Positions 1 to 64,000 of a stretch of DNA of 64,000 nt are shown here, piece after piece. A program made the translations under genes and the position numbers. Below the pieces are notes generated by a model. The model saw only the letters and a list, made by a program, of their open reading frames with translations, made no database searches and was not told the origin of the DNA. Position 1 is the first letter of the stretch. Every line of letters begins with the position of its first letter. Source of the DNA: Rivularia sp. MS3 (GTDB lineage: Bacteria; Cyanobacteriota; Cyanobacteriia; Cyanobacteriales; Nostocaceae); the NCBI GenBank assembly GCA_019192545.1, contig JAHCMI010000015.1, positions 62,001 through 126,000 of the forward strand, read 5' to 3'.

Positions 1-639
1 TTCTCCAGTACCAGCGAAGATTAAATCGTTACCCGCACCTCCGATAACGGTATCATTATCAAGCCCCGCATCTACAACATCATCACCATCGTTAGCTAAA
101 ATCAAATCATCACCGGCACCACCTATAAGAGTGTCACCGCCAATAAACTCAATAGTGGGAAATGTACCTGTAAAGACTATGTTACCTTCTTCGTCTTTAA
201 TAATTTCTTCTCTAGTTGTACGAATGTTACTATTACTACCTCCAAGTAAAGTATCGTTACCATCACCACCATCGAGTCCATCTTCCCCGTCACCTCCATC
301 TAGATAGTCATTACCGGCTCCTGCAATTATCTCGTCATCTCCAGCGTTACCAAAAAGCTGATCGTCTCCATCGCCGCCGTCAAGACTATCGTTACCTTCT
401 TCCCCTTTGACAAAATCGTTTCCGTTTCCTCCTAATAGCTGGTCATTTCCTTCATTTCCGATTAGCTGATCGTTTCCATCTCCTCCCTCAAGGCTGTCAT
501 CTCCCTCATCGCCTCGCATGTAGTCGTCGCCACCCAATCCGATTAAAGTATCATTACCGCTATAACCGAAAATTGTATCAACCGAATTTGTACCCTCAAG
601 ATTATCGTCTCTTCTTCTTCTTCCTCTTACAAAAGCCAT
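1..639 (-). CDS. RTX-type calcium-binding repeat protein, N-terminal part (runs off the window)
   Basis: An open frame runs from ATG at 639 down to position 1 without a stop, giving 213 codons, so the 3' part is outside the window. GGAG lies 8 bases before the ATG. After a short basic start (MAFVRGRRRR) the protein is almost entirely glycine/aspartate nonapeptides such as GGDGNDQLIG, GNEGNDQLLG and GGAGNDLIFA. This is the hemolysin-type calcium-binding (RTX) signature, which folds as a parallel beta-roll around Ca2+. There is no N-terminal signal peptide. RTX proteins usually leave by type I secretion using a C-terminal signal, which would be outside the window. An ABC/HlyD pair lies 4-9 kb away on the same strand, but a link is only inferred. 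A spacer of about 35 residues (N-I-R-T-T-R-E-E onward) interrupts the repeats near residues 140-170. Confidence 0.88.
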   Translation of the reverse strand, partial: MAFVRGRRRRDDNLEGTNSVDTIFGYSGNDTLIGLGGDDYMRGDEGDDSLEGGDGNDQLIGNEGNDQLLGGNGNDFVKGEEGNDSLDGGDGDDQLFGNAGDDEIIAGAGNDYLDGGDGEDGLDGGDGNDTLLGGSNSNIRTTREEIIKDEEGNIVFTGTFPTIEFIGGDTLIGGAGDDLILANDGDDVVDAGLDNDTVIGGAGNDLIFAGTGE

Positions 640-837
640 AAAATTTTCTCCGATAATTTCAAATATTAAAAATTTAATTGTTGTTTCTGACTGTAGAAAA
701 ATTTTGTTTGCTACAAAAAACTGTTTATTGTGCTTTACAGCCCTTAGCTTATATAAATATCAATCTGAGTATTTGCGGTTTTATATGCCTCGCGATCTAG
801 ATTTATTTAAATAGGACTTATGCGAGTGGTATATTTT

Positions 838-927
838 CTTATTAGGTGTTGTGATGGGAGCCCTGTGGCAATTTGATTATTTTTGAAGGTAGTAATAACC
901 TTTTTAGTGTTACGGACTAATAAGAAA
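838..927. repeat. Degenerate intergenic repeat, copy A
   Basis: Shares the blocks GGGAGCCCT near its start, TAGTGTTACG in the middle and GACAATTACGAC at its end with the copy at 10140-10245, and the last two blocks with 4084-4210. Conservation is patchy, so this is an old or weakly constrained element. It lies 200-290 bases upstream of the RTX start. Homology was judged by eye. Confidence 0.4.
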
Positions 928-960
928 TTATGACAATTACGACTATTTATGTTAGATATA

Positions 961-993
961 AAGCCTGCTCAATTATTATAATCAAGCAGGCTT
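961..993 (-). terminator. Hairpin closing the peptide-gene array
   Basis: Nine-base arms AAGCCTGCT (961-969) and AGCAGGCTT (985-993) match perfectly. Read on the minus strand the stem is followed by TTTATAT. It sits about 60 bases after the stop of the last peptide gene, a suitable place for a rho-independent terminator of the array. The T-tract is short, so efficiency is uncertain. Confidence 0.55.
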
Positions 994-1053
994 CATAGGC
1001 TTGGTTAAGATGAATAACCGTCTTTTAAAAAACGGCTATCCTATTCTTTGCTT

Positions 1054-1362
1054 TTATTTAACAGCAGCAGTCATTAAACCAGAGATTTCAGACAAACTAC
1101 CGGTAACAGTTACAGCAACGTCAGATTCAGCGAAGCTGTTGTTACCAATCGCAGTTACGTCAAACAATGCGGAAGCAAAGTTACCTGAGATGCTGACATC
1201 AGAATTCAAATCTACATCGATATCTTTGTTAACATCGATGTCAACGTCAGCATCGAAATCTAAGTCTAATTCAACATCTATGTTTACATCTTTGTTGATG
1301 TGAAATCCACCAAATACTTCTTCGTTGGTAGCTTCTAAGTAGTTGATATCGTTGATAATCAT
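1054..1362 (-). CDS. Double-glycine secreted peptide precursor, copy 4 of the operon (promoter-distal)
   Basis: 102 residues, identical to the other three copies. Residues 1-19 look like a C39-type leader, starting MIINDINYLE and ending EEVFGG. The predicted mature part is residues 20-102. In residues 25-55 every odd position is Asp, Glu or Asn (12 Asp, 1 Glu, 3 Asn) and nearly every even one is hydrophobic, so a beta-strand would have one fully acidic face. The C-terminal third is Ser/Ala/Gly/Val-rich. There is no Cys, so lanthipeptide or disulfide chemistry is not expected. The RBS GGAG lies 9 bases before the ATG. A hairpin variant follows the stop and then the hairpin at 961-993. Function is unknown; a secreted, possibly cation-binding peptide is inferred. 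Confidence 0.85.
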   Translation of the reverse strand: MIINDINYLEATNEEVFGGFHINKDVNIDVELDLDFDADVDIDVNKDIDVDLNSDVSISGNFASALFDVTAIGNNSFAESDVAVTVTGSLSEISGLMTAAVK

Positions 1363-1483
1363 TTGCTTTTCTCCAGTAAATTAACTAATTGTTTTTGGAA
1401 ATTGGTTTGCGAGCAATTTATTTTTACTCGCATTTATTATTTTGCTGATAGCCGTTTTTAAACGGCTATCCTATTCTTTGCTT

Positions 1484-1792
1484 TTATTTAACAGCAGCAG
1501 TCATTAAACCAGAGATTTCAGACAAACTACCGGTAACAGTTACAGCAACGTCAGATTCAGCGAAGCTGTTGTTACCAATCGCAGTTACGTCAAACAATGC
1601 GGAAGCAAAGTTACCTGAGATGCTGACATCAGAATTCAAATCTACATCGATATCTTTGTTAACATCGATGTCAACGTCAGCATCGAAATCTAAGTCTAAT
1701 TCAACATCTATGTTTACATCTTTGTTGATGTGAAATCCACCAAATACTTCTTCGTTGGTAGCTTCTAAGTAGTTGATATCGTTGATAATCAT
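1484..1792 (-). CDS. Double-glycine secreted peptide precursor, copy 3
   Basis: Identical in protein and DNA to the copy at 1054-1362. The 121-bp spacers on both sides contain two hairpins: arms GATAGCCGTTT and AAACGGCTATC just after the stop of the preceding copy, and TGCGAG...CTCGCA in the leader before this gene. The same GGAGAAAAGCAA leader precedes the ATG. No promoter like the one at 2729-2757 is seen in front of it, so it is probably expressed by read-through. Confidence 0.85.
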   Translation of the reverse strand: MIINDINYLEATNEEVFGGFHINKDVNIDVELDLDFDADVDIDVNKDIDVDLNSDVSISGNFASALFDVTAIGNNSFAESDVAVTVTGSLSEISGLMTAAVK

Positions 1793-1913
1793 TTGCTTTT
1801 CTCCAGTAAATTAACTAATTGTTTTTGGAAATTGGTTTGCGAGCAATTTATTTTTACTCGCATTTATTATTTTGCTGATAGCCGTTTTTAAACGGCTATC
1901 CTATTCTTTGCTT

Positions 1914-2222
1914 TTATTTAACAGCAGCAGTCATTAAACCAGAGATTTCAGACAAACTACCGGTAACAGTTACAGCAACGTCAGATTCAGCGAAGCTGTT
2001 GTTACCAATCGCAGTTACGTCAAACAATGCGGAAGCAAAGTTACCTGAGATGCTGACATCAGAATTCAAATCTACATCGATATCTTTGTTAACATCGATG
2101 TCAACGTCAGCATCGAAATCTAAGTCTAATTCAACATCTATGTTTACATCTTTGTTGATGTGAAATCCACCAAATACTTCTTCGTTGGTAGCTTCTAAGT
2201 AGTTGATATCGTTGATAATCAT
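1914..2222 (-). CDS. Double-glycine secreted peptide precursor, copy 2
   Basis: Identical in protein and DNA to copies 3 and 4. The leader has its GG at residues 18-19, and the mature part carries the alternating Asp/hydrophobic tract at residues 25-55. Four copies of one product point to a demand for dosage rather than to peptide diversification. Confidence 0.85.
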   Translation of the reverse strand: MIINDINYLEATNEEVFGGFHINKDVNIDVELDLDFDADVDIDVNKDIDVDLNSDVSISGNFASALFDVTAIGNNSFAESDVAVTVTGSLSEISGLMTAAVK

Positions 2223-2343
2223 TTGCTTTTCTCCAGTAAATTAACTAATTGTTTTTGGAAATTGGTTTGCGAGCAATTTATTTTTACTCGCATTTATTAT
2301 TTTGCTGATAGCCGTTTTTAAACGGCTATCCTATTCTTTGCTT

Positions 2344-2652
2344 TTATTTAACAGCAGCAGTCATTAAACCAGAGATTTCAGACAAACTACCGGTAACAGT
2401 TACAGCAACGTCAGATTCAGCGAAGCTGTTGTTACCAATCGCAGTTACGTCAAACAATGCGGAAGCAAAGTTACCTGAGATGCTGACATCAGAATTCAAA
2501 TCTACATCGATATCTTTGTTAACATCGATGTCAACGTCAGCATCGAAATCTAAGTCTAATTCAACATCTATGTTTACATCTTTGTTGATGTGAAATCCAC
2601 CAAATACTTCTTCGTTGGTAGCTTCTAAGTAATTAATATCGTTGATAATCAT
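2344..2652 (-). CDS. Double-glycine secreted peptide precursor, copy 1 (promoter-proximal)
   Basis: The first gene of the array. The protein is identical to the other copies. The DNA differs by silent changes near the start (AATTAC in place of the array's CAACTAC region) and one base in the GGAGAAAAGTAA leader. It is preceded by a 70-nt leader with a 5' hairpin and by a near-consensus promoter at 2729-2757. N-terminal motifs of the kind LNYLE followed by a Gly-Gly occur in other short cyanobacterial secreted peptides. I could not assign a named family. Confidence 0.87.
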   Translation of the reverse strand: MIINDINYLEATNEEVFGGFHINKDVNIDVELDLDFDADVDIDVNKDIDVDLNSDVSISGNFASALFDVTAIGNNSFAESDVAVTVTGSLSEISGLMTAAVK

Positions 2653-2698
2653 TTACTTTTCTCCAGTAAATTAACTAATTGTTTTTTGGGAATTTAGT

Positions 2699-2723
2699 TG
2701 TGAGTTGTTTGTTTTTCCTCACA
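2699..2723 (-). promoter_or_regulatory. 5' leader hairpin of the peptide operon
   Basis: Arms TGTGAG (2699-2704) and CTCACA (2718-2723) pair perfectly. The equivalent place in each internal spacer (for example 1408-1432) has TGCGAG and CTCGCA. The paired change T-A to C-G keeps the stem, which argues for selection on RNA structure. It would lie at the very 5' end of the transcript predicted from the promoter just upstream, so a role in mRNA stability is a fair guess. Confidence 0.6.
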
Positions 2724-2728
2724 TTTAA

Positions 2729-2757
2729 AATATAGATTTTTCTCTCTAGAAAGTCAA
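2729..2757 (-). promoter_or_regulatory. Sigma-70 type promoter of the peptide array
   Basis: On the minus strand TTGACT (2757-2752) and TATATT (2734-2729) are separated by exactly 17 bases, close to consensus. The predicted start near 2722 falls at the leader hairpin. The aligned region in the internal spacers has lost both boxes, so this is probably the only strong promoter for all four genes. Confidence 0.7.
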
Positions 2758-2830
2758 TAGTTTTTGCCATTTTGTTTGCGTAAAGTAATTATTAAAATGG
2801 TGTAAATTTGATTTATTTATTAATACAAAA

Positions 2831-2878
2831 AACGTTACATAGCAGGAGCAATTATTATTGCTACCGCCATGTAACGTT
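2831..2878 (-). terminator. Rho-independent terminator of the PpiC-like gene
   Basis: Ten-base perfect arms AACGTTACAT (2831-2840) and ATGTAACGTT (2869-2878), with an inner stem AGCAAT/ATTGCT. On the minus strand the stem runs into TTTTTT. It separates the upstream PpiC-like gene from the peptide array. Confidence 0.75.
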
Positions 2879-3153
2879 GTTAAATATTTTTTATATTAAT
2901 AAGGATTGTGATAGCAGCTATTCTTTAAGGCTTTATAATGTGATTAACTACAAATATAATAGTTTTCTTGTTGATTAATAGCTATTTTAAGTCAATTTCA
3001 ATAATTTAAAATAAATATGTATTATCACTAATTATGAACACTTGTCTATTTTTACTGCTAACAGATGTATATTAAAAAAAACAGTAAAACATATTTGTAT
3101 TAAGTAATAAAACTTAGCAGTAAATATGCTGCTTTTCCAAATATACAATTTAA

Positions 3154-3930
3154 TTAAACATGGCTTGTTAATTCTTTCTCTGTATTATTATCAATATCTA
3201 ACTGAACTGATATTTGTAAAAGCTGAACTTTCTTCTTTAACCAATAAGCAAACAATTCTGAAATAATTTGTTCGCGTAACTTATCATCTAATTCGGACTT
3301 GATAGTTTCTTCTAGCCAAATTAAATAGACAGCTTTCGGTGTGGTAATTGGCTTGAGAATACCAAGGGAAGAACTAGCAAATACAGCTGCTGCAATTTCT
3401 GGACGGAAATCTTTACGATACTTAACTCCCTGATACCCATAAGCGCGACGAAGCTCTGGCTCCTGGATATACATACGAGCAATTTCTGGAAACGTAATTT
3501 CCCTTTCCTCTACAGCATAAAATAACTCTAAAGCCAAATCTCTATCTTCGAGAACAACTTCATAGGTAACAGCAGCTTCGTAATTAAGGCGATTTTCGTA
3601 AAAGTATTTTTCAACTTGGGATGCAAATAAATGATTTGCTAACTTCTGGGAAATCAGATTGTTGTAAACTAGTTTTTCAAAATCTTTTATAGACAAATGA
3701 TGTTTATCTAGCCAAGTCCAAGTATCTTTAGCTGTAGCCAGTTTTTTTTCTAAGCGAAATTTATCTCCTTCCTGCTGCAATTCAGCTTCTGTGACTTCAA
3801 TTCCAGCTTTTTCCGCTGCTTCGGTAATTATTTGTTCGGAGGCGATCGCTTCTATTACATTGGGAATATCACAGGATCGCTTTAGCTTATTAATTACGTC
3901 TAAAGTTGAAATGTGAATATTTTCGGGCAT
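3154..3930 (-). CDS. PpiC/SurA-like peptidylprolyl isomerase family protein
   Basis: 258 residues. The N-terminal half is helical and resembles the SurA/PrsA chaperone core (residues about 10-105). The C-terminal part resembles a parvulin domain: an F-x-E-I-A-R motif near 145, then YGYQGVKYRKDFRPEIAAAV and a region ending in IWLEE. There is no signal peptide, so it should act in the cytosol, unlike SurA. Proteins of this type occur beside C39 ABC exporters in cyanobacterial peptide clusters, where they are thought to hold or fold the precursor before export. Here it lies between the peptide array and the HlyD gene and has a paralogue at 10952-11698. The parvulin active-site residues are not all obvious, so it could be purely a holdase. 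Confidence 0.72.
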   Translation of the reverse strand: MPENIHISTLDVINKLKRSCDIPNVIEAIASEQIITEAAEKAGIEVTEAELQQEGDKFRLEKKLATAKDTWTWLDKHHLSIKDFEKLVYNNLISQKLANHLFASQVEKYFYENRLNYEAAVTYEVVLEDRDLALELFYAVEEREITFPEIARMYIQEPELRRAYGYQGVKYRKDFRPEIAAAVFASSSLGILKPITTPKAVYLIWLEETIKSELDDKLREQIISELFAYWLKKKVQLLQISVQLDIDNNTEKELTSHV

Positions 3931-4435
3931 ATATCATCATCCATGAACGATTTATAAAAATGCTGAATCTTAATTTCAAAGCATTGCATACAAGTAAGAA
4001 TGCTCTACCACGCCCAGCAAAAGACATCTGTCATTTAAACTTATAGTCTTTTGCCGTTAAGATTTTAAACTTTTCATGTTTATTAGGAATGGTCGCAACC
4101 GGCACATTTTACTTGTAGGGTGCTTGTACACTGACTAATTGTTAAGGGACGGAATAAGGCAATCAGTGTCACGCACCAACCGAGTGTTGTGACAATTGCG
4201 ACCATTCCGGTTTATAGAAAATCTAGCCTTTGAAATAATCAAACTAAGCTATTCAAGATAATGGCATGTTGCAGACAATTGAATTTCTAATTTAGTTTTT
4301 AATTTAATTTCTACTGACTTGCAACATCCCTATATCTTTTATCTTAAAAGCAATATAAATCTAAATATTTACCTATACCTTTATTAAACCCTAACTTTCA
4401 AATCTGGTCTAGGTAGCAATGGTTCTAAATTATAT
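3931..4435. other. Gene-free stretch with an inverted-repeat element
   Basis: Holds the 123-bp element with 13-bp terminal inverted repeats at 4086-4208. The remainder is AT-rich with no coding signal. Confidence 0.55.
4086..4208. repeat. MITE-like element with 13-bp terminal inverted repeats (intergenic repeat copy B)
   Basis: GGAATGGTCGCAA (4086-4098) is the exact reverse complement of TTGCGACCATTCC (4196-4208). The inside shares the blocks AGTGTCACGCA and GACAATTGCGAC with the degenerate elements near 838-927 and 10140-10245, and matches the one near 14650-14705 in the opposite orientation. It has no coding capacity. It could be a small non-autonomous mobile element or a regulatory hairpin. 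Confidence 0.5.
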
Positions 4436-4645
4436 TTATAAGCATGAATATTCAGATACTGGCAGAAGTGATAATTCTTTATCTATTCTTTGTGCTAGTT
4501 TATAAGCCATTTGGGGCGGATTTCGGTAGTTACTTGCTGTTTTTCTAAATCCCCACCGTCTAGCTTCAACTTCTGACACTCCAAATTCTTCAGCTAATTT
4601 ATTGTAAGACCAGCTATATTTTCTCATTAAATCAATAGGATGCAT
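4436..4645 (-). CDS. Small helix-turn-helix-like protein, 69 residues
   Basis: The protein starts MHPIDLMRKYSW and continues with LAEEFGVSEVEARRWGF at about residues 17-33, which has the look of a short helix-turn-helix (xLAxxFGVSxxxxRRW). A strong ribosome binding site, AAGGAGT, lies 7 bases before the ATG, which supports a real gene despite its size. It lies upstream of the HlyD/ABC genes' ends and downstream of nothing obvious, 154 bases from the HlyD stop. It may be a small DNA-binding regulator of the export region, but only the local motif and the RBS support this. Confidence 0.65.
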   Translation of the reverse strand: MHPIDLMRKYSWSYNKLAEEFGVSEVEARRWGFRKTASNYRNPPQMAYKLAQRIDKELSLLPVSEYSCL

Positions 4646-4799
4646 CTGTTTTACTCCTTAAATAGTAATTTTTTAAACTTTAATTTATATTTGCGAAACC
4701 CAAAAGACTAGTAGTCCGCCAAGTTAACTTTGCCCGGTCATGGTTTTTGCTACTTACTTCTTGCTTTCACCCAACAATGTTGGTCTGTTCGAGTACTAA

Positions 4800-6347
4800 T
4801 TACATGTTTAACCCGTTTTTCTGTAATTTTTTGAATGGATCTAATACAAAATCAATTATCCGACGTTGACGAATCACAACTTCAGCGTCTGCTGTTTGAC
4901 CGGGCATTAAAGTAACCCGTTTTTCGCCGTTATCTACATACTGACGGTCTAAATTGATTTCTAGTTCAAAGCTTTCACTATTTCCTTGGGGAGTTTGCTG
5001 GACTTTTGAATCGGGAGACACCCAAGCGACTGTACCTTCAACAATGCCATACTCTTGATAGGGATAGGCATGAAATTTAACTTTCACAGGCATTCCTACT
5101 TTCAAAAAACCACTATCTTGTATAGGCATACTGGCTTTAAGTACAACGTCGGCATTTTTAGGAGCAATTTGGGCTATTCTTTGCCCTGGTTGTACTACTT
5201 CTCCAGGTTTACCAACCGGAAACTCAAAAATAGTCCCATCAATCGGCGATCGCACTATTCTCTGCTGTAACTGTAACTTCAAAGATTGGATTTGACTGGT
5301 GGTTTGAGCAATTTGGGATTCAATAGATGAAATTTGAGTTTGAGTATCTTTGAGTTGTTCTTGAGTCCGCAATATAGCAAGTTTAGATGTTTGCAACAAA
5401 GTTTTATAACTGCTTTGCTGTTCTTGTAATCTAAGTTTAGCTTGTTTAATATCAGCTTCTAGCTGATTCATAGTTGCCTGATAGCGATTAGTTTCTTCGG
5501 TTAATCTTAACTGTGCTTGTTTCCCATCGGATAAAGCTCTGTCATAGAGTCGTTTGCTTTCTTGCTGCTCTTTTCTAATAATGTCAATTTGATTTGCTGA
5601 AACTGCTCCATCTTTAACTAATTTGCTAAAGCGTTCAACCTGTTTGTTATCTATGCTCAAACGATTTTGAGCAAACTTTTGTTCGTTACTATTAGTCTTG
5701 ATTTGCTGTCTTACTTGTTCGAGTAAAGCTTTTTTCTCTAATCTTTGTAATCGATAAAGACTTTGTTTCGCATCCAAATTCTGTTTAGCTTGTTCAACTT
5801 GGGCAGCTTTTTCGAGAGCTTGTGATTGGTTTTGCTGTTCTTGAACGTTTATTGTAGATAAAAGCTGATTTTTGATGATTTCTAACTGTACTTTCTGATT
5901 TTCTAATCCTGAAAGTTTTGCTTCAATCTGCTGTAATTCGGTTCGTAAAATATCTGAGTCAAATTCTAGAAGAACTTGACCAGATTTAACAGTATCACCT
6001 TCCCTAACTTTTACAACTTTAACGCTTCCACCAGTTCTAGTATCCAGCTTTCTAGTTGCACCTTTTGGTTCAATGCGTCCCCTGGCACTTCCAGTTTCAT
6101 CAACCTTGGAAATAGTTGCCCAAGGTAAACCGATTAATACAAATCCGACTAGTACGTATAGTACCCCTCTTGTCCATAGTTTAGGTAGAGCATCGAGCAG
6201 TTCCTCGGTAGCGTAATGTAAATCTCTTCCGGCTGTATCTGTCTGAGACTTTTTATCTGGATTCTCAACTGTAGAAAGATGCTGTTGCGAATCGCTATAT
6301 TCTTCCTTTGCGACTGCTGATGAACTATTTGTTAAAGGATGTGGCAT
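4800..6347 (-). CDS. HlyD-family membrane fusion (periplasmic adaptor) protein
   Basis: 515 residues with the classical layout. A cytoplasmic N-terminus of about 60 residues is followed by one membrane segment (VLYVLVGFVLIGLPWATI, about 62-79). A lipoyl-like half (GGSVKVVKVREGDTVKSGQ, about 105-123) comes next, then a long coiled-coil hairpin (about 130-365, Gln/Leu-rich). The second lipoyl half (RSPIDGTIFEFPVGKPGEVV) and beta-barrel follow to the end. It links an inner-membrane ABC exporter to an outer-membrane channel. It lies 59 bases downstream of the ABC gene on the same strand, so the two probably form an operon. No TolC gene is in the window, as expected when TolC is encoded elsewhere. 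Confidence 0.93.
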   Translation of the reverse strand: MPHPLTNSSSAVAKEEYSDSQQHLSTVENPDKKSQTDTAGRDLHYATEELLDALPKLWTRGVLYVLVGFVLIGLPWATISKVDETGSARGRIEPKGATRKLDTRTGGSVKVVKVREGDTVKSGQVLLEFDSDILRTELQQIEAKLSGLENQKVQLEIIKNQLLSTINVQEQQNQSQALEKAAQVEQAKQNLDAKQSLYRLQRLEKKALLEQVRQQIKTNSNEQKFAQNRLSIDNKQVERFSKLVKDGAVSANQIDIIRKEQQESKRLYDRALSDGKQAQLRLTEETNRYQATMNQLEADIKQAKLRLQEQQSSYKTLLQTSKLAILRTQEQLKDTQTQISSIESQIAQTTSQIQSLKLQLQQRIVRSPIDGTIFEFPVGKPGEVVQPGQRIAQIAPKNADVVLKASMPIQDSGFLKVGMPVKVKFHAYPYQEYGIVEGTVAWVSPDSKVQQTPQGNSESFELEINLDRQYVDNGEKRVTLMPGQTADAEVVIRQRRIIDFVLDPFKKLQKNGLNM

Positions 6348-6406
6348 GATTGTAATTCCTGAATTAACAATGTTTTATATCTAGTTTTTAACTCCTAAAT
6401 CTCTTA

Positions 6407-9400
6407 TTAACCTGCTTGTGCTAACTGCTGTTGATTGAGGTAATAATAATGACCTTTTAGAGCAATTAATTCGTCATGGGTGCCGCTTTCTACTAATACG
6501 CCTTTATCCATGACCATAATTAAGTCTGCGTTACGTACTGTAGATAAACGGTGAGCGATAATTACACTGGTTCTCCCTTTGAGAATTGTTCTAAGATTGT
6601 TCTGAATAATCCGCTCAGATTCCGTATCCAGATGACTAGTAGCTTCATCAAACAACAATAAGCGAGGATTACCAAGCAATGCACGGGCAATTGCCAAACG
6701 TTGGCGTTGTCCGCCCGAAAGTAGCCCACCTCCTTCACCGATGTGGGTTTCATAGCCTAATGGTAAGAGCCGAATAAATTCATCTGCTCCTGCCAATTGT
6801 GCGGCTTGAATAACGTCATCAAGAGTCGCTTCTGGGTGAGCGATGGCAATATTTTCGCGGATTGTTCCACCGAATAAAAAGGTGTCCTGATCTACTACAC
6901 CGACTTGAGAGCGCAGGGATTGTAAAGCAATACCGTTAATGTCCTGATTATCAATAAGTACTTTTCCGTCTGTGGGTGGATATAAACCTAAAATCAGTTT
7001 AGAAAGAGTTGTTTTACCCGAACCACTACGCCCTACCAAGGCTACCATTTGCTCGGGTTTAATTTCAAAACTAATATTTTCTAGTATATTAGCTTTACTT
7101 TCGGCATGATAGCGGAAGGTAACATTATCAAATCTTATGTGACCGTTAAGTCTATCTAAGCATTTACGAGGTTTATTTTGTAAGTCTTCTTCAGGTTCTG
7201 CCTCCAGAACATCATTAAGTCGTTCTGTAGAGATAATAATTTCCTGAAATTGGTTCCATAATTGAGAAAATCTTTGGAAAGGACCTAATACCTTACCTAC
7301 CAACATATTGAATGCGACTAACTGACCAACAGTAAGTTCTCCTTGAATAACCTGCCATGCTCCAAACCACATTAATCCAGTACTTGTAAAAGTTTGAATA
7401 GAGCTACTAAGCATGTTGAGACGAATCCCAATAACCTTGGCATTAAAGGACTTTTTGACCCGATTGTTTAATAACTCTTCCCATCGCCATCTTACTGTCT
7501 GTTCAATTGCAAGCGATCGCACTGTGCGAATACCCGTTAATGATTCGATAATATAACTACTTTCTTCAGCCCCAGCATTAAAGATTTCTCTGGAAATACG
7601 CCGTAGAATACCCGTACTGGCTAGAGCCAAAATGAAAAATGGCGGTACGGTAATCAGTACAAATAATGCCATTTTCCAACTATAGGAGAACATCAGACTC
7701 AGATAGACAACCAATGTCAGCATATCCAGCACAATCGCCAGGGTTTGTCCTGTAAGAAAACTTTGGATCTTCTGGTTTTCTTTGATGCGCGAAATAATAT
7801 CCCCTACATAACGGGATTCAAAGTAGGAAAGAGGTAGTCGGAAAGTGTGTTTGATAAAGCCTACTAACAGGGAAACGCTAATACGGTTAGCCGTATGAGT
7901 GAGAAGATAAGATCGCACTCCGTTCATGGCAATGCTGAACAAACCAAAAACAATCATCCCCAAACCAACGGCATTCAGAGTCGGAATACTGCGCTGTACC
8001 AGAACTCTGTCAAGCAGCAATTGAGTGAAAATAGGCGTTACTAATCCAAATAGCTGCATTATTACCGAAGCAATAAATACTTCTATCAAGACTTTGTAAT
8101 GAGGTTTAACTAACTCAAAAAACTTCCATAAACCAACATCTTGATTCTCGGCATCTTTGAGTAAGGATGTTGCTTGCAGTAACAATGCATAGCCACTCCA
8201 ACCAGCATTAAACTCTTTGCGCGTCAGAGTACATTGACCTCGGGCCGGATCGCCTACTATTACATGAGTACTTGTAATCCGATAAACAACAATAAAGTGG
8301 TTGCCCTCCCAGTGAGCAATTGCTGGAAAAGATTGTTCGGCAAATTTTTCCAAGGTAGCTTTGACTGGACGAGTTGCAAAACCAACACTTTCTGCTGCGG
8401 ATGCCAAAGCACGTAAAGAAGCACCACTGCGTCCTGCATTTGTAATATCTCGCAAACGACTAACGCTAAAAGATTTACCCCAGTAACGACCAATCATTAC
8501 TAAGCAAGCTGCACCACAGTCGGAAGCACTTTGTTGAGCATAATAAGGGTACCGCTTTGTTAAGTGTCCCCACCAGTGTCCTATTTTTACCTTTGGGCTG
8601 GGAAAATATACACGTGATGGCTTTTTATTTACTTTATTATTCGCTTCTACTTGCTTATTTGCACCTGGAAAAGGAATTATTTTATTACTGGAGTGCAAAT
8701 GTTCTAATGAAGACCTTCTTCGAGATGGCTGAGGATGTAAAGCAATTTTAGGAGAAATCTCCCTTTCACCATCTATAAATTCTGCTAATTCGGGACAATG
8801 TTGCAGGGCAGTTTGTAAATTGGCTCGATCCAGAAAATAAGCAACGCTTGGTTGCTCTACCTTTAACTTATCTTGTTTTGTATAAGCATATATTTGACCT
8901 AAAGTTAAAGTGTCGCCAGCATAATTTTGTATTTCACCTCGATGCAACAGCCATAACAAGCAATCTTTTGGCGCGGTAATTTGTTCGGATACCTTAAATG
9001 AATGCTTTTCAAACAGCGATAACGCCTGCATCAAACCCGGTACTTGGGAAGAATGGTGAGGAAAATTAGAATTTTCCAAACATAAAAGTATCAAATCCCA
9101 ATTTTCTGCTTGCTTTAATAATTTTTGACGAATTATAGGATAATTATCTATCAGAGGCTGCAAAGTTTCTCGCTTGAGAAAACAAAGTTTTAAATTCTGA
9201 GATGCTCTAGCAGCATAAGGAATAAAATCTTGCTCTTCAAATAAAGTAGCTTCACCAAAAGAAGCTCCTACTGATAGGGTTGTAATCAAGTTTTCGGAAT
9301 AATCTAAAAGTCTAATTTTCCCCTCAAGAACTATATAAAGTCCCTTTTCGGCTTCTGTAAGTTGCCAAAACAGCTTTGCAGTAGGTATTTCTATCGTTTC

Positions 9401-9493
9401 TGCTGCTTCCAAGCAACTTCGTAGTTCTTCGGTAGAGATATATTCACCTAAAACAGAGGTGATTGTTTCACTGATATTAGCTTCTAAAAACAC
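6407..9493 (-). CDS. C39-peptidase-containing ABC exporter with N-terminal cyclic-nucleotide-binding-like domain
   Basis: 1028 residues. Residues 1-140 resemble a CRP-type effector fold (LYIVLEGKIRLL, SVGASFGEATLF). The C39 peptidase starts near 318: YYAQQSASDCGAAC with the catalytic Cys near 324, GNHFIVV with the His, and VGDPARG with the Asp. Six membrane segments fill about 465-745. The ATPase domain has Walker A GRSGSGKTT near 820, signature LSGGQRQRLAIARAL near 930, Walker B LLLFDEATSHLD and the H-loop AHRLST, all intact. It should cut double-glycine leaders and export the peptide together with the HlyD protein next door. The identical peptides at 1054-2652 are the obvious candidate substrates. 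The architecture equals that of HetC at 15633-18746, so the two are paralogues. It could also serve other double-glycine peptides encoded elsewhere. Confidence 0.93.
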   Translation of the reverse strand: MFLEANISETITSVLGEYISTEELRSCLEAAETIEIPTAKLFWQLTEAEKGLYIVLEGKIRLLDYSENLITTLSVGASFGEATLFEEQDFIPYAARASQNLKLCFLKRETLQPLIDNYPIIRQKLLKQAENWDLILLCLENSNFPHHSSQVPGLMQALSLFEKHSFKVSEQITAPKDCLLWLLHRGEIQNYAGDTLTLGQIYAYTKQDKLKVEQPSVAYFLDRANLQTALQHCPELAEFIDGEREISPKIALHPQPSRRRSSLEHLHSSNKIIPFPGANKQVEANNKVNKKPSRVYFPSPKVKIGHWWGHLTKRYPYYAQQSASDCGAACLVMIGRYWGKSFSVSRLRDITNAGRSGASLRALASAAESVGFATRPVKATLEKFAEQSFPAIAHWEGNHFIVVYRITSTHVIVGDPARGQCTLTRKEFNAGWSGYALLLQATSLLKDAENQDVGLWKFFELVKPHYKVLIEVFIASVIMQLFGLVTPIFTQLLLDRVLVQRSIPTLNAVGLGMIVFGLFSIAMNGVRSYLLTHTANRISVSLLVGFIKHTFRLPLSYFESRYVGDIISRIKENQKIQSFLTGQTLAIVLDMLTLVVYLSLMFSYSWKMALFVLITVPPFFILALASTGILRRISREIFNAGAEESSYIIESLTGIRTVRSLAIEQTVRWRWEELLNNRVKKSFNAKVIGIRLNMLSSSIQTFTSTGLMWFGAWQVIQGELTVGQLVAFNMLVGKVLGPFQRFSQLWNQFQEIIISTERLNDVLEAEPEEDLQNKPRKCLDRLNGHIRFDNVTFRYHAESKANILENISFEIKPEQMVALVGRSGSGKTTLSKLILGLYPPTDGKVLIDNQDINGIALQSLRSQVGVVDQDTFLFGGTIRENIAIAHPEATLDDVIQAAQLAGADEFIRLLPLGYETHIGEGGGLLSGGQRQRLAIARALLGNPRLLLFDEATSHLDTESERIIQNNLRTILKGRTSVIIAHRLSTVRNADLIMVMDKGVLVESGTHDELIALKGHYYYLNQQQLAQAG

Positions 9494-10951
9494 TGCTTTA
9501 CCTAAATTTTTGCTTGGCTAGAATAATTTAAAGATTCTTCTTTGTTTTATGTCTTAAAACATGGGTACTATAAAGTTACCAAGTTGATTATTATTGGTAC
9601 TTTTTGAGGCCGTTTTAGGTCGTTTCTCCCTAATACGTGCCGACCTGTTTTACATAAATCATTAACCATTGATACTGTATTTAAATACTATTCGATACAA
9701 TTACCGTCTGCTTAAATGAAATAATTTTTAATGAATAACTTTTAAATACAAAGTCAGTATTCACTTAATTTTTATATTCAAAAAATACATACTTTATTTC
9801 GTTTATTCACAGTTGATAATTTAATCGATATGTTTACTATCTCTAGGTGCTAACGCAGGGAGCTTTGTACGAGAGTATCACCGAAGCATAAAAATGCTTT
9901 TAATATCCTATTTTCTTTAAGAGAAGACAGGCAAATAGTTATTTCGGTAATATTTCGAGTAAAGCATAATCTGTTTAAACATATTATTTTAACTAGTTAA
10001 AGATTTGGATAATACGTAAAAAAGTCTATGAATCTTGGCTTCAATTGTAAATTGTGAACTATAAAATAAGATGCTGTGATTTATTTAAAGTTATCGTTAA
10101 AGGCTTAACCTGCACCCAACAGGTACATTTTTGCTATAGAGTGCCGTGACGGCAGCCCTAGGACATTTTGATGATTAATCTTGAACTTATTAATAGGCTG
10201 GTTAGTGTCACGCATCATTTAAGGATTGTGGCAATTACCTAAATCCCGTGTATATTTACTGTTTTTTACTAACAACTATGCGAGAAATTAATAGTTATAA
10301 TTAAAAGCTTAATTAAAATTAGGCTTCAAGAATATTAGTACATTTTATCTAGCCTATTCGTTTCGGCTTAGGAACTACTTCTAATTTGGCTATATTAAAT
10401 GATTTCAACTATTCGGTTTTAATAAAACTAAAAATAGGAAACTTTACCGGAACACACCTTTTATTATTGCACTAACATAACATCAGTGGTTATACTATCT
10501 ACAAAGATTTATCTACATAAAATTATTTTGAAGATTAATCTCAACTAGAGCAAGAATCGTTTAGACACGAGTCTAATTCTTGCTTCTATCCTATTTAGTA
10601 GTATATTCACTTATTTATTGTCAATGCTTTTTCGCGAGTAAATAAAAATCTTTACAAGAAGTTCATAACCTTAAGGCTATAGCTTTTAACAATGGATATC
10701 GTTTTTAAGGCAACTCTAAGATTATTCTTCCTCCTACCATATAGAAGCAGAGGAATCTAAACGGGATTAGAAAAACTGCAAAGTTTAGAATCTTATTATA
10801 TTAGTTTTCTAAGCTCCCCTGAAGCGATTTCAAGCGTCACATCGCAATCCTACTTGCAGGATATCATTTCTGTAACAGCTTAATCGGCAGCTTCAAAATT
10901 ACTTGTCTAGAAATTATCAATATAAATATAAAAAAATTTACGATTTCTTAC
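9494..10951. other. Long gene-free stretch upstream of the ABC exporter gene
   Basis: 1458 AT-rich bases with no convincing coding sequence. It holds a degenerate intergenic repeat near 10140-10245 and a hairpin at 10549-10584 (AGCAAGAAT/ATTCTTGCT with an inner TAGAC/GTCTA). The promoter of the exporter operon should lie here, but I see no clear one. Confidence 0.5.
10140..10245. repeat. Degenerate intergenic repeat, copy C
   Basis: Aligns by eye with 838-927 (GCAGCCCT, TTAGTGTCACGCA, TGGCAATTACC in the same order and spacing) and, for the last two blocks, with 4160-4200. Not coding. Confidence 0.4.
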
Positions 10952-11698
10952 TTATGTACTTAGTTCAAAATTGCAATACATACAGTCAACTTCGGCATCT
11001 AACCATTGTTGAAACATATTATGAAGAATATCGTGATAGCGTTGGGGAGTTAATTCTGCTGGTATATAGTCTTCAACCATAAACAGATGATAGCCATTGT
11101 CGGTTTTTATTGGGCCGACTAACTGTTTTGGAGAAGTACTAAATACTAGAGGTGCTATTTCTGGTGTAACAGCCCATCGGTAAACTTTGCCTTCGTAGCC
11201 GCATTTATATCTACGATTCTCATTTATATCGTGAAGTCGAGCTGCTTCGTAAAAACTGATCTCACTTTCTTCGATCTGATAGTACAATTCCTGAGCCAAT
11301 TTTTCATTGCTTACAACAAATTGATACAAAATCACTTGTTCAAACTCAGAACGGTTTTGCATAAAAAATTTTTCTACTTCCTCACCGAATAGCGCCAAAG
11401 CCAGCTTTTGTTCGAGCAAACGATAGCGAATTCCGATTTCCCAGTCTAGAGGAGCTAACATATGCTGCTCTAGCCATCTGATTGTATCGCTAGCTTTTTC
11501 TAGACGCTTTTCTCTACGCTGGCGGTTTGCTTCAATCTCAATTTCTTCTGTAGTAATATTTATACCTTTTGTTTGTGCTGTTTTTTCAATAATTCTTTGA
11601 TATAAAATTTTGGTACATATTTCTTTTAGTGTTATGTCTCGTTTGAGAAAGTTAATAATTTCATCAGGCTCCATAGCTATTTTTAATTGATTATTCAT
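10952..11698 (-). CDS. PpiC/SurA-like peptidylprolyl isomerase family protein, second copy
   Basis: 248 residues with no signal peptide. The N-terminal helical region is followed by a parvulin-like domain at about 130-225: an F-Y-E-A-A-R motif, then CGYEGKVYRWAVTPEIAPLVF and GPIKTDNGYHLFMVED. That order, with the GYHL motif, is typical of PpiC domains and better kept than in the paralogue at 3154-3930. The two share length, order and the RRxYGYxGxxYR-type block. It lies upstream of the exporter genes on the same strand but is separated by 1.4 kb, so it has its own promoter. A role as cytosolic foldase for exported precursors is inferred from context. Confidence 0.75.
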   Translation of the reverse strand: MNNQLKIAMEPDEIINFLKRDITLKEICTKILYQRIIEKTAQTKGINITTEEIEIEANRQRREKRLEKASDTIRWLEQHMLAPLDWEIGIRYRLLEQKLALALFGEEVEKFFMQNRSEFEQVILYQFVVSNEKLAQELYYQIEESEISFYEAARLHDINENRRYKCGYEGKVYRWAVTPEIAPLVFSTSPKQLVGPIKTDNGYHLFMVEDYIPAELTPQRYHDILHNMFQQWLDAEVDCMYCNFELST

Positions 11699-13285
11699 GG
11701 ATTTATTGTAAAAAAAAATTCATCATATAATTTAATTATTTTTATAATGCCTTTAGTTTGTAATAAAAACTATTTCAGTAAAAAATCAGAAACAATAGTA
11801 CAAAATCAAATAAATTGTCTAATATTTGCGTAATAATACTCTGGTGCTTACAGGTTATAAACAATAATAAAATCGCTTTTGATACAAATTAGCTTATTAA
11901 AAAATAATAGATTAACTGGCATTGATTGCATATTCTGTATTAGATGCTGCATTTGTTTAATATTTTTCTATAGTACTAAATTTATTATTGTTATAAATAC
12001 CTTCTTTAAAGTTTGTATCTCAAAAATAAAAAATATCAATTGTAGAAAATACTGAAAAATTGCTTAATGCATATGATGTTAAATAACTAAGAATCCTTAA
12101 AATATGTAAATAATACAAAAAAAAATGGAAGCCAACAGTTCTTCGTGGCTTCCAACAATTGAGAGTTTGAGTTATGCGTACATTTAAAGAAAAATAATCC
12201 ATTCAAATTATTGGGATTACTTATGATTGATAGCTTTTATTGACTATATCCATATAAATATATCAGCAATAAAAATTTTTATCGCAACTTATTCAATTTT
12301 CGTATTGGCTAAAAGCTAGCAAACTTTGTTAGCTCTAGTTGAAGGAAATACTCTTATAGCTTTTATGTTTTTGGGAGAAGTAAAAGCTGAGATAAATTAT
12401 CTTGGGGAAATTCGCCGTTTTAATTTATCAGTTTAACCTTCTTTGAAAAAAGAACCACCATCAGTAACGATAAAATTTTTTTTAACTAATAAATTACATG
12501 CCCCATTATGAGATTGCCTGCTCAATCAAAATTAATCGCTGTTATCAATAGTTAAACATTGTCTTTTTCCTCCCGAATAAACTTTTTATTCAATCACTTT
12601 TATTGCTGCTATTTATAATTTAATGTATAAAAGATAAATATGTATGCCATACTGGCATATTTATTTCAAAGATATTATGAACAGATATCGAATTGAATAA
12701 AACTTTTAAAATTAGATTGTTTATACGCAAAGCTATACAGGAATAAAGTTTATTAAACTGCTCAATAACTATAAAATTGCCCTTATTCTCTTTAGAGTAG
12801 GGTTACCAAAGCAAAGTTAGCTTTCTGGGCTAAATGAAGCGTAATTTCATCAAAAAATGGTATTACAATTCATAGATTTGTATTCATAAGACTAAATAAA
12901 TGCAGTTAAAGTATTCAGCAGAAACTCGAATTGCTAGCAAATCAATCAAAACAAGCAGTTTCTGAGTATTTTAATCACGGTATTACGCTACGTTGTTGAT
13001 ACGCTGATAAATAGCTGATAAATAAAATAATTTTTTTATTAATATCTTGATATTTTAGGTTTAATTTTCTAAAAATAGATGCTATAATATAGAACCTACA
13101 AACAATAAACATAAACAGCAAGCAAAAAAAAACAAGCTCTAACAAGTCTATAGGATAAAGTCAATTATTATCGAAAGGTTTTCGTTAGTAATGAGTAAAA
13201 CCTGCCATACAAATGCACAAAATGATGACAGGTTAATCGCAATAGTTGAGAATAGCGATCGCTTTCTCTCGGAATAAGCCAGGTT
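11699..13285. other. Long AT-rich gene-free stretch downstream of hetP
   Basis: 1587 bases without a convincing coding sequence. It contains a strong minus-strand terminator at 12126-12154 with no gene assigned to it, a GGGAGGA motif near 12570 (minus strand) followed by an ATG but closed after four codons, and a hairpin after hetP near 13200-13236. A HIP1 octamer lies at 13256-13263. Confidence 0.5.
12117..12154 (-). terminator. Orphan rho-independent terminator
   Basis: TGGAAGCCA (12126-12134) and TGGCTTCCA (12146-12154) form a perfect 9-bp stem. On the minus strand it is followed by nine T (12125-12117). This is the strongest terminator in the first 20 kb, yet no gene ends within 1.1 kb upstream of it. 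That suggests a small RNA or a very long hetP 3' UTR. Confidence 0.75.
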
Positions 13286-13756
13286 TTAATTGAACTTGTA
13301 CGAATTAACTGGATGTCCTTGATTTTCCTGCTGCTTAAAATCGGGCTTCATTGATTGATATTCGCGTACTTGGACTTCTAACCATTTGTCAATATTGGCT
13401 CCGCCACGAATTTCAGTTTTTTGTTTACCAACAACTTCTAGATAAGCCAAGTCTTTAATTTTATTTAAACAACTTGGTGACATATTGCGATCCTTTCTTT
13501 GGCTTGAGCCCTGCTTGGCTATTTTTATATTTTCATTTTGCTGTGATTTCGATTTTTTCGGAGAATGTTCTTTAATTAACCTGTTATAAGTGCGGTAGGG
13601 AATGTAATGTAGAGGATTGTAACCAGCAAAGCGAAGCATTAAAACACAAGCCCAAGAATACTTGCCTGCTAGAATTGCTTCAACGACTTGGTCAAATTGT
13701 TCTGAATGGATTGTCTTATCTAAATTACTACTAATACCTATTGACTCTTGATTCAT
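13286..13756 (-). CDS. hetP: Heterocyst commitment protein HetP
   Basis: 156 residues. The N-terminal block, FDQVVEAILAGKYSWACVLM followed by LRFAGYNPLHYIPYRTYNRL (about residues 21-60), is the hallmark of the HetP family. The rest is charged and poorly conserved, as in known HetP proteins. In Anabaena HetP promotes commitment to heterocyst differentiation and is controlled by HetR through a palindrome upstream of the gene. Here it follows hetC on the same strand, as in Anabaena, but a 221-residue ORF intervenes. A HetR-like site lies at 15097-15113, about 1.34 kb before the start. The biochemical activity of the family is not well understood. Confidence 0.92.
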   Translation of the reverse strand: MNQESIGISSNLDKTIHSEQFDQVVEAILAGKYSWACVLMLRFAGYNPLHYIPYRTYNRLIKEHSPKKSKSQQNENIKIAKQGSSQRKDRNMSPSCLNKIKDLAYLEVVGKQKTEIRGGANIDKWLEVQVREYQSMKPDFKQQENQGHPVNSYKFN

Positions 13757-13946
13757 GGTGTTGTTTATCTAAAATAAATTCGTGAAAGCCTCTATACGCC
13801 TATTTGTGTGAGAAAATTGGAACCAGTTTAAAATAGTTAAAGAAGCATCCGAACAATCAGGTAGTTATTGTCAACTAATACGCTAACTGGATTATTTACC
13901 TTGAATAAAACAGTTTGCTCGCCCCTTTTCATGTAATTAATTACCT

Positions 13947-14612
13947 TTACCTCAACCATCGTAATTCCACTGTATAAGGCTTAGCTAATTCTTCTTCCCT
14001 AAATTGCGTGTTTCCATAGGCAGAAGCAGCTTTTCCATACATCAACTGACAAAATCGATTGGTTAAAAGTGCAAACAGTATTTTAACTTTGTTTTGCTGG
14101 TTGAAAATAGTTATAAGCCAGGAAATAGACCAATTTGTTGGTGATACAGCGGTACTATCGTAGAAAGCTTCTATAACCCGATATAGGCTACTATCTACCA
14201 TAAACTCAGGCTCGATCGGATTGCGGACTTTTACCGAACGCAATTGTCTTTTCTTGAAAAAGCAAGTTTCTGTAATTTCTTTTGCTTTTCTTCTCATCAC
14301 AGAAATCATCACAAAATTTATGCTAACCGATAAGACTAAAAAATAAACTACTTCCAAAGACTTATTTAATAATGCCCGCAACAATACACCTAGGAATCTT
14401 AGATTTGAGGGGGCTATCTTAACTGTAAAGAAACCATTAGCATCAACTGTATTTAGCGCATTTAGAAAAGCTAAGACGATGAAATTAACCCCAAATATTA
14501 TTGTGCTTTGGGAAAATAAACCTTCTTCGGGATGCAAACTGTGCTGGTTCATCCCTACAATGCCTGCTGACCATAGATTTTCGACTGCATTTAACCTGAC
14601 GATCCTTTCCAT
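13947..14612 (-). CDS. Unknown ORF between hetC and hetP, two hydrophobic segments
   Basis: 221 residues, no recognised family. Hydrophobic stretches lie near residues 38-52 (TIIFGVNFIVLAFLNAL) and 88-108 (VVYFLVLSVSINFVMISVM), the second followed by RRKAK, so a small membrane protein with positive-inside topology is possible. AAAGGT lies 9 bases before the ATG, a modest ribosome binding site. It lies 190 bases before hetP and would be read on the hetP messenger if transcription starts near the HetR-like site. It could be a chance open frame in the long hetP leader. Confidence 0.45.
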   Translation of the reverse strand: MERIVRLNAVENLWSAGIVGMNQHSLHPEEGLFSQSTIIFGVNFIVLAFLNALNTVDANGFFTVKIAPSNLRFLGVLLRALLNKSLEVVYFLVLSVSINFVMISVMRRKAKEITETCFFKKRQLRSVKVRNPIEPEFMVDSSLYRVIEAFYDSTAVSPTNWSISWLITIFNQQNKVKILFALLTNRFCQLMYGKAASAYGNTQFREEELAKPYTVELRWLR

Positions 14613-14649
14613 TAATTAAACCTTTGACCAAAAACCCTACTTTCCTAAT

Positions 14650-14705
14650 AAAGGAAAGAATGGTTGCGGCTGCCAAAATATAACAATTACGGTGACACTA
14701 AGTTG
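14650..14705. repeat. Degenerate intergenic repeat, copy D (opposite orientation)
   Basis: Read on the minus strand it gives TAGTGTCACCG, AATTGTTATA and GCAACCATTC, the same order of blocks as the right half of the element at 4086-4208. Partial copy only. Confidence 0.35.
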
Positions 14706-15096
14706 TTAATAGTACTAACATGCCTAACAAATTTACTCAGGGTCATTTGATATGACTGGTAACAAAAAATTGACCTTTAGTACTTGGTAGAAGCAATTTA
14801 TATAAACGTTTAATTCCCCAAACTCCTAATTCAATTACTTTACCCTGATAAAATTTCGTATAAATAGGAACTATTTAATTTTAGGAGTATTTATGTGAAA
14901 TTTCTTATTTTTAGTATAGCAAATAAAAGTTCTTCATCTTTAATCGTTGATAACAACATTAGTACTTATACTATTTTTTGTCTTAAATGTCATCTGTCGA
15001 ATAAAATGCTTTCTTGGATTAAATCTACTTAATATAATTATACGAATACTTAAGTATTGTGCAACTTTAAATTTTGTCCTTTAACTACGTTTTAAT

Positions 15097-15113
15097 GAGG
15101 GGTAAGACCCCCT
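15097..15113 (-). promoter_or_regulatory. HetR-binding-site-like palindrome upstream of hetP
   Basis: The minus strand reads AGGGGGTCTTACCCCTC and continues CATTA on the hetP side. The HetR site described upstream of Anabaena hetP is GAGGGGTCTAACCCCTC followed by CATTACC. Fourteen of 17 positions match, and so does the CATTA flank. It lies between hetC and hetP, as in Anabaena, but farther from hetP. Confidence 0.72.
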
Positions 15114-15632
15114 AAAACACCTTTTTTATTGAAATAAAATTTATTTTTAGTTTAAAAAGAATTAGCGATATGTTTATATATGACTTTTTATAATCGGCGA
15201 ATATACATAGTATTCTAAGCCCGAGCAACTATTTACTTTATTAAAATATTTTTAAAGCTTTTTCTAAATTATTGTATTAATAATTATTGGATAAAACCCT
15301 TGTTTCGTAAAGGTTTTACCTCCATAAATTATCCACGAAGTTTTTTAAAGTTATGGTAAAGTGCAGTTTAGCTAATATTAAATTATTTGAATAAACAGTT
15401 GTAATGAATACATTATTTTGGTATTTTTGCTAACTTAGGTTTTCAGAAATATGCAAAACAAAAAAACAACATTATTAAAGATGTAATGAAACTTTTATAT
15501 AGATTGTATTTTTGTTGAGTTAAATTTAGATAGTGAATAAATAAAAATAATTTTTATTGCTGGCATATAGGTAAAGATATTTGCGAATAATTTGCAGTTA
15601 ATCTGAAAGTGCAATGATGGATACAACTGACA

Positions 15633-18600
15633 TTACATATCTAATTGCTGTTGTATTAAGCTTGAATAAATCGTATTTCTTGCCATCAATTCTTCATGAG
15701 TACCTTGGTCTGCTAAAATACTTTCATCGAGAACGATAATAGTATCGGCATTTTTGATGCTATTTACATTTCTGGTCAATATAAAAGTAGTGCGAAGCCC
15801 TTCGGAAGTATTAATCAAAGCACTATTAAGACGTGCTAAATTTTGTCGGAACTGATACCCCCAAGGCGCATCGACACAATTATTAGTTTCATCAAAAATT
15901 AAAATACGCGGATTTTTAACAAAAGCTCTAGCGATCGCTATTTTTTGCAGTTGTAACCTCGGAAGTATTGTTCCCCCTTCCCCTACGACGGTGCTATAGC
16001 CTAAAGGTAGGGATTCTATAAAAGCGTGGACTCCTGCAATTTTTGCAGCAGCTTGAACTTGTTCGAGAGAATATTCTCGATTGTACAAAGTGATATTTTC
16101 TAAGATACTTCCCGAAAACAGGAAAAAATCCTGCGGAATCACAGCTAATTGACGACTTAGAGAATGAGGAGAAACCTTGTGAATATCATGTCCATCAATC
16201 AGAATGCGCCCGCTATCGGGACAGCACAAGCCAGCAAGCAATTTAACAATAGTACTGTTGGCAGAAGCATTACGTCCGACGATACCAATAGTTTGTCCCG
16301 CCTTAACGCTAAAAGAAACATTTTGTAAAATATTCTCTGCTTGTGAATCAAGTTTGCCTGTAGCTAATTCGTTAAAACTGACATTTTCAAAATACACCTC
16401 GCCGCGAATAGCGGGCAGCACGGCTGAAGCTGTTTGTTTCTCTGGCGCTTGGTTGGTAGCTAAAACATTATCGAGCTTTTCAATAGAGGTGACAATTTCA
16501 GAGAATTCATCCCGTAGCTTGACTAATGCCAATATTGGGTTTACGGTATTACCGATAAGCATGGTGAAAGCAATAAATTCACCTAACGAAATTTGAGAGT
16601 TTATAGTCATTTTGATGCCCCACCACAACACAATGGCACTGCCGAGGTAATGAATCAAACTACTGGCAAACTGGGAAAAATTAGTTAAGTTTCTGCCTTG
16701 TTGGCGCGTTTCGATTGTCCGATGAAAATATTTTTGCCAGCGTGCGTACAAAGAATGTTCGGCATTTTCAGTTTTGATTGTAGTAATACCGGTTATAATT
16801 TCTACCATCGCCGAGTTTTGTGTTTTCAAATCAAAAGAATATTGATGCTCAATTTTTTTCAGAAATAAGCTCGAAAACACCAATACAAAGATTGTTGCTA
16901 AAATAAAACTCACTACAATCGAGGTAAGTTGCCAACTGTAATAAGCCATTAGCCCAAAGTAAACAGCCGTCATCAACCCATCCAAAATTGTAGTTATAGC
17001 TTGACGGGTTAAAAAGCGATGAATTTTAGGATTTTCTTGAATTTGACACAAAATGTCCCCTATTCTACGGGATACAAAGAAAGATAATGGTAATTCCAGA
17101 ATACGAGCGATAAAATCACTGGTTAGAGTTAAATCTAAGCGGTTAGATAAATAGTCTAGAAAATACTGGCGCAGTGCCTTAAAAGCAGTACTTCCAAATC
17201 CAAATACTAGAAAACACAAAGCAAAAATATTTATTGAATCTAAGCTAGAGCCAGCGATAAAAGCATCTATGACAGTTTGAGCTAGTACTGCTGGAACTAT
17301 GCTTAAAAATGGCAAAAATATCGAAATAACTGTAATTATTGCCAGCAGAAACAGATTATTTCTGAAAAAATCGTAATATCTTTGAAAACTCAAAATTTCA
17401 TTCTTATTATTAAAAAAAATCTCTGTTGGAGATAAAAGTACGGCATATCCTGTAAAACTGGCTTCAAACTCTTTATAAGAAACCCATTTTTTACCTATAG
17501 CTGGATCTGAAACTAATACAGATTTTTCTTTAATTTGCCATACAACTATATAGTGATTTCCCTGGTAATGAGCTATCCAAGGTAATGTTTGCAACTTAAG
17601 TTGATTCAACGAACCTCTGACAGCTAAAGCTTGATATCCTAAGCATTCAGCAGCATTAGCTAAATCGTTTAACTCTGCACCCATAGAATTTATGTGTGCA
17701 ATAGAACGTAGACTATTTATACTAAAACGTTTACCCCAGTATTTACTAATCATCGCCAAAGTTGCCGCACCGCAATCTGACGAACTTTGTTGTTGAATAA
17801 AAGGGTAAATTTGAAACCAGCTTCGCGGAGGATGTTGATTTGTTAATGCAAAAGTGTCATCACCACACTTGGGAATTTTCGGTTGGATGCTTTTCGATTC
17901 AATCTCGTCATTTTCCTGAATATCTAAACCGTTATCAGCAGTTTTGAAATCCGATACAATCGTCTTAACTGAATCAACATATTGCTTGGGTAGATAAAAC
18001 AGCGATAAATTAGTTCGAGATACAAAATTAGACTGCATTCTCTGGGGATGTCCCCAGGTTTCTCCCACTTTCGGCGGACGATTTTTCTCCGAAATGCTGT
18101 CAATTTCTCCACTAACAAGCCAGAAATAACCGTCACAGAAGGATGAAGCCATCAAACTACAGCCTGCATCAATTTCAGTGCTGGCAAAATAAGGAAGTAT
18201 TTTTTGTAAATTAAAAGTATTTTGCGAGCGAAATTCTGTAAGAGTTTTGAAAAAAATCAACTTCTGAAGTGATTGACTTTTTTGTGAGAAATAATCGGAT
18301 AAAGCAGGGTAACGCTGCAACCAGACATCAAGTTTCTCTACAGAAATTTGAAAAAGCACTCCAGGAGTAGATGCGATAGCTCGATACTCTTGATAATGAG
18401 TGCAAAATATATTGTCTCCTCCAAAAACTTGATTTGGGTGAAGTAATTGGATTGATACTTCCTTTTCCAAAGATGCATCAAAAGCTAGCAAGCGGATTTG
18501 CCCTTTTATAAGTAAGTAAACCGCACCACCCTCAGCAGGTAAATCATCAGCGCAATAATACTTAGTTACTTCATCACCTAATTCAAACTCACGAGCTATC

Positions 18601-18746
18601 CAAGCCTCTTGAAACTCAGATGGGCAGTTAGTATCTTCAACAACTTGCTTCCAAAGCTGGTAAATAGCTTTAGAAGCAGCAGATGACGGAATATTTTTTG
18701 TATCATTATCCGATTTCTGAACTCCCAATCTTGGGTACGAGTCCAT
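15633..18746 (-). CDS. hetC: HetC, heterocyst differentiation ABC-exporter-like protein with C39 peptidase domain
   Basis: 1037 residues, with hetP downstream on the same strand. An N-terminal cyclic-nucleotide-binding-like region (AVYLLIKGQIRLLAF, HPNQVFGGDNIF) leads into a C39 domain: QQSSSDCGAATLAMI with Cys near 324, GNHYIVVW with His, VSDPAIG with Asp. A membrane domain and an ABC ATPase domain follow. The ATPase motifs are degraded. Walker A reads GRNASANST (Lys replaced by Asn) near 824, the signature reads ILPRLQLQ instead of LSGGQ near 930, and the H-loop His is Arg in TRNVN near 990. Walker B ILIFDE is kept. In Anabaena hetC is an NtcA target needed early in differentiation. The identification rests on domain order plus synteny. 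ATP-driven export by a homodimer looks unlikely; peptide cleavage or a partner ATPase is inferred. Confidence 0.9.
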   Translation of the reverse strand: MDSYPRLGVQKSDNDTKNIPSSAASKAIYQLWKQVVEDTNCPSEFQEAWIAREFELGDEVTKYYCADDLPAEGGAVYLLIKGQIRLLAFDASLEKEVSIQLLHPNQVFGGDNIFCTHYQEYRAIASTPGVLFQISVEKLDVWLQRYPALSDYFSQKSQSLQKLIFFKTLTEFRSQNTFNLQKILPYFASTEIDAGCSLMASSFCDGYFWLVSGEIDSISEKNRPPKVGETWGHPQRMQSNFVSRTNLSLFYLPKQYVDSVKTIVSDFKTADNGLDIQENDEIESKSIQPKIPKCGDDTFALTNQHPPRSWFQIYPFIQQQSSSDCGAATLAMISKYWGKRFSINSLRSIAHINSMGAELNDLANAAECLGYQALAVRGSLNQLKLQTLPWIAHYQGNHYIVVWQIKEKSVLVSDPAIGKKWVSYKEFEASFTGYAVLLSPTEIFFNNKNEILSFQRYYDFFRNNLFLLAIITVISIFLPFLSIVPAVLAQTVIDAFIAGSSLDSINIFALCFLVFGFGSTAFKALRQYFLDYLSNRLDLTLTSDFIARILELPLSFFVSRRIGDILCQIQENPKIHRFLTRQAITTILDGLMTAVYFGLMAYYSWQLTSIVVSFILATIFVLVFSSLFLKKIEHQYSFDLKTQNSAMVEIITGITTIKTENAEHSLYARWQKYFHRTIETRQQGRNLTNFSQFASSLIHYLGSAIVLWWGIKMTINSQISLGEFIAFTMLIGNTVNPILALVKLRDEFSEIVTSIEKLDNVLATNQAPEKQTASAVLPAIRGEVYFENVSFNELATGKLDSQAENILQNVSFSVKAGQTIGIVGRNASANSTIVKLLAGLCCPDSGRILIDGHDIHKVSPHSLSRQLAVIPQDFFLFSGSILENITLYNREYSLEQVQAAAKIAGVHAFIESLPLGYSTVVGEGGTILPRLQLQKIAIARAFVKNPRILIFDETNNCVDAPWGYQFRQNLARLNSALINTSEGLRTTFILTRNVNSIKNADTIIVLDESILADQGTHEELMARNTIYSSLIQQQLDM

Positions 18747-19500
18747 CTTTTAATCTCTAAATTAAGTAACTTTATTAACAATATTCATTTTCTTGAAAGG
18801 TAGTATTGAAGAGCTTTAATTATTTTAAAAACAAGCTTTATTTTAATTGTCAACCACTGAAATTGCTCTTTGCACCCGTATTAATAAACACTAATTGCTT
18901 GTTCGTTTATATGATTGACTGTTAGTGATTGTACTTAGACTTATTTCTTAAAATCAAACATTCAGCTAGCAAAACCCATATTTTTGTTTTAGTAGAGCAT
19001 TAATTACTATTAAATGCATTCTTATTAAATTTCTGCCCCTATCGTCAATAAACATCTTATACTTTATCGAAGTTTTACTTCTACTTTAATTAGTGTTCAT
19101 TGTTTCCAGTAAAATGATTATGTATTTTTGAGTACAACTTCTGATGAGTAAATAATTTATAATCAGATACTTTTAGGATCTTAGTTCTTGATAAAAGCAT
19201 TGATATTATCTTTTTTTTCACACATTCTTTTTAAATAATCTGATTCCTGCTTGCGAAACTTGTTCATTGCGAACATATATTTAAGTATTATTAGCTGTGA
19301 TTATAATTAAAGCTGATATGATTTGCATTTTAAAAATACAGATTTTATTTTTTTAGCTTTAGGAAAAATAGCCTAAATATTAATAATTGGCATTGCTAAA
19401 CAACCATTAGATAGGTAAAAGGTAATCGGTAATAGGTCAGAAATTGCTTTTGCTTCAACTCATGACTTACGTCCTTCATAGCCTCTTACCTTTTGAGAAT
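18747..19500. other. Gene-free stretch upstream of hetC
   Basis: 754 AT-rich bases. It contains a perfect NtcA-type box at 19122-19135. No other gene or hairpin was recognised. A long hetC leader fits what is known in Anabaena. Confidence 0.5.
19122..19135. promoter_or_regulatory. Candidate NtcA-binding site upstream of hetC
   Basis: GTATTTTTGAGTAC is an exact GTA-N8-TAC, the NtcA consensus, 376 bases upstream of the hetC ATG. A -10 hexamer at the ideal 22-base spacing is not clear on the minus strand; a TAAAGT lies about 33 bases beyond. hetC is an NtcA target in Anabaena, so the site is plausible but unproven. Confidence 0.45.
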
Positions 19501-21903
19501 TTATTCAATTACTAAATAAATCGCCCAAATAGCCATTGCTCTGAGATAAACACAAGCGCGGAAAGTTCCAGCCGCTGTAATGGCTTCAGGTGTGCGGAAC
19601 TGCAAACCGTTTTCGTAAATTTGATTTACTACAGCTTCTGTTAATTTAAATGCTTCCGATTTCATCCCCATTTGTACTAAAAAAGCTGCAATTCCAAAGT
19701 TAATTCCCGTCCATACTTCCAACGGATGAGTTGCATCGGGATTTTCAGGAGAACCATCAACGCGCAAACCATTGGCAGCACCAAGTTTACCTTCATTAAA
19801 CTTGAGAAAACAAGCATCATAAACCGAATTTAAAGCCGACACAGTGCATTCGGGAGGTACAATATCGGGTAGCTGTAATAAACGAGCGTAGAATTGTCCG
19901 CATAATTGGTCAGCCATAACCACATCAGAACCGCTTTCACTATCGAGACGATAGAATTTACCGTTCCATAGTTTTTCCTGGTAAACCGGACGAGATTTTT
20001 CTAGCCAACCTTCGTAAATAGATTTTTGCGTCGCTAAGTTTTCCATCGGCGCTTGCTTGCTTAACAAAACCTCAGCGATGGCGATCGCTGCTTCGAGGGC
20101 TGCCAACCAGAGCCCGCCGCAATAAGCACTTACACCCAGCAACCGCCAATCATCAAAAGTTTGATCCGGGGCACCGGAATTTTCGGGAATGCCGTCGCCA
20201 TCTTTATCAAATGCTTTGAGGTAGTTTAAAGTTTCAACAATGGCGTTCCAACAATCTGCCAGAAATTCAATATCATTACTACCCGTAAAAATAAAATCTC
20301 GATAAACTTGTAGGACAAAATCACAACCCAAATCTTTCCATTGGTTGCAATCTTGATAGCTGGTATAGTTAGTTTTTTCCCAAACGTGTTCGTTGGGTGC
20401 GCCTAAATCGTGAGGGGTTGCACCTTTAGCCTTACGTACAGCCAAAGGACTGTCTGCTCCGATAGTATAGTAGTAACCAATCACGCGAGTTTTTTCATCG
20501 CTGTGGGGGATGGCTCTGGCAAAGGCGCGCATAACTGCTTTTTCTAACTCAGGAAACAAAGTTAGCAAGCCGAAGGAGCCATAAAGCCGCACGTCCAAAC
20601 TTTCGTACCAGCGATAGTCCAAACATTCAAGCACTGCAAATTGACCTACAGGATCTCGTTTTGAAGCCGCACTCCATAAAGTACCACCAGCAGTAAGATC
20701 GTAAAGTTCATTAAACAAAGCCATTTTGAACCAGTCAGGCAAATCTGGACGCTCAATAATTGGTTGTTGCCAAGCTTGAATTTGACTCAGCCAATTTTGA
20801 TATTCTTGCAGAGCAGTGGTGGCAATATTCCAAGCATTCTTACCATTGTCGCCAAAAAAATCAGTATATCTGCGCTTATACGTAACTCCAGATACAAACT
20901 CAGTGATAGGGAAATCCCAAGCAACAGCAAAAGGTATTTGTAAATTTTCTCCTGGTTGAAGAGTAAAACGTACCGCAATGGCTGCACCAACTTGTTCGTT
21001 GGAAATTGCGGGAGTTTCATCAGAAATATTAGCTAAAGAACCAGTTTTAGCAAAGCTGTGCCAAATATCTTCACCAGTACTAGTTGGATTCCATCGATCG
21101 TGATGAAATATTTCGACTTTCGCATGTTTAGGAGTTGCAATGCACCAGGAACCTTCTCCTTCTACAGGTTCTGCAATACCTGTTTTATCTAATACACAAC
21201 CAATATATTCAGAACTTTCAGCTAAGCGATTAAAATTACCTTTACTTTCACCTAAATTAGGTTGATAGTCATAAACAGGACTACCATCATCCCGCATTTC
21301 GACTTCAGGGGACTTGAGTGTATTGGTGAACCATCCCACCATATTTTGCCAAGTCAGCATAATACTTAAAGTAATCGGCTCCGAAGTTGGATTGCTAGCA
21401 TTCCACAAAAATATAGCTACCGGATAGCTGGATTCTTGGTAATTATCAGCCCAAATCGGCGAAAATTGCTCGCAACTTAACCTCGATTGAAATACATTTT
21501 CATATATAAACCAACTACGGGGATATAGCGCGTGATAAGTTCCAGTTGAATCACCTTTGAATCGGGAAGGATACCATTCCCAAGCCGATAAAGTAGAATC
21601 ATTACTTGGTTGTGTAGATAATGCATAAGCAATATTTCTATTGCTGCTACCTTCAAACAAGCTAAACTGACACGCGGGAATATTGCCAAAAGTATGTTCC
21701 CCACCATCAATATGCCAAAGATTAAAATCTCCTCTTGAAGAACGACCTATACAACCAGCGCCAAAACCACCAAGGGGCATTCCCTGCCAGGGACCATCAT
21801 CAATATTACTAGCTTTGCGAACTGTGTAGGGTTTATCCCAGCCTAAACCAATAGCACGACTCCAAGCGCAAGCAGGAATTGCATTCAAGCACTTTTTTTC
21901 CAT
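19501..21903 (-). CDS. GH116 family glycoside hydrolase (GBA2-like beta-glucosidase)
   Basis: 800 residues. The N-terminal half has PWQGMPLGGFGAGCIGRSSRGDFNLWHIDGG in pieces near 38-70, the mark of the bile-acid beta-glucosidase/non-lysosomal glucosylceramidase N-domain. The C-terminal half is an alpha/alpha barrel with GGTLWSAASK, a YES-LDVRLYGS motif holding the likely Glu nucleophile region, and a GIPENSGAPDQTFDDW motif near 550 holding the Asp acid/base. Family members hydrolyse beta-glucosides including glucosylceramide. There is no signal peptide, so it should be cytosolic. It stands alone between hetC and hisD on the minus strand. The natural substrate is unknown; a role with heterocyst or membrane glycolipids is only a guess. 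Confidence 0.87.
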   Translation of the reverse strand: MEKKCLNAIPACAWSRAIGLGWDKPYTVRKASNIDDGPWQGMPLGGFGAGCIGRSSRGDFNLWHIDGGEHTFGNIPACQFSLFEGSSNRNIAYALSTQPSNDSTLSAWEWYPSRFKGDSTGTYHALYPRSWFIYENVFQSRLSCEQFSPIWADNYQESSYPVAIFLWNASNPTSEPITLSIMLTWQNMVGWFTNTLKSPEVEMRDDGSPVYDYQPNLGESKGNFNRLAESSEYIGCVLDKTGIAEPVEGEGSWCIATPKHAKVEIFHHDRWNPTSTGEDIWHSFAKTGSLANISDETPAISNEQVGAAIAVRFTLQPGENLQIPFAVAWDFPITEFVSGVTYKRRYTDFFGDNGKNAWNIATTALQEYQNWLSQIQAWQQPIIERPDLPDWFKMALFNELYDLTAGGTLWSAASKRDPVGQFAVLECLDYRWYESLDVRLYGSFGLLTLFPELEKAVMRAFARAIPHSDEKTRVIGYYYTIGADSPLAVRKAKGATPHDLGAPNEHVWEKTNYTSYQDCNQWKDLGCDFVLQVYRDFIFTGSNDIEFLADCWNAIVETLNYLKAFDKDGDGIPENSGAPDQTFDDWRLLGVSAYCGGLWLAALEAAIAIAEVLLSKQAPMENLATQKSIYEGWLEKSRPVYQEKLWNGKFYRLDSESGSDVVMADQLCGQFYARLLQLPDIVPPECTVSALNSVYDACFLKFNEGKLGAANGLRVDGSPENPDATHPLEVWTGINFGIAAFLVQMGMKSEAFKLTEAVVNQIYENGLQFRTPEAITAAGTFRACVYLRAMAIWAIYLVIE

Positions 21904-22863
21904 GTGTAATTTTTACAGCATTCAGTTACGACAATGAAGTATGACTTGATGTGCAATTTTTCTCAAGTACCAGATTGTACAGCCGCAGTTAATTCCTATT
22001 AATTACTGCTATCCCAGCTTGACGATCGCCGAATGAATAATGTGATGTCCGGTTAAACAGTTGAACAGTTGTCATTATCCTCATAAATAGAATTTAGGGG
22101 CTTTGCGGCGAATATTTCGGTAAATCTCTGAAACTGCTAATTATTAACCCACAATCTCAGATTTGGCGTGCCAAAGTTTTGAGGCAAAAAATTAATATTT
22201 CACAGCATAATCGCAGCCAACTTTTGTGCAAAATCCAAAATCCCGTGCGCTCCAATCTCGAAATGCGTTAAAATTAAATACCATATATACGAAAGTAATC
22301 CAATCTATGCCTTATATATGTTCGGCAATTAAACTACTTGGATGTAGTCCAGGTGACAAGCAGTAGATATCCCTTATAAGCAAAAGCTATTAATTCAATA
22401 TAGTTTGTGACTTAAATGTAGAGGCTTAAGGTTAGCGATATAGTGTCTGTACTATAGTAGTCAGTAAACTGGAAAATAAGCAAAAATTATACTTAGTCCT
22501 TACAAAATTTTAACAAGGGAGGGTTATAGAAGTGTATACACACGTGCAGACCCCATTACTAGCAGTAAGTAAAAGTAAAAGAGAATTAGGAGAAGCATTT
22601 ATTATAAATCGCGTTTCCTCTCAATTTTGCAGAACTTACTATTGCCACAGTCACTCCCAGCTTAGGTAGAATAAAGACTCTTGGCGTTGCTAAGTAATTA
22701 AATTATTTTTTATCCCATAATCAACTGTGGGACTATTAAAAAAATACAGGTTAATCTAGAGGAGAGAGTTAGCGTACTTTGCCTGCAATACGGCATGGCA
22801 AGGGGCAATACTCCCATCCCTCAAATCCCCGAATTGTCTCTAGGAAAGCATTGTCCTTACTCC
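21904..22863. other. Gene-free stretch upstream of hisD with one small ORF candidate
   Basis: 960 bases between the divergent GH116 and hisD genes, so both promoters should be here. The only coding candidate is the 45-codon frame at 22532-22669. An AGGAGAGAG motif at about 22760 lies too far from the first hisD ATG to act directly on it. Confidence 0.5.
22532..22669 (+). CDS. Candidate 45-residue leader ORF upstream of hisD
   Basis: GTG start with GGGAGGG about 7 bases upstream, the best ribosome binding site in the region. The frame is MYTHVQTPLLAVSKSKRELG, then EAFIINRVSS and a Cys/His/Tyr-rich tail, ending in TAG at 22667-22669. No family is recognised. It could be a translated leader affecting hisD or a chance frame. 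Confidence 0.35.
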   Translation: MYTHVQTPLLAVSKSKRELGEAFIINRVSSQFCRTYYCHSHSQLR

Positions 22864-24165
22864 ATGCTGCGAATTATTAATCAGCAGGCAGACGTTATAG
22901 CAGAATTGCAACGTATCTGCGATCGCACTAATGACGAACAGGTGCTTCACAAAGAAGCAACGGTGCGGGAAGTACTCCAAGCGGTGAAGCGCCAAGGCGA
23001 TAAAGCGGTATTGCATTACACAGCCGAATTTGATAATCAAATCCTTAACGCTGAAGAATTACGAGTAACCAAGTCGGAATTCGATCAAGCTTATAAAAAT
23101 ATTTCCAAGGATTTGTTAGAAGGAATTAAACTGGCTAGCTCAAAGATCGAAGCATTTCACCGACAGCGAGTTCCTAAAAGTTGGGTCAACTTCGGTGAAG
23201 ATGAAGTAGTCCTGGGTAAAAAATATACTCCCGTGGATACTGCGGGTTTGTATGTACCAGGTGGTCGAGCTTCATACCCAAGCACCGTACTAATGAACGC
23301 AATTCCAGCAAAAGTCGCAGGAGTCCCGCGTCGCGTTATGGTTACGCCGCCAGGAAGTGAGAAGGGAATAAATCCGGCAGTATTAGTAGCTGCCAAAGAA
23401 GCCGGAATCGAAGAAATTTATCGTATTGGTGGAGCGCAAGCAATCGGCGCTTTAGCCTACGGAACTCAAACTATTCCCAAAGTTGATGTTATAACTGGGC
23501 CGGGAAATATTTACGTAACCTTAGCAAAAAAGTTAGTTTACGGAGCTGTCGGCATTGATTCTTTAGCTGGGCCAAGCGAAGTCTTAATTATTGCCGATGA
23601 AACAGCAAATCCCATACACATTGCCACAGATTTATTAGCTCAGGCAGAACACGATCCAATGGCAGCAGCCATACTATTAACTAACGATGCTGCTTTGGCT
23701 AAGAATGTACAGGTAGCCTTAGAAAGACAATTAGTTGACCACCCGAAGCGATTAAATACTGAAAAAGCTATAGCTCATTACGGCTTAGTAGTAATTGTAG
23801 AATCCTTAGAAGTTGCCGCACAATTTTCTAACAAATTTGCTCCAGAACATTTAGAGTTAGAAGTATCCGATCCTTGGGCATTATTGCCTTTGATTCGTCA
23901 TGCTGGAGCTATATTTTTAGGTCATTCTACCCCAGAAGCTGTAGGAGACTATTTAGCAGGTCCCAATCATACTTTACCGACTTCCGGCGCAGCTAGATAT
24001 GCTTCGGCATTAGGAGTTGAAACTTTCTTAAAACACTCTAGTATTATTCAGTACTCGCAAACAGCACTCGATAAAGTCGCTGGCGCGATAGATGTACTAG
24101 CTACTGCTGAAGGCTTACCATCTCATGCTGAATCGGTAAGGCGGCGAATGCAAAAAGAAGAATAA
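22864..24165 (+). CDS. hisD: Histidinol dehydrogenase
   Basis: 433 residues from the ATG at 22864. The enzyme makes the last two steps of histidine synthesis, histidinol to histidine, with NAD+ and Zn2+. Family motifs are visible: YVPGGRASYPSTVLMNAIPAKVAGV in pieces, ITGPGNIYVTLAKKLVYG, GIDSLAGPSEVLIIAD, LLAQAEHDPMAAAILL, FAPEHLELE and GHSTPEAVGDYLAGPNHTLPT, the last with the zinc-binding and catalytic His. The open frame also allows an ATG at 22795, which would add 23 residues. The start MLRIINQQAD matches where cyanobacterial HisD normally begins, so 22864 is preferred, although no strong ribosome binding site marks either. Confidence 0.94.
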   Translation: MLRIINQQADVIAELQRICDRTNDEQVLHKEATVREVLQAVKRQGDKAVLHYTAEFDNQILNAEELRVTKSEFDQAYKNISKDLLEGIKLASSKIEAFHRQRVPKSWVNFGEDEVVLGKKYTPVDTAGLYVPGGRASYPSTVLMNAIPAKVAGVPRRVMVTPPGSEKGINPAVLVAAKEAGIEEIYRIGGAQAIGALAYGTQTIPKVDVITGPGNIYVTLAKKLVYGAVGIDSLAGPSEVLIIADETANPIHIATDLLAQAEHDPMAAAILLTNDAALAKNVQVALERQLVDHPKRLNTEKAIAHYGLVVIVESLEVAAQFSNKFAPEHLELEVSDPWALLPLIRHAGAIFLGHSTPEAVGDYLAGPNHTLPTSGAARYASALGVETFLKHSSIIQYSQTALDKVAGAIDVLATAEGLPSHAESVRRRMQKEE

Positions 24166-24187
24166 GGCTTTTGTCTTCCTTTCTAAC

Positions 24188-24216
24188 GGGACAGACTACT
24201 AGTAGTGGTCTGTCCC
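24188..24216. repeat. Palindrome after hisD
   Basis: Arms GGGACAGAC and GTCTGTCCC flank TACTAGTAGTG, so almost the whole 29 bases can fold back. A related piece, AATGGGACAGAGTACTAG, recurs near 24317-24334. There is no T-tract on the plus strand, so a terminator role for hisD is doubtful. Confidence 0.55.
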
Positions 24217-24565
24217 ATAAAAATTAATGGGTAAGGGCAGGGAGGGAGAGAAGGGGAGAGTGGGGGAATGGGGGAAGAAAATATTTTTTATATTTACGAT
24301 ATGCCCATCAAAACTAATGGGACAGAGTACTAGCTTGTTGAACTGCTACTGACTATCTCTTAAACCGTTTACCCGGTTGCTTGCATAAGGACATTTTAGT
24401 AATGGTGAGTGAGGCAGCTTAAATGGTTTGCTATGTCTTTGGATTATATCCATTTAAAAATCAGCATTCTAAAATACAAAGTCCACGGCAACTAAATTTG
24501 CCCGTATCGCTTCTCAGTTACCGCGTGTTTTTTGTATAATCACCTGCGGCTTCACAAAATACGTT

Positions 24566-24683
24566 ATTCCATTATTTGCCTATGCACTTTAGAATTAACG
24601 TGTTTATTTTTGCTTAATATAAAAATTCCATTATTTGCCTATGCACTTTAGAATTAACGTGTTTATTTTTGCTTAATATAAAA
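24566..24683. repeat. Tandem duplication of 59 bp
   Basis: Two exact copies, 24566-24624 and 24625-24683, each starting ATTCCATTATTTGCC and ending TTTGCTTAATATAAAA (last bases shared). Non-coding. Confidence 0.9.
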
Positions 24684-24794
24684 AAAGTTTTCTTAAAATA
24701 GGCGCACCCTCTTTTATATGATCCTTACCTGTATAGCAGTTTGTAAGCGATAAATCGGCAATATTGAGTTTTTCTAAGATTTAAATCTCATTTT

Positions 24795-25127
24795 CTATTC
24801 GCTAGCATCAATATCTTGCAAAGCTGTTTCAAAGTTCATCCTTTGTTCGGCATTACGTAAAAAATAACCGCTAATCATTGCTGATGCTAATAATTTACCT
24901 AGGTTTTCGCGATTAGTATTTATATTGACATTAAATTGTTCTGAAGGCAAACTGCCTAAAAGTCCTATTATGTTACGCTCTATTACCCCTAATACTTCAG
25001 GAGAAGCTGGTTTAGATAGCTGAGTGACTGCTTCAGGGCTTAAAGAACTAACATATTGCCACAACGAGTTAGCTGTTTTTGATTCACCATTAAAAAAATC
25101 TGAAACCCGATTCGATGAATTACTCAT
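24795..25127 (-). CDS. DUF760 family protein
   Basis: 110 residues. The conserved core, LWQYVSSLSPEAVTQLSKPA through LLGSLPSEQF and ENLGKLLASAMISGYFLRNAEQRMNFE in pieces, is the DUF760 signature found in cyanobacteria and chloroplasts. The function is not established, though plant members are linked to chloroplast proteolysis and stress. A strong AGGAGG lies 6 bases before the ATG. It stands alone between hisD and an IS relic. Confidence 0.88.
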   Translation of the reverse strand: MSNSSNRVSDFFNGESKTANSLWQYVSSLSPEAVTQLSKPASPEVLGVIERNIIGLLGSLPSEQFNVNINTNRENLGKLLASAMISGYFLRNAEQRMNFETALQDIDASE

Positions 25128-25335
25128 ATTTTTCCTCCTTATTTTTTTGAAGAGTATCTAAGTATAAAATAAAACTAGCAAAAGTTAGACTGTATGCTTT
25201 ACAGAACTATGAATATGGATAGTTTGTCTGCGTACACTTAATGTAACAAATTAAAGATAGATTGAAAGTAGGTGTAACCGTACTCTAGGATGGTACTTCT
25301 TCACCCTATTAAGAAAATTATGCACGGTAAATTAA

Positions 25336-26715
25336 AAGGAATTGACACTCCCCGGCGTTTAACGCACAGGGATTCTTTGATCTACGAGCCAACTTGCTCA
25401 GACTGGATTTCTCCAACAGGAGTAGAGGTCGATTCTCCCAAAGCGTTGCTCATGTCTAGCATGAAGGTTCCGGTATGCCCTACCGTACCCAATCCTCGAC
25501 TAAGGATGTTTTTAGCAGCGTTTTCATCCCGATCCATCTTGGTGCCACACAAACATATATGGGTTCGAGTAGATAAGGTTTTCTTAACAATTGCACCGCA
25601 GCTAGAGCATTCCTGGCTAGTGTATTGCGGATTAACCGCGACCGTTACACGCTTAAATACTTTTCCGAAATATTCAATCCACACACGAAACTGATACCAA
25701 GATGCATCATTAATAGACTTAGCTAGACAGTGATTTCTCGCCCTTACGGGTTCGCCAGTCGCTTCAAGTCGGGGAACCCGCCCAACGCGCTGGCTCACCA
25801 TATTCTTAATTCTTAAATCTTCATAGGCTATCAAATCGTTAGATTGAACTACGCACCGTGCTAATTTCACAGCATGGTCTTTACGTTGCCTACTTATTTT
25901 AAGATGGCGTTTACCTAAAATATGCCTAGCTTTGCCTCTATTATTTGAACCTTTGATTTTTCTAGATACTCTACGCTGAGCGCGTTTTAATACTTTTTCC
26001 CCCTTACGCAGAAAGGCTGGATTTTTTACTACCTCCCCGTTTGAATCAGTGTAGTACTCCTTTAATCCAACATCCAGCCCAATTGTTTTCCCAGTTGGTG
26101 TGATATTTTCCCAACGTTCTGAATCAATGCAAAATTGCACATAAACACCGTCATATCGTTTGACTAATCGAACTCGTTTAATCTGGTTGATTTGAAAAAA
26201 GTGCAAATCACGAGTACCTTTTAGCTTTAACCTTCCAATGCCTTTTTTATCAGAAAAAGTTATTGATTTGCGGTCCGAGGTTAGTTTCCAACCTGTAGTT
26301 TTATATTCAACAGAACGGCAGTTTTTTTGAAATTTTGGAAAACCCTTCTTACCCACTACTCCTTGTTTACAATTTACATAAAAACGATTAATAGAAGACC
26401 ATGCTCTTTCTGCACTAGCTTGTCTAACCATTGAGTTGAGTTCACAAGCAAAGGAAAACTGTTTAGCTAGCACGGAGCAATACTTTTGCAAATCAGCCTT
26501 GCCCGTTCCTTTATTGTCCATCCATAACCTTATACAGCTATTGCGGACAAACTGAGCGGTGCGGATTGCTTCATCAACTGCTTAAAACTGTTTTAGTTTT
26601 CCGTATGTTTTGAACTCAAAAATTAATACGGTATTACCTCCTATTCTTATTATACTACTATACTCAGTATAAACATCCCAGGCAATAAAGAGTCGTCCTA
26701 TAAGGACGAGGCTTT
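25336..26715 (-). mobile_element. tnpB-only IS200/IS605-type element (IS1341-like), approximate ends
   Basis: The right end near 25336 carries GACACTCCCCGGCGTTTAAC with CAGGGATTC, and the left end near 26680-26715 carries the hairpin GTCGTCCTATAAGGACGAGGC with CTTTAAACCC. Both resemble the subterminal structures of IS605-family elements in cyanobacteria. No tnpA is present, so the element needs a transposase supplied in trans. Exact ends are estimated. Confidence 0.65.
25382..26616 (-). pseudogene. tnpB: TnpB (IS605 OrfB), 5' end broken
   Basis: The intact frame 26521-25382 encodes 379 residues with RuvC-like motifs GLDVGLKEYY, AYEDLRIKNM and MDRDENAAKNIL and the zinc finger CSSCG...CLCG. 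The normal N-terminus is upstream but broken. FEFKTYGKLKQF is followed by TAA (26584-26582), then AVDEAIRTAQFVRNSCIRLW continues in a frame that does not join MDNKGTGK. Loss of four bases of an ATGG repeat at that junction would explain the shift. The protein lacks about 35 N-terminal residues and is probably inactive as an RNA-guided nuclease, though the catalytic residues remain. Confidence 0.85.
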
Positions 26716-26832
26716 AAACCCAAAATTTTCGGTAAGTATTTTTGCTTTCAAAAATCTTACTTCCTTACCAAACAAAATTGGATATAGAATTTTTTGTCTT
26801 TAACTTAGTTTCAATTTTGAACTGTTCTAACT

Positions 26833-27801
26833 TTAACTAGCTAAATATTCATTCATATCGCCTTTTGCCTTGCGAAGCTTATTTAGAGCTTCTCGCTCAA
26901 TTTGACGTACTCGCTCGCGGCTGATATTAAGCTGTTCGCCTATTTTGACAAGCGTCATAGCTTTTCCATCATTCAAACCGAAGCGCAGAGTTATAACCTG
27001 TCGTTGCTGAGGAGTTAAATCCGCTATCAAAGACTCCAACTCATAAGACAAAGAAGATTGCATGACAAAATCTTCTGGAGAAGCATTAGGATCTTCTAAC
27101 ATTTCTCCAAGTTCTGTATCATAATTGTCTCCCAAACGTAAATCTAATGACAATGGGACGCGAGCTTTTTCTAAATATTCTCGTACCTGTTTAGGAGTCA
27201 AATCTAATTCTTTTGCCAATTCAGAAATTGTCGCAGCACGACCTAATCTTTGAGACAGCTGACGCTGCGCTTTCTTAATTTTATTAAGTTTCTCAGTAAT
27301 ATGAATCGGTAGACGGATTGTGCGCCCTTTTTCGGCAATCGCGCGAGTAATTGCCTGACGAATCCACCAGTAAGCATAAGTAGAAAACCTATAACCTTTG
27401 CTAGGGTCAAACTTTTCTACACCCCGCTGCATCCCGATACTACCTTCTTGAATCAGATCGAGTAAATCGACATTACGTTTAATATATTTTTTCGCAACGG
27501 AAACTACCAGCCGTAAATTGGCTTCTACCATTTTGCGTTTAGCAACTTCACCTTTTTCTATGGCTTCTTCTAAATCTTGAGGCTCCAGCTTCGCACGCTC
27601 TGCCCATTCATCCAAGGTTGGTTGACGATTGAACTCAGTTGCTAAGGATTCTTTGAGCGATTGCAAAACAGTTGCATGATGTACCTGCTTCCCGAACAGT
27701 ATTTCTTCCTCATGAGTTAAAAGTGGTACGCGACCAATCTCACGCAGATAAGTCCGCACGAGGTCTTTAGGTGTCTGAGCGGTCTTCATAGCGCTAGGCA
27801 T
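26833..27801 (-). CDS. Group 2 sigma-70 family RNA polymerase sigma factor
   Basis: 322 residues. Region 1.2 ([21 protein letters not shown]) starts at about residue 13, with no long region 1.1, so this is a non-essential group 2 factor and not the primary RpoD. Regions 2.1-2.4 ([42 protein letters not shown]), region 3 ([12 protein letters not shown]) and the region 4 helix-turn-helix ([20 protein letters not shown]) are complete. Such SigB/SigC/SigD/SigE-type factors direct promoters in stress, nitrogen or light responses and, in Anabaena, in differentiation. I cannot say which subgroup it is. Confidence 0.93.
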
Positions 27802-28368
27802 AAAGGATAATGAAAATAATTATTGACGCTTTACAATTAGATAGATGCATAAACCGGGCTTACTTCAAAAAAGTTAGATAACCCAGATTCTATAGAGTAC
27901 AATTCCAGCACCCCAGAAACTCGGCATAATGAGTAATCTTAAGTTTAATTATTTATTGCTAATATTTGCAGTTTCTTAACTTGGTTTACAAGTACCTACA
28001 GTTAGATAAAAGGTAGCCAATTAAACATTTGATCTATATTTTATATTATGAATAATTGTAACATTTATGAAAAATTCTTGACCACTAATAAATCTTCCCT
28101 TCTATTGTCGCCTGTATCACCGGCAAATAAACTTAAAATTTTCCTAAAGAATGTCTAACAATTTTTAAATTTAGAAGTTTTATATTAATTGAAGTAGCGT
28201 TATTGTGTATAAAAATGGTAAGCATAAGTTTTTTCAAAATATAGGTCGCGCAGTCCTATATCAAAGGCAGGGGAAGCAGAGAAATAAAATTCTGTGTTTT
28301 GGTCAGATAATTTCAAATATCTAAATATTCCTGTGTTCCTCTGCTTCCTCTGCTTAGCAAAGCTTTCT
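27802..28368. other. Gene-free stretch between the sigma factor gene and carB
   Basis: 567 AT-rich bases. Near the carB stop, GCAGGGGAAGCAGAG (about 28266-28280) and CTCTGCTTCCTCTGC (about 28336-28350) could pair over a long loop. No gene was seen. Confidence 0.5.
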
Positions 28369-31300
28369 TTATCGCACCAAGCAGTAGTCCTGAATTAACT
28401 TAACATTAAGATTAGTATTTTGTAGCGAGCGAATGGCAGCAAGAGTTGCTTTTGCCCCTGCAATAGTTGTTAGGATTGGTATTTTGTAGGATAATGCCGT
28501 GCGTCGAATTAATCTACCATCACTTTGAGCTTCTTGACCGGAAGGTGTATTAATAATCAGTTGAATTTGACGATTTTTAATGGCATCGATTACATGGGGA
28601 CGACCTTCATGAAGCTTAAGAACTGGATCTATATTTAATCCATTCTCTTGAAGTACTCGCCGGGTTCCGCTTGTTGCCATTACAGAAAATCCTAATTGGA
28701 TAAATTCTTTGATTACAGGAACCGCAGCTGCTTTATCACGGTCGTTCATCGATACAAATACCGTACCTTTAAGCGGTAAATGCTCTCCTGCCCCCATTTC
28801 GGCTTTTGCATAGGCTTTGCCAAAATCACTGTCTATGCCCATGACTTCACCGGTTGAGCGCATTTCAGGTCCTAAAATGGTATCCGTACCTGGAAATTTA
28901 TTGAATGGTAAAACCGCTTCTTTAACAGCAATATGTGATGGTATAACTTCTTCAGTAAATCCTAGTTCTTCTAAAGTTTTACCTGACATAATCAAAGATG
29001 CGAGTTTAGCAATAGGTACGCCGGTTGCTTTGGAAACAAAAGGTACGGTACGAGAAGCGCGAGGATTAGCTTCCAAAATGTAAACTTGAGGGGAATAGCT
29101 TTGAACTCCTGCTATTGCAAACTGAACGTTCATTAATCCCACAACTTTTAAAGCTTGTGCAAGCTTAATAGTAGAAGTTCTAATTTGTTCGAGAATTGCT
29201 TGGGGTAAAGAAATTGCAGGCAGCGCGCAAGCTGAATCTCCAGAGTGAATTCCTGCTTGTTCAATATGTTCCATAATGCCACCAATGACGACTTTACCCG
29301 TACTGTCAGCAATTGCATCCACATCCACTTCTGTTGCATTTTCCAAAAACTTATCTATCAATATGGGATGTTCTGGTTCTACCTGTACGGCAAAAGTCAT
29401 GTAGCGTTCTAATTCCGCATCCGAATAAACTATTTCCATCGCTCTTCCACCCAATACGTAGCTAGGACGCACTACAACCGGATAACCGATACGTTTGGCA
29501 ACAATCAAAGCATCTTCATAGGTTCTAGCAATACCGTTGGGTGGTTGGGTTATATTCAATTCTTGAAGAATTTTTTCAAATCTTTCTCTGTCTTCAGCCG
29601 TATCTATAGAATCGGGAGAAGTTCCCCAGATTTGAGTTTGTAGAGAACTCGATACCTGTAAATATTCCTGCAAAGGTAAAGCTAACTTTAAAGGAGTTTG
29701 TCCACCGAATTGAACGATGATTCCGACGGGATTCTCAGCTTCAATGATATTAAGAACATCTTCCTTGGTTAACGGTTCAAAATAAAGGCGATCGCTGGTG
29801 TCGTAATCCGTAGAAACAGTTTCAGGATTAGAATTGACCATTATTGTCTCATAACCAGCATTCTTGAGAGCATAAGCAGCGTGACAGCAGCAATAATCAA
29901 ATTCAATCCCCTGTCCGATGCGGTTGGGGCCGCCACCCAAAATCATCACTTTAGGTTTGTCGCTTGCTATTACCTCAGTTTCTTCTTCATAACTTGAATA
30001 ATGGTAGGGAGTAAATGCTTCAAACTCGGCCGCACATGTATCTACAGTTTTATAAACTGGAATAATCCCTAATTGCTTGCGCTTTTCTCGAACTTCATCT
30101 TCAGTCGTTTTTGTGGCAAAAGCAATTTGCTTATCGCTAAAACCATACTGCTTAATTTCATGCAACTGCTCTTTTGTCAACTGATGTAAAGAATTTCGCT
30201 TGATAAATTTTTCGACTTCCAGCAATTGCTGCATCTTATCTAAAAACCAGGGGTCAATTCCAGTCAGTTCGTAGATTTCCTCAATGCTAATTTTAAGCTG
30301 CATTGCGTGACGCACGGCGAAAATGCGCTCTGGATTTGGGGTTCGTAATTGAGCGCGGATTTGCTCCCCGGATGGTAATTTTTCATGGCGATCGCATCCC
30401 CAACCAGCACGTCCAGTTTCAAGTGAACGTAAGGCTTTTTGAAAAGACTCGTTAAATGTACGACCAATTGCCATTGCTTCCCCTACGGACTTCATTTGAG
30501 TCGTCAGCACTGAGGAAGAACCAGGAAATTTTTCAAAAGCAAACCGGGGAACTTTAGTAACCACATAATCGATGGTAGGTTCAAAGGATGCAGGGGTTTC
30601 TTTGGTAATATCGTTTTTAATTTCGTTCAAACTGTAACCAACAGCCAATTTCGCGGCAATTTTAGCAATGGGAAAACCAGTTGCTTTACTAGCTAAAGCC
30701 GAACTGCGGGAAACACGGGGGTTCATTTCAATTACAACAACTTCCCCAGTCATCGGATTGACAGCAAATTGAATATTAGAACCGCCAGTTTCTACACCAA
30801 TTTCGCGGATTATTTTAATCGCAATATCCCGCAAGCGTTGATACTCTTTATCAGTAAGGGTTTGGGCCGGAGCAACAGTAATAGAATCTCCCGTGTGAAT
30901 TCCCATTGGATCGATATTTTCAATCGAGCAGATAATCACCACATTATCTGCTAAATCGCGCATTACTTCTAATTCGTATTCCTTCCAACCTAACAAAGAT
31001 TGATCGATGAGAATTTGCGATACGGGTGAAGCATCAATACCAGCTTGCGCCATTTGTTCAAATTCTTCTTGATTATAGGCAATACCGCCACCTGTACCGC
31101 CCATAGTAAAACCTGGACGGATAATCAACGGATAGCTGCCAATATCTCTAGCAATTACCCTAGCTTCTTCTAAAGAGGATGCTGTACCGCTGGGGCACAT
31201 TGCCACATCAATTCGCGCCATTGCATCGCTAAATAACTGTCTGTCTTCAGCTTTTTCAATAGCTGCTAATTTTGCCCCAATCAATTCAACACTGTATTTA

Positions 31301-31626
31301 TCTAATACACCTTTTTTCGCCAAAGCTACAGCTATATTAAGAGCAGTTTGTCCTCCCATCGTAGGTAGTAAAGCATCAGGACGCTCTTTTTCAATGACTT
31401 TTTCTACTAATTCCGGGGTTAGCGGCTCAATATAAGTACGGTCAGCAGTTTCTGGATCGGTCATAATTGTTGCTGGGTTAGAGTTCACTAACACAACTTC
31501 GTAACCCTCTTCCTGCAAAGCTTTACAGGCTTGGGTTCCAGAATAATCAAACTCACATGCTTGTCCAATAATTATTGGGCCAGAACCTAATAATAAGATT
31601 TTTTGAAGGTCTTTGCGACGGGGCAT
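28369..31626 (-). CDS. carB: Carbamoyl-phosphate synthase large subunit
   Basis: 1085 residues, the usual length. It makes carbamoyl phosphate from glutamine-derived ammonia, bicarbonate and two ATP, for arginine and pyrimidines. Two homologous synthetase halves are visible: the first begins [20 protein letters not shown] with [10 protein letters not shown] as ATP-grasp loop, and the second begins [20 protein letters not shown] near 555. The C-terminal 140 residues form the MGS-like allosteric domain ([16 protein letters not shown]). carA is not in the window. It is transcribed alone. Confidence 0.97.
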
Positions 31627-32224
31627 AGTTTTTGCCTTTAAATACGAGGATATGAATCCCGATCATTTTAAGTTCTTTACTGACCATTTATGCTCTTTAT
31701 TATTAAGGTTTGTTGTTTCAATGACAAAATCTTAATCTAGATACTTTCAAAATCGGTAAACAAATGGTTTGTCTCTACACTACTTACATAGTCAAAATTC
31801 GTATTATTTTTTACGCAGCATCGAGTTAAAAGTTCTTCAACGATACATTATTACTAACTAAACCAAACATAAAATTAAGTAAATACTGTATTAACAGCAA
31901 TCAAGAATTAAAAACTAATCAGCAGGCATCTATATGTTCTAATTAAATTTCATACTTAAATATTAATTTGTATCAATTGAATAATATTTTTAATCAAGTG
32001 GTTTTCACTGTTTAAACAATAACAATGAGAATAATTGTCATTTAATCTATACAGTAAAAAAATATATATAAATAATCCTTAGAATCACAATAATAAATTA
32101 CTTGGGTACGCAATTAAAAATGGCAGAGAAATAATCGTATTTTCTCTGCCATAAATTAAATTTTGAGTTATATGATAAATTTTCTTTAACAAGAAACCAG
32201 GCAAAGCTGTTTCAAAAAAGAATC
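31627..32224. other. Gene-free stretch upstream of carB
   Basis: 598 AT-rich bases between the Dps gene and carB. It holds the Dps terminator at 32116-32151. The carB promoter should be here but no clear hexamers were picked out. Confidence 0.5.
32116..32151 (-). terminator. Rho-independent terminator of the Dps gene
   Basis: TGGCAGAGAA (32121-32130) pairs with TTCTCTGCCA (32142-32151) around a short AT loop. On the minus strand TTTTT follows (32120-32116). Confidence 0.85.
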
Positions 32225-32779
32225 TTAATTACGAGCAGACTGAACAAATCCCAAAGTTAAGCTATCTTTAGCTAGGAAATGAGATAAATGATAAGCACGT
32301 TCCTCAGTTTTAAGGAGAATTTGCTCGTATAAGTGCCGTGTTGCTCTATCGCCTAAACTCTCAGCCTGAGTTGCTTGACGACGAATTACCCCAATCATTG
32401 CTTGCTCGGCTTTCAGGTCGTTTTCTATCATTTGACGACAAGCATAGATACCATCGGATTCTTGCTCAAAGCAGCATAGTTCCGCTAATTTATTCAAGGA
32501 AGCAACAGGTACGCCGCCAAGTCCATTCAAGCGCTCTCCGATTTCATGAATATGTTCTTGTACTTCTCCATAGCAATCATTGAAAAAGTCATGTAGCGAA
32601 TAAAATTCTGAACCTTCTACTACAAAATGATGCTTTTGGTACTGTATATAGAGTGCTTGAAAGCTAGCTAATATAACGTTAAAACCTTCACAAACTGGCT
32701 CGGTAACGCTCTTATCAAGCAAAACTGGATTATCGTAAACTTGACCAAAGTTTTGTAATAAAGTTTGTGTGTCAGCCAT
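32225..32779 (-). CDS. Dps family ferritin-like DNA-binding protein
   Basis: 184 residues. The ferroxidase helix pair is evident in [20 protein letters not shown] and [20 protein letters not shown], with the His/Asp/Glu ligands of the Dps intersubunit site. Dps dodecamers oxidise and store iron with H2O2 and protect DNA. It is longer than the 160-residue norm, as in cyanobacterial DpsA. GGAGA lies before the ATG. A strong terminator 74 bases after the stop shows it is monocistronic. Heterocystous species carry several Dps paralogues, and I cannot tell which one this is. Confidence 0.93.
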
Positions 32780-33429
32780 TGTTCTCCTCTCTTATTATCT
32801 TCAACTAGCAGTCTATTTTGTTAACTGCTTAACATTTATATCTTAACATCATAAAACAAATTTTTTTTCTGTCAAATATGAGATAGTTTATATTTTTTTT
32901 TGACTCAATATTTTCTTAATTATTACTAGTAATAAATAGGTTTTTCTATTCGTTATTGACATATATTTTCTAAATTGCGCCATTATTTTATTAAGGCTGC
33001 CTTTATTCACAGCAGACTGAAAAGCTGTATATATCAATACAAAGAGATTTTCCTTCGATCAATTTCGACTGATGCCGTTCAAACAAAGATTTAATAGAAA
33101 TACTTATAGATAAAAATTGTGAAAACCTGATTCTAAGATAGCTATTATTTTTCTTTCTTCAAGCCAAATTGGCAGATTTTATTACAAGCGGCATGTGAAG
33201 AGATAATAAAGGCGATCGGGAAAGAAGCTTCTTGGCATTACTCAATCGTTTCTGACTGTTCGCCAGTAACCCATAACTCCTAACTGAAGATAAAGTTTTT
33301 ATTTTTTTTCAAAAGTTACTGAGAAATGTTTGCATTTAACATATAATTGTGAAGTAATCTGGATTGCTCAGTTAAAGCGCTATTGCTATCTAGTTACTGC
33401 GAGTTCATTGCACTTTGAGGGTATTAATC
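32780..33429. other. Gene-free stretch upstream of the Dps gene
   Basis: 650 bases between divergent genes, AT-rich, with a short run of CTAACT-type heptamers near 33270-33290. No gene was seen. Confidence 0.5.
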
Positions 33430-33687
33430 TTGAAATCGTTTGATTCGCGATCGCAGACAAAACACGTTGTAAAAGTGAGTTGGGCAGACCGTTGGCAAGT
33501 CTATCAACGGTTGCAGGAACTAAATATTCCTTCTTGGTGTAGTGGAAATCAACCTTTAACAGTTGAAATTACTAATACAGAAGCTGCAATCCAACTTTGG
33601 AGTGTAACGCGGCAGCTTAATGCTTCCCGTCAAGACTTAATCTGTAGTCTCAAGGAGTGCCTGAATTATCGTCACGGACATAGGTAA
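33430..33687 (+). CDS. Conserved small cyanobacterial protein of unknown function
   Basis: 85 residues from TTG at 33430, which has GAGG 9 bases upstream; an in-frame TTG at 33415 is possible but would overlap that ribosome binding site. The sequence (KSFDSRSQTKHVVKVSWADR, WQVYQRLQELNIPSWC, RQLNASRQDLICSL) is of a type I associate with conserved cyanobacterial hypothetical proteins. No catalytic motif is visible. It is followed 117 bases later by the 2Fe-2S protein on the same strand. Confidence 0.75.
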   Translation: MKSFDSRSQTKHVVKVSWADRWQVYQRLQELNIPSWCSGNQPLTVEITNTEAAIQLWSVTRQLNASRQDLICSLKECLNYRHGHR

Positions 33688-33804
33688 TTAGTTAAGTAAT
33701 TCAATATTGTCGTTTCAGTTAAAGGGTTATCTGAAGCGTAAATCCGAATAAATCCTTACTATAACGGTTTAATTTGCATCTGTTGTACGGAATAATTAAA
33801 AATA

Positions 33805-34443
33805 ATGGGAAAATCTCATCGTAAAGAAACATCGGAATTTTGTCTGCAAGGACGATTCTTGGATTTTGTAATTAAAGATGGCTATAAACTCAAAGGCTTA
33901 TTGCTAGCGACTTCTGAAGGCGAACGCTACATAAAATTAGCCAAGCATTTGAGACATTCTTTTGATTTACGTTTACCACCCGGAACTTGGTTGCAGGTTG
34001 TAGGTGAAAAGAAGTATGACAACAAAAGTGGTGAGGTTAAATTAAAAGCCGAGCGAGTCATGGCTGCTCGTCAAGAAGTCGAAATTACACAAGAAGCCCT
34101 GGCAATACCTTCTAAGAAAAAACAAGAAAAATCCCCTAAACCTGTTAAAGGCAATACCATATTAGTGTGTCAAAAATCTAGCTGCATGAAGCGCGGTGGT
34201 AAAAAGCTATGTCAAGCTCTAGCTGCTTCTATCAGCGAACGTGGCTTAGAAGACCAAGTCACGATCAAAGGCACTGGCTGCATGAAGAAATGTAAAGCTG
34301 GACCTAATTTAATCATGCCAGATAAAACTCGCTACACCAAAATTCAGGCACAACAAGTATCAACTTTGATGGACAAGCATTTTGGTCCTAAAGAGCAAGT
34401 AGAAATTGCAATACCAGAAGTAGTAGATGTAAATAGAAAGTAA
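33805..34443 (+). CDS. Thioredoxin-like 2Fe-2S ferredoxin-domain protein
   Basis: 212 residues in two parts. Residues 1-90 look like a small beta-barrel (FCLQGRFLDFVIKDGYKLKG, GTWLQVVGEKKYD), possibly OB-fold. Residues 118-190 are a thioredoxin-like ferredoxin: CQKSSCMKRGGKKLCQAL and GTGCMKKCKAGPNLIMPD supply four Cys for a 2Fe-2S cluster. A role in electron transfer is expected; partners are unknown. A plus-strand terminator follows about 100 bases after the stop. Confidence 0.85.
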   Translation: MGKSHRKETSEFCLQGRFLDFVIKDGYKLKGLLLATSEGERYIKLAKHLRHSFDLRLPPGTWLQVVGEKKYDNKSGEVKLKAERVMAARQEVEITQEALAIPSKKKQEKSPKPVKGNTILVCQKSSCMKRGGKKLCQALAASISERGLEDQVTIKGTGCMKKCKAGPNLIMPDKTRYTKIQAQQVSTLMDKHFGPKEQVEIAIPEVVDVNRK

Positions 34444-34540
34444 GCTGGATAACATTTAATGCAATAATTTACCAGAAAGCTTACAGTCAATGTTTTTTGT
34501 ACTTCCGTATTTCTTGATAAGTATTTTCAACTATAAAACT

Positions 34541-34566
34541 CGGTTTGTCAGGCAAGCCGGGTTTTT
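34541..34566 (+). terminator. Rho-independent terminator
   Basis: CGGTTTG (34541-34547) pairs with CAAGCCG (34553-34559, one G-T pair) and is followed by GGTTTTT on the plus strand. It ends the 2Fe-2S protein transcript. Confidence 0.7.
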
Positions 34567-34700
34567 ATCGTTTTATAGTGGTTTATCCGAAAGTCATATT
34601 CGCGAAAAATCAATCATCAATGATAGGAATAGCCATCTTTGTGGTTTAACTCATGATTTCCCTAGTACTCGACAAAACATTTCCTCTTAAAACTTCATAG

Positions 34701-34950
34701 GTTCTGCTGTACGATGTCAGTTGGGAACAGTTAGAGCAACTTGATATTAACCTTGCACGAACAGGAGCAAGGTTGACTTACTTAGATGGTATTCTCGAAA
34801 TTATCTCCCCACTTTCTGACGAACACGAAGATTCAGAAAAAAACCCTTGCCATGTTGGTTGAGGGTTATATGCAAACCAAGAATATTAGATTTTATAGTC
34901 GGGGAAGTGCTAGTTTGCGGATGGCAGATTAATTTGATGCTGTCAATGAC
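34701..34950 (+). pseudogene. Uma2 (DUF820) family endonuclease relic
   Basis: The plus strand encodes YDVSWEQLEQLDINLARTGA, then RLTYLDGILEIISPLSDEHE, which is the Uma2 N-terminal pattern. The frame breaks at about 34845 in a run of A (EKN then stop). One frame over it continues TLAMLVEGYMQTKNIRFYSR up to ASLRMAD, then meets a TAA. The 5' start is missing because a TAG precedes it in frame. At least two lesions make it a pseudogene. Confidence 0.72.
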
Positions 34951-35075
34951 TTACTCAGGTCATAGAAGAAAATTAAAACTACCAAATTTTATTCAAATTC
35001 AACTCAAATCCTGGTAAAACATCTTCACCCGAAACATCATTGAGGAATTATCAACTAACAACTAACTCATAACTC

Positions 35076-37079
35076 CTAACTCCTTCCCACCAACTTATCC
35101 CTTAACTGCTTAATCCTATCTCTAAACTTCGCAGCTTCTTCAAATTGCAGATTTTTCGCTGCATCTTTCATTTGTGCTTCTAAATTATTAACTAATTGCG
35201 GAATATCTTCCAAAGGAATTTCATCAACGTGTTCGTCTACAACTTGTAAATCTTGTGCATTTAACCGTCGGGATACTTCTAAGAAAGATAAAATCGCATT
35301 ACTAGATTTCTTTTTAATAATTGGTTTGGGAGTAATATTATGCATCTTATTGTAAGCCGTTTGAATACCGCGACGGCGTTCGGTTTCATCAATAGCTTTG
35401 ATCATGCTATCGGTTAATTTATCGGCATACAAAATAGCTTGTCCTCTAATATGACGTGCAGCTCTACCAATTGTTTGAATTAAAGAACGCTCCGCACGTA
35501 AGAATCCTTCTTTATCCGCATCTAAAATTGCCACTAAAGAAACTTCCGGTAAATCTAATCCTTCCCTGAGTAAGTTAACACCAACCAATACATCAAATAC
35601 ACCATCCCGTAAGTCCTGAATAATTTCAATTCTTTGAATCGAATTAATTTCGGAATGTAAATACCTAACACGAATACTGTTATCTTCTAAATACTCGGTT
35701 AAATCTTCAGCCATTCGCTTGGTTAAGGTAGTAATTAAAACCCGTTCGTTAAGGTCAACTCGGTCTTTAATTTCTCCCAGTAAATCATCAATTTGACCTT
35801 CAGTTGGACGTACAATCACTTCTGGATCAATTACTCCAGTCGGTCTAATAATTTGTTCGGCAATATTATCCTCAGAAATTTCTAACTCCCAATTTCCAGG
35901 AGTTGCAGAAACGAAAATACACTGATTTACTTTTTGCCAAAATTCTTCTGCTTTCAAAGGACGATTATCAGCAGCACTGGGAAGACGAAAACCATGCTCA
36001 ATCAAAACTTTTTTTCTGGCTTGGTCGCCATTATACATCCCGCGAATTTGCGGAACGGTAACGTGAGATTCATCAATTACCAGCATCCAATCTTTGGGAA
36101 AATAATCAATCAAACACTCCGGAGGTTCTCCAGCTTTTCTTCCGGCTAAGTGACGCGAATAGTTTTCTACGCCGTTACAATAACCAACTTCTCGCAACAT
36201 TTCTAAATCGTAGCGACAGCGTTGATCTATACGCTGTGCTTCTAATAATTTATTAGCTTCTTCTAATTCTGCCCTACGTGCTTTTAATTCTGCCTCAATA
36301 TCCGTACAAGCAATTTCTAATCTGTCTTTGGGTGTAACAAAGTGACGAGCGGGATAAAGATTTACTGCTGGTAGACTTTGTAATATTTCACCTGTAACCG
36401 GATCGATATAACGAATCGCGTCGATTTCATCACCGAAAAATTCAATGCGAATAATTCTATCTTCGTATGCAGGTCCAATTTCTAAAACATCACCGCGAAC
36501 TCTAAACTTTCCCCGACCCATTTCAATGTCGTTACGGCTATACTGAACTGCTACTAAAGCTCTGAGTATTTCCCGCTGATCTACTTCCATGCCGACTTGA
36601 AACGGAATCGCTGCATTTAAATATTCTGTGGGCATCCCCAAACCATAAATACAGCTAATGGAAGCAACAACAATTACATCTTTACGTTCAAATAAAGACC
36701 TTGTTGCTGAATGTCGCAACATGTCAATCTCGTCGTTAATTTGAGCGGTTTTTTCTATATAAGTATCGGTAACGGGAATATAAGCTTCAGGCTGGTAATA
36801 ATCGTAATAACTAATAAAATATTCCACAGCATTGTTAGGGAAAAACTCGCGCAATTCGTTACAAAGCTGTGCTGCGAGAGTTTTATTATGAGCCAAAACA
36901 AGGGTAGGTTTACCTATGTTTTCTATTACCCTGGCAATCGTGTGAGTTTTTCCAGTACCAGTTGCACCTAAAAGCGTTTGATAGCGAGTCCCTGCTTCAA
37001 TGCTTTCCACAAGCTGCTCGATAGCTTTGGGCTGGTCACCGGTGGGTTCAAAAGGGGCTTTAACCAGAAAATTTTTCAT
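35076..37079 (-). CDS. uvrB: Excinuclease ABC subunit B
   Basis: 667 residues, the normal length. UvrB is the damage-verifying helicase-like subunit of nucleotide excision repair. Walker A GATGTGKT lies at about 40, the beta-hairpin [12 protein letters not shown] near 95, helicase motifs follow ([49 protein letters not shown] in pieces, QTIGRAARH), and the C-terminal UvrB/UvrC coiled-coil motif is present ([19 protein letters not shown]). It is transcribed alone on the minus strand. Confidence 0.97.
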
Positions 37080-37335
37080 AACAGCTTGTCAAAACTTTTA
37101 ACCTACTTAATGGTAGCGAATAGTGCCAACTTCCGATATTGAAATCTGAATCTGAAAAATCTTATCTATATACATTTATCTTTACATTACTTCACAGTTA
37201 AGTTTGACTTATGTCTCATTCTTAAAGATACTTATACCTATAGAGAGTTTTTTAAAGTTACACTTAATGAATAAAAGTAAATTTTTAGTTTACTAAACTT
37301 AGTTAAATTCATTTATCTATTAGAGGTATAAGATT

Positions 37336-37764
37336 ATGACCGTCAGTAGTAATGGTAGAAGAACCAGTACTCGACAAAGACGAGCCAAGACTGGAGCGCA
37401 AACCAGTAACAAACTAGAAAATATAAAAGGTGAAAGCGTGAGTACAAATAATAGCGTAAATGCAGATAGCAAAGCAGTAAAAGTCGAACCTGCTAAAAAA
37501 GAAGTGACTGGAACCCTTGCTTTGCCCGGACAGCGTCCTATTACTAGCAGCGATCTGCAAGTTGTTGAGACGATGAATGTTATGGGGATTCGCCCCATTA
37601 CGGCAAACAAGATGCAAGTTACCGATACAATTAACTTATCTGGAATTCGTCCTATAGCTAAGAGTGATTTAGTGGTTTCGGAAACTTATAGAGTCATGGG
37701 AAATCGTCCGGTTGCATCAAATGAAATTGATGATAGTTTCTCTTTGATGGGTTTTTTGGATTAA
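37336..37764 (+). CDS. GxRPI-repeat protein of unknown function
   Basis: 142 residues. A basic, low-complexity N-terminus (RRTSTRQRRAKTG) is followed from about residue 60 by a 20-22-residue repeat. Its units begin GQRPITSSDLQVVETMNVM, GIRPITANKMQVTDTINLS, GIRPIAKSDLVVSETYRVM and GNRPVASNEIDDSFSLMG. Each has G-x-R-P-[IV] and a [VE]-x-[ED]-T block. There is no signal peptide or membrane segment. The gene stands between uvrB and rpe. No named family is recognised. The repeat looks like a short linear motif array that could bind a partner several times. Confidence 0.75.
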   Translation: MTVSSNGRRTSTRQRRAKTGAQTSNKLENIKGESVSTNNSVNADSKAVKVEPAKKEVTGTLALPGQRPITSSDLQVVETMNVMGIRPITANKMQVTDTINLSGIRPIAKSDLVVSETYRVMGNRPVASNEIDDSFSLMGFLD

Positions 37765-37805
37765 TTTTAAAATCGCTGCTTAATTAGCTTTGAGAAATTT
37801 TGATG

Positions 37806-37828
37806 GAGACGTAGCACTGCTGCGTCTC
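37806..37828. repeat. Compact palindrome, small dispersed repeat type
   Basis: GAGACGTAGCA and TGCTGCGTCTC around a single C. One T/C difference interrupts the otherwise perfect 11-bp stem. Sequences of this kind are common between genes of Nostocales. Confidence 0.6.
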
Positions 37829-37855
37829 TAAATTGTTTGAAATTTATAACCCATG

Positions 37856-37893
37856 AAAAAATTCCCTCCACTAATTTGAAGAGGAGGGGAATT
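37856..37893 (-). terminator. Rho-independent terminator of rpe
   Basis: ATTCCCTCC (37861-37869) pairs with GGAGGGGAAT (37883-37892, one bulge). On the minus strand TTTTT follows. It lies 31 bases after the rpe stop. Confidence 0.65.
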
Positions 37894-37923
37894 CAGGTGA
37901 TGGGAATATTGATTAAGGATGAA

Positions 37924-38634
37924 TTAGGAAGCTTTTGGTAAATCTTGTGCGGGACGCTTACTGTTACGAATACCCTCGATAGCTTCCTTATAATTCTTGG
38001 CTTTGAAAACTGCCGAACCTGCAACAATTGCATTTGCACCAGCTTCTAAAACTTGCCAAGTATTATTGACTTTAAGTCCACCATCAACTTCGATCCAAGG
38101 ATCGAGTCCGCGCTCGTCACACATTTGACGTAGCTTACGAATCTTGGGTAAAACTCCAGGAATAAAGCTTTGACCGCCGAAACCAGGGTTAACGCTCATT
38201 ATCAGAACTAAATCGCATAGATCCAGGCAATATTCAATCATGTCTAAGGAAGTGCCGGGATTTAATACAACTCCTGCCTTCTTACCAAGCTCTTTGATTT
38301 GTCCTAAAGTGCGATGTAGATGAGGAGAAGCATTATGCTCGCAGTGAACATAAATATGGTCTGCACCAGCTTTAGCAAAATCCTCTACATACTTTTCGGG
38401 TTCCACAATCATCAAGTGGACATCTAAAGGTTTTTGAGTCACCGGACGAAGCGCTTCCACTATCAGAGGACCTATCGTGATATTAGGTACAAAACGACCA
38501 TCCATTACATCAACGTGAATCCAATCGGCTCCCGCTTCGTCTACAGCGCGAACTTCGTCTCCTAGACGGCTAAAATCCGCTGATAGAATTGATGGAGCGA
38601 TAACAACGGGTTTTTTAGAATTTTTATTGATCAT
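37924..38634 (-). CDS. rpe: Ribulose-phosphate 3-epimerase
   Basis: 236 residues. It interconverts ribulose-5-phosphate and xylulose-5-phosphate in the Calvin cycle and the oxidative pentose phosphate pathway. The TIM-barrel motifs are complete: [69 protein letters not shown] and IVAGSAVF. It carries its own terminator. Confidence 0.97.
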
Positions 38635-38727
38635 GGCTAGTGGGTCTTAAAGCGTCTTCTTCTGTATGCATTGTAACAAAATATTGAGATTTTTCTCAGA
38701 AAAAAAAGAAAATAAAATATTGATATT

Positions 38728-38866
38728 TGGGAATAGGGAATAGGGAATGGGGAATAGGGAGCAAGGAGACTTAAAGAATTTTCACCTTTAACCTTTGACC
38801 TTTAACTTTTGACCTGAATTATTCCTAACTACTAACCACTAACCACTAACTACTAACTACTAACCA
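38728..38866. repeat. Short tandem heptamer repeats before the subtilase gene
   Basis: Three runs in succession: GGGAATA-type (38728-38762), CTTTAAC/CTTTGAC-type (38785-38815) and ACTAACC/ACTAACT-type (38827-38866, abutting the ATG). Heptameric STRR runs are typical of heterocystous cyanobacteria. A similar run lies at 35050-35088. Confidence 0.8.
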
Positions 38867-40471
38867 ATGAAAAAATTGACCTGGGTGATTTGGGGATTAA
38901 GTGCTTCTTGTGTGAGTGTTCCAGTATTCGCTTTGACTACTTCTGTTGGTAGTGCAGGTATTGATGCTTTAAAACTGCATAAACCGCCATACAATTTATT
39001 AGGTAGAAAAATTGCTCTTGGTCAAGTGGAAATTGGTCGTCCTGGTCAATTTGGTGTAGATAAATCTGTTTCTAAAAATCGTTCCATACCTTTAGCAGGT
39101 GTTTTTCAGCGCAATAAGCCAGCTAAGTCAAATAAAGGTGTTGACCCTCATGCTTATAATGTTGCTGGGGTAATGGTTAGTAACGATAAAGGCTTTAAAG
39201 GTGTTGCTCCGGGAGCGCGTTTGTATTCTTCTGCTGTTGGCTCAACAAAGGGCATGGGGCAACCCGAAGAATGTCTGTCGGCTCAACATATTGCTTTGCA
39301 AAATGGTAATGATGTTCGCGCTATCAACTTTAGTTTTGGCGAGCCTTTGAGCCGCGATCCCAGACCAGACCCCGTTTTAGATGGTAAAGCTTTGCTGACA
39401 TTATGTGTTGATTGGTCTAGTCGCGTTCATAATGTATTATATGCAATCGCGGGTAATCAAGGTAAGGGCGGAATTCCCATTCCAACAGATAATTTCAATG
39501 GAATCAATGTTGCTTTTTCCTCTCGCCGGGGAGAGATTTTTAGAAAACTTGATGTCTCCAATTTAGTAGCTATTAATCAGTCGATGACTGCGCGTTTATC
39601 GGGGAAAGAACTGAATTTAGGTCCCCGTCGTACTATCAATATAGTTGCTCCGGGAAATCGAATTAGTTTGCTAAATCCAAATGGACAAACTAAAAAAGTT
39701 ACGGGAACGAGTTTTGCAACTCCTCACGTTACCGGAACTGTAGCTTTGCTGCAAGAGTTTGGCGATAGGATGCTCAAGAAAGCCAAAAAATTACCGCAGC
39801 AACAGAAACTTGCTTGGAGTATTGATTCTCGCCGTCATGAAGTCATGAAAGCTGTTTTGCTCAATTCGACTGAGAAAATTAAAGATGATGGCAATGGCTT
39901 AAAGTTAGGAATGAGCCGTACCATCATTGATAAACAAAATAAAAACTGGTTGGATTCTGATGCTTATAAAAAAGCAGAAATTCCTTTGCATACTCAAATG
40001 GGAACCGGACATTTAAATGCTTTTCGCGCCTACCAACAATTTAGTGCTGGACAATGGAGTCCACAAACAGCAGTACCTGCAAAAGGTTGGGATTATCGAG
40101 CAATTTTCGCCGGAACATCAACAGACTATACTTTAGCAAAACCTTTACAAAAAGGTAGTTTCGTCGCCGTTACTTTAGCTTGGGATAGATTGGTAGAACT
40201 TAGCGATACTAATAACAATGGTAAATATGATAAAGGGGAAAATTTTCGCGATCGCGGTTTGAATAATCTCGATTTATATTTAGTAAAAACAGACGATAAA
40301 AATAAAGGTAACCGTAGCGCTTGTGCTTCTGTTAGTCGAGTTGACAGTGTAGAACATATTTTCTGTCGTGTACCTAAAGACGGCAATTATACAATTCGCG
40401 TCAAGTTTAAAAACAGTATCAACGAACCAACCCAACCTTATGCTTTAGCTTGGTGGGCTGCGTCTAAATAA
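38867..40471 (+). CDS. Secreted S8 (subtilisin-like) serine peptidase
   Basis: 534 residues. A signal peptide is likely (KKLTWVIWGLSASCVSVPVFA, cut near 22). The peptidase domain spans about 40-310. The Ser motif GTSFATPHVTGTVALL near 285 is intact, the oxyanion Asn is in YAIAGNQGKGG near 195, and the His motif appears as DPHAYNVAGVM near 97. The Asp motif, usually V-D-T/S-G, reads GQVEIGRPG near 52, so the canonical Asp is not obvious; a Glu is there and an Asp follows at GVDKS. A C-terminal domain (about 400-534) resembles pre-peptidase C-terminal beta-sandwiches. It probably acts in the periplasm or outside. Start at the ATG right after the heptamer run. Confidence 0.87.
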   Translation: MKKLTWVIWGLSASCVSVPVFALTTSVGSAGIDALKLHKPPYNLLGRKIALGQVEIGRPGQFGVDKSVSKNRSIPLAGVFQRNKPAKSNKGVDPHAYNVAGVMVSNDKGFKGVAPGARLYSSAVGSTKGMGQPEECLSAQHIALQNGNDVRAINFSFGEPLSRDPRPDPVLDGKALLTLCVDWSSRVHNVLYAIAGNQGKGGIPIPTDNFNGINVAFSSRRGEIFRKLDVSNLVAINQSMTARLSGKELNLGPRRTINIVAPGNRISLLNPNGQTKKVTGTSFATPHVTGTVALLQEFGDRMLKKAKKLPQQQKLAWSIDSRRHEVMKAVLLNSTEKIKDDGNGLKLGMSRTIIDKQNKNWLDSDAYKKAEIPLHTQMGTGHLNAFRAYQQFSAGQWSPQTAVPAKGWDYRAIFAGTSTDYTLAKPLQKGSFVAVTLAWDRLVELSDTNNNGKYDKGENFRDRGLNNLDLYLVKTDDKNKGNRSACASVSRVDSVEHIFCRVPKDGNYTIRVKFKNSINEPTQPYALAWWAASK

Positions 40472-40878
40472 GTCGGCAAGCAAGGTTTTAATGATATTTT
40501 AATAAATATTAATTTCGTAGGGTGTGTGATGCCGTAGGCTAACGCACCTTTTGCTTGAGATATTGCGTTAAAGCTAGCGATAACATCTTACTAAAATACT
40601 CATTCAAAATATTATCTTTCGCTGGCTTGGATGCTTGTGGTGCAATATGTTAATGTTCTTAGGTATTTGCATATATTTATGGCGGACTGTTGCGATACCT
40701 GTTTTCTTAAAAATTACTTGCAGTAACTTCACAAAAACTTTGCACTAATATAAAGGAAGTATAAACAAATACTTTGTATTAGAAAAAACCCGGATAGAGA
40801 ATTAGAAGCAGTGGAATTTGATCTGTCGAATTTAATTCGCTCCTCCTTCACTCAATTCCTTTATTCGGAGTGGAAGCA
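40472..40878. other. Gene-free stretch with a dispersed palindromic repeat
   Basis: 407 bases. A GTAGGGTGTGT...AACGCACC repeat lies at 40516-40548. The rest shows nothing clear apart from the ribosome binding site of the next gene. Confidence 0.55.
40516..40548. repeat. Dispersed repeat of the GTAGGGTGTGT...CGCACC type
   Basis: CGTAGGGTGTGTGATGCCG followed by TAGGCTAACGCACC. Imperfect dyad (GGTGTGT...ACGCACC). A relative lies at 61115-61147. Confidence 0.65.
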
Positions 40879-41400
40879 ATGCTATTAGCCAAATCTACTT
40901 TACCTGCCGATGTTCGGACGTTCATCGGTAAACTAACACATCTCGACTTAAAGCCAATTGCCCATACACTAATATATTCTAATGAAGAGAAATGGAATAT
41001 TCAACAAATTAATCAAGCTATTTCAGCCTATCTAATGTTTTTGCTCTTGGTTTACCTTTACCCAAACAGCAATTTGGTTCCAAATCAAGAAATTGACAGA
41101 GTTTGGCATTTTCATATTCTTGATACGATGAAATACGCTGAAGATTGCGAAATGCTATTTGGTCGTTTTATTCACCATTTTCCCTATTTTGGACGACGTG
41201 GAAAAGCAGATAGAGAAAACTTACAAAAAGGCTTTGAGCAAACTCAAGTACTTTTTCAAGAACACTTTGGAGTAAGTATGGATATTGCAAACAAACCAAG
41301 CATAGCGGTTGACTGCCAACCTATTGGTAAGATAACACAACTTACTCGACCGCGTGTAGATATCGGTGAAGTTTTTTGGATAAAATATCTACTCGATTAA
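40879..41400 (+). CDS. Glycine-rich-domain-protein-like (GRDP-like) protein
   Basis: 173 residues from ATG at 40879, which has GGAG 8 bases before it; a GTG at 40870 is less likely because it would overlap that site. The core, NQEIDRVWHFHILDTMKYAED followed by CEMLFGRFIHHFPYFG in pieces, with conserved W-H-x-H and H-H-x-P, is the pattern of the glycine-rich-domain-containing-protein-like family found in plants, fungi and bacteria. The His-rich motifs suggest metal binding but the activity is unknown. No signal peptide. Confidence 0.72.
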   Translation: MLLAKSTLPADVRTFIGKLTHLDLKPIAHTLIYSNEEKWNIQQINQAISAYLMFLLLVYLYPNSNLVPNQEIDRVWHFHILDTMKYAEDCEMLFGRFIHHFPYFGRRGKADRENLQKGFEQTQVLFQEHFGVSMDIANKPSIAVDCQPIGKITQLTRPRVDIGEVFWIKYLLD

Positions 41401-41506
41401 GCTTGATAGTGACTCTACTCAAAAGCCGTAGAAAAAATATTGTTTCCTTGTGTACAATTACGCCATTAATTTAATTTGTTCCCTATTATTGATTAAAACG
41501 TAAAAA

Positions 41507-42037
41507 CTACCAATCTTGGAATGTTTTTAAATTTGTATGCAATTTTAAAGGTAGTATTGCTAGATTAAAGTTTATTTCTCCAAGAAAATAATTTAATTGT
41601 AGGCAAACACCTTTTGCTGTATCGTCAGTATTCAATATAGATGCAGCAATATTTGCACTTGTTAATACATATAAACGTCGTATGAATTCCTTTCCTGCAT
41701 TTCCAGCAGCTACGTTGCACCCGTAAAGCAATATATTTGTTACCGTCCAACTTTTGAGTTGAGAAGCATAACTTCTGAGAGTAAACAAACTTAAATTACT
41801 CTTGCCAAAATATAAACAGCCAGGGGAACCGTTAGCAATAATATGAAGGTTTTTAAGCTGGGTACATTTATTTAAAGTTTGAGTAATTTGTTCAATTTCA
41901 TTGTAATTAGGCTGAATAATCATTACCTTTGATAAAGGTAGTAGCACTTTAACTAAACTTTGAAAGTCACCTACAGCCTCGTCAATAACGACTAAAGTAC
42001 GAACTGTATCAAAACCAACTTTACAGTCGTGAGACAT
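41507..42037 (-). CDS. Stand-alone DUF4347 domain protein, first copy
   Basis: 176 residues, all one DUF4347 domain: LVVIDEAVGDFQSL at 15-28, an LQ/IQPN block, LHIIANGSPGCLYFGKSNLS near 64-83, and ILLYGCNVAAGNAGKEFI near 103-120. DUF4347 normally sits at the N-terminus of giant adhesin-like proteins; here it stands alone. The usual SHGSPG motif reads ANGSPG, so the His of a possible caspase-like His-Cys pair is missing while the Cys of YGCN is kept. Its neighbour at 42254-42757 is a paralogue on the same strand, separated by 216 bases. Function unknown. Confidence 0.85.
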   Translation of the reverse strand: MSHDCKVGFDTVRTLVVIDEAVGDFQSLVKVLLPLSKVMIIQPNYNEIEQITQTLNKCTQLKNLHIIANGSPGCLYFGKSNLSLFTLRSYASQLKSWTVTNILLYGCNVAAGNAGKEFIRRLYVLTSANIAASILNTDDTAKGVCLQLNYFLGEINFNLAILPLKLHTNLKTFQDW

Positions 42038-42253
42038 AATATATATATTGCTTACAGATAATCATTAATAAATATTAATAATTCAATTTAATGATTAGAT
42101 TCAATTTATTTGCCTGGTTAATCTATAACCTTTAAGCGAAAAGCATTTTTTTTGCAGGTAAAAGTTAAGAGAAAGGTAGTTTTTTGTGCGTGATTTTTAC
42201 AAAAATACCTTTTCCTTAACGGTAAATATTATTCATTATTCAAATATATCTAT

Positions 42254-42757
42254 TTATGCTGTCAGAGCCGTAAAGTCTTGCTTGATTAATGTATATTGAG
42301 TTGTATTCCAAATACCAACTCCAATTTTTGTATGCATTCCCCAATCGCTAGTTAAAGTAGAAATAACTGCTCCAGTAGTTCTATACAGACGTACAAGCAA
42401 TTTTTTTCCCATTTCTTCAGCACCAATGTTACAGCCATATAAATAAAGATTATTAACTGACCATTTTCTCAATTGAGAAGCATGAAAGTTAAAGTTATTC
42501 ACTGATAAACTACTATTTCCTAGATACAAACAACCAGGAGAACCTTGTGAAATAATATGAAGCTCCGAAAGCTCCGAAAATTTTTGCACGGTGGAGCTTA
42601 TTTGCTGTACTTCTTTCTTGTTAGGTTGTAGTATCAAAGCTTCTGCTTGAGGAATTATACCTTCTTTAATGCTTTTTTCTAATATATGAAAATCCTTAAT
42701 AGCAGGATCTATAACAACTAAAGCATTTACTCTGTTATTAGTCATTTTTCTAGTCAT
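42254..42757 (-). CDS. Stand-alone DUF4347 domain protein, second copy
   Basis: 167 residues. Same order of motifs as its neighbour: LVVIDPAIKDFHILEKS, an ALILQPNKKEVQQI block, LHIISQGSPGCLYLGNSSLS, and NLYLYGCNIGAEEMGKKLL. The HG pair of the canonical motif reads QG here. There is no signal peptide and no repeat region after the domain. The two genes are a local duplication that has diverged (roughly a third to half identical by eye). Confidence 0.85.
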   Translation of the reverse strand: MTRKMTNNRVNALVVIDPAIKDFHILEKSIKEGIIPQAEALILQPNKKEVQQISSTVQKFSELSELHIISQGSPGCLYLGNSSLSVNNFNFHASQLRKWSVNNLYLYGCNIGAEEMGKKLLVRLYRTTGAVISTLTSDWGMHTKIGVGIWNTTQYTLIKQDFTALTA

Positions 42758-43497
42758 CCTTGGATAAATTGATTTAACAGTATAAAGACAAGATGCTAAT
42801 TCACACAGCTAAGTTTAATTAGAAGAATAGATAACTTGCCATGAGATTTTAATATTGCTGTCTAATACATATAAAGCAATATTAAATCATCCATCCTAAT
42901 GTTTCAAAAGCATGACGCTGAAGTAAAAATTTCTAATATTCAACTCAAATTATCAAATAAATGCGTTAATTCGCTTTTCTCAAGTTATTAAAAGCATTTA
43001 AAAAATATCATAAATGTATAATAAAATGAAATGCTAATCTAAATTTTGATAGCAAATTTTTGAAGGTTATGAGCGTGTAAATTTGCTAATAGTTTAAGTA
43101 ACTATCTTTTTTTATAGATAAATACACCCCCGACCGTCTCAATTTACTTTAACTGTGTTATACTAACGATCCCTCTAATATTTAATGGTGAAATAATCAG
43201 AGAAAAAATGCACCCGATGACAAAAACCTCTATCAGTGTGTTCCAACTATGTATACCTTGAATAAGGCAAACTGCTTTATAGGCAAAAAGCAGATGACAC
43301 GTTCATATTTTTAAATAAAAACTCTTATTTGTCAGCAGGGAAAAGTTAAGTAAAAAGTAGTTATTATAATCTCAAATGCAATAGAATTAATAAATCAATT
43401 TACAAATTAAAATATAATATTTTTACTCTATCTATAAAATAATAATTGTAGTATTAATTGAAATCTTAATCAGCAATCAGGATTTATTTGAAAAAAA
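42758..43497. other. Gene-free stretch between the STAND gene and the DUF4347 pair
   Basis: 740 strongly AT-rich bases. No gene, clear terminator or repeat was recognised. Confidence 0.5.
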
Positions 43498-45891
43498 TTA
43501 AAATTGAATAGTTTTAAGCAATGACTGAGCTTCTTTAGCTTCCGGCTTCATTCCTAAAGTTTCAAAATCCGAAATAGCTTCATTTACCCAACGTTTAGCC
43601 AGATTGAAATTGCCTAGTTTTGTTTCTAAACGAGCCAAAGAGCGCTTTGTATATGCTCTACTGCATTTATCTTGATTATTTTCTGCTACCTGCAAAACTT
43701 CTGCTAAATAATGCTGTGCCTGTTTAAACTTACCTTCTTTTATGGCAATGTCTGCCAAAAAATCTTTAGCTAGAAGGCTGGCACGTTTCCACCCAATTAA
43801 TTGCGCTTGTTTAAATATTTTTTTAAACAATATTTTACTTTCTTCGTAATTTTTATTTTTATAATATATCTCACCTTGATAATAAAGAATATGTAGGGAT
43901 AAACGAGTTTTTACGTCGGAATCGATTGGAAAATTAGCGGAATTATCTAACAAAGTTTGAGCCTGTTTAAGCCAGTTATCTGCTTGTAAAAACTGCTGCT
44001 TTTCGATATGCCATACACCAATATGGATCGCTAAATCTGCTCGCATATCTAATGTTAAACAATGGTGCATCTCCCAAGCTTGATTAAACAAACTTTCAGC
44101 TAAAATTAAATGCTGCTCTTGTGCGATTAAAGTCAACTTCCAAGCGCGATCGCCGATAATCTCCGCAGCAGTTTTAAAATCTTGGTGGGAAAGTGCTGCT
44201 TCACTAAGCCATTCTAACCATAAAAGTGGTGCATCCCAATAGCTTAAACGATTTTGCCGGTAGGCAAGAGAATATGTATAACATTTCATATTTTGCCAAA
44301 GCTTGCAGGCATCATAATAGCGGTTATTTGCAATGCACCATTCAATAACCTGTGTCAAATTATCCCATTCTTCTTCTAAATGCTGATAATCTTGCCATTC
44401 CCGCCAGTCTTTACGTCCATACTGCTGAGCAAAGTTAATATACCAGTTCACCCAGCGATTGCGGAATGATTTTTCAAATTCAGGATTGTCAGACATTTGC
44501 CTCATCGCATATTCACGAGTTAAAAGCAGCATTTCGTAACGCCCTTGAAGATTACTTATCAAGGAAAGTTGTTGTAGTTTAGCTAACGCATTTGCCACAT
44601 CTAAAGAATCCTCTACACCAGCAACAGCTTGTAGCGCTTCTAGCAATGGAGGTTTAGCAAATAGAGACAAAGCCATTAAAAAATCATATGCCGGTTTTCC
44701 TTTTAATGGTTGCACCGAACTTTCAAAATAAAACTGGCTGAAATCTGCTTGAATAGGTATCAACCGAGAAGTCAAGTTTTCAAAGGTATAACCTGCGGCT
44801 AACTGACTAATAGCATAGACGATTGCAGCAGGTATTCCTCCTATAATTTGATATAGTCGAAGACATTGCCTCAAGCTTAAATCTACTTGCTTCTCTGCTG
44901 CCTGTTGTTGAATTAATATTAAAGCATCAGTTTTATTTAAAGATGTTAAAGCAACGGTATTGAAGGGAGTTTTTTCTCGACTAGTAATTAAAGCTTTTAC
45001 TGTCGGTGGAAGTTCGTATAAAAAACTTAATACTTGCTGTTGTTCTTCTAAAGTATCTAAATTATCAACGATAAGCAAAGTTCGCATATTTGCCAAACAT
45101 TTATAAATTTGCTCGTAGGTTTCTTCAAAGCTTGCCGTTTGATAGCTTTGAAAACTAACTGTACGTGTAATACTAATAAAAATGTCTGCTAATGTTCTTT
45201 CTCTTCTTAAGCGATTTAAAATACCTCTGGGAGTGAAAAATTGAGGTTTTGCCGAGGTAAATACTATTAATTCAAAGGATGATATATTTTCATCTAAAGT
45301 TCTTCCTAAGTAAATATCGTTGCTGGCTTTTAAACAACGATAAGCAATATCTAAAGCTAAAGTAGTTTTCCCAACACCTCCAATGCCTTCAATACTGACA
45401 CAAGGAGTCGGCCATTCAAAAGAAATTAGTTTTAGTAGCCTTTGTGTTTCTGCGTCGCGACCAACTAATCTTGTATAATCTCGTGATGGCAGATTGTGAT
45501 ATATAGGTTGTGGTGTTCTGGAGAATTTATTTTTACTAATTAATAAATCTTTAGTTAATAAATTATTCTCAGCTAACTTACCTTTTTCTTGTTGATAAAT
45601 ATACTGTTCTAGAATTGCTTTAAAATTATTTTTAGTAACTTTCTTACCTAAAGCTTGCGACAAGCGTTTCCAAAGTTTTGGTCCAATATCGTTTTTTAGA
45701 TATTCATCGGTATAGCCACCTTCACTAGCAATTTGATTGTATTTATAACCTTGCCAAGAACCTCGTAAAACCAATACCTCAATATTTGACAAATGCTTTC
45801 CGGTTCTAGACATTATTAAATTTTCAACAAGCGTCAAAACTTCTTGAAAAAGAATATTGTTGCTTTGAGAATTTTGGTTATTGTCGCTCAT
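43498..45891 (-). CDS. NB-ARC STAND ATPase with N-terminal vMAP-type helix-turn-helix and C-terminal TPR-like repeats
   Basis: 797 residues. Residues 10-95 (IEVLVLRGSWQGYKYNQIAS, LWKRLSQALGKKV) match the helix-turn-helix domain found at the start of cyanobacterial vWA-MoxR-associated proteins. The NB-ARC ATPase follows: P-loop SIEGIGGVGKTTLALDIAY near 167-185, Walker B TLLIVDNLDTLEE near 275, ALITSREKTPF sensor and a GIPAAIVYAISQL block. The C-terminal half is helical repeats (TPR-like: AIHIGVWHIEKQQFLQADNW, AQHYLAEVLQVAENNQDKCS). STAND proteins are signal-triggered switches, and some act in antiphage defence. No effector enzyme is fused, so it is more likely a regulator, but an effector encoded elsewhere cannot be excluded. 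Confidence 0.87.
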   Translation of the reverse strand: MSDNNQNSQSNNILFQEVLTLVENLIMSRTGKHLSNIEVLVLRGSWQGYKYNQIASEGGYTDEYLKNDIGPKLWKRLSQALGKKVTKNNFKAILEQYIYQQEKGKLAENNLLTKDLLISKNKFSRTPQPIYHNLPSRDYTRLVGRDAETQRLLKLISFEWPTPCVSIEGIGGVGKTTLALDIAYRCLKASNDIYLGRTLDENISSFELIVFTSAKPQFFTPRGILNRLRRERTLADIFISITRTVSFQSYQTASFEETYEQIYKCLANMRTLLIVDNLDTLEEQQQVLSFLYELPPTVKALITSREKTPFNTVALTSLNKTDALILIQQQAAEKQVDLSLRQCLRLYQIIGGIPAAIVYAISQLAAGYTFENLTSRLIPIQADFSQFYFESSVQPLKGKPAYDFLMALSLFAKPPLLEALQAVAGVEDSLDVANALAKLQQLSLISNLQGRYEMLLLTREYAMRQMSDNPEFEKSFRNRWVNWYINFAQQYGRKDWREWQDYQHLEEEWDNLTQVIEWCIANNRYYDACKLWQNMKCYTYSLAYRQNRLSYWDAPLLWLEWLSEAALSHQDFKTAAEIIGDRAWKLTLIAQEQHLILAESLFNQAWEMHHCLTLDMRADLAIHIGVWHIEKQQFLQADNWLKQAQTLLDNSANFPIDSDVKTRLSLHILYYQGEIYYKNKNYEESKILFKKIFKQAQLIGWKRASLLAKDFLADIAIKEGKFKQAQHYLAEVLQVAENNQDKCSRAYTKRSLARLETKLGNFNLAKRWVNEAISDFETLGMKPEAKEAQSLLKTIQF

Positions 45892-46166
45892 TACATCAAA
45901 TAGCTTAATATCGTTAAAGTTAACTGTAATATTCTAATTATTGATTAATTTATGAATTCATTCATTATCTATTGCCTCTATCTCCAGAATAGTATAAAAT
46001 ATTTTTGTTATATTTGTAATCTAATTAACAAAAATATTTAGATTTTACTTTTTAAAAATAAATATTTGATTCTTATATTCTGTTGCCAAAACTGTAACCA
46101 TTCGGCTATCAATAAGCTTCAGGTGCCATAGTTGAAATAAAGCAGGATGGCTATATTGGTGGTGAT

Positions 46167-47501
46167 ATGAAGCAGAATTTAAACAATGCTCGGCAAAATT
46201 TTTTGCAAAGACGTTACGCAGTTAGTTTGGGAAGACGTTACGTTCTAGCGGCTGCAAGCGTTATGTTGATGGGTGTAATCGGATGCTCGCAATTAAATAA
46301 TAATAATAATCGCGCTTTTGCACAATCCCAAGCACCGCAATCAGAACTTCCAATTTCTGACAAGCCTGCATCAATTGATAGGTCATTAGTATCAGCTAAT
46401 ACAAAGTTTGGGTTTAATTTATTTTCTCAATTGTTAGTACAAGATAATAATAAAAATATCTTTTTTTCACCCTCGAGTATAGCTCTTGCTTTATCTATGA
46501 CTTATAACGGTGCTAGTGGTAGCACTCAAGAAGAAATGGCAAAAGCCCTTGAACTGCAAGGAATGAGTCTGCAACAAATAAATGCTAATTACGCAGAATT
46601 AAAAGCGAATTTAGAAAATCCCGATCCTCAAGTAACCTTAAATATAGCTAATTCGCTATGGGTAAATCGGAATACAAGTTTGAAGCCAAAATTTATTGAG
46701 AATAATCAGACTTATTATCAAGCCCAAGTAACAAATTTAAATTTTGCGGATACTCAGGCTTCGGATAAAATTAATGATTGGATTAAAGAAAATACAGCAG
46801 GAAAGATAGATAAAGTTATAAACAAAATTGACCCTGACGAAGTACTTTTTTTACTTAATGCTATTTATTTTAAGGGTAGTTGGACAGCAGCATTTCAGCC
46901 GGATAAAACTGCGGAATTTCCTTTTTATCTTTCATCAGGTGAAGAAAAACAACATCCGATGATGTCACAATCTGGTGAATATAAATATTATGAAACTAAC
47001 GAATTTCAAGCTGTGAGTTTACCTTATGGGGAAAATAGTAGAGTTAGTCTTTATATCTTTTTACCCAAACAAAATTCCGAACTAAAACTATTTTATGAAA
47101 ATTTGAATGCAGCTAATTGGGAGAAATGGATGTCCCAGTTTATTAAGCGAGAAGGTTTTGTACGTATACCCCGCTTTAAAACAGACTACGAAACTACATT
47201 GAATGACGCGCTTTGGGCTTTAGGAATGCAAGAAGCATTTACTAATAATGCAAATTTTTCGGAAATGGGCAATAACCTTAAAATTAGCCAAGTCAAACAT
47301 AAAACTTTTGTGGAAGTGAATGAAGAAGGAACAGAGGCTGCTGCAACAACTTCAGTTGGAATACAATTGACTTCAGCACAACTGCCCTCCCAAAAGCCAT
47401 TCGATATGATTGTTAACCGTCCTTTTTTCTGCGCTATTCGCGATAATCAAACCCAAAGCATCTTATTTATGGGTTCAATTGTCGAGCCGATTGATGGTTA
47501 A
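46167..47501 (+). CDS. Serpin family serine protease inhibitor, predicted lipoprotein
   Basis: 444 residues. A basic N-terminus and hydrophobic segment end in LMGVIGCSQ, a lipobox with Cys near 40, so the protein is probably lipid-anchored outside the cytosol. The serpin fold follows: FNLFSQLLVQDNNKNIFFSP, SIALALSMTYNGASGSTQEE, FLLNAIYFKGSWTAAFQ, and KTFVEVNEEGTEAAATT. The hinge EEGTEAAATT is of the inhibitory type. Counting from it puts the scissile P1-P1' bond near Thr-Ser in IQLTSAQ. The end NRPFFCAIRDNQTQSILFMG is the usual C-terminal strand. Serpins trap serine or cysteine proteases; the target is unknown. A subtilase gene lies 6 kb upstream. The ATG at 46167 is chosen because the leader needs its basic start. 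Confidence 0.93.
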   Translation: MKQNLNNARQNFLQRRYAVSLGRRYVLAAASVMLMGVIGCSQLNNNNNRAFAQSQAPQSELPISDKPASIDRSLVSANTKFGFNLFSQLLVQDNNKNIFFSPSSIALALSMTYNGASGSTQEEMAKALELQGMSLQQINANYAELKANLENPDPQVTLNIANSLWVNRNTSLKPKFIENNQTYYQAQVTNLNFADTQASDKINDWIKENTAGKIDKVINKIDPDEVLFLLNAIYFKGSWTAAFQPDKTAEFPFYLSSGEEKQHPMMSQSGEYKYYETNEFQAVSLPYGENSRVSLYIFLPKQNSELKLFYENLNAANWEKWMSQFIKREGFVRIPRFKTDYETTLNDALWALGMQEAFTNNANFSEMGNNLKISQVKHKTFVEVNEEGTEAAATTSVGIQLTSAQLPSQKPFDMIVNRPFFCAIRDNQTQSILFMGSIVEPIDG

Positions 47502-47548
47502 CAAATTGATAGTTAACAATAGGACAGTAAATTAACACTTCCATCAAA

Positions 47549-48742
47549 CTAAACTGTTGGAGGAGATGTTTTTGATGCAGCTACATCAACAGAAGGGACG
47601 CTGAGTTCGGAATTAGTGTCCTCTGTTTGCTTATGGTAAGAATCTTCACTTGGCTCCATCGCGATTTCATCTTTTTCACTATGAGAAATAGAAGGGCGTA
47701 CAGCATCCAAAGCTGTTTTGATTACAACTGCACTGGGTACCGCTACAATTACACCTAAAAGTCCGCCAATTCTAGCTCCCGTTAATACAGAAATTAAAAC
47801 CCATACGGGATTTAAACCAGTAAAACTGCCCAAAATTCTGGGAGCGATAATATTTTCTAGTATCTGCTGTACGATAACGGCAGCCATTAATGCTTTCATG
47901 CCAATCCAGAAATCTTGTAAAGCAACTAAAGATGTGGTGAGGGCAATACCTACAGAGCCGCCGAAAGGAATTAGAGCCATAATACCAATAGTCAAGCCAA
48001 AAAGTAGACCAAAAGGTACTTTTAGCCATAAAAATGTTGGAATTAAGGCTGATGCCATGCAAATAGATAAAATTAGCTGAGTGATAAAGAAATTTTGAAA
48101 GCTAAGACGTACTGTTTCTGAAAAAGGATTGCGAAACTTTGCAGGAAGCCAACCTACCAAGCTTTGCCAAAGTTCTCCCCCATGTTGCAACAGATAAAAA
48201 GTTAAAACCATAGTTAGAACAATATCGAGCAAACTTGTTACCGTGACTACCGCTAAATTCAAAACTTGTCCGGCAATCGCTTGTAATTGTCCTTTGACAC
48301 GGTCGTTTATCTGTACCAATAAAGCATCCAAGTTAATTGGTAAACCCAAACCCTCGGCTTTTTGATTTAACATCATTAGCTGGCTGCGCCCAGAGTCAAT
48401 TAATTCTGGTAAACGAGCTACCAGTTGTTGAGCTTGAGTAAGAGCTAAAGGAACTAGTGTAACACCTAAAGCTAATAAAATAGATAAAGTCAGTAAAAAT
48501 ACTAAAATTGCTATGGGTTCACGCTGTAAGCCTTGACGCTCCATCCAGGTTACGGGATAGTTGAGCAGAAACGCTAGCACTGAAGCTCCGGCTAAAATAA
48601 CTATCAGCGAATGGAAGTAATCAAAAATTACTGAAAACGCCCAGCCGTTAATTACTAACAGCGGAGCAACAACGGCGATCGCGCCGATTCGCGCTATTGG
48701 TGTTAAGCTTTGCCACCAGTTAAGAAGCTTAAGTGTGTGCAT
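47549..48742 (-). CDS. AI-2E family (PerM-like) membrane transporter
   Basis: 397 residues with about seven or eight membrane segments, a large soluble loop near 130-220, and the family's C-terminal GLTIGIMALIPFGGSVGIAL and GLLGVIVAVPSAVVIKTALD motifs. The last 50 residues are polar and variable. Family members export autoinducer-2 or act as ion/proton antiporters; substrates in cyanobacteria are not known. The gene converges with the serpin gene, 47 bases apart, and is divergent from the next gene. Confidence 0.88.
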   Translation of the reverse strand: MHTLKLLNWWQSLTPIARIGAIAVVAPLLVINGWAFSVIFDYFHSLIVILAGASVLAFLLNYPVTWMERQGLQREPIAILVFLLTLSILLALGVTLVPLALTQAQQLVARLPELIDSGRSQLMMLNQKAEGLGLPINLDALLVQINDRVKGQLQAIAGQVLNLAVVTVTSLLDIVLTMVLTFYLLQHGGELWQSLVGWLPAKFRNPFSETVRLSFQNFFITQLILSICMASALIPTFLWLKVPFGLLFGLTIGIMALIPFGGSVGIALTTSLVALQDFWIGMKALMAAVIVQQILENIIAPRILGSFTGLNPVWVLISVLTGARIGGLLGVIVAVPSAVVIKTALDAVRPSISHSEKDEIAMEPSEDSYHKQTEDTNSELSVPSVDVAASKTSPPTV

Positions 48743-48856
48743 AAAAAAAAAGCCAATTGCCGTTGGACAAAAAATGAAATCGAACGATTATAAGTTTATT
48801 ATCCCCGACTACAGACCAATCTTTTATCCCCCTAGTTCAGGATTTTACTCAGACTA

Positions 48857-49246
48857 ATGAAGCATTTTGAATCTAATAATTCAAGAAAAATAAAAAGACA
48901 GGACATTTCTCTTCTGGGAATGCTTATATATTTAATTCCTGTAATTGGGTTTTTCCCATCTTTATGGACGCTGTATCGGCGTGAAGGAAGCCGGGAACAA
49001 TTAAGAACATCTCGTTTGTCAATTACATTAGCATTAACTTGGTGTATAGGATACATTCTGTTGGGGAGTGGAGCTTCTACTTCTGAATTTTTCGCGCTGC
49101 GTTTGCAGATTCTTAACAGCTTTGTAACGAGCGGTTATTTTGTAGTAAGTGCTTGGTTGATTATTCGCACTGTTAAAGGTAAGCCCCAAAAAGTACCAGG
49201 ATTCAGCCAATTTGCCGAAAAAGTACTGGATAAATATTTGTCTTAA
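48857..49246 (+). CDS. Small integral membrane protein of unknown function
   Basis: 129 residues with about four hydrophobic segments (LLGMLIYLIPVIGFFPSLWT near 20, LSITLALTWCIGYILLGSGA near 54, then FALRLQILNSFVTSGYFVVS and AWLIIRTV). The loop WTLYRREGSREQLRTSR between segments is very basic. I associate this type with conserved proteins of filamentous cyanobacteria, but it has no named family that I recognise. It is divergent from the AI-2E gene. Confidence 0.72.
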   Translation: MKHFESNNSRKIKRQDISLLGMLIYLIPVIGFFPSLWTLYRREGSREQLRTSRLSITLALTWCIGYILLGSGASTSEFFALRLQILNSFVTSGYFVVSAWLIIRTVKGKPQKVPGFSQFAEKVLDKYLS

Positions 49247-49547
49247 TTTATCTTTAACGAGGTAGAAATATTTTTATAAGGGTAGATTAAATACTTAGGA
49301 AAAGTGTTTTTTATTACGCTTTGATATTAATATCTTTACAGTTAGATTTAGTATAAAGCTACCATACTTCTATAAAACATCTCCGGATAAACTAAAAAAA
49401 TAGGAGAAATACTGCTATAAGTGTTGTGGTTGACACGAAAGTTGCATAGTTAGCACTGATAATTAAGAGTTAGCTATTATGGGTTGATTCGTCTGCTCAG
49501 ATGCAAAGCAGAAATTTGAATTTTTATCAATAAGTGTGAGGAAGTCA
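49247..49547. other. Spacer upstream of the LCP gene
   Basis: About 300 AT-rich bases with no recognised feature. It probably holds the LCP promoter. Confidence 0.45.
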
Positions 49548-50975
49548 GTGACCATTCAAAGAACTTCGGCGCAAGATAACCATTCTGCGTCCCCTCCCAA
49601 ATCAAAAGACAATAAAGACAGTAACCCAAAATCCGGAAGGTGGTTATGGTTCTGGGTCGGTATGAGTGGTATTGCGATGATATCGGCTACTGCAGGAGCG
49701 CTTTTAGCGGTTTCTTTAAGCAGTACTCCTTTGATGCAAGCGAGTTTAAGCGCAGATGAAGCGGCTGTATTCGAGAGCGATAGTATTGCTGGGGGTGGGC
49801 TACGTTTTTCCGAATTAACTCGCCCTGTCAACGTTTTAGTTATGGGAATGAGCGTACTTCCCCCTGATGTACAAAATCCTCCATCTAAAGTCAGAGATTT
49901 GGGATATCTCCCTCAAGTCAATTCTTTTGATGGTCTTGCTGATGTCATGCTGCTGATAAAGTTCGATCCTCAGAATAAAAAATTGACTATGCTTTCTGTA
50001 CCCAGGGATACTCGTACTAGAGTAAAAGGGTATGGAATTAAAAAAATAAATTCTTCCAATGTATATGGTGGCCCTGCTTTAAGCGCTAAGACAGTAAGTA
50101 ACTTGTTAGAAGGAGTTGCAATCGACCGCTACATGCGGATTAATGTTTTAGGAGTAGGTAAGTTAATTGATGCTCTAGGAGGAGTAACGGTAAACGTTCC
50201 CGAAGATTTGAAGTATCAAGATGATTCCCAGCATTTATACATCAATTTAAAAGCCGGTAAACAGCATCTTAATGGCGATAAAGCACTACAACTTCTACGT
50301 TTTCGTAATGATGGTAGAGGAGATATTGGTCGGATTCAACGCCAGCAACTGGTTATGCGAGCTTTAATGGATCAAGCTCTGAATCCAGCGACTTTAGCAC
50401 AATTACCTAAAATTCTAAATGTAGTTAAAGAACATATTGATACTAATTTGACAGTTGAAGAATTATTAGCGCTAGTAGGGTTTGGAGTACGAACCAATCG
50501 CTCTAATATGCAAATGTTGATGTTACCAGGAAGATTTAGCACTCCGAAAGAGTACAGTGCTAGCTACTGGATACCGAGTCCTCGCCGTATTAGCGCTATG
50601 ATGGCTCAGCATTTTGGAGTGGAAACTGAAGATGAATTGCAACCGGTAGATCCCTCATCTTTACGCATCGCAATTCAAAATCATACCGGCAGCGATGATG
50701 TTAGTTTCCGGCGCTTAATTAGGAATTTACGAAAAGCCGGTTATGGTAGAATTTACATTGCTAAAAGTTGGAGCCAACCTTTAAAAGTGACTCGTGTTGT
50801 TGCTCAACAGGGAGACGAAAACAGTGCTGAATCAGTTCGCAGCCTTCTAGGATTTGGAGAAGTACGAGTCGAAAGCACTGGTAGTTTAAACTCTGATATC
50901 AGCATTCAGGTAGGCGAAGATTGGTTGGAAAAGCTTTCGGCTCCTGAATCTTCTGATGATATTCCGTTACTGTAA
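49548..50975 (+). CDS. LytR-CpsA-Psr (LCP) family protein with C-terminal LytR_C domain
   Basis: 475 residues from GTG at 49548, preceded 6 bases earlier by GAGG; a GTG at 49536 would overlap that site. A cytoplasmic polar start leads into one membrane segment (WLWFWVGMSGIAMISATAGA). The LCP catalytic domain follows: ADVMLLIKFDPQNKKLTMLS, VPRDTRTRV with the Arg residues, YMRINVLGVGKLIDALGGV, and LLRFRNDGRGDIGRIQRQQ. Residues from about 370 form a LytR_C domain (LRIAIQNHTGSDDVSFRRLI). LCP enzymes transfer lipid-linked polymers onto peptidoglycan; in cyanobacteria exopolysaccharide attachment is likely. Confidence 0.93.
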   Translation: MTIQRTSAQDNHSASPPKSKDNKDSNPKSGRWLWFWVGMSGIAMISATAGALLAVSLSSTPLMQASLSADEAAVFESDSIAGGGLRFSELTRPVNVLVMGMSVLPPDVQNPPSKVRDLGYLPQVNSFDGLADVMLLIKFDPQNKKLTMLSVPRDTRTRVKGYGIKKINSSNVYGGPALSAKTVSNLLEGVAIDRYMRINVLGVGKLIDALGGVTVNVPEDLKYQDDSQHLYINLKAGKQHLNGDKALQLLRFRNDGRGDIGRIQRQQLVMRALMDQALNPATLAQLPKILNVVKEHIDTNLTVEELLALVGFGVRTNRSNMQMLMLPGRFSTPKEYSASYWIPSPRRISAMMAQHFGVETEDELQPVDPSSLRIAIQNHTGSDDVSFRRLIRNLRKAGYGRIYIAKSWSQPLKVTRVVAQQGDENSAESVRSLLGFGEVRVESTGSLNSDISIQVGEDWLEKLSAPESSDDIPLL

Positions 50976-51338
50976 TTATACTTTTGAGCCAGCTTTTCGA
51001 GAAACAGCTAGCAGCATAGAAAGTGGATGCGTGTAAGTTACGCGGTTATACCGTAATTTTACTAATGTTGCTAATTAATTATTGTTAATTTCGTAGAAAA
51101 ATTGAACCTTCGAGGTCACTTGACTATTATTCTTTTCACTTTATTCAAAGACTGATTAATTGCCTCTCTTATATAGAGAGGTAATTTTGTGGAATACGTG
51201 ACAGTAGCTATTCAACTGATTCTTCAATGCAAATAAAAGCTGCAATATTTCAGCAAGCATCAGTTGTATCTAATTCTATTCTAAGCTAAAAAAAGATTAA
51301 CACCCGAGCGAATCAATAATTGTAAATAATTCCATACT
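50976..51338. other. Spacer with the LCP terminator
   Basis: 363 bases between converging genes. A hairpin at 51158-51187 is the only clear element. Confidence 0.5.
51158..51187 (+). terminator. Terminator hairpin after the LCP gene
   Basis: AATTGCCTCTC and GAGAGGTAATT (one G-T pair) around TTATATA, followed by TTG on the plus strand. It is nearly symmetric and could serve both converging genes. Confidence 0.55.
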
Positions 51339-52238
51339 TTACGAAGAAACTTCTAAAATCCAATCTTGTAAAATCGGATTGACCAATTCTGGAGCTTCGT
51401 CTTGGGGGCAATGTCCTATACCTTCTAAAGGTATAAATTTACACACTTGTGGGAACTCAGCAAATTCTCGCCCTAATTCTACTGGTTCCCAAGGGTCGGC
51501 AGTTCCCCATAAAATAATAGCTGGACAAGGTAATTTGGGTAAAAGGTCTTCTGCTAAAGGACCTTGAGAATAAGCTGTAAAAGCTATAAAGACAGAGGCT
51601 GCACCTGGATCTTTTGCTGGTGCCATTAAAATATCTATCAATTCATCTGTTACTGCTTCGCTGGTAGGATAAGCTTGTAGCAAAATAGAGCGCACGGTTT
51701 TAGGTTTCGCAATTTGATTAAAAAAGAATTCCCCTACTGATTTGATAGATAGTATGCGCTGTAGTAAAGGCGCTCCCATACGCCGATACATTGGTAATTC
51801 TGCTTGCTTGCGTTCGTGTAAAAGCCTAAGAGAACAGTTGAGCAAAGCTACACTTGAGACAATATCTGGATTATCTACAGCAGCTTGCATTGCTACAATA
51901 CACCCAATAGAATTTCCTACTAAATGAGCCGATTCACCTACTACCTGACGGCAAAAATCAGCTATTTGCTGTCCCCAAATTTCAAATGTATAAGCAATTT
52001 CTTCTCCCGGTTTTGGTTTAGCTGAAGCTCCAAAGCCAATCAAATCAATTGCATAAACGCGAAAATTTTTTGCTAACACCGGGATATTTTTTCTAAAATG
52101 TCCCCACGAAGCGCCAAAACCGTGTATCAAGACAACCGCAGAACCGCTAGTTCCTTGGGTTTGATAGCAAATAGGAAAACCTTGCCAAATCCAAGTTTTT
52201 GTTGAACTAAACACTGGGGTGGAAGTAGAAGTACTCAT
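51339..52238 (-). CDS. Alpha/beta-fold hydrolase
   Basis: 299 residues. Oxyanion motif VVLIHGFGASWGHFRKN near 32-48, nucleophile elbow HLVGNSIGCIVAMQ near 110 (Ser), acid WGTADPWEP near 245, and catalytic His in GIGHCPQDEAPE near 275. It belongs to the broad haloalkane-dehalogenase/epoxide-hydrolase-like group common in cyanobacteria; some relatives are pheophytinase-like. The substrate cannot be told from sequence. It is transcribed alone. Confidence 0.88.
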   Translation of the reverse strand: MSTSTSTPVFSSTKTWIWQGFPICYQTQGTSGSAVVLIHGFGASWGHFRKNIPVLAKNFRVYAIDLIGFGASAKPKPGEEIAYTFEIWGQQIADFCRQVVGESAHLVGNSIGCIVAMQAAVDNPDIVSSVALLNCSLRLLHERKQAELPMYRRMGAPLLQRILSIKSVGEFFFNQIAKPKTVRSILLQAYPTSEAVTDELIDILMAPAKDPGAASVFIAFTAYSQGPLAEDLLPKLPCPAIILWGTADPWEPVELGREFAEFPQVCKFIPLEGIGHCPQDEAPELVNPILQDWILEVSS

Positions 52239-53099
52239 AGAAAATCAGTTTTATATATAAGTAAATAAACGCAAAAATATAACGAAACTAACATTTTTGT
52301 GGTTTTAATAATTTCAAAATTTACCTTTAAAAACACATCATATAAACTATTTTTACTTGTATATAATATAAGTTTACTAAACTATTAAGCTGGTTGAAAA
52401 GACAGTATTTTTACCCTTGACACTATTAAAATGCTTAATTTATAACGTCACTATAATTAGAAGAAAAGACTACTGACAAGATATAATACGACTCAACTTA
52501 AGGACGATGGTCAATAAACCGAGCTTTTAGCATCTTGATATTTTACTACTCATTTACAGTTGCTATAGTTTATCTTTATCAAAATTTTGCTTATTTGTTG
52601 TATCCAAAGGAGAAATTCTGTGAATATTTTGTCCAAACATAAATATTAATAGTAACCCGAATATAGATACTTTTAGTGTCTCTCATATAAATTAATTTCA
52701 GTATTTGTTCTGATGTAAGTTAAATAAATTAATTTTACATAAATATTTTTTTGGGCGACAAAAAAATGAAACATTGAGATGCAAAATAAAAAAGTACGTC
52801 CTGGGAAAGTGCAATAGACATAGCGCTTCTATTAATTATTACTGCTTTTAATAGCTTGTGACAATAACTCTGCTACGTGCAGGAGAATGCGAAAAAACAC
52901 AAACACCATCGGACGCAATGCCAAAAAGATAAATCTAGTTTGATTCAGTAGTTTCACAATTTACGACTACTGAGTGCCAATTATAAAATTATTAGATATC
53001 AGTTAAGCATCTACACAGATGGTGGCTTGAAAACGGACGCACGCCCACCACATTCAAAATGTGTTTTGCTGTTTCCAGTTCCTTCCAGCAACCAACAAT
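52239..53099. other. Gene-free stretch between the hydrolase and thioredoxin-like genes
   Basis: 861 AT-rich bases between divergent genes. An imperfect hairpin TGGTGGC...GCCCACCA lies near 53020-53050, shortly before the next gene. Nothing else was recognised. Confidence 0.5.
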
Positions 53100-53654
53100 A
53101 TGAGTGTACTAAAAAAAATGGATAGCCCCATAGGAAAATACGCACCTGATTTTGAACTGCCAGGAATTGACAATCAAGTACACCATCTAAGACGTTATTT
53201 AGAAAAATTCCGTGCAGTTGGCGTAATTTCGATGTGCAACCGTTGCTCCTACGTAGGGTTGTATATAGATAAATTAAAAAAATTACAAACAGAACTTGGC
53301 AAACAAGGCTTTACCTTAATTGGAGTCAACGGCAACATAGCCCAAAACGATCCGAATGAAAGCTTTGATAATATGAAATGTTTTGCCAGGGAACAGCAAT
53401 TAAATTTCCCTTATTTATGGGACTCCACCCAAGATGTGACTCGTAGCTTTGGTGCCACTAAAACACCAATGGCATTTTTAATAGATAAAGACGGTATTAT
53501 ACGCTACAAAGGTCAAGTTGATAGTAATGCTCAACAGGTTGATTCACCGCAAACAGCTTATTTAAAGAATGCTGTTATCTCCTTATTAAAAGGTCAAGAT
53601 ATAGATATAACTGAAACAGAAGCTCTAGGTAGTAGTTTGGTATGGAGAAACTAG
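53100..53654 (+). CDS. Thioredoxin-family (AhpC/TSA-like) protein
   Basis: 184 residues from ATG at 53100; an in-frame ATG at 53061 would add an unlikely Cys/Phe-rich start. SPIGKYAPDFELPGIDNQVH begins the thioredoxin fold, MCNRCSYVG holds a CxxC pair at about 45-48, and GATKTPMAFLIDKDGIIRYKGQVDS in pieces is the cis-Pro and strand region. Relatives usually read CNHCPYV. The fold suggests a thiol-disulfide oxidoreductase or a peroxiredoxin-like protein. It has no signal peptide. It lies 71 bases before pyrH on the same strand. Confidence 0.85.
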   Translation: MSVLKKMDSPIGKYAPDFELPGIDNQVHHLRRYLEKFRAVGVISMCNRCSYVGLYIDKLKKLQTELGKQGFTLIGVNGNIAQNDPNESFDNMKCFAREQQLNFPYLWDSTQDVTRSFGATKTPMAFLIDKDGIIRYKGQVDSNAQQVDSPQTAYLKNAVISLLKGQDIDITETEALGSSLVWRN

Positions 53655-53725
53655 AGACAGATAGTCAATAAGACTGATATCTTAAATGGTACGGCAAATA
53701 CAAATTTTGGATAAAGCTTAACTTC

Positions 53726-54454
53726 ATGGGAACAGGTTACCGACGGGTTTTACTTAAACTGAGCGGTGAAGCCTTAATGGGCAGTATGGGCTACGGAATT
53801 GATCCCGAGGTGGTTAATTCTATAGCTTCGGAAGTAAAAGAGGTTGTAGCCACAGGCGTTCAGCTTGCCATAGTAGTGGGAGGCGGAAACATATTTCGCG
53901 GTATGAAAGCTGCTTCGGCGGGTATGGATAGGGCTACCGCTGATTACATCGGGATGATTGCTACAGTCATGAATGCGATGACGCTGCAAGAATCCCTCGA
54001 ACGAATAGGTGTCTCTACGCGCCTGCAAACCGCGATCGCAATGCAAGAAGTAGCCGAACCTTATATACGCCGTAAAGCCATCAATCATCTAGAATCAGGA
54101 TTGGTGGTTATTTTTGGTGCTGGTTCGGGAAATCCCTTCTTTACTACCGATACTACCGCTGCATTAAGGGCAGCTGAAATAGATGCGGAAGTAATTTTTA
54201 AAGCTACGAAGGTAGACGGAGTGTACGATTCCGATCCAACTCAAAATAGTAACGCCAAGCGATACAAGTCGCTAACATACGCACATGTTTTAAATAAGGA
54301 ATTGCGAGTAATGGATAGTACTGCGATAGCCTTATGTAAAGAAAACGATATCCCAATTCTTGTCTTTGACTTGAACGTGCGGGGTAATATCCACCGCGCA
54401 GTCATGGGAGAATCCATTGGCACCCTTGTGGGAGGTTCTTGTGAAATTAGCTGA
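53726..54454 (+). CDS. pyrH: UMP kinase
   Basis: 242 residues, the usual length. It phosphorylates UMP to UDP and forms hexamers regulated by GTP and UTP. Motifs: [13 protein letters not shown] at the start, [11 protein letters not shown] near 50, [13 protein letters not shown], the acid block [17 protein letters not shown], and VDGVYDSDP. The stop overlaps the frr start by 14 bases, so the two are translationally coupled, an arrangement common in bacteria. Confidence 0.97.
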
Positions 54455-54989
54455 AGCTGAAAGTACAATGAAAAAGAGTGTTGAAGCAACTCAACGCTCT
54501 TTCAACACGATTCGCACCGGTCGTGCTAATTCAAGTTTGCTAGATAAGATTATGGTTAACTACTACGATGTAGATACACCTTTAAAGTCTTTGGCAAATA
54601 TTGGTACGCCGGATGCTACCACCATAACCATTCAACCCTACGACCAAAGCAGCTTAGGTAACATCGAAAAAGCTATTTCGATGTCCGACGTAGGTTTAAC
54701 TCCCAATAATGATGGTTCTATTATTAGGTTGAATATTCCGCCTTTAACTGAAGAACGTCGTAAAGAATTTGTCAAACTCGCTGCGAAGTATGCCGAGGAA
54801 GGTCGTGTTGCTATTCGCAATATTCGTCGGGATGCTTTAGATACGGTTCGCAAGCAGGAAAAAAATGCTGAAATTTCTGAAGATGAATCGCGAGATTTGC
54901 AAGACGAAGTGCAAAAATTGACGAATAAGTATACGAGCAAAATAGATGATTTATTAGGGGAGAAAGAAAAAGAAATCACAACTGTTTAA
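54441..54989 (+). CDS. frr: Ribosome recycling factor
   Basis: 182 residues from GTG at 54441, preceded by GGAGG 5 bases earlier. The GTG start gives the normal family beginning ([20 protein letters not shown]) and is preferred over an upstream frame of eight codons inside pyr[33 protein letters not shown] and the C-terminal helix [19 protein letters not shown] mark RRF, which with EF-G splits post-termination ribosomes. Overlaps pyrH by 14 bases. Confidence 0.96.
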
Positions 54990-55571
54990 GATGTGAATTG
55001 AATCAGCGCAGAGTTGGAAGTTATAAGTGTGAAATTTCAAGTTAACTTCTAGCTCTGGGCTTTTATTAGATATTTTAAAGCGGGTACTATCCCTGATATT
55101 CGCCTTTTACAATCGTAAATACTGAATTATTTTCTATAAAAAATCGTACAAAGAGACCGCCAAATGGCATAGCATATAAAAAACTATATTTACTTAAACT
55201 TAATAAAACATCCTCAATATTTAGCGAAAATTTTTTAATTGCTAAAGGCGATTAATTGTAATTTATTAACGGTTATAGAAACCATACAGATTTTCATGTA
55301 AATTTAAATACATATAAGTAAAGTTAAATTATGTAAGGCTTACTAGTAGAGAAAAAGAATATTAAAAGCATAAATACAATAAATCGGTTAAAAATGAAAT
55401 TTGAATAGTTATATTTACGGATGAATATAGTTATTCAAGAATAATTATTGAGATAAATACAAATAATTCCGAGTAAAATAGCGGACGGTTTAAGTCATAG
55501 AATCGGAAATAGTTTAGTTGGATAACACCTTCATTCACATACACCATTATTGAGGAGCAAAGTTTAACCAT
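54990..55571. other. Spacer between frr and the reductase gene, with terminator
   Basis: 582 bases. The frr terminator is at 55009-55064. The rest is AT-rich with the next promoter presumably near 55400-55550. Confidence 0.5.
55009..55064 (+). terminator. Terminator of pyrH-frr
   Basis: CAGAGTTGGAAGTTA and TAACTTCTAGCTCTG form a 15-base stem with two mismatches and a long loop, followed by GGCTTTTATT. Confidence 0.6.
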
Positions 55572-56684
55572 ATGTACGATTGTATTATCGTTGGCGCGGG
55601 TCCTGCTGGTGGAAGTGCTGCCTATCATTTAGCAAAACAAGGACGTTCGGTACTCATTTTAGAAAGAGAATCTTTACCAAGATATAAGCCTTGCGGTGGT
55701 GGAGTATCCCCCGCGATCGCTCAATGGTTTGACTTTGATTTTAGTCCGGCAATTTCGCAGAAGGTTGACACCATTAAGTTCACTTGGAAAAAGGGAGATC
55801 CTGTAGAAACGAAGATACAGACCATAGAACCAGTATGGATGGTACAGCGAGATGTTTTTGACCATTTTTTAATTCAGCAAGCTCAGAAACAAGGTGCCGA
55901 ACTTAAGGATAGTACTGAAGTCAAATCTATTGAATTTAAAGGTGACCATTGGGAAGTAAATACAGCAAATGGCACTTTTAGTGCAAGTTATCTAATTGCA
56001 GCAGATGGTGCGACAGGTCCGATGTCGAAATGGCTTGGTTTCAAAGAACCCAAGCGTCGTTTAGCCGCAGCTTTGGAAGCACCTACTGCCTCGGGACAAG
56101 ATAAATCTAAGATTCAGTTTGAATTTGGAACGATAAAAAACGGTTATATCTGGAGCTTCCCTAAAGCTGATGGTGTATCTATTGGTGCTACAACCTTCCT
56201 TGGTGGAGAACCTGGTAACTTCACGAAAATTTTTAAAGATTGTAGTTCTATGTTCGGCATTGATGTCAATGCTTGCAAAGAGTATACCCATCCTGTATGT
56301 GTATGGAATGGAAATAAAACGCTGCACGCTCAAAACGCAGTTTTAGCTGGAGAAGCAGCTTGTGTAGTTGACCCGATGACAGCTGAGGGTATTCGCCCCT
56401 CTATTTTTAGCGGTATGAAAGCTGCTGAGGCCGTTAACAAAGCTGTTGGTGGTGATACTAACGCTTTGGAAAAATATACTGAAATAATGAACGAAGAATG
56501 GGGCGCTGATATGGCTTGGGCGCAGAAGCTTGCAGGGGCATTTTACCGCTTCCCAGGTGTTGGTTACAAAGCAGGTGTAAAACGTCCTACTGGTAGCCAA
56601 ATTATGGGTCAAATTTTATGCGGGCAACTGCGTTACGGTGATGTTGTAGGTCGTGCCCTTAAACGTTTAGTTCCTTTCGGATAA
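55572..56684 (+). CDS. Geranylgeranyl-reductase-family FAD-dependent oxidoreductase
   Basis: 370 residues. The FAD-binding start is CIIVGAGPAGGSAAYHLAKQ, followed by RYKPCGGGVSPAIAQWF, the PCGGG motif of the geranylgeranyl reductase family, and a second flavin block, VLAGEAACVVDPMTAEGIRP. The family reduces isoprenoid double bonds, for example in chlorophyll and tocopherol side chains or archaeal lipids. It is shorter than cyanobacterial ChlP (about 405 residues) and starts differently, so it is probably a second reductase of this family and not ChlP itself. GAGG lies before the ATG, and a perfect terminator follows. Confidence 0.87.
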   Translation: MYDCIIVGAGPAGGSAAYHLAKQGRSVLILERESLPRYKPCGGGVSPAIAQWFDFDFSPAISQKVDTIKFTWKKGDPVETKIQTIEPVWMVQRDVFDHFLIQQAQKQGAELKDSTEVKSIEFKGDHWEVNTANGTFSASYLIAADGATGPMSKWLGFKEPKRRLAAALEAPTASGQDKSKIQFEFGTIKNGYIWSFPKADGVSIGATTFLGGEPGNFTKIFKDCSSMFGIDVNACKEYTHPVCVWNGNKTLHAQNAVLAGEAACVVDPMTAEGIRPSIFSGMKAAEAVNKAVGGDTNALEKYTEIMNEEWGADMAWAQKLAGAFYRFPGVGYKAGVKRPTGSQIMGQILCGQLRYGDVVGRALKRLVPFG

Positions 56685-57027
56685 TTAGCTTTTAGCCAGG
56701 AATATATGCAATCTGGTTCCTAGCATCTGAGTAGGAACCTTTTTTTAATGATGATTATGGCTACTCTATATTTTTGAAGAATTTTTGGGATGGGCTTATA
56801 GCTCGTCCCATTTTTACAGGAATGGGCGTAATTTTCACAATACTGCGTTGGTACGTGATATGAAATTCCTATTTTATTTATCAATAAATATAGCGAATTT
56901 CAGTTGAGTCCAATACACTTGAAACCTTACTCCCTCCTATGTCCTCTGGACACCCCTCTTTGCTATTTTGGAGAGGGGAAGGGGAGTATTTTCGTGTATT
57001 CCATCAAGCTTGAAAACCGCTATAACT
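56685..57027. other. Spacer with the reductase terminator
   Basis: 343 bases between converging genes. After the terminator at 56715-56746 there is a pyrimidine/purine-rich stretch (about 56930-56985) without coding signal. Confidence 0.5.
56715..56746 (+). terminator. Rho-independent terminator
   Basis: GGTTCCTA (56715-56722) and TAGGAACC (56732-56739) pair perfectly around a 9-base loop and are followed by seven T. Confidence 0.9.
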
Positions 57028-57903
57028 TTAAACGAGACTAACTTGACTGATGACTAAATACAAAGCAACTGCGGTTATTCCCATGCAGAATATCCCCGCA
57101 ACACCCGCCAAAGGTTTTTGATTTTTGCCTGTTATCCATTCAGATGAATCAGTGTAATCAATCAAGCCAAGTGTATCAATACTCGCTATACACCATACCC
57201 AACCCGCGTGTAGTCCCCAGGCCATGCCCAAGCTGCCATTATCGGCAAACCTTGCTAAGACTAAAACTATTCCCATTAAAAATAATCCTGGAAGTTGGGG
57301 AATTGTTTCTTTCTGTTCCCAAACTAAATGCAATAATGCAAAAATTAAACTGGAAATTATTGCGGCTATCCAAACTGAATAAACTTGTTGGAGTTGAGTA
57401 AAAAGAAAACCCCGAAACACTAGTTCTTCGATACCACCTACTAATAACGCCACTAATAATATAGAAGATATTGTTGATGAAACAGATTTTAAATTCGATA
57501 GTTGTAACTTACACAAACCAAAATATAGTTGGCAACCGAATATAAAAGCTAAACTTACAACTCCCCCAACGAACCCTAAAAAAAGCGAGTATAAAGTTGA
57601 AAAATTTCCTACCCAACCATAATTTGCAAAAGATTCATCAGTTAGCAAATTAGTCAAAAATAACATTAAAGGAGCCAGTAAATAAAGGGAAGTTACTAAA
57701 GTAATTTTCTGCTGTGGTTCTAAAGGTTCCTTCGGTGTCCAATGCAACAGTTTTGTCAAAATGAACGCTATTGGCAACCAACATAGTATCCAAGTAACAA
57801 AAAAGGCGATCGCAACAATTAAAGCGGGTGCATTTTCCCATTCTGAAACTGAATTACCGCCAAAATATTCAAATAAATCGGTCGAAATAAACGAAAAAAA
57901 CAC
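57028..57903 (-). CDS. CPBP family intramembrane glutamic endopeptidase
   Basis: 291 residues with about eight membrane segments. The three family motifs are present: GGIEELVFRGFLFTQLQ near 160 (EExxxR), SSLIFALLHLVWEQ near 188 (catalytic His), and WGLHAGWVW near 230 (HxxxW/N region). Members (CAAX protease/Rce1-like, bacteriocin-processing Abi) cleave within membranes; specificity is unknown. The gene is transcribed alone on the minus strand. Confidence 0.9.
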   Translation of the reverse strand: MFFSFISTDLFEYFGGNSVSEWENAPALIVAIAFFVTWILCWLPIAFILTKLLHWTPKEPLEPQQKITLVTSLYLLAPLMLFLTNLLTDESFANYGWVGNFSTLYSLFLGFVGGVVSLAFIFGCQLYFGLCKLQLSNLKSVSSTISSILLVALLVGGIEELVFRGFLFTQLQQVYSVWIAAIISSLIFALLHLVWEQKETIPQLPGLFLMGIVLVLARFADNGSLGMAWGLHAGWVWCIASIDTLGLIDYTDSSEWITGKNQKPLAGVAGIFCMGITAVALYLVISQVSLV

Positions 57904-58219
57904 AACAAAATAATCGAAGCAGGCTATATATTTATTTTCAGAGATAAAAAAAGTCGAATTTAGTACGGAACTACAGAAAAGAGAAGCATCAATTGCATCA
58001 ACACTTCTCTCTTACCTTATAAGTAAGACTCGCAATTGAATTGCTTATCTTAATATTTTTCAATCAAATGCCCAAAAAATTCCAGATGAATACAATAGTT
58101 TCGGCATATTTTCTTGTTCCAAATTAATCGGACAAGTTGCCAAAACAACTATTTATCTATAGGTGCGGGGACAAGTCATAAAACCTGTTTTCTTAACTTA
58201 TCCCTGCCATAAGAAAAAC
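57904..58219. other. Spacer between cyAbrB and the CPBP gene
   Basis: 316 AT-rich bases. Near 57968-58009 AGAGAAGCATCAATTG and CACTTCTCTCTTAC can form a loose hairpin. No gene. Confidence 0.45.
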
Positions 58220-58645
58220 TTACTCTTCTTCTTCTAAATCTTCATCAGAATCTTCATCAGTTTGACTTGCACCGTCAACTTGAATGAGGTGAATGTGCTT
58301 GTATCCTAACTTAATTTCAAACTCATCACCGGATTTTAAACCCATTGCTTTGGTATATGTAGCACCAATAACAATTTGACCGTTTTGATGAACGCTAACT
58401 CTATATGTCGGTTCGCGTCCTCGACCATCTTTTGGTGTTTCAGGACTCAAGGGAATTCCCCTAGCCGATAACAAAGCATCGTAAAAATCTGTCAGATTTA
58501 CTCGTACCTGACCATTCTTAGTAGTAGTGTAATAACCGCACTGCTTTGCTCTTTCTCGTCTTGGTAAATTCGATAGTTCTTTGACTTTTGCAAGCAGTGT
58601 TTTTCCTGTTAATGGCGCTGTTGCTGTTTCACTCATTACACTCAA
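58220..58645 (-). CDS. AbrB-like transcriptional regulator (cyAbrB family)
   Basis: 141 residues. LTGKTLLAKVKELSNLPRRE near 16 and AKQCGYYTTTKNGQVRVNLT near 38 are typical of cyAbrB. The DNA-binding part lies C-terminal: TYRVSVHQNGQIVIGATYTK and AMGLKSGDEFEIKLGYKHIH near 88-125. An acidic tail (DEDSDEDLEEEE) follows. cyAbrB proteins are abundant regulators of nitrogen and carbon metabolism, hydrogenase and, in Anabaena (CalA), hetR expression. Which paralogue this is cannot be decided here, though the sequence is of the CalA/cyAbrB1 type. Confidence 0.9.
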   Translation of the reverse strand: MSVMSETATAPLTGKTLLAKVKELSNLPRRERAKQCGYYTTTKNGQVRVNLTDFYDALLSARGIPLSPETPKDGRGREPTYRVSVHQNGQIVIGATYTKAMGLKSGDEFEIKLGYKHIHLIQVDGASQTDEDSDEDLEEEE

Positions 58646-60076
58646 ATTTTCCTTAATCTATGCTTTCGCGATCAATAATGCAGTTTTATGCCTAGCCTAA
58701 AGGCGATTTTTTGACATTCTTACATCAAACTTTTTCGGACTTTAACTATGCCTCAATTCCTGCTTATCTAATTCTAAAAGAAACATGTTTATGGTTTTCC
58801 ACAACATTTTACTCATAAATTAGCTTAGTAGGGCAAATAGTTTCAGCAATCTTACATAGCTTTAGCCCATGTTTACTTCTGCCAGATGAATTTTTTTTTC
58901 ACTCGGCTTTAAACAAAGCTAATTAACTGTAATTTACTTTTGCAAACTACGCTAGCCTGCTATTTAAATGAGAAAGCAGACACGACAGAAGTTAGCAGGT
59001 AATTTATTTGCGGCTCAAGTCTTTTAGACATTAAGAGTTGTAGGATTTTCCCTAACATTACTCTATGACTTAAGACAGCATAGTTAATGAAGCAGGGTTT
59101 ATGAGGATAAACCCTTTTATACTGCCTTCTAGTGACAAAAATTTTTATGTCCCTAGATTACAAAGAAACAAAGCTATAGCTACCGCAGTTGTACGGCAAT
59201 TTATTATAGTTTTGTTTCCTCATAATTTTATATTAAATACTAACATGGACTAATAATAGCAAAATTATTGTTTAAGTTTTAATTATTTTTACAATAATGC
59301 TTTTATTTAATGTTCTGTTCCAAAGGGGGTAGGTGTTGGTATGATAATTTTATAAAAATTCATCTCTATTGTATTCATATTTTTGATCTGATTGTTACAT
59401 ATCCCACTTTCACAGAATATTCATCTCTGTAAGGCGACTCTTATGTACAAGTCTTCTGACAAGCAAATGTGATATCGGAAGTGTTAATCAATTGCTTCAA
59501 GTCTTCCATAATAATCTTGAAAATTACTTTAGTAAACAGGAAGTATAAAGGTTTTTTAGTTTAGAGGTGATTAAGGATGGTGCGGTAGTTGAACTATGAA
59601 GCAGTTGTAACCTATTTGTAAATTTGAATAAATATTGAAAACTGCGATTCAAAGATTTTTGTTAAGAGTCTTGTTTTTACGCTTCGGAAAGCAAAATATC
59701 CTTATAAAACTTCTGGCAAGGGTTAACTTATATTAATGATTCTGTTTCAGCTTTAGGGTTGTTCCACAGAAAAAAGTAGATAATACGTAACGAATAAGCC
59801 GCAAACAGAAAGATTCTACTTTGATATTCTGTGAGAATGTTACGATAGCGGGCGTTACCTACTTCATTTGCTGCCCCTAAGAAGAATACCGGGGAAATTT
59901 TTACACTTATCCCATCGGGGTCATATAATAGATTCTCTTTGATGATTATTCGATGTTAAGTAGCTATTTAAATTGGAGCAGTGAGAGGATAAGCTGCTGT
60001 GAGGAAGGCTAACTACTAGATTAAAATTGATTTGCTTGGGCAAGCAAGGGTAGAAAATTAAAATCGAAGGGGCAAA
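58646..60076. other. Long gene-free stretch between cyAbrB and sdhB
   Basis: 1431 AT-rich bases between divergent genes. One plus-strand terminator-like hairpin at 59093-59119 stands without an assigned gene. I saw no coding sequence. Confidence 0.5.
59093..59119 (+). terminator. Orphan terminator-like hairpin
   Basis: AGGGTTTA and TAAACCCT pair perfectly around TGAGGA, followed by TTTTAT on the plus strand. No gene ends upstream on this strand for more than 2 kb, so a small RNA from the cyAbrB upstream region is possible. Confidence 0.5.
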
Positions 60077-61087
60077 ATGAAAGTTAATTTTAAAGTTATT
60101 CGACAAAATCCGAAAATATCTCCTACGGTTCAAACTTATCTTTTGGAGGTAGAAGAGGGTAATACAATCCTTGATTGTCTAAATCGAATTAAATGGGAGC
60201 AAGATGGAACTTTAGCATTTCGTAAAAATTGCCGCAATACAATTTGTGGTAGTTGTGCTATCCGCATTAACGGGCGCTCAGCTTTAGCTTGTAAGGAAAA
60301 TGTTGGCAGCGAAATTGCTCGATTTGCATCACACATATCCGAGGAGAATCGAGAAAATTCTATTCCAGAAATTACTATTGCTCCGTTGGGTAATATGCCT
60401 GTACTAAAAGATTTAATTGTTGATATGAAGGGTTTCTGGAACAACTTAGAAACTGTTTCTCCTTATGTCAGCACTGCTGCGAGAAAAGTGCCAGAGCGAG
60501 AGTTTTTACAAACACCAGAAGAAAGAGAGCAGTTAGAAGAAACTGGTAATTGTATTATGTGTGGTGCTTGTTATTCTGAGTGCAATGCATTGGAAGTGAA
60601 TCCGGATTTTGTCGGTCCCCATGCCCTTGCCAAAGCTTATCGAATGGTAGAAGATAAGCGCGACTCGGAAACTGAAATTCGTTTAGAAAAATACAACGAA
60701 GGAACTAAAGGAGTTTGGGGTTGCACTCGTTGTTATTATTGCAACAGTGTATGTCCGATGGAAGTTGCACCTTTAGATAAAATTAGCAAAATTAAGCAGT
60801 CTCTTTTGCAGAAGAAAGAAGCAAGCGATAGCCGTTCGATTCGTCATCGTAAGGTATTGATAGACTTAGTTAAAGAAGGTGGCTGGATTGACGAGAGACA
60901 ATTTGGCTTGCAGGTTGTAGGTAATTATTTTAAAGACATCAAAGGTTTATTAAGTATTGCTCCTCTTGGCTTGCGAATGATGAGTAAGAGTAAATTTCCT
61001 TTGAATTTTGAACCTTCTCAAGGAGTCAAGCAGGTTCGTTCTTTGATGGAAGCTGTTGAACGAGAAAAAGCTGTTAAGGGCGAGTAA
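60077..61087 (+). CDS. sdhB: Succinate dehydrogenase/fumarate reductase iron-sulfur subunit
   Basis: 336 residues. It carries electrons from the flavoprotein SdhA to quinone. The 2Fe-2S domain has CRNTICGSCAIRINGRSALA plus C near 55-75. The C-terminal domain has CIMCGACYSEC near 158 and CTRCYYCNSVCP near 217 for the 4Fe-4S and 3Fe-4S clusters; the second motif reads CTRCYYC. It is longer than the 240-residue proteobacterial form because of a C-terminal extension usual in cyanobacteria. No sdhA lies nearby, which also fits cyanobacteria. Confidence 0.94.
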   Translation: MKVNFKVIRQNPKISPTVQTYLLEVEEGNTILDCLNRIKWEQDGTLAFRKNCRNTICGSCAIRINGRSALACKENVGSEIARFASHISEENRENSIPEITIAPLGNMPVLKDLIVDMKGFWNNLETVSPYVSTAARKVPEREFLQTPEEREQLEETGNCIMCGACYSECNALEVNPDFVGPHALAKAYRMVEDKRDSETEIRLEKYNEGTKGVWGCTRCYYCNSVCPMEVAPLDKISKIKQSLLQKKEASDSRSIRHRKVLIDLVKEGGWIDERQFGLQVVGNYFKDIKGLLSIAPLGLRMMSKSKFPLNFEPSQGVKQVRSLMEAVEREKAVKGE

Positions 61088-61114
61088 TAAAAAATGTAAC
61101 CTAATATTTATAGT

Positions 61115-61147
61115 CGTAGGGTGTGTTGTCCCATCGCGCAGCGCACC
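61115..61147. repeat. Dispersed repeat of the GTAGGGTGTGT...CGCACC type
   Basis: CGTAGGGTGTGTTGTCCC followed by ATCGCGCAGCGCACC. A relative of 40516-40548. It lies directly before, and partly inside the open frame of, the next gene. Confidence 0.65.
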
Positions 61148-61185
61148 AGTTAAGTTTTGATTTTAAAGGATTAATAAATACCATA

Positions 61186-61692
61186 TTGTATAAATACGTC
61201 GGTGCGGAAGAAATTCGAGAAACAACAGCACATCTACCACCAGGAAGTAGAATTTTATCAATAAACCATATTGACAATTGGATTAGAGAAACCAAACAAC
61301 AGGTAGATGTTTGGGGATTAATTGCAGCTACTTTTGTTATAGACTGCGAAGGTTATTTAAGAATTGCCGATAGACACTCGGAGCATATTGCTTGTGCTGG
61401 CGGTAAGCCGGTGCTATCAGCTGGAGAAATATTTTTTCAAAAATTCAACAATGACTTAGAAGTAGCTGAAATTACCAACCAATCAACGGGCTTTTGTTCC
61501 GAGCCAGAATCTTGGCATTATGTAGCCAAAGCACTTAATTTAATCAAGATTTCCTACCCGCGTTCATTTAGTATTGAATTTATTTTTCGGCGCTGTTTTG
61601 CTTGCAGTCAAATAAATATTGTTAAAGATAATATCTTTATTTGCTCAGTTTGTAAGGCGAAGCTTCCTCAAAAGTGGAATTTTGACCAATGA
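61186..61692 (+). CDS. Unknown protein with C-terminal zinc-ribbon-like motif
   Basis: 168 residues if it starts at TTG 61186. The open frame extends back to 61123, but those 21 codons come from the dispersed repeat at 61115-61147 and its flank. Motifs: EIRETTAHLPPGSRILSI, FVIDCEGYLRIADRHSEHIA plus CAGGKPVLSAGEI, and STGFCSEPESW. The end has CFACSQINIVKDNIFICSVC, two CxxC pairs 12 residues apart, as in a zinc ribbon. I recall similar bacterial hypothetical proteins but no function. The lack of an ATG and the repeat at the 5' end suggest the start may have been altered. Confidence 0.65.
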   Translation: MYKYVGAEEIRETTAHLPPGSRILSINHIDNWIRETKQQVDVWGLIAATFVIDCEGYLRIADRHSEHIACAGGKPVLSAGEIFFQKFNNDLEVAEITNQSTGFCSEPESWHYVAKALNLIKISYPRSFSIEFIFRRCFACSQINIVKDNIFICSVCKAKLPQKWNFDQ

Positions 61693-61725
61693 CAACTTAA
61701 TATATTTTGTCAAAAATAATTTTTT

Positions 61726-62755
61726 ATGACTTCTCGGGATAAATTAATTAAAATAGCTGATATTAAAGCAGCAGCAAAACGTCTCGAAGGAATTGCTCAT
61801 CGCACCCCAGTTTTGACTTCGACAACGGTAAATCAAATTACAAAAAGTCAAGTATTTTTCAAATGCGAAAACTTCCAGCGCACGGGTTCTTTTAAATTTC
61901 GCGGTGCCTACAATGCACTTTCACAACTATCTGAATCACAAAAACAAAAAGGTGTGCTGGCTTTTTCATCGGGAAATCATGCTCAAGGAATTGCACTTGC
62001 AGGAAAATTACTTAACATTCCTACCACAGTAGTGATGCCAGAAAATGCCCCCGCAGTCAAACAAACAGCAACTCACGGCTATGGTGCCCAAGTAATTTTG
62101 TATAATCCAAAACAAATTACTAGAGAAGAACTAGCGCTTTCTTTATCAAGAGAAAAAGATTTAAAAATTATTCCTCCTTTCGATCATCCTCACATAATTG
62201 CGGGGCAAGGAACAACAGCTTTAGAACTAATTCAAGAAATCGGAGAATTAGATTTATTATTGGTTTGCTGCGGTGGTGGTGGATTAATTTCCGGTTGTTC
62301 TATCATTACTAAAGCACTTTTACCAAATTGTCGCATCATTGGAGTTGAACCCGCACAAGCTGATGATGCAGCTCGCTCTTTTCACTCCAAAACTCTGCAA
62401 ATTGTGCATAATCCAGATACTATTGCTGATGGTGCGAGAACCCCAAGTTTGGGAAAAATAACTTTCCCGTTGGTATTAAAATATGTTGACGATATGGTGA
62501 GGCAGCGCAGTCTTGGGGGTTTCCCCCATGAGCGACTGCCGAACCCGAAGGGTAACAGTATCGGAACAAGCAATTATTCGCACCATGTTATTTATTTGGG
62601 AAAGATTAAAAATAGTTGTTGAGCCTACGGGAGTTTTGGCAGCAGCAGCTTTGTTGCAAGGCGCAGTCAAAAATCCAGGTGCGAAAATTGGTGTAATTAT
62701 TAGTGGTGGAAATGTTGATTTGGCGAACTTGTTTAAGTTGTTTTCCGATATTTAA
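61726..62755 (+). pseudogene. PLP-dependent threonine/serine dehydratase-like gene, broken by a 55-bp repeat
   Basis: Residues 1-258 (61726-62497) are a normal fold-type II PLP enzyme: ENFQRTGSFKFRGAYNAL with the Schiff-base Lys near 53, SSGNHAQGIALA near 79, and the phosphate loop CCGGGGLISGC near 180. After KYVDDMV the frame enters a repeat and ends at 62622. The missing end (VTVSEQAIIRTMLFIWERLK, then VEPTGVLAAAALLQGA and IISGGNVDL) is in another frame to 62755. Removing 62498-62552 restores one continuous reading frame. Relatives are threonine ammonia-lyase, threo-3-hydroxyaspartate dehydratase and serine racemase. The truncated product lacks part of the catalytic domain and is probably inactive. 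Confidence 0.87.
62498..62552. mobile_element. Small dispersed palindromic repeat inserted in the dehydratase gene
   Basis: 55 bases. The core GGCAGCGCAGTCTTGGGGG, TTT, CCCCCATGAGCGACTGCC (62501-62540) folds into a hairpin with GGGGG/CCCCC and GGCAG/CTGCC arms, followed by GAACCCGAAGGG. It is of the small dispersed repeat type described in Nostoc and relatives. Its length (1 mod 3) shifts the frame. Confidence 0.85.
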
Positions 62756-62793
62756 TGTTTTGAAAGGATAAACTTATCAAGTAATACAGCAGC

Positions 62794-63339
62794 TTATTTA
62801 TTTTTCTTAATTTTACTTAACCAAATCACAGTATCTTCTAAACCAAGTGCAATTTCGCTTCCTAATGTTTCGATATATATTAGTCCATCGCTCACTGTCA
62901 AACCTCTGATGGGATACCATGTATTTCGTATGCGAATCAGAAGTTCTAATTGAATTACCCTACCCTCAATCTGCCGACGATATTTCCACCAAGTTCGCCA
63001 TAGCATAGCCGCTTTTTGACAATGCATCTGATAACCTGGTGGAATCTGACAGTACTCATACTGATAAAAACCGCGACTATCTATATCCCCCATCAGAAGA
63101 AAATTGTATTCAGCCAATACCTGACTGATTAGTTGCCAGTAATTAGATTTATGTTTAACTAAAAATGGATTTAATGTACGTTCTAATTTGGTAGTGGCAA
63201 TTATTCCTTCTTTTTTGGCTGTTAACTGATTGCTTTTATAAACTGCTTCACCCTGTAATACTGAGTTTGCCAATAAAACTTCCTTTTTTTGTATGGATAG
63301 TTTAACAAACTCTCTAATCAAATCAATATCGGATAACAT
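62794..63339 (-). CDS. Conserved-looking protein of unknown function
   Basis: 181 residues. No family recognised and no membrane segment. There is a central aromatic and basic block (YQMHCQKAAMLWRTWWKYRR near 105-124) and a C-terminal beta-rich part (IRIRNTWYPIRGLTVSDGLI, YIETLGSEIALGLEDTVIWL). The tail KIKKNK is basic. The gene lies 100 bases upstream of the end of the ATP-grasp gene's partner region and converges on the broken dehydratase. Possibly co-transcribed with the ATP-grasp gene, whose stop is 100 bases upstream of its start. Confidence 0.65.
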   Translation of the reverse strand: MLSDIDLIREFVKLSIQKKEVLLANSVLQGEAVYKSNQLTAKKEGIIATTKLERTLNPFLVKHKSNYWQLISQVLAEYNFLLMGDIDSRGFYQYEYCQIPPGYQMHCQKAAMLWRTWWKYRRQIEGRVIQLELLIRIRNTWYPIRGLTVSDGLIYIETLGSEIALGLEDTVIWLSKIKKNK

Positions 63340-63439
63340 CGGAAACCAGAGATAATAGTATATGCTATCTTACCCATTCGATTAATTTATCTTTCGTCCG
63401 TATAAATACTTTTGCTGATTGTCCTGTATGTTACTCATA

Positions 63440-64000
63440 TTAGAAATTAACCGCAAATTTATCTTTTGCAAAGGCAATCTTCTCTTCAATGCCAGAAAGT
63501 TTATTTACACTGGCATCAATAGTTTTCAATCGCGGAATCAATCCTTCTTGATTGGCAATTTGTATCGAAAGTCCCGGACGAGCATTCATTTCTAACAATA
63601 GCGGGCCTTTATCTTCATCTAAAACCACATCAATACCGAGATAGCCAAATTCTGTTTTGTCGCATAGTTTGGCAGCCATATCTAGAATAATATCCCAATG
63701 AGGAATCTGGCGATCGCGCAAGGTTGCGTCAGTATCGGGATGCTTTTCTATGTAGCGATTGTTTTGAATAGACGTAAGTGTTTTACCGTTACTAAGGTCG
63801 ATACCCAAGCCCAAACCACCTCTATGTAAATTAGCTTTACCATCAGAAGCTTTTGTGGGCAAACGCAGCATTCCCATCACGGGAACACCTTGATAAACAA
63901 TTACCCGCACATCCGGAACACCTTGATAGGCAATTTCATCAAAAACCGGATCGAACTTTACCGCATATTCAATAATTGTTTTATCGCTTAATCCACCAAG
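63440..64000 (-). CDS. ATP-grasp alpha-L-glutamate ligase-like (RimK-type) protein, C-terminal part
   Basis: The frame is open to the window edge, so the 5' end is outside; at least 186 residues are present (63440 is the end of the stop codon side). Motifs of the family: MLRLPTKASDGKANLHRGGL plus GLGIDLSNGKT, KTEFGYLGIDVVLDEDKGPL and LLEMNARPGLSIQIAN, the last two with the Glu/Asn magnesium ligands. Upstream in the frame, FDPVFDEIAYQGVPDVRVIV continues the fold. Such proteins ligate amino acids to peptides or act in cell-surface synthesis; the acceptor is unknown. Confidence 0.87.
   Translation of the reverse strand, partial: LGGLSDKTIIEYAVKFDPVFDEIAYQGVPDVRVIVYQGVPVMGMLRLPTKASDGKANLHRGGLGLGIDLSNGKTLTSIQNNRYIEKHPDTDATLRDRQIPHWDIILDMAAKLCDKTEFGYLGIDVVLDEDKGPLLLEMNARPGLSIQIANQEGLIPRLKTIDASVNKLSGIEEKIAFAKDKFAVNF

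Follow-up and report, generated by a model that had tools for sequence, protein, structure and literature searches.

Cyanobacterial clusters in which double-glycine precursors accompany a C39 exporter were described in 2011 by Wang et al. as group I and group II 'bacteriocin' clusters, with the same layout as the locus presented here (PMC3140520). According to the portion of that paper available to us, a cluster holds one to sixteen precursor genes, and a table assigns 58 'other' precursors to group II. The same paper published a leader-like HetP motif of the type found below, and this motif type was reported again later (PMC4558948). A second related system comes from Synechococcus elongatus PCC 7942. 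There, the four small double-glycine proteins EbfG1-4 enable biofilm formation, and their efficient secretion needs the C39 cysteine of PteB (PMC4997328). When examined in a test system, EbfG1-3 produced an amyloid phenotype (PMC9981879). Parnasa et al. report that mature EbfG is without homologs in other cyanobacteria (PMC4997328).

The third system is HetC, described as an exporter of unknown substrate; the accessible text of the corresponding study places no leader-bearing gene near hetC in Nostoc 7120 (PMC10986499). Rachedi et al. found an ATPase residue of HetC to be essential in that strain (PMC10986499). Corrales-Guerrero et al. reported that over-expressed HetP compensates for the loss of hetC (PMC4133259). 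In Anabaena, hetP is followed downstream by the gene of PatC (asr2819), a protein of 84 residues.

The window, the whole 64,000-nucleotide stretch of Rivularia sp. MS3 DNA that was analysed (contig JAHCMI010000015.1, positions 62,001 to 126,000), carries four tandem genes on its minus strand. Copies 1 (distal, 1054..1362), 2 (1484..1792), 3 (1914..2222) and 4 (promoter-proximal, 2344..2652) are each 309 bp long and all encode one identical 102-residue protein. Tandem Repeats Finder delimits the array as 1030-2694, with a period of 430, 3.9 copies and 99% matches, the top score among ten rows in the window. The coding sequences of copies 1-3 are identical in every base, and copy 4 has two synonymous differences and a distinct upstream flank. 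The 121-bp spacer between copies 2 and 1 (1363..1483) has the same bases as the other two (1793-1913 and 2223-2343). An initial annotation had described a perfect 430-bp array of four genes for one 102-residue protein. The four identical products, the period and the identical spacers hold, but the two silent changes in copy 4 make the array slightly less than perfect.

Several candidate signals surround these genes, all on the minus strand. A promoter-like TTGACT-17-TATATT element just upstream of the array (2729..2757) is a consensus match only, and such sites are no commoner in the stretch (7) than in its shuffles (mean 11.1). Sequence reading and folding place a small hairpin before every copy, GUGAG..CUCAC before the proximal one (GTGAG..CTCAC in the DNA, 2700..2722) and GCGAG..CUCGC before the distal three (GCGAG..CTCGC, 1409..1431, 1839-1861 and 2269-2291), so that one base pair is changed on both sides. 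Folding also predicts a hairpin with a 10-bp stem after copies 2-4 (1447..1470, 1877-1900 and 2307-2330), a palindrome that the terminator scan gives as a plus-strand site. After the last copy, a long inverted repeat, AAGCCTGCT..AGCAGGCTT (960..992), was read from the letters. It is terminator-like and absent from the terminator-scan output. In the relatives at loci L036-L038, its counterpart downstream of the final copy folds as a hairpin.

The array protein has Gly-Gly at residues 18-19, which defines a 19-residue leader and an 83-residue mature part of net charge -14, and it contains no Cys; on both the leader end and the absence of Cys, the translation agrees with the initial annotation. 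The protein belongs to an unnamed cyanobacterial family whose leaders are of the type MII(S/N)D(L/I)NYLE...GG. Residues M1, I3, D5, N7, G18 and G19 do not vary among 32 relatives whose loci came from searching with the whole protein, with a similar outcome in a set of 55. This near-invariance is partly by construction because a GG leader, recognised by eye or by regex, was the selection criterion for both sets; the regexes also miss copies with unusual starts. The mature part varies across relatives and keeps a loose shared pattern, GN.A.A...A.A.G.NT, and a Ser-rich tail. In five comparisons of the window with a relative, dN/dS of the mature part was 0.11-0.27 and leader dN was 0. These values indicate purifying selection, and hence that the array ORFs are real genes.

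Relatives were found at E<=0.1 in 59 of 150 related genomes, a count that includes chance acidic matches. The matches in genomes G102, G118 and G141 are partial and acidic, and probably due to chance. A profile search across the class placed the family in 48 of 388 genomes, which are themselves a draw from a larger group. Tblastn returned no relative in plasmids. Searches of Pfam, NCBIfam and PHROG at E<=1 assigned the array protein to no family, and comparison with PDB sequences gave a single chain at E 1.2, nothing credible. Weak matches of the 55 relatives are scattered, with no family matched by more than four of them, and were treated as chance, including the best, CBM60 (0.00068, a single member). 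No NHLP or N11P model, which the Pfam and NCBIfam libraries used presumably contain, was among the matches of the 55 members at E<=0.1. A literal search of papers for four leader strings returned none. AlphaFold models of the precursor and of the mature family (target L126) reached pLDDT values of 50.5 and 65.1, with only a C-terminal hairpin, so that self-assembly of the array protein, which is plausible, lacks structural support.

An export machine, on which the initial annotation was silent, is encoded immediately upstream of the array on the same strand. The nearest gene, PPIa (3154..3930), encodes a SurA/PpiC-like protein of 258 residues that matches TIGR04500 and the Pfam rotamase models PF00639 and PF13145 only below cut-off. 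It is followed by sm69 (4436..4645), an ORF of 69 residues that is conserved and was assigned to no family in the family searches, and by a HlyD-type adaptor of 515 residues (4800..6347; TIGR01843 above cut-off). The exporter itself, C39a (1028 residues, 6407..9493), combines cNMP-binding, peptidase C39 and ABC exporter domains, with PF00027, PF03412, PF00664 and PF00005 all above cut-off. Its C39 Cys/His/Asp triad, Walker A motif and signature are intact. The C39 exporter, the adaptor and the PpiC-like protein thus sit 0.5-7 kb upstream of the array. A PpiC-type rotamase of 248 residues, PPIb, follows at 10952..11698, also on the minus strand, with PF00639 and PF13145 above cut-off. Between array and exporter, Pfam and NCBIfam revealed no modification gene, such as an M16 peptidase gene. 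An M16 peptidase gene lies near a second cluster of the same contig (L172:211-1761).

This arrangement is found repeatedly. We named 61 loci by a leader-pattern scan confirmed by tblastn, their flanks being unused in finding them, and 49 have at least 7 kb upstream (12 are too short to judge). Upstream on the same strand, 34 of the 49 have C39-ABC, HlyD and PpiC-like genes and 11 have C39-ABC, HlyD and HetP genes. In the other four loci (L078, L101, L105 and L132), the upstream region lacks such an exporter in the orientation of the peptide gene; L105 carries one on the opposite strand. With its long cNMP C39 exporter, HlyD, SurA/rotamase and nearby double-glycine precursor, the window cluster is of the type described by Wang et al. 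Since their group I/II clusters have this layout, with 'other' precursors and up to sixteen genes per cluster, the kind of array seen here was already known, even if the initial annotation could not name it. What can be added is that an unnamed and widespread family of small, probably secreted proteins is now tied to a specific exporter cassette.

The tandem arrangement recurs as well, groups of 2-4 copies being found in 11 of the 61 named loci. Copies within one genome differ by 2 (window), 8 (G006), 3 (G003) and 16 (G005) of 309 bases, compared with 17-42 for pairs from different genomes, which suggests that the copies have duplicated repeatedly or undergone gene conversion. This homogenisation is uneven, because the two G005 copies are nearly as far apart as the G005-G003 pair (17 bases). 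The array would thereby offer a naturally occurring example of an export substrate whose gene has duplicated in tandem more than once.

We consider it probable (about 0.6) that the array encodes the cargo of a dedicated C39-ABC cassette, supplying a dose-amplified, C39-processed, secreted bulk protein of the surface or of the extracellular space (sheath or biofilm matrix), in the manner of EbfG. With its C39 domain, the neighbouring exporter would recognise the double-glycine leader of the precursor and cut after Gly-19. The acidic 83-residue product would then be exported by way of the ABC exporter, HlyD and an outer-membrane channel encoded elsewhere, possibly with the assistance of the PpiC-like protein. 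Recent duplication or gene conversion would keep the copies alike. The dose would be raised by the tandem copies together with a possible promoter of their own, hairpins flanking the cistrons and a terminator-like end repeat. Export by the neighbouring machine is a prediction well supported by location and motifs. It agrees with the secreted peptide family proposed in the initial annotation, as we see a leader-bearing, multi-copy family that is most likely secreted. The matrix or surface role we infer by analogy with EbfG. In favour of the whole are the conserved leader beside a variable mature part under purifying selection, the exporter set upstream in 45 of 49 loci, the intact motifs of the window exporter, the recurrence of tandem copies and their similarity within genomes. 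Against it stand the four loci without a same-strand upstream exporter, the poor AlphaFold models, the reported lack of EbfG homologs and the uneven homogenisation of the G005 copies.

Other explanations of the array were weighed against this bulk-product reading. The window assembly is a draft of 174 contigs, on which the copy number of four rests, and three of the units are base-identical, as might be expected if the four-copy state were an assembly artefact. This is improbable: the proximal copy and the two flanks can be told apart, and the array lies far from the contig ends, at 63.1-64.7 kb of a 132-kb contig. Moreover, the congeners G005 (6 contigs) and G006 (3 contigs) hold two-copy arrays at the same place, which supports the tandem arrangement if not the number four, and another family member is present in G013 (5 contigs) as four similar copies. 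Export by C39 and HlyD is typical of microcins. The four copies might then be unmodified antimicrobial precursors exported by the neighbouring cassette, in line with the 'bacteriocin' name that Wang et al. gave to the cluster type. We find this unlikely in view of the length and acidity of the mature part, of selection that is purifying and not diversifying, and of the fact that Pfam and NCBIfam revealed no immunity gene between array and HlyD, though such genes can be unrecognisable. With hetC-hetP close by, the product might also serve heterocyst formation as a signal, either between cells or in development. The HetP match is encoded on the same strand as array and cassette, 10.9 kb away; the peptide is 7.9-11.1 kb from a same-strand HetP gene in 13 of 34 genomes, and HetC is described as an exporter (PMC10986499). 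Such a role nevertheless seems doubtful. The 34 genomes were chosen for carrying the peptide, and the linkage is unseen in 21 of them, where the contig is sometimes short. Members of the family also neighbour exporters in genera such as Moorena, Oscillatoria and Microcoleus, which are not known to form heterocysts. No exact NtcA-type or DIF-type site was found near the array, of which the downstream side covers only 1 kb; the nearest exact matches in the window are at 19122 (GTAN8TAC, NtcA-type) and 36118 (TCCGGA). Finally, identical multi-copy genes suit a bulk product better than signalling.

The composition of the mature part bears on a further possibility, that the array protein is secreted and, through its alternating carboxylates, binds or nucleates Ca2+ in the sheath. 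Asp, Glu or Asn occupies every second residue from 23 to 55, which amounts to 17 consecutive alternate positions, a value reached by 0 of 20,000 composition-preserving shuffles. The initial annotation had counted 16 such positions (25-55) and read them as a solid carboxylate face, perhaps Ca2+-binding; the run is real, its count has to be raised, and the face exists in this protein. Also, the gene just downstream of the array (1-639) encodes an RTX protein with Ca2+-binding repeats, so that a local calcium theme stays possible. However, only 17 of the 55 family members have a significant run of this kind, and 16 of the 55 show significant hydrophobic/polar alternation (p<0.05). Net charges range from -20 to +4 with a median of -2, and the alternating polar residues of other members are Lys/Asp or Asn/Thr. 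The face thus appears to be a local elaboration, which weakens the calcium idea and makes Ca2+ binding unlikely as a shared family function. As the array protein also matches no RTX model, we give the calcium reading a low probability for this protein too.

Beyond the cassette, the minus strand encodes a HetP-family protein of 156 residues (13286..13756; NF037966, 121 bits, cut-off 45). Motif comparison and a leader profile located inside it the leader-like motif KIKDLAYLEVVGKQKTEIRGG (residues 99-119, 13400..13462). The profile, built from 69 peptide leaders, exceeds 5 bits for 27 of the 53 HetP sequences scored, the window HetP reaching 10.7, and for none of 2,750 shuffles (best 4.9); the set comprised 55 distinct sequences, two of which are truncated views of another listed one. 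The 11 named loci with a HetP-like gene upstream (Moorena, Oscillatoria, Microcoleus, Hydrococcus and others) have the order C39-ABC, HlyD, HetP-like, peptide. Ten of these have a PpiC-like gene, after the peptide in nine and before it in L097. The window genome also has a second HetP gene (surroundings, L173).

Directly upstream of hetP, the window encodes a HetC-like cNMP-C39-ABC exporter of 1037 residues (15633..18746, minus strand). HetC-like matches at E<=1e-200 were obtained in 23 of the 34 genomes picked for carrying the peptide. We gave the label HetC by position, to rows with a HetP downstream and without a HlyD match, rather than by similarity to a reference HetC; L150 falls outside the label only owing to its HlyD fragment. 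The window HetC keeps the C39 residues (SSSDCGAATLA, GNHYIVVWQ, VSDPAIG), and its ATPase motifs, with VGRNASANSTIV for Walker A and ILPRLQLQKIA for the signature, are not intact. Scored by strict patterns, Walker A and signature are both kept in only 6 of 18 HetC rows and the C39 Cys in 16 of 18. All three are kept in each of 15 HlyD-HetP and 54 cassette exporters. Because the pattern is strict, L143 counts as degenerate with one residue off and the Lys kept. All six congeneric HetC rows have a degenerate signature, and five of them a degenerate Walker A (L138 keeps it); within these six, the Walker A lysine is lost only in the window. With approximate domain bounds, C39 is the most conserved domain of HetC within the genus (75.7% versus 66.1% for the NBD), unlike in the cassette exporter, where TMD (95.4%) and NBD (93.1%) are better conserved than C39 (90.7%). 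When all 18 HetC rows are compared, C39 and NBD differ little (63.9% versus 61.2%). Given the essential ATPase residue in Nostoc 7120, loss of the HetC ATPase would be lineage-specific.

A tree of 90 exporters unites the 18 position-defined HetC rows and L150 in one supported group. With the cassette exporters taken as the other side, this group falls among the HlyD-HetP exporters, and there is mild evidence against a clade made up of the other 14 HlyD-HetP exporters (AU p 0.033). The tree is quick and unrooted, has some long branches and leaves out exporters with fewer than 850 aligned residues in one piece, such as L088 and the HetC of G007. Same-strand HlyD-like remnants were detected in 6 of 19 hetC-hetP gaps at E<=1e-3 (best 1.4e-20, E-values that apply to this set of 19 gaps only), and none was obtained with reversed queries, shuffled queries or reversed targets. 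The window's own gap gave no HlyD remnant.

Thus, hetC-hetP looks like a decayed operon of the C39-ABC/HlyD/GG-protein type. Tentatively, and with less than an even chance of being right in full, we propose that this locus, which controls heterocyst differentiation, derives from a secretion operon with C39-ABC, HlyD, HetP-like, GG-protein and PpiC genes, and that the array protein is a member of the cargo family of that operon. HetP would have kept a leader-like GG motif, the native job of HetC would be to cut HetP there, and in this genus HetC would be a peptidase with a disabled ATPase. The rescue by over-expressed HetP fits a HetC that acts through HetP, a result that leaves cleavage itself aside. 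The C39 Cys is lost in two HetC rows (L144 and L147) and GG in 3 of 18 partner HetPs (L144, L152 and L153), which argues against universal cleavage of HetP by HetC. If the proposal is true, it provides a concrete candidate for the substrate of HetC, and two proteins would suffice to test what HetC cuts. Among open PMC papers, searches listed none joining HetC, HetP and HlyD and none whose title or opening abstract lines link hetC-hetP to an export operon, which is not proof of novelty; the text of PMC3140520 contains no mention of HetC.

HetC and the cassette exporter share the domain order cNMP-C39-ABC. Unlike the window cassette exporter, HetC has no adjoining adaptor gene, and its NBD motifs are eroded in this genus. 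HetP, a differentiation factor (PMC10986499, PMC4133259), resembles the array protein in its motif, but carries it far from the N-terminus. The group I/II clusters of Wang et al. likewise have a long-type C39 ABC exporter with an N-terminal CAP_ED/cNMP domain, HlyD, a SurA-type rotamase, one to many double-glycine precursors and adjacent HetP-like genes. The precursor family of the window cluster has no model in the Pfam and NCBIfam copies searched. The available portion of that paper mentions neither a near-perfect tandem array like the one in the window nor an alternating acidic segment. The EbfG1-4/PteB system of S. elongatus appears analogous in having several small proteins with double-glycine leaders encoded in a row and secretion aided by a C39 exporter. 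EbfG1-4 are four different proteins (PMC4997328, PMC9981879), whereas the window array consists of identical copies.

Every gene of the array is preceded on its 5' side by a small hairpin (window 1409-1431, 1839-1861, 2269-2291 and 2700-2722), which shows a two-sided change between the proximal and the distal copies. The hairpin is seen again ahead of homologs in several relatives. Immediately 3' of the array, the start of a minus-strand gene for an RTX Ca2+-binding-repeat protein (PF00353, E 1.8e-48) occupies window 1-639 and the gene extends past the window edge.

Between HlyD and PPIa, window 4436-4645 encodes a 69-residue ORF. Many relatives carry a counterpart at the same place, with 75-94% identity. 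A family search with this ORF returned no match; by eye, the sequence looks like a helix-turn-helix. The contig of the array also carries a second C39-ABC/HlyD/PpiC-like cassette, ca 17-23 kb past the array (loci L172 and L074; L172 is contig C47:34001-44000 of the same genome). It is accompanied by several differing GG-leader ORFs and by an M16 peptidase gene.

In the HetC-like exporters of the window's genus, including that at window 15633-18746, the C39 triad is retained. The ABC signature is degenerate in all six of them and Walker A in five. The HetC-like exporters of L144 and L147 display the reverse pattern, the C39 cysteine being lost and the ATPase motifs retained. One in-frame TAA is found in each of the HetC matches of two congeners (G006:C1:488609-491719 and G007:C262:1191-3878).

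The hetC-hetP gap of the window contains a 221-residue ORF (window 13947-14612), matched at ca 32-70% over parts in congeners. It may not be a gene at all but a non-coding stretch under conservation. Among 19 loci, six have HlyD-like remnants in the hetC-hetP gap (L150, L171, L154, L151, L141 and L146). Given these remnants, hetC-hetP looks as if it were a decayed C39-ABC/HlyD/HetP operon.
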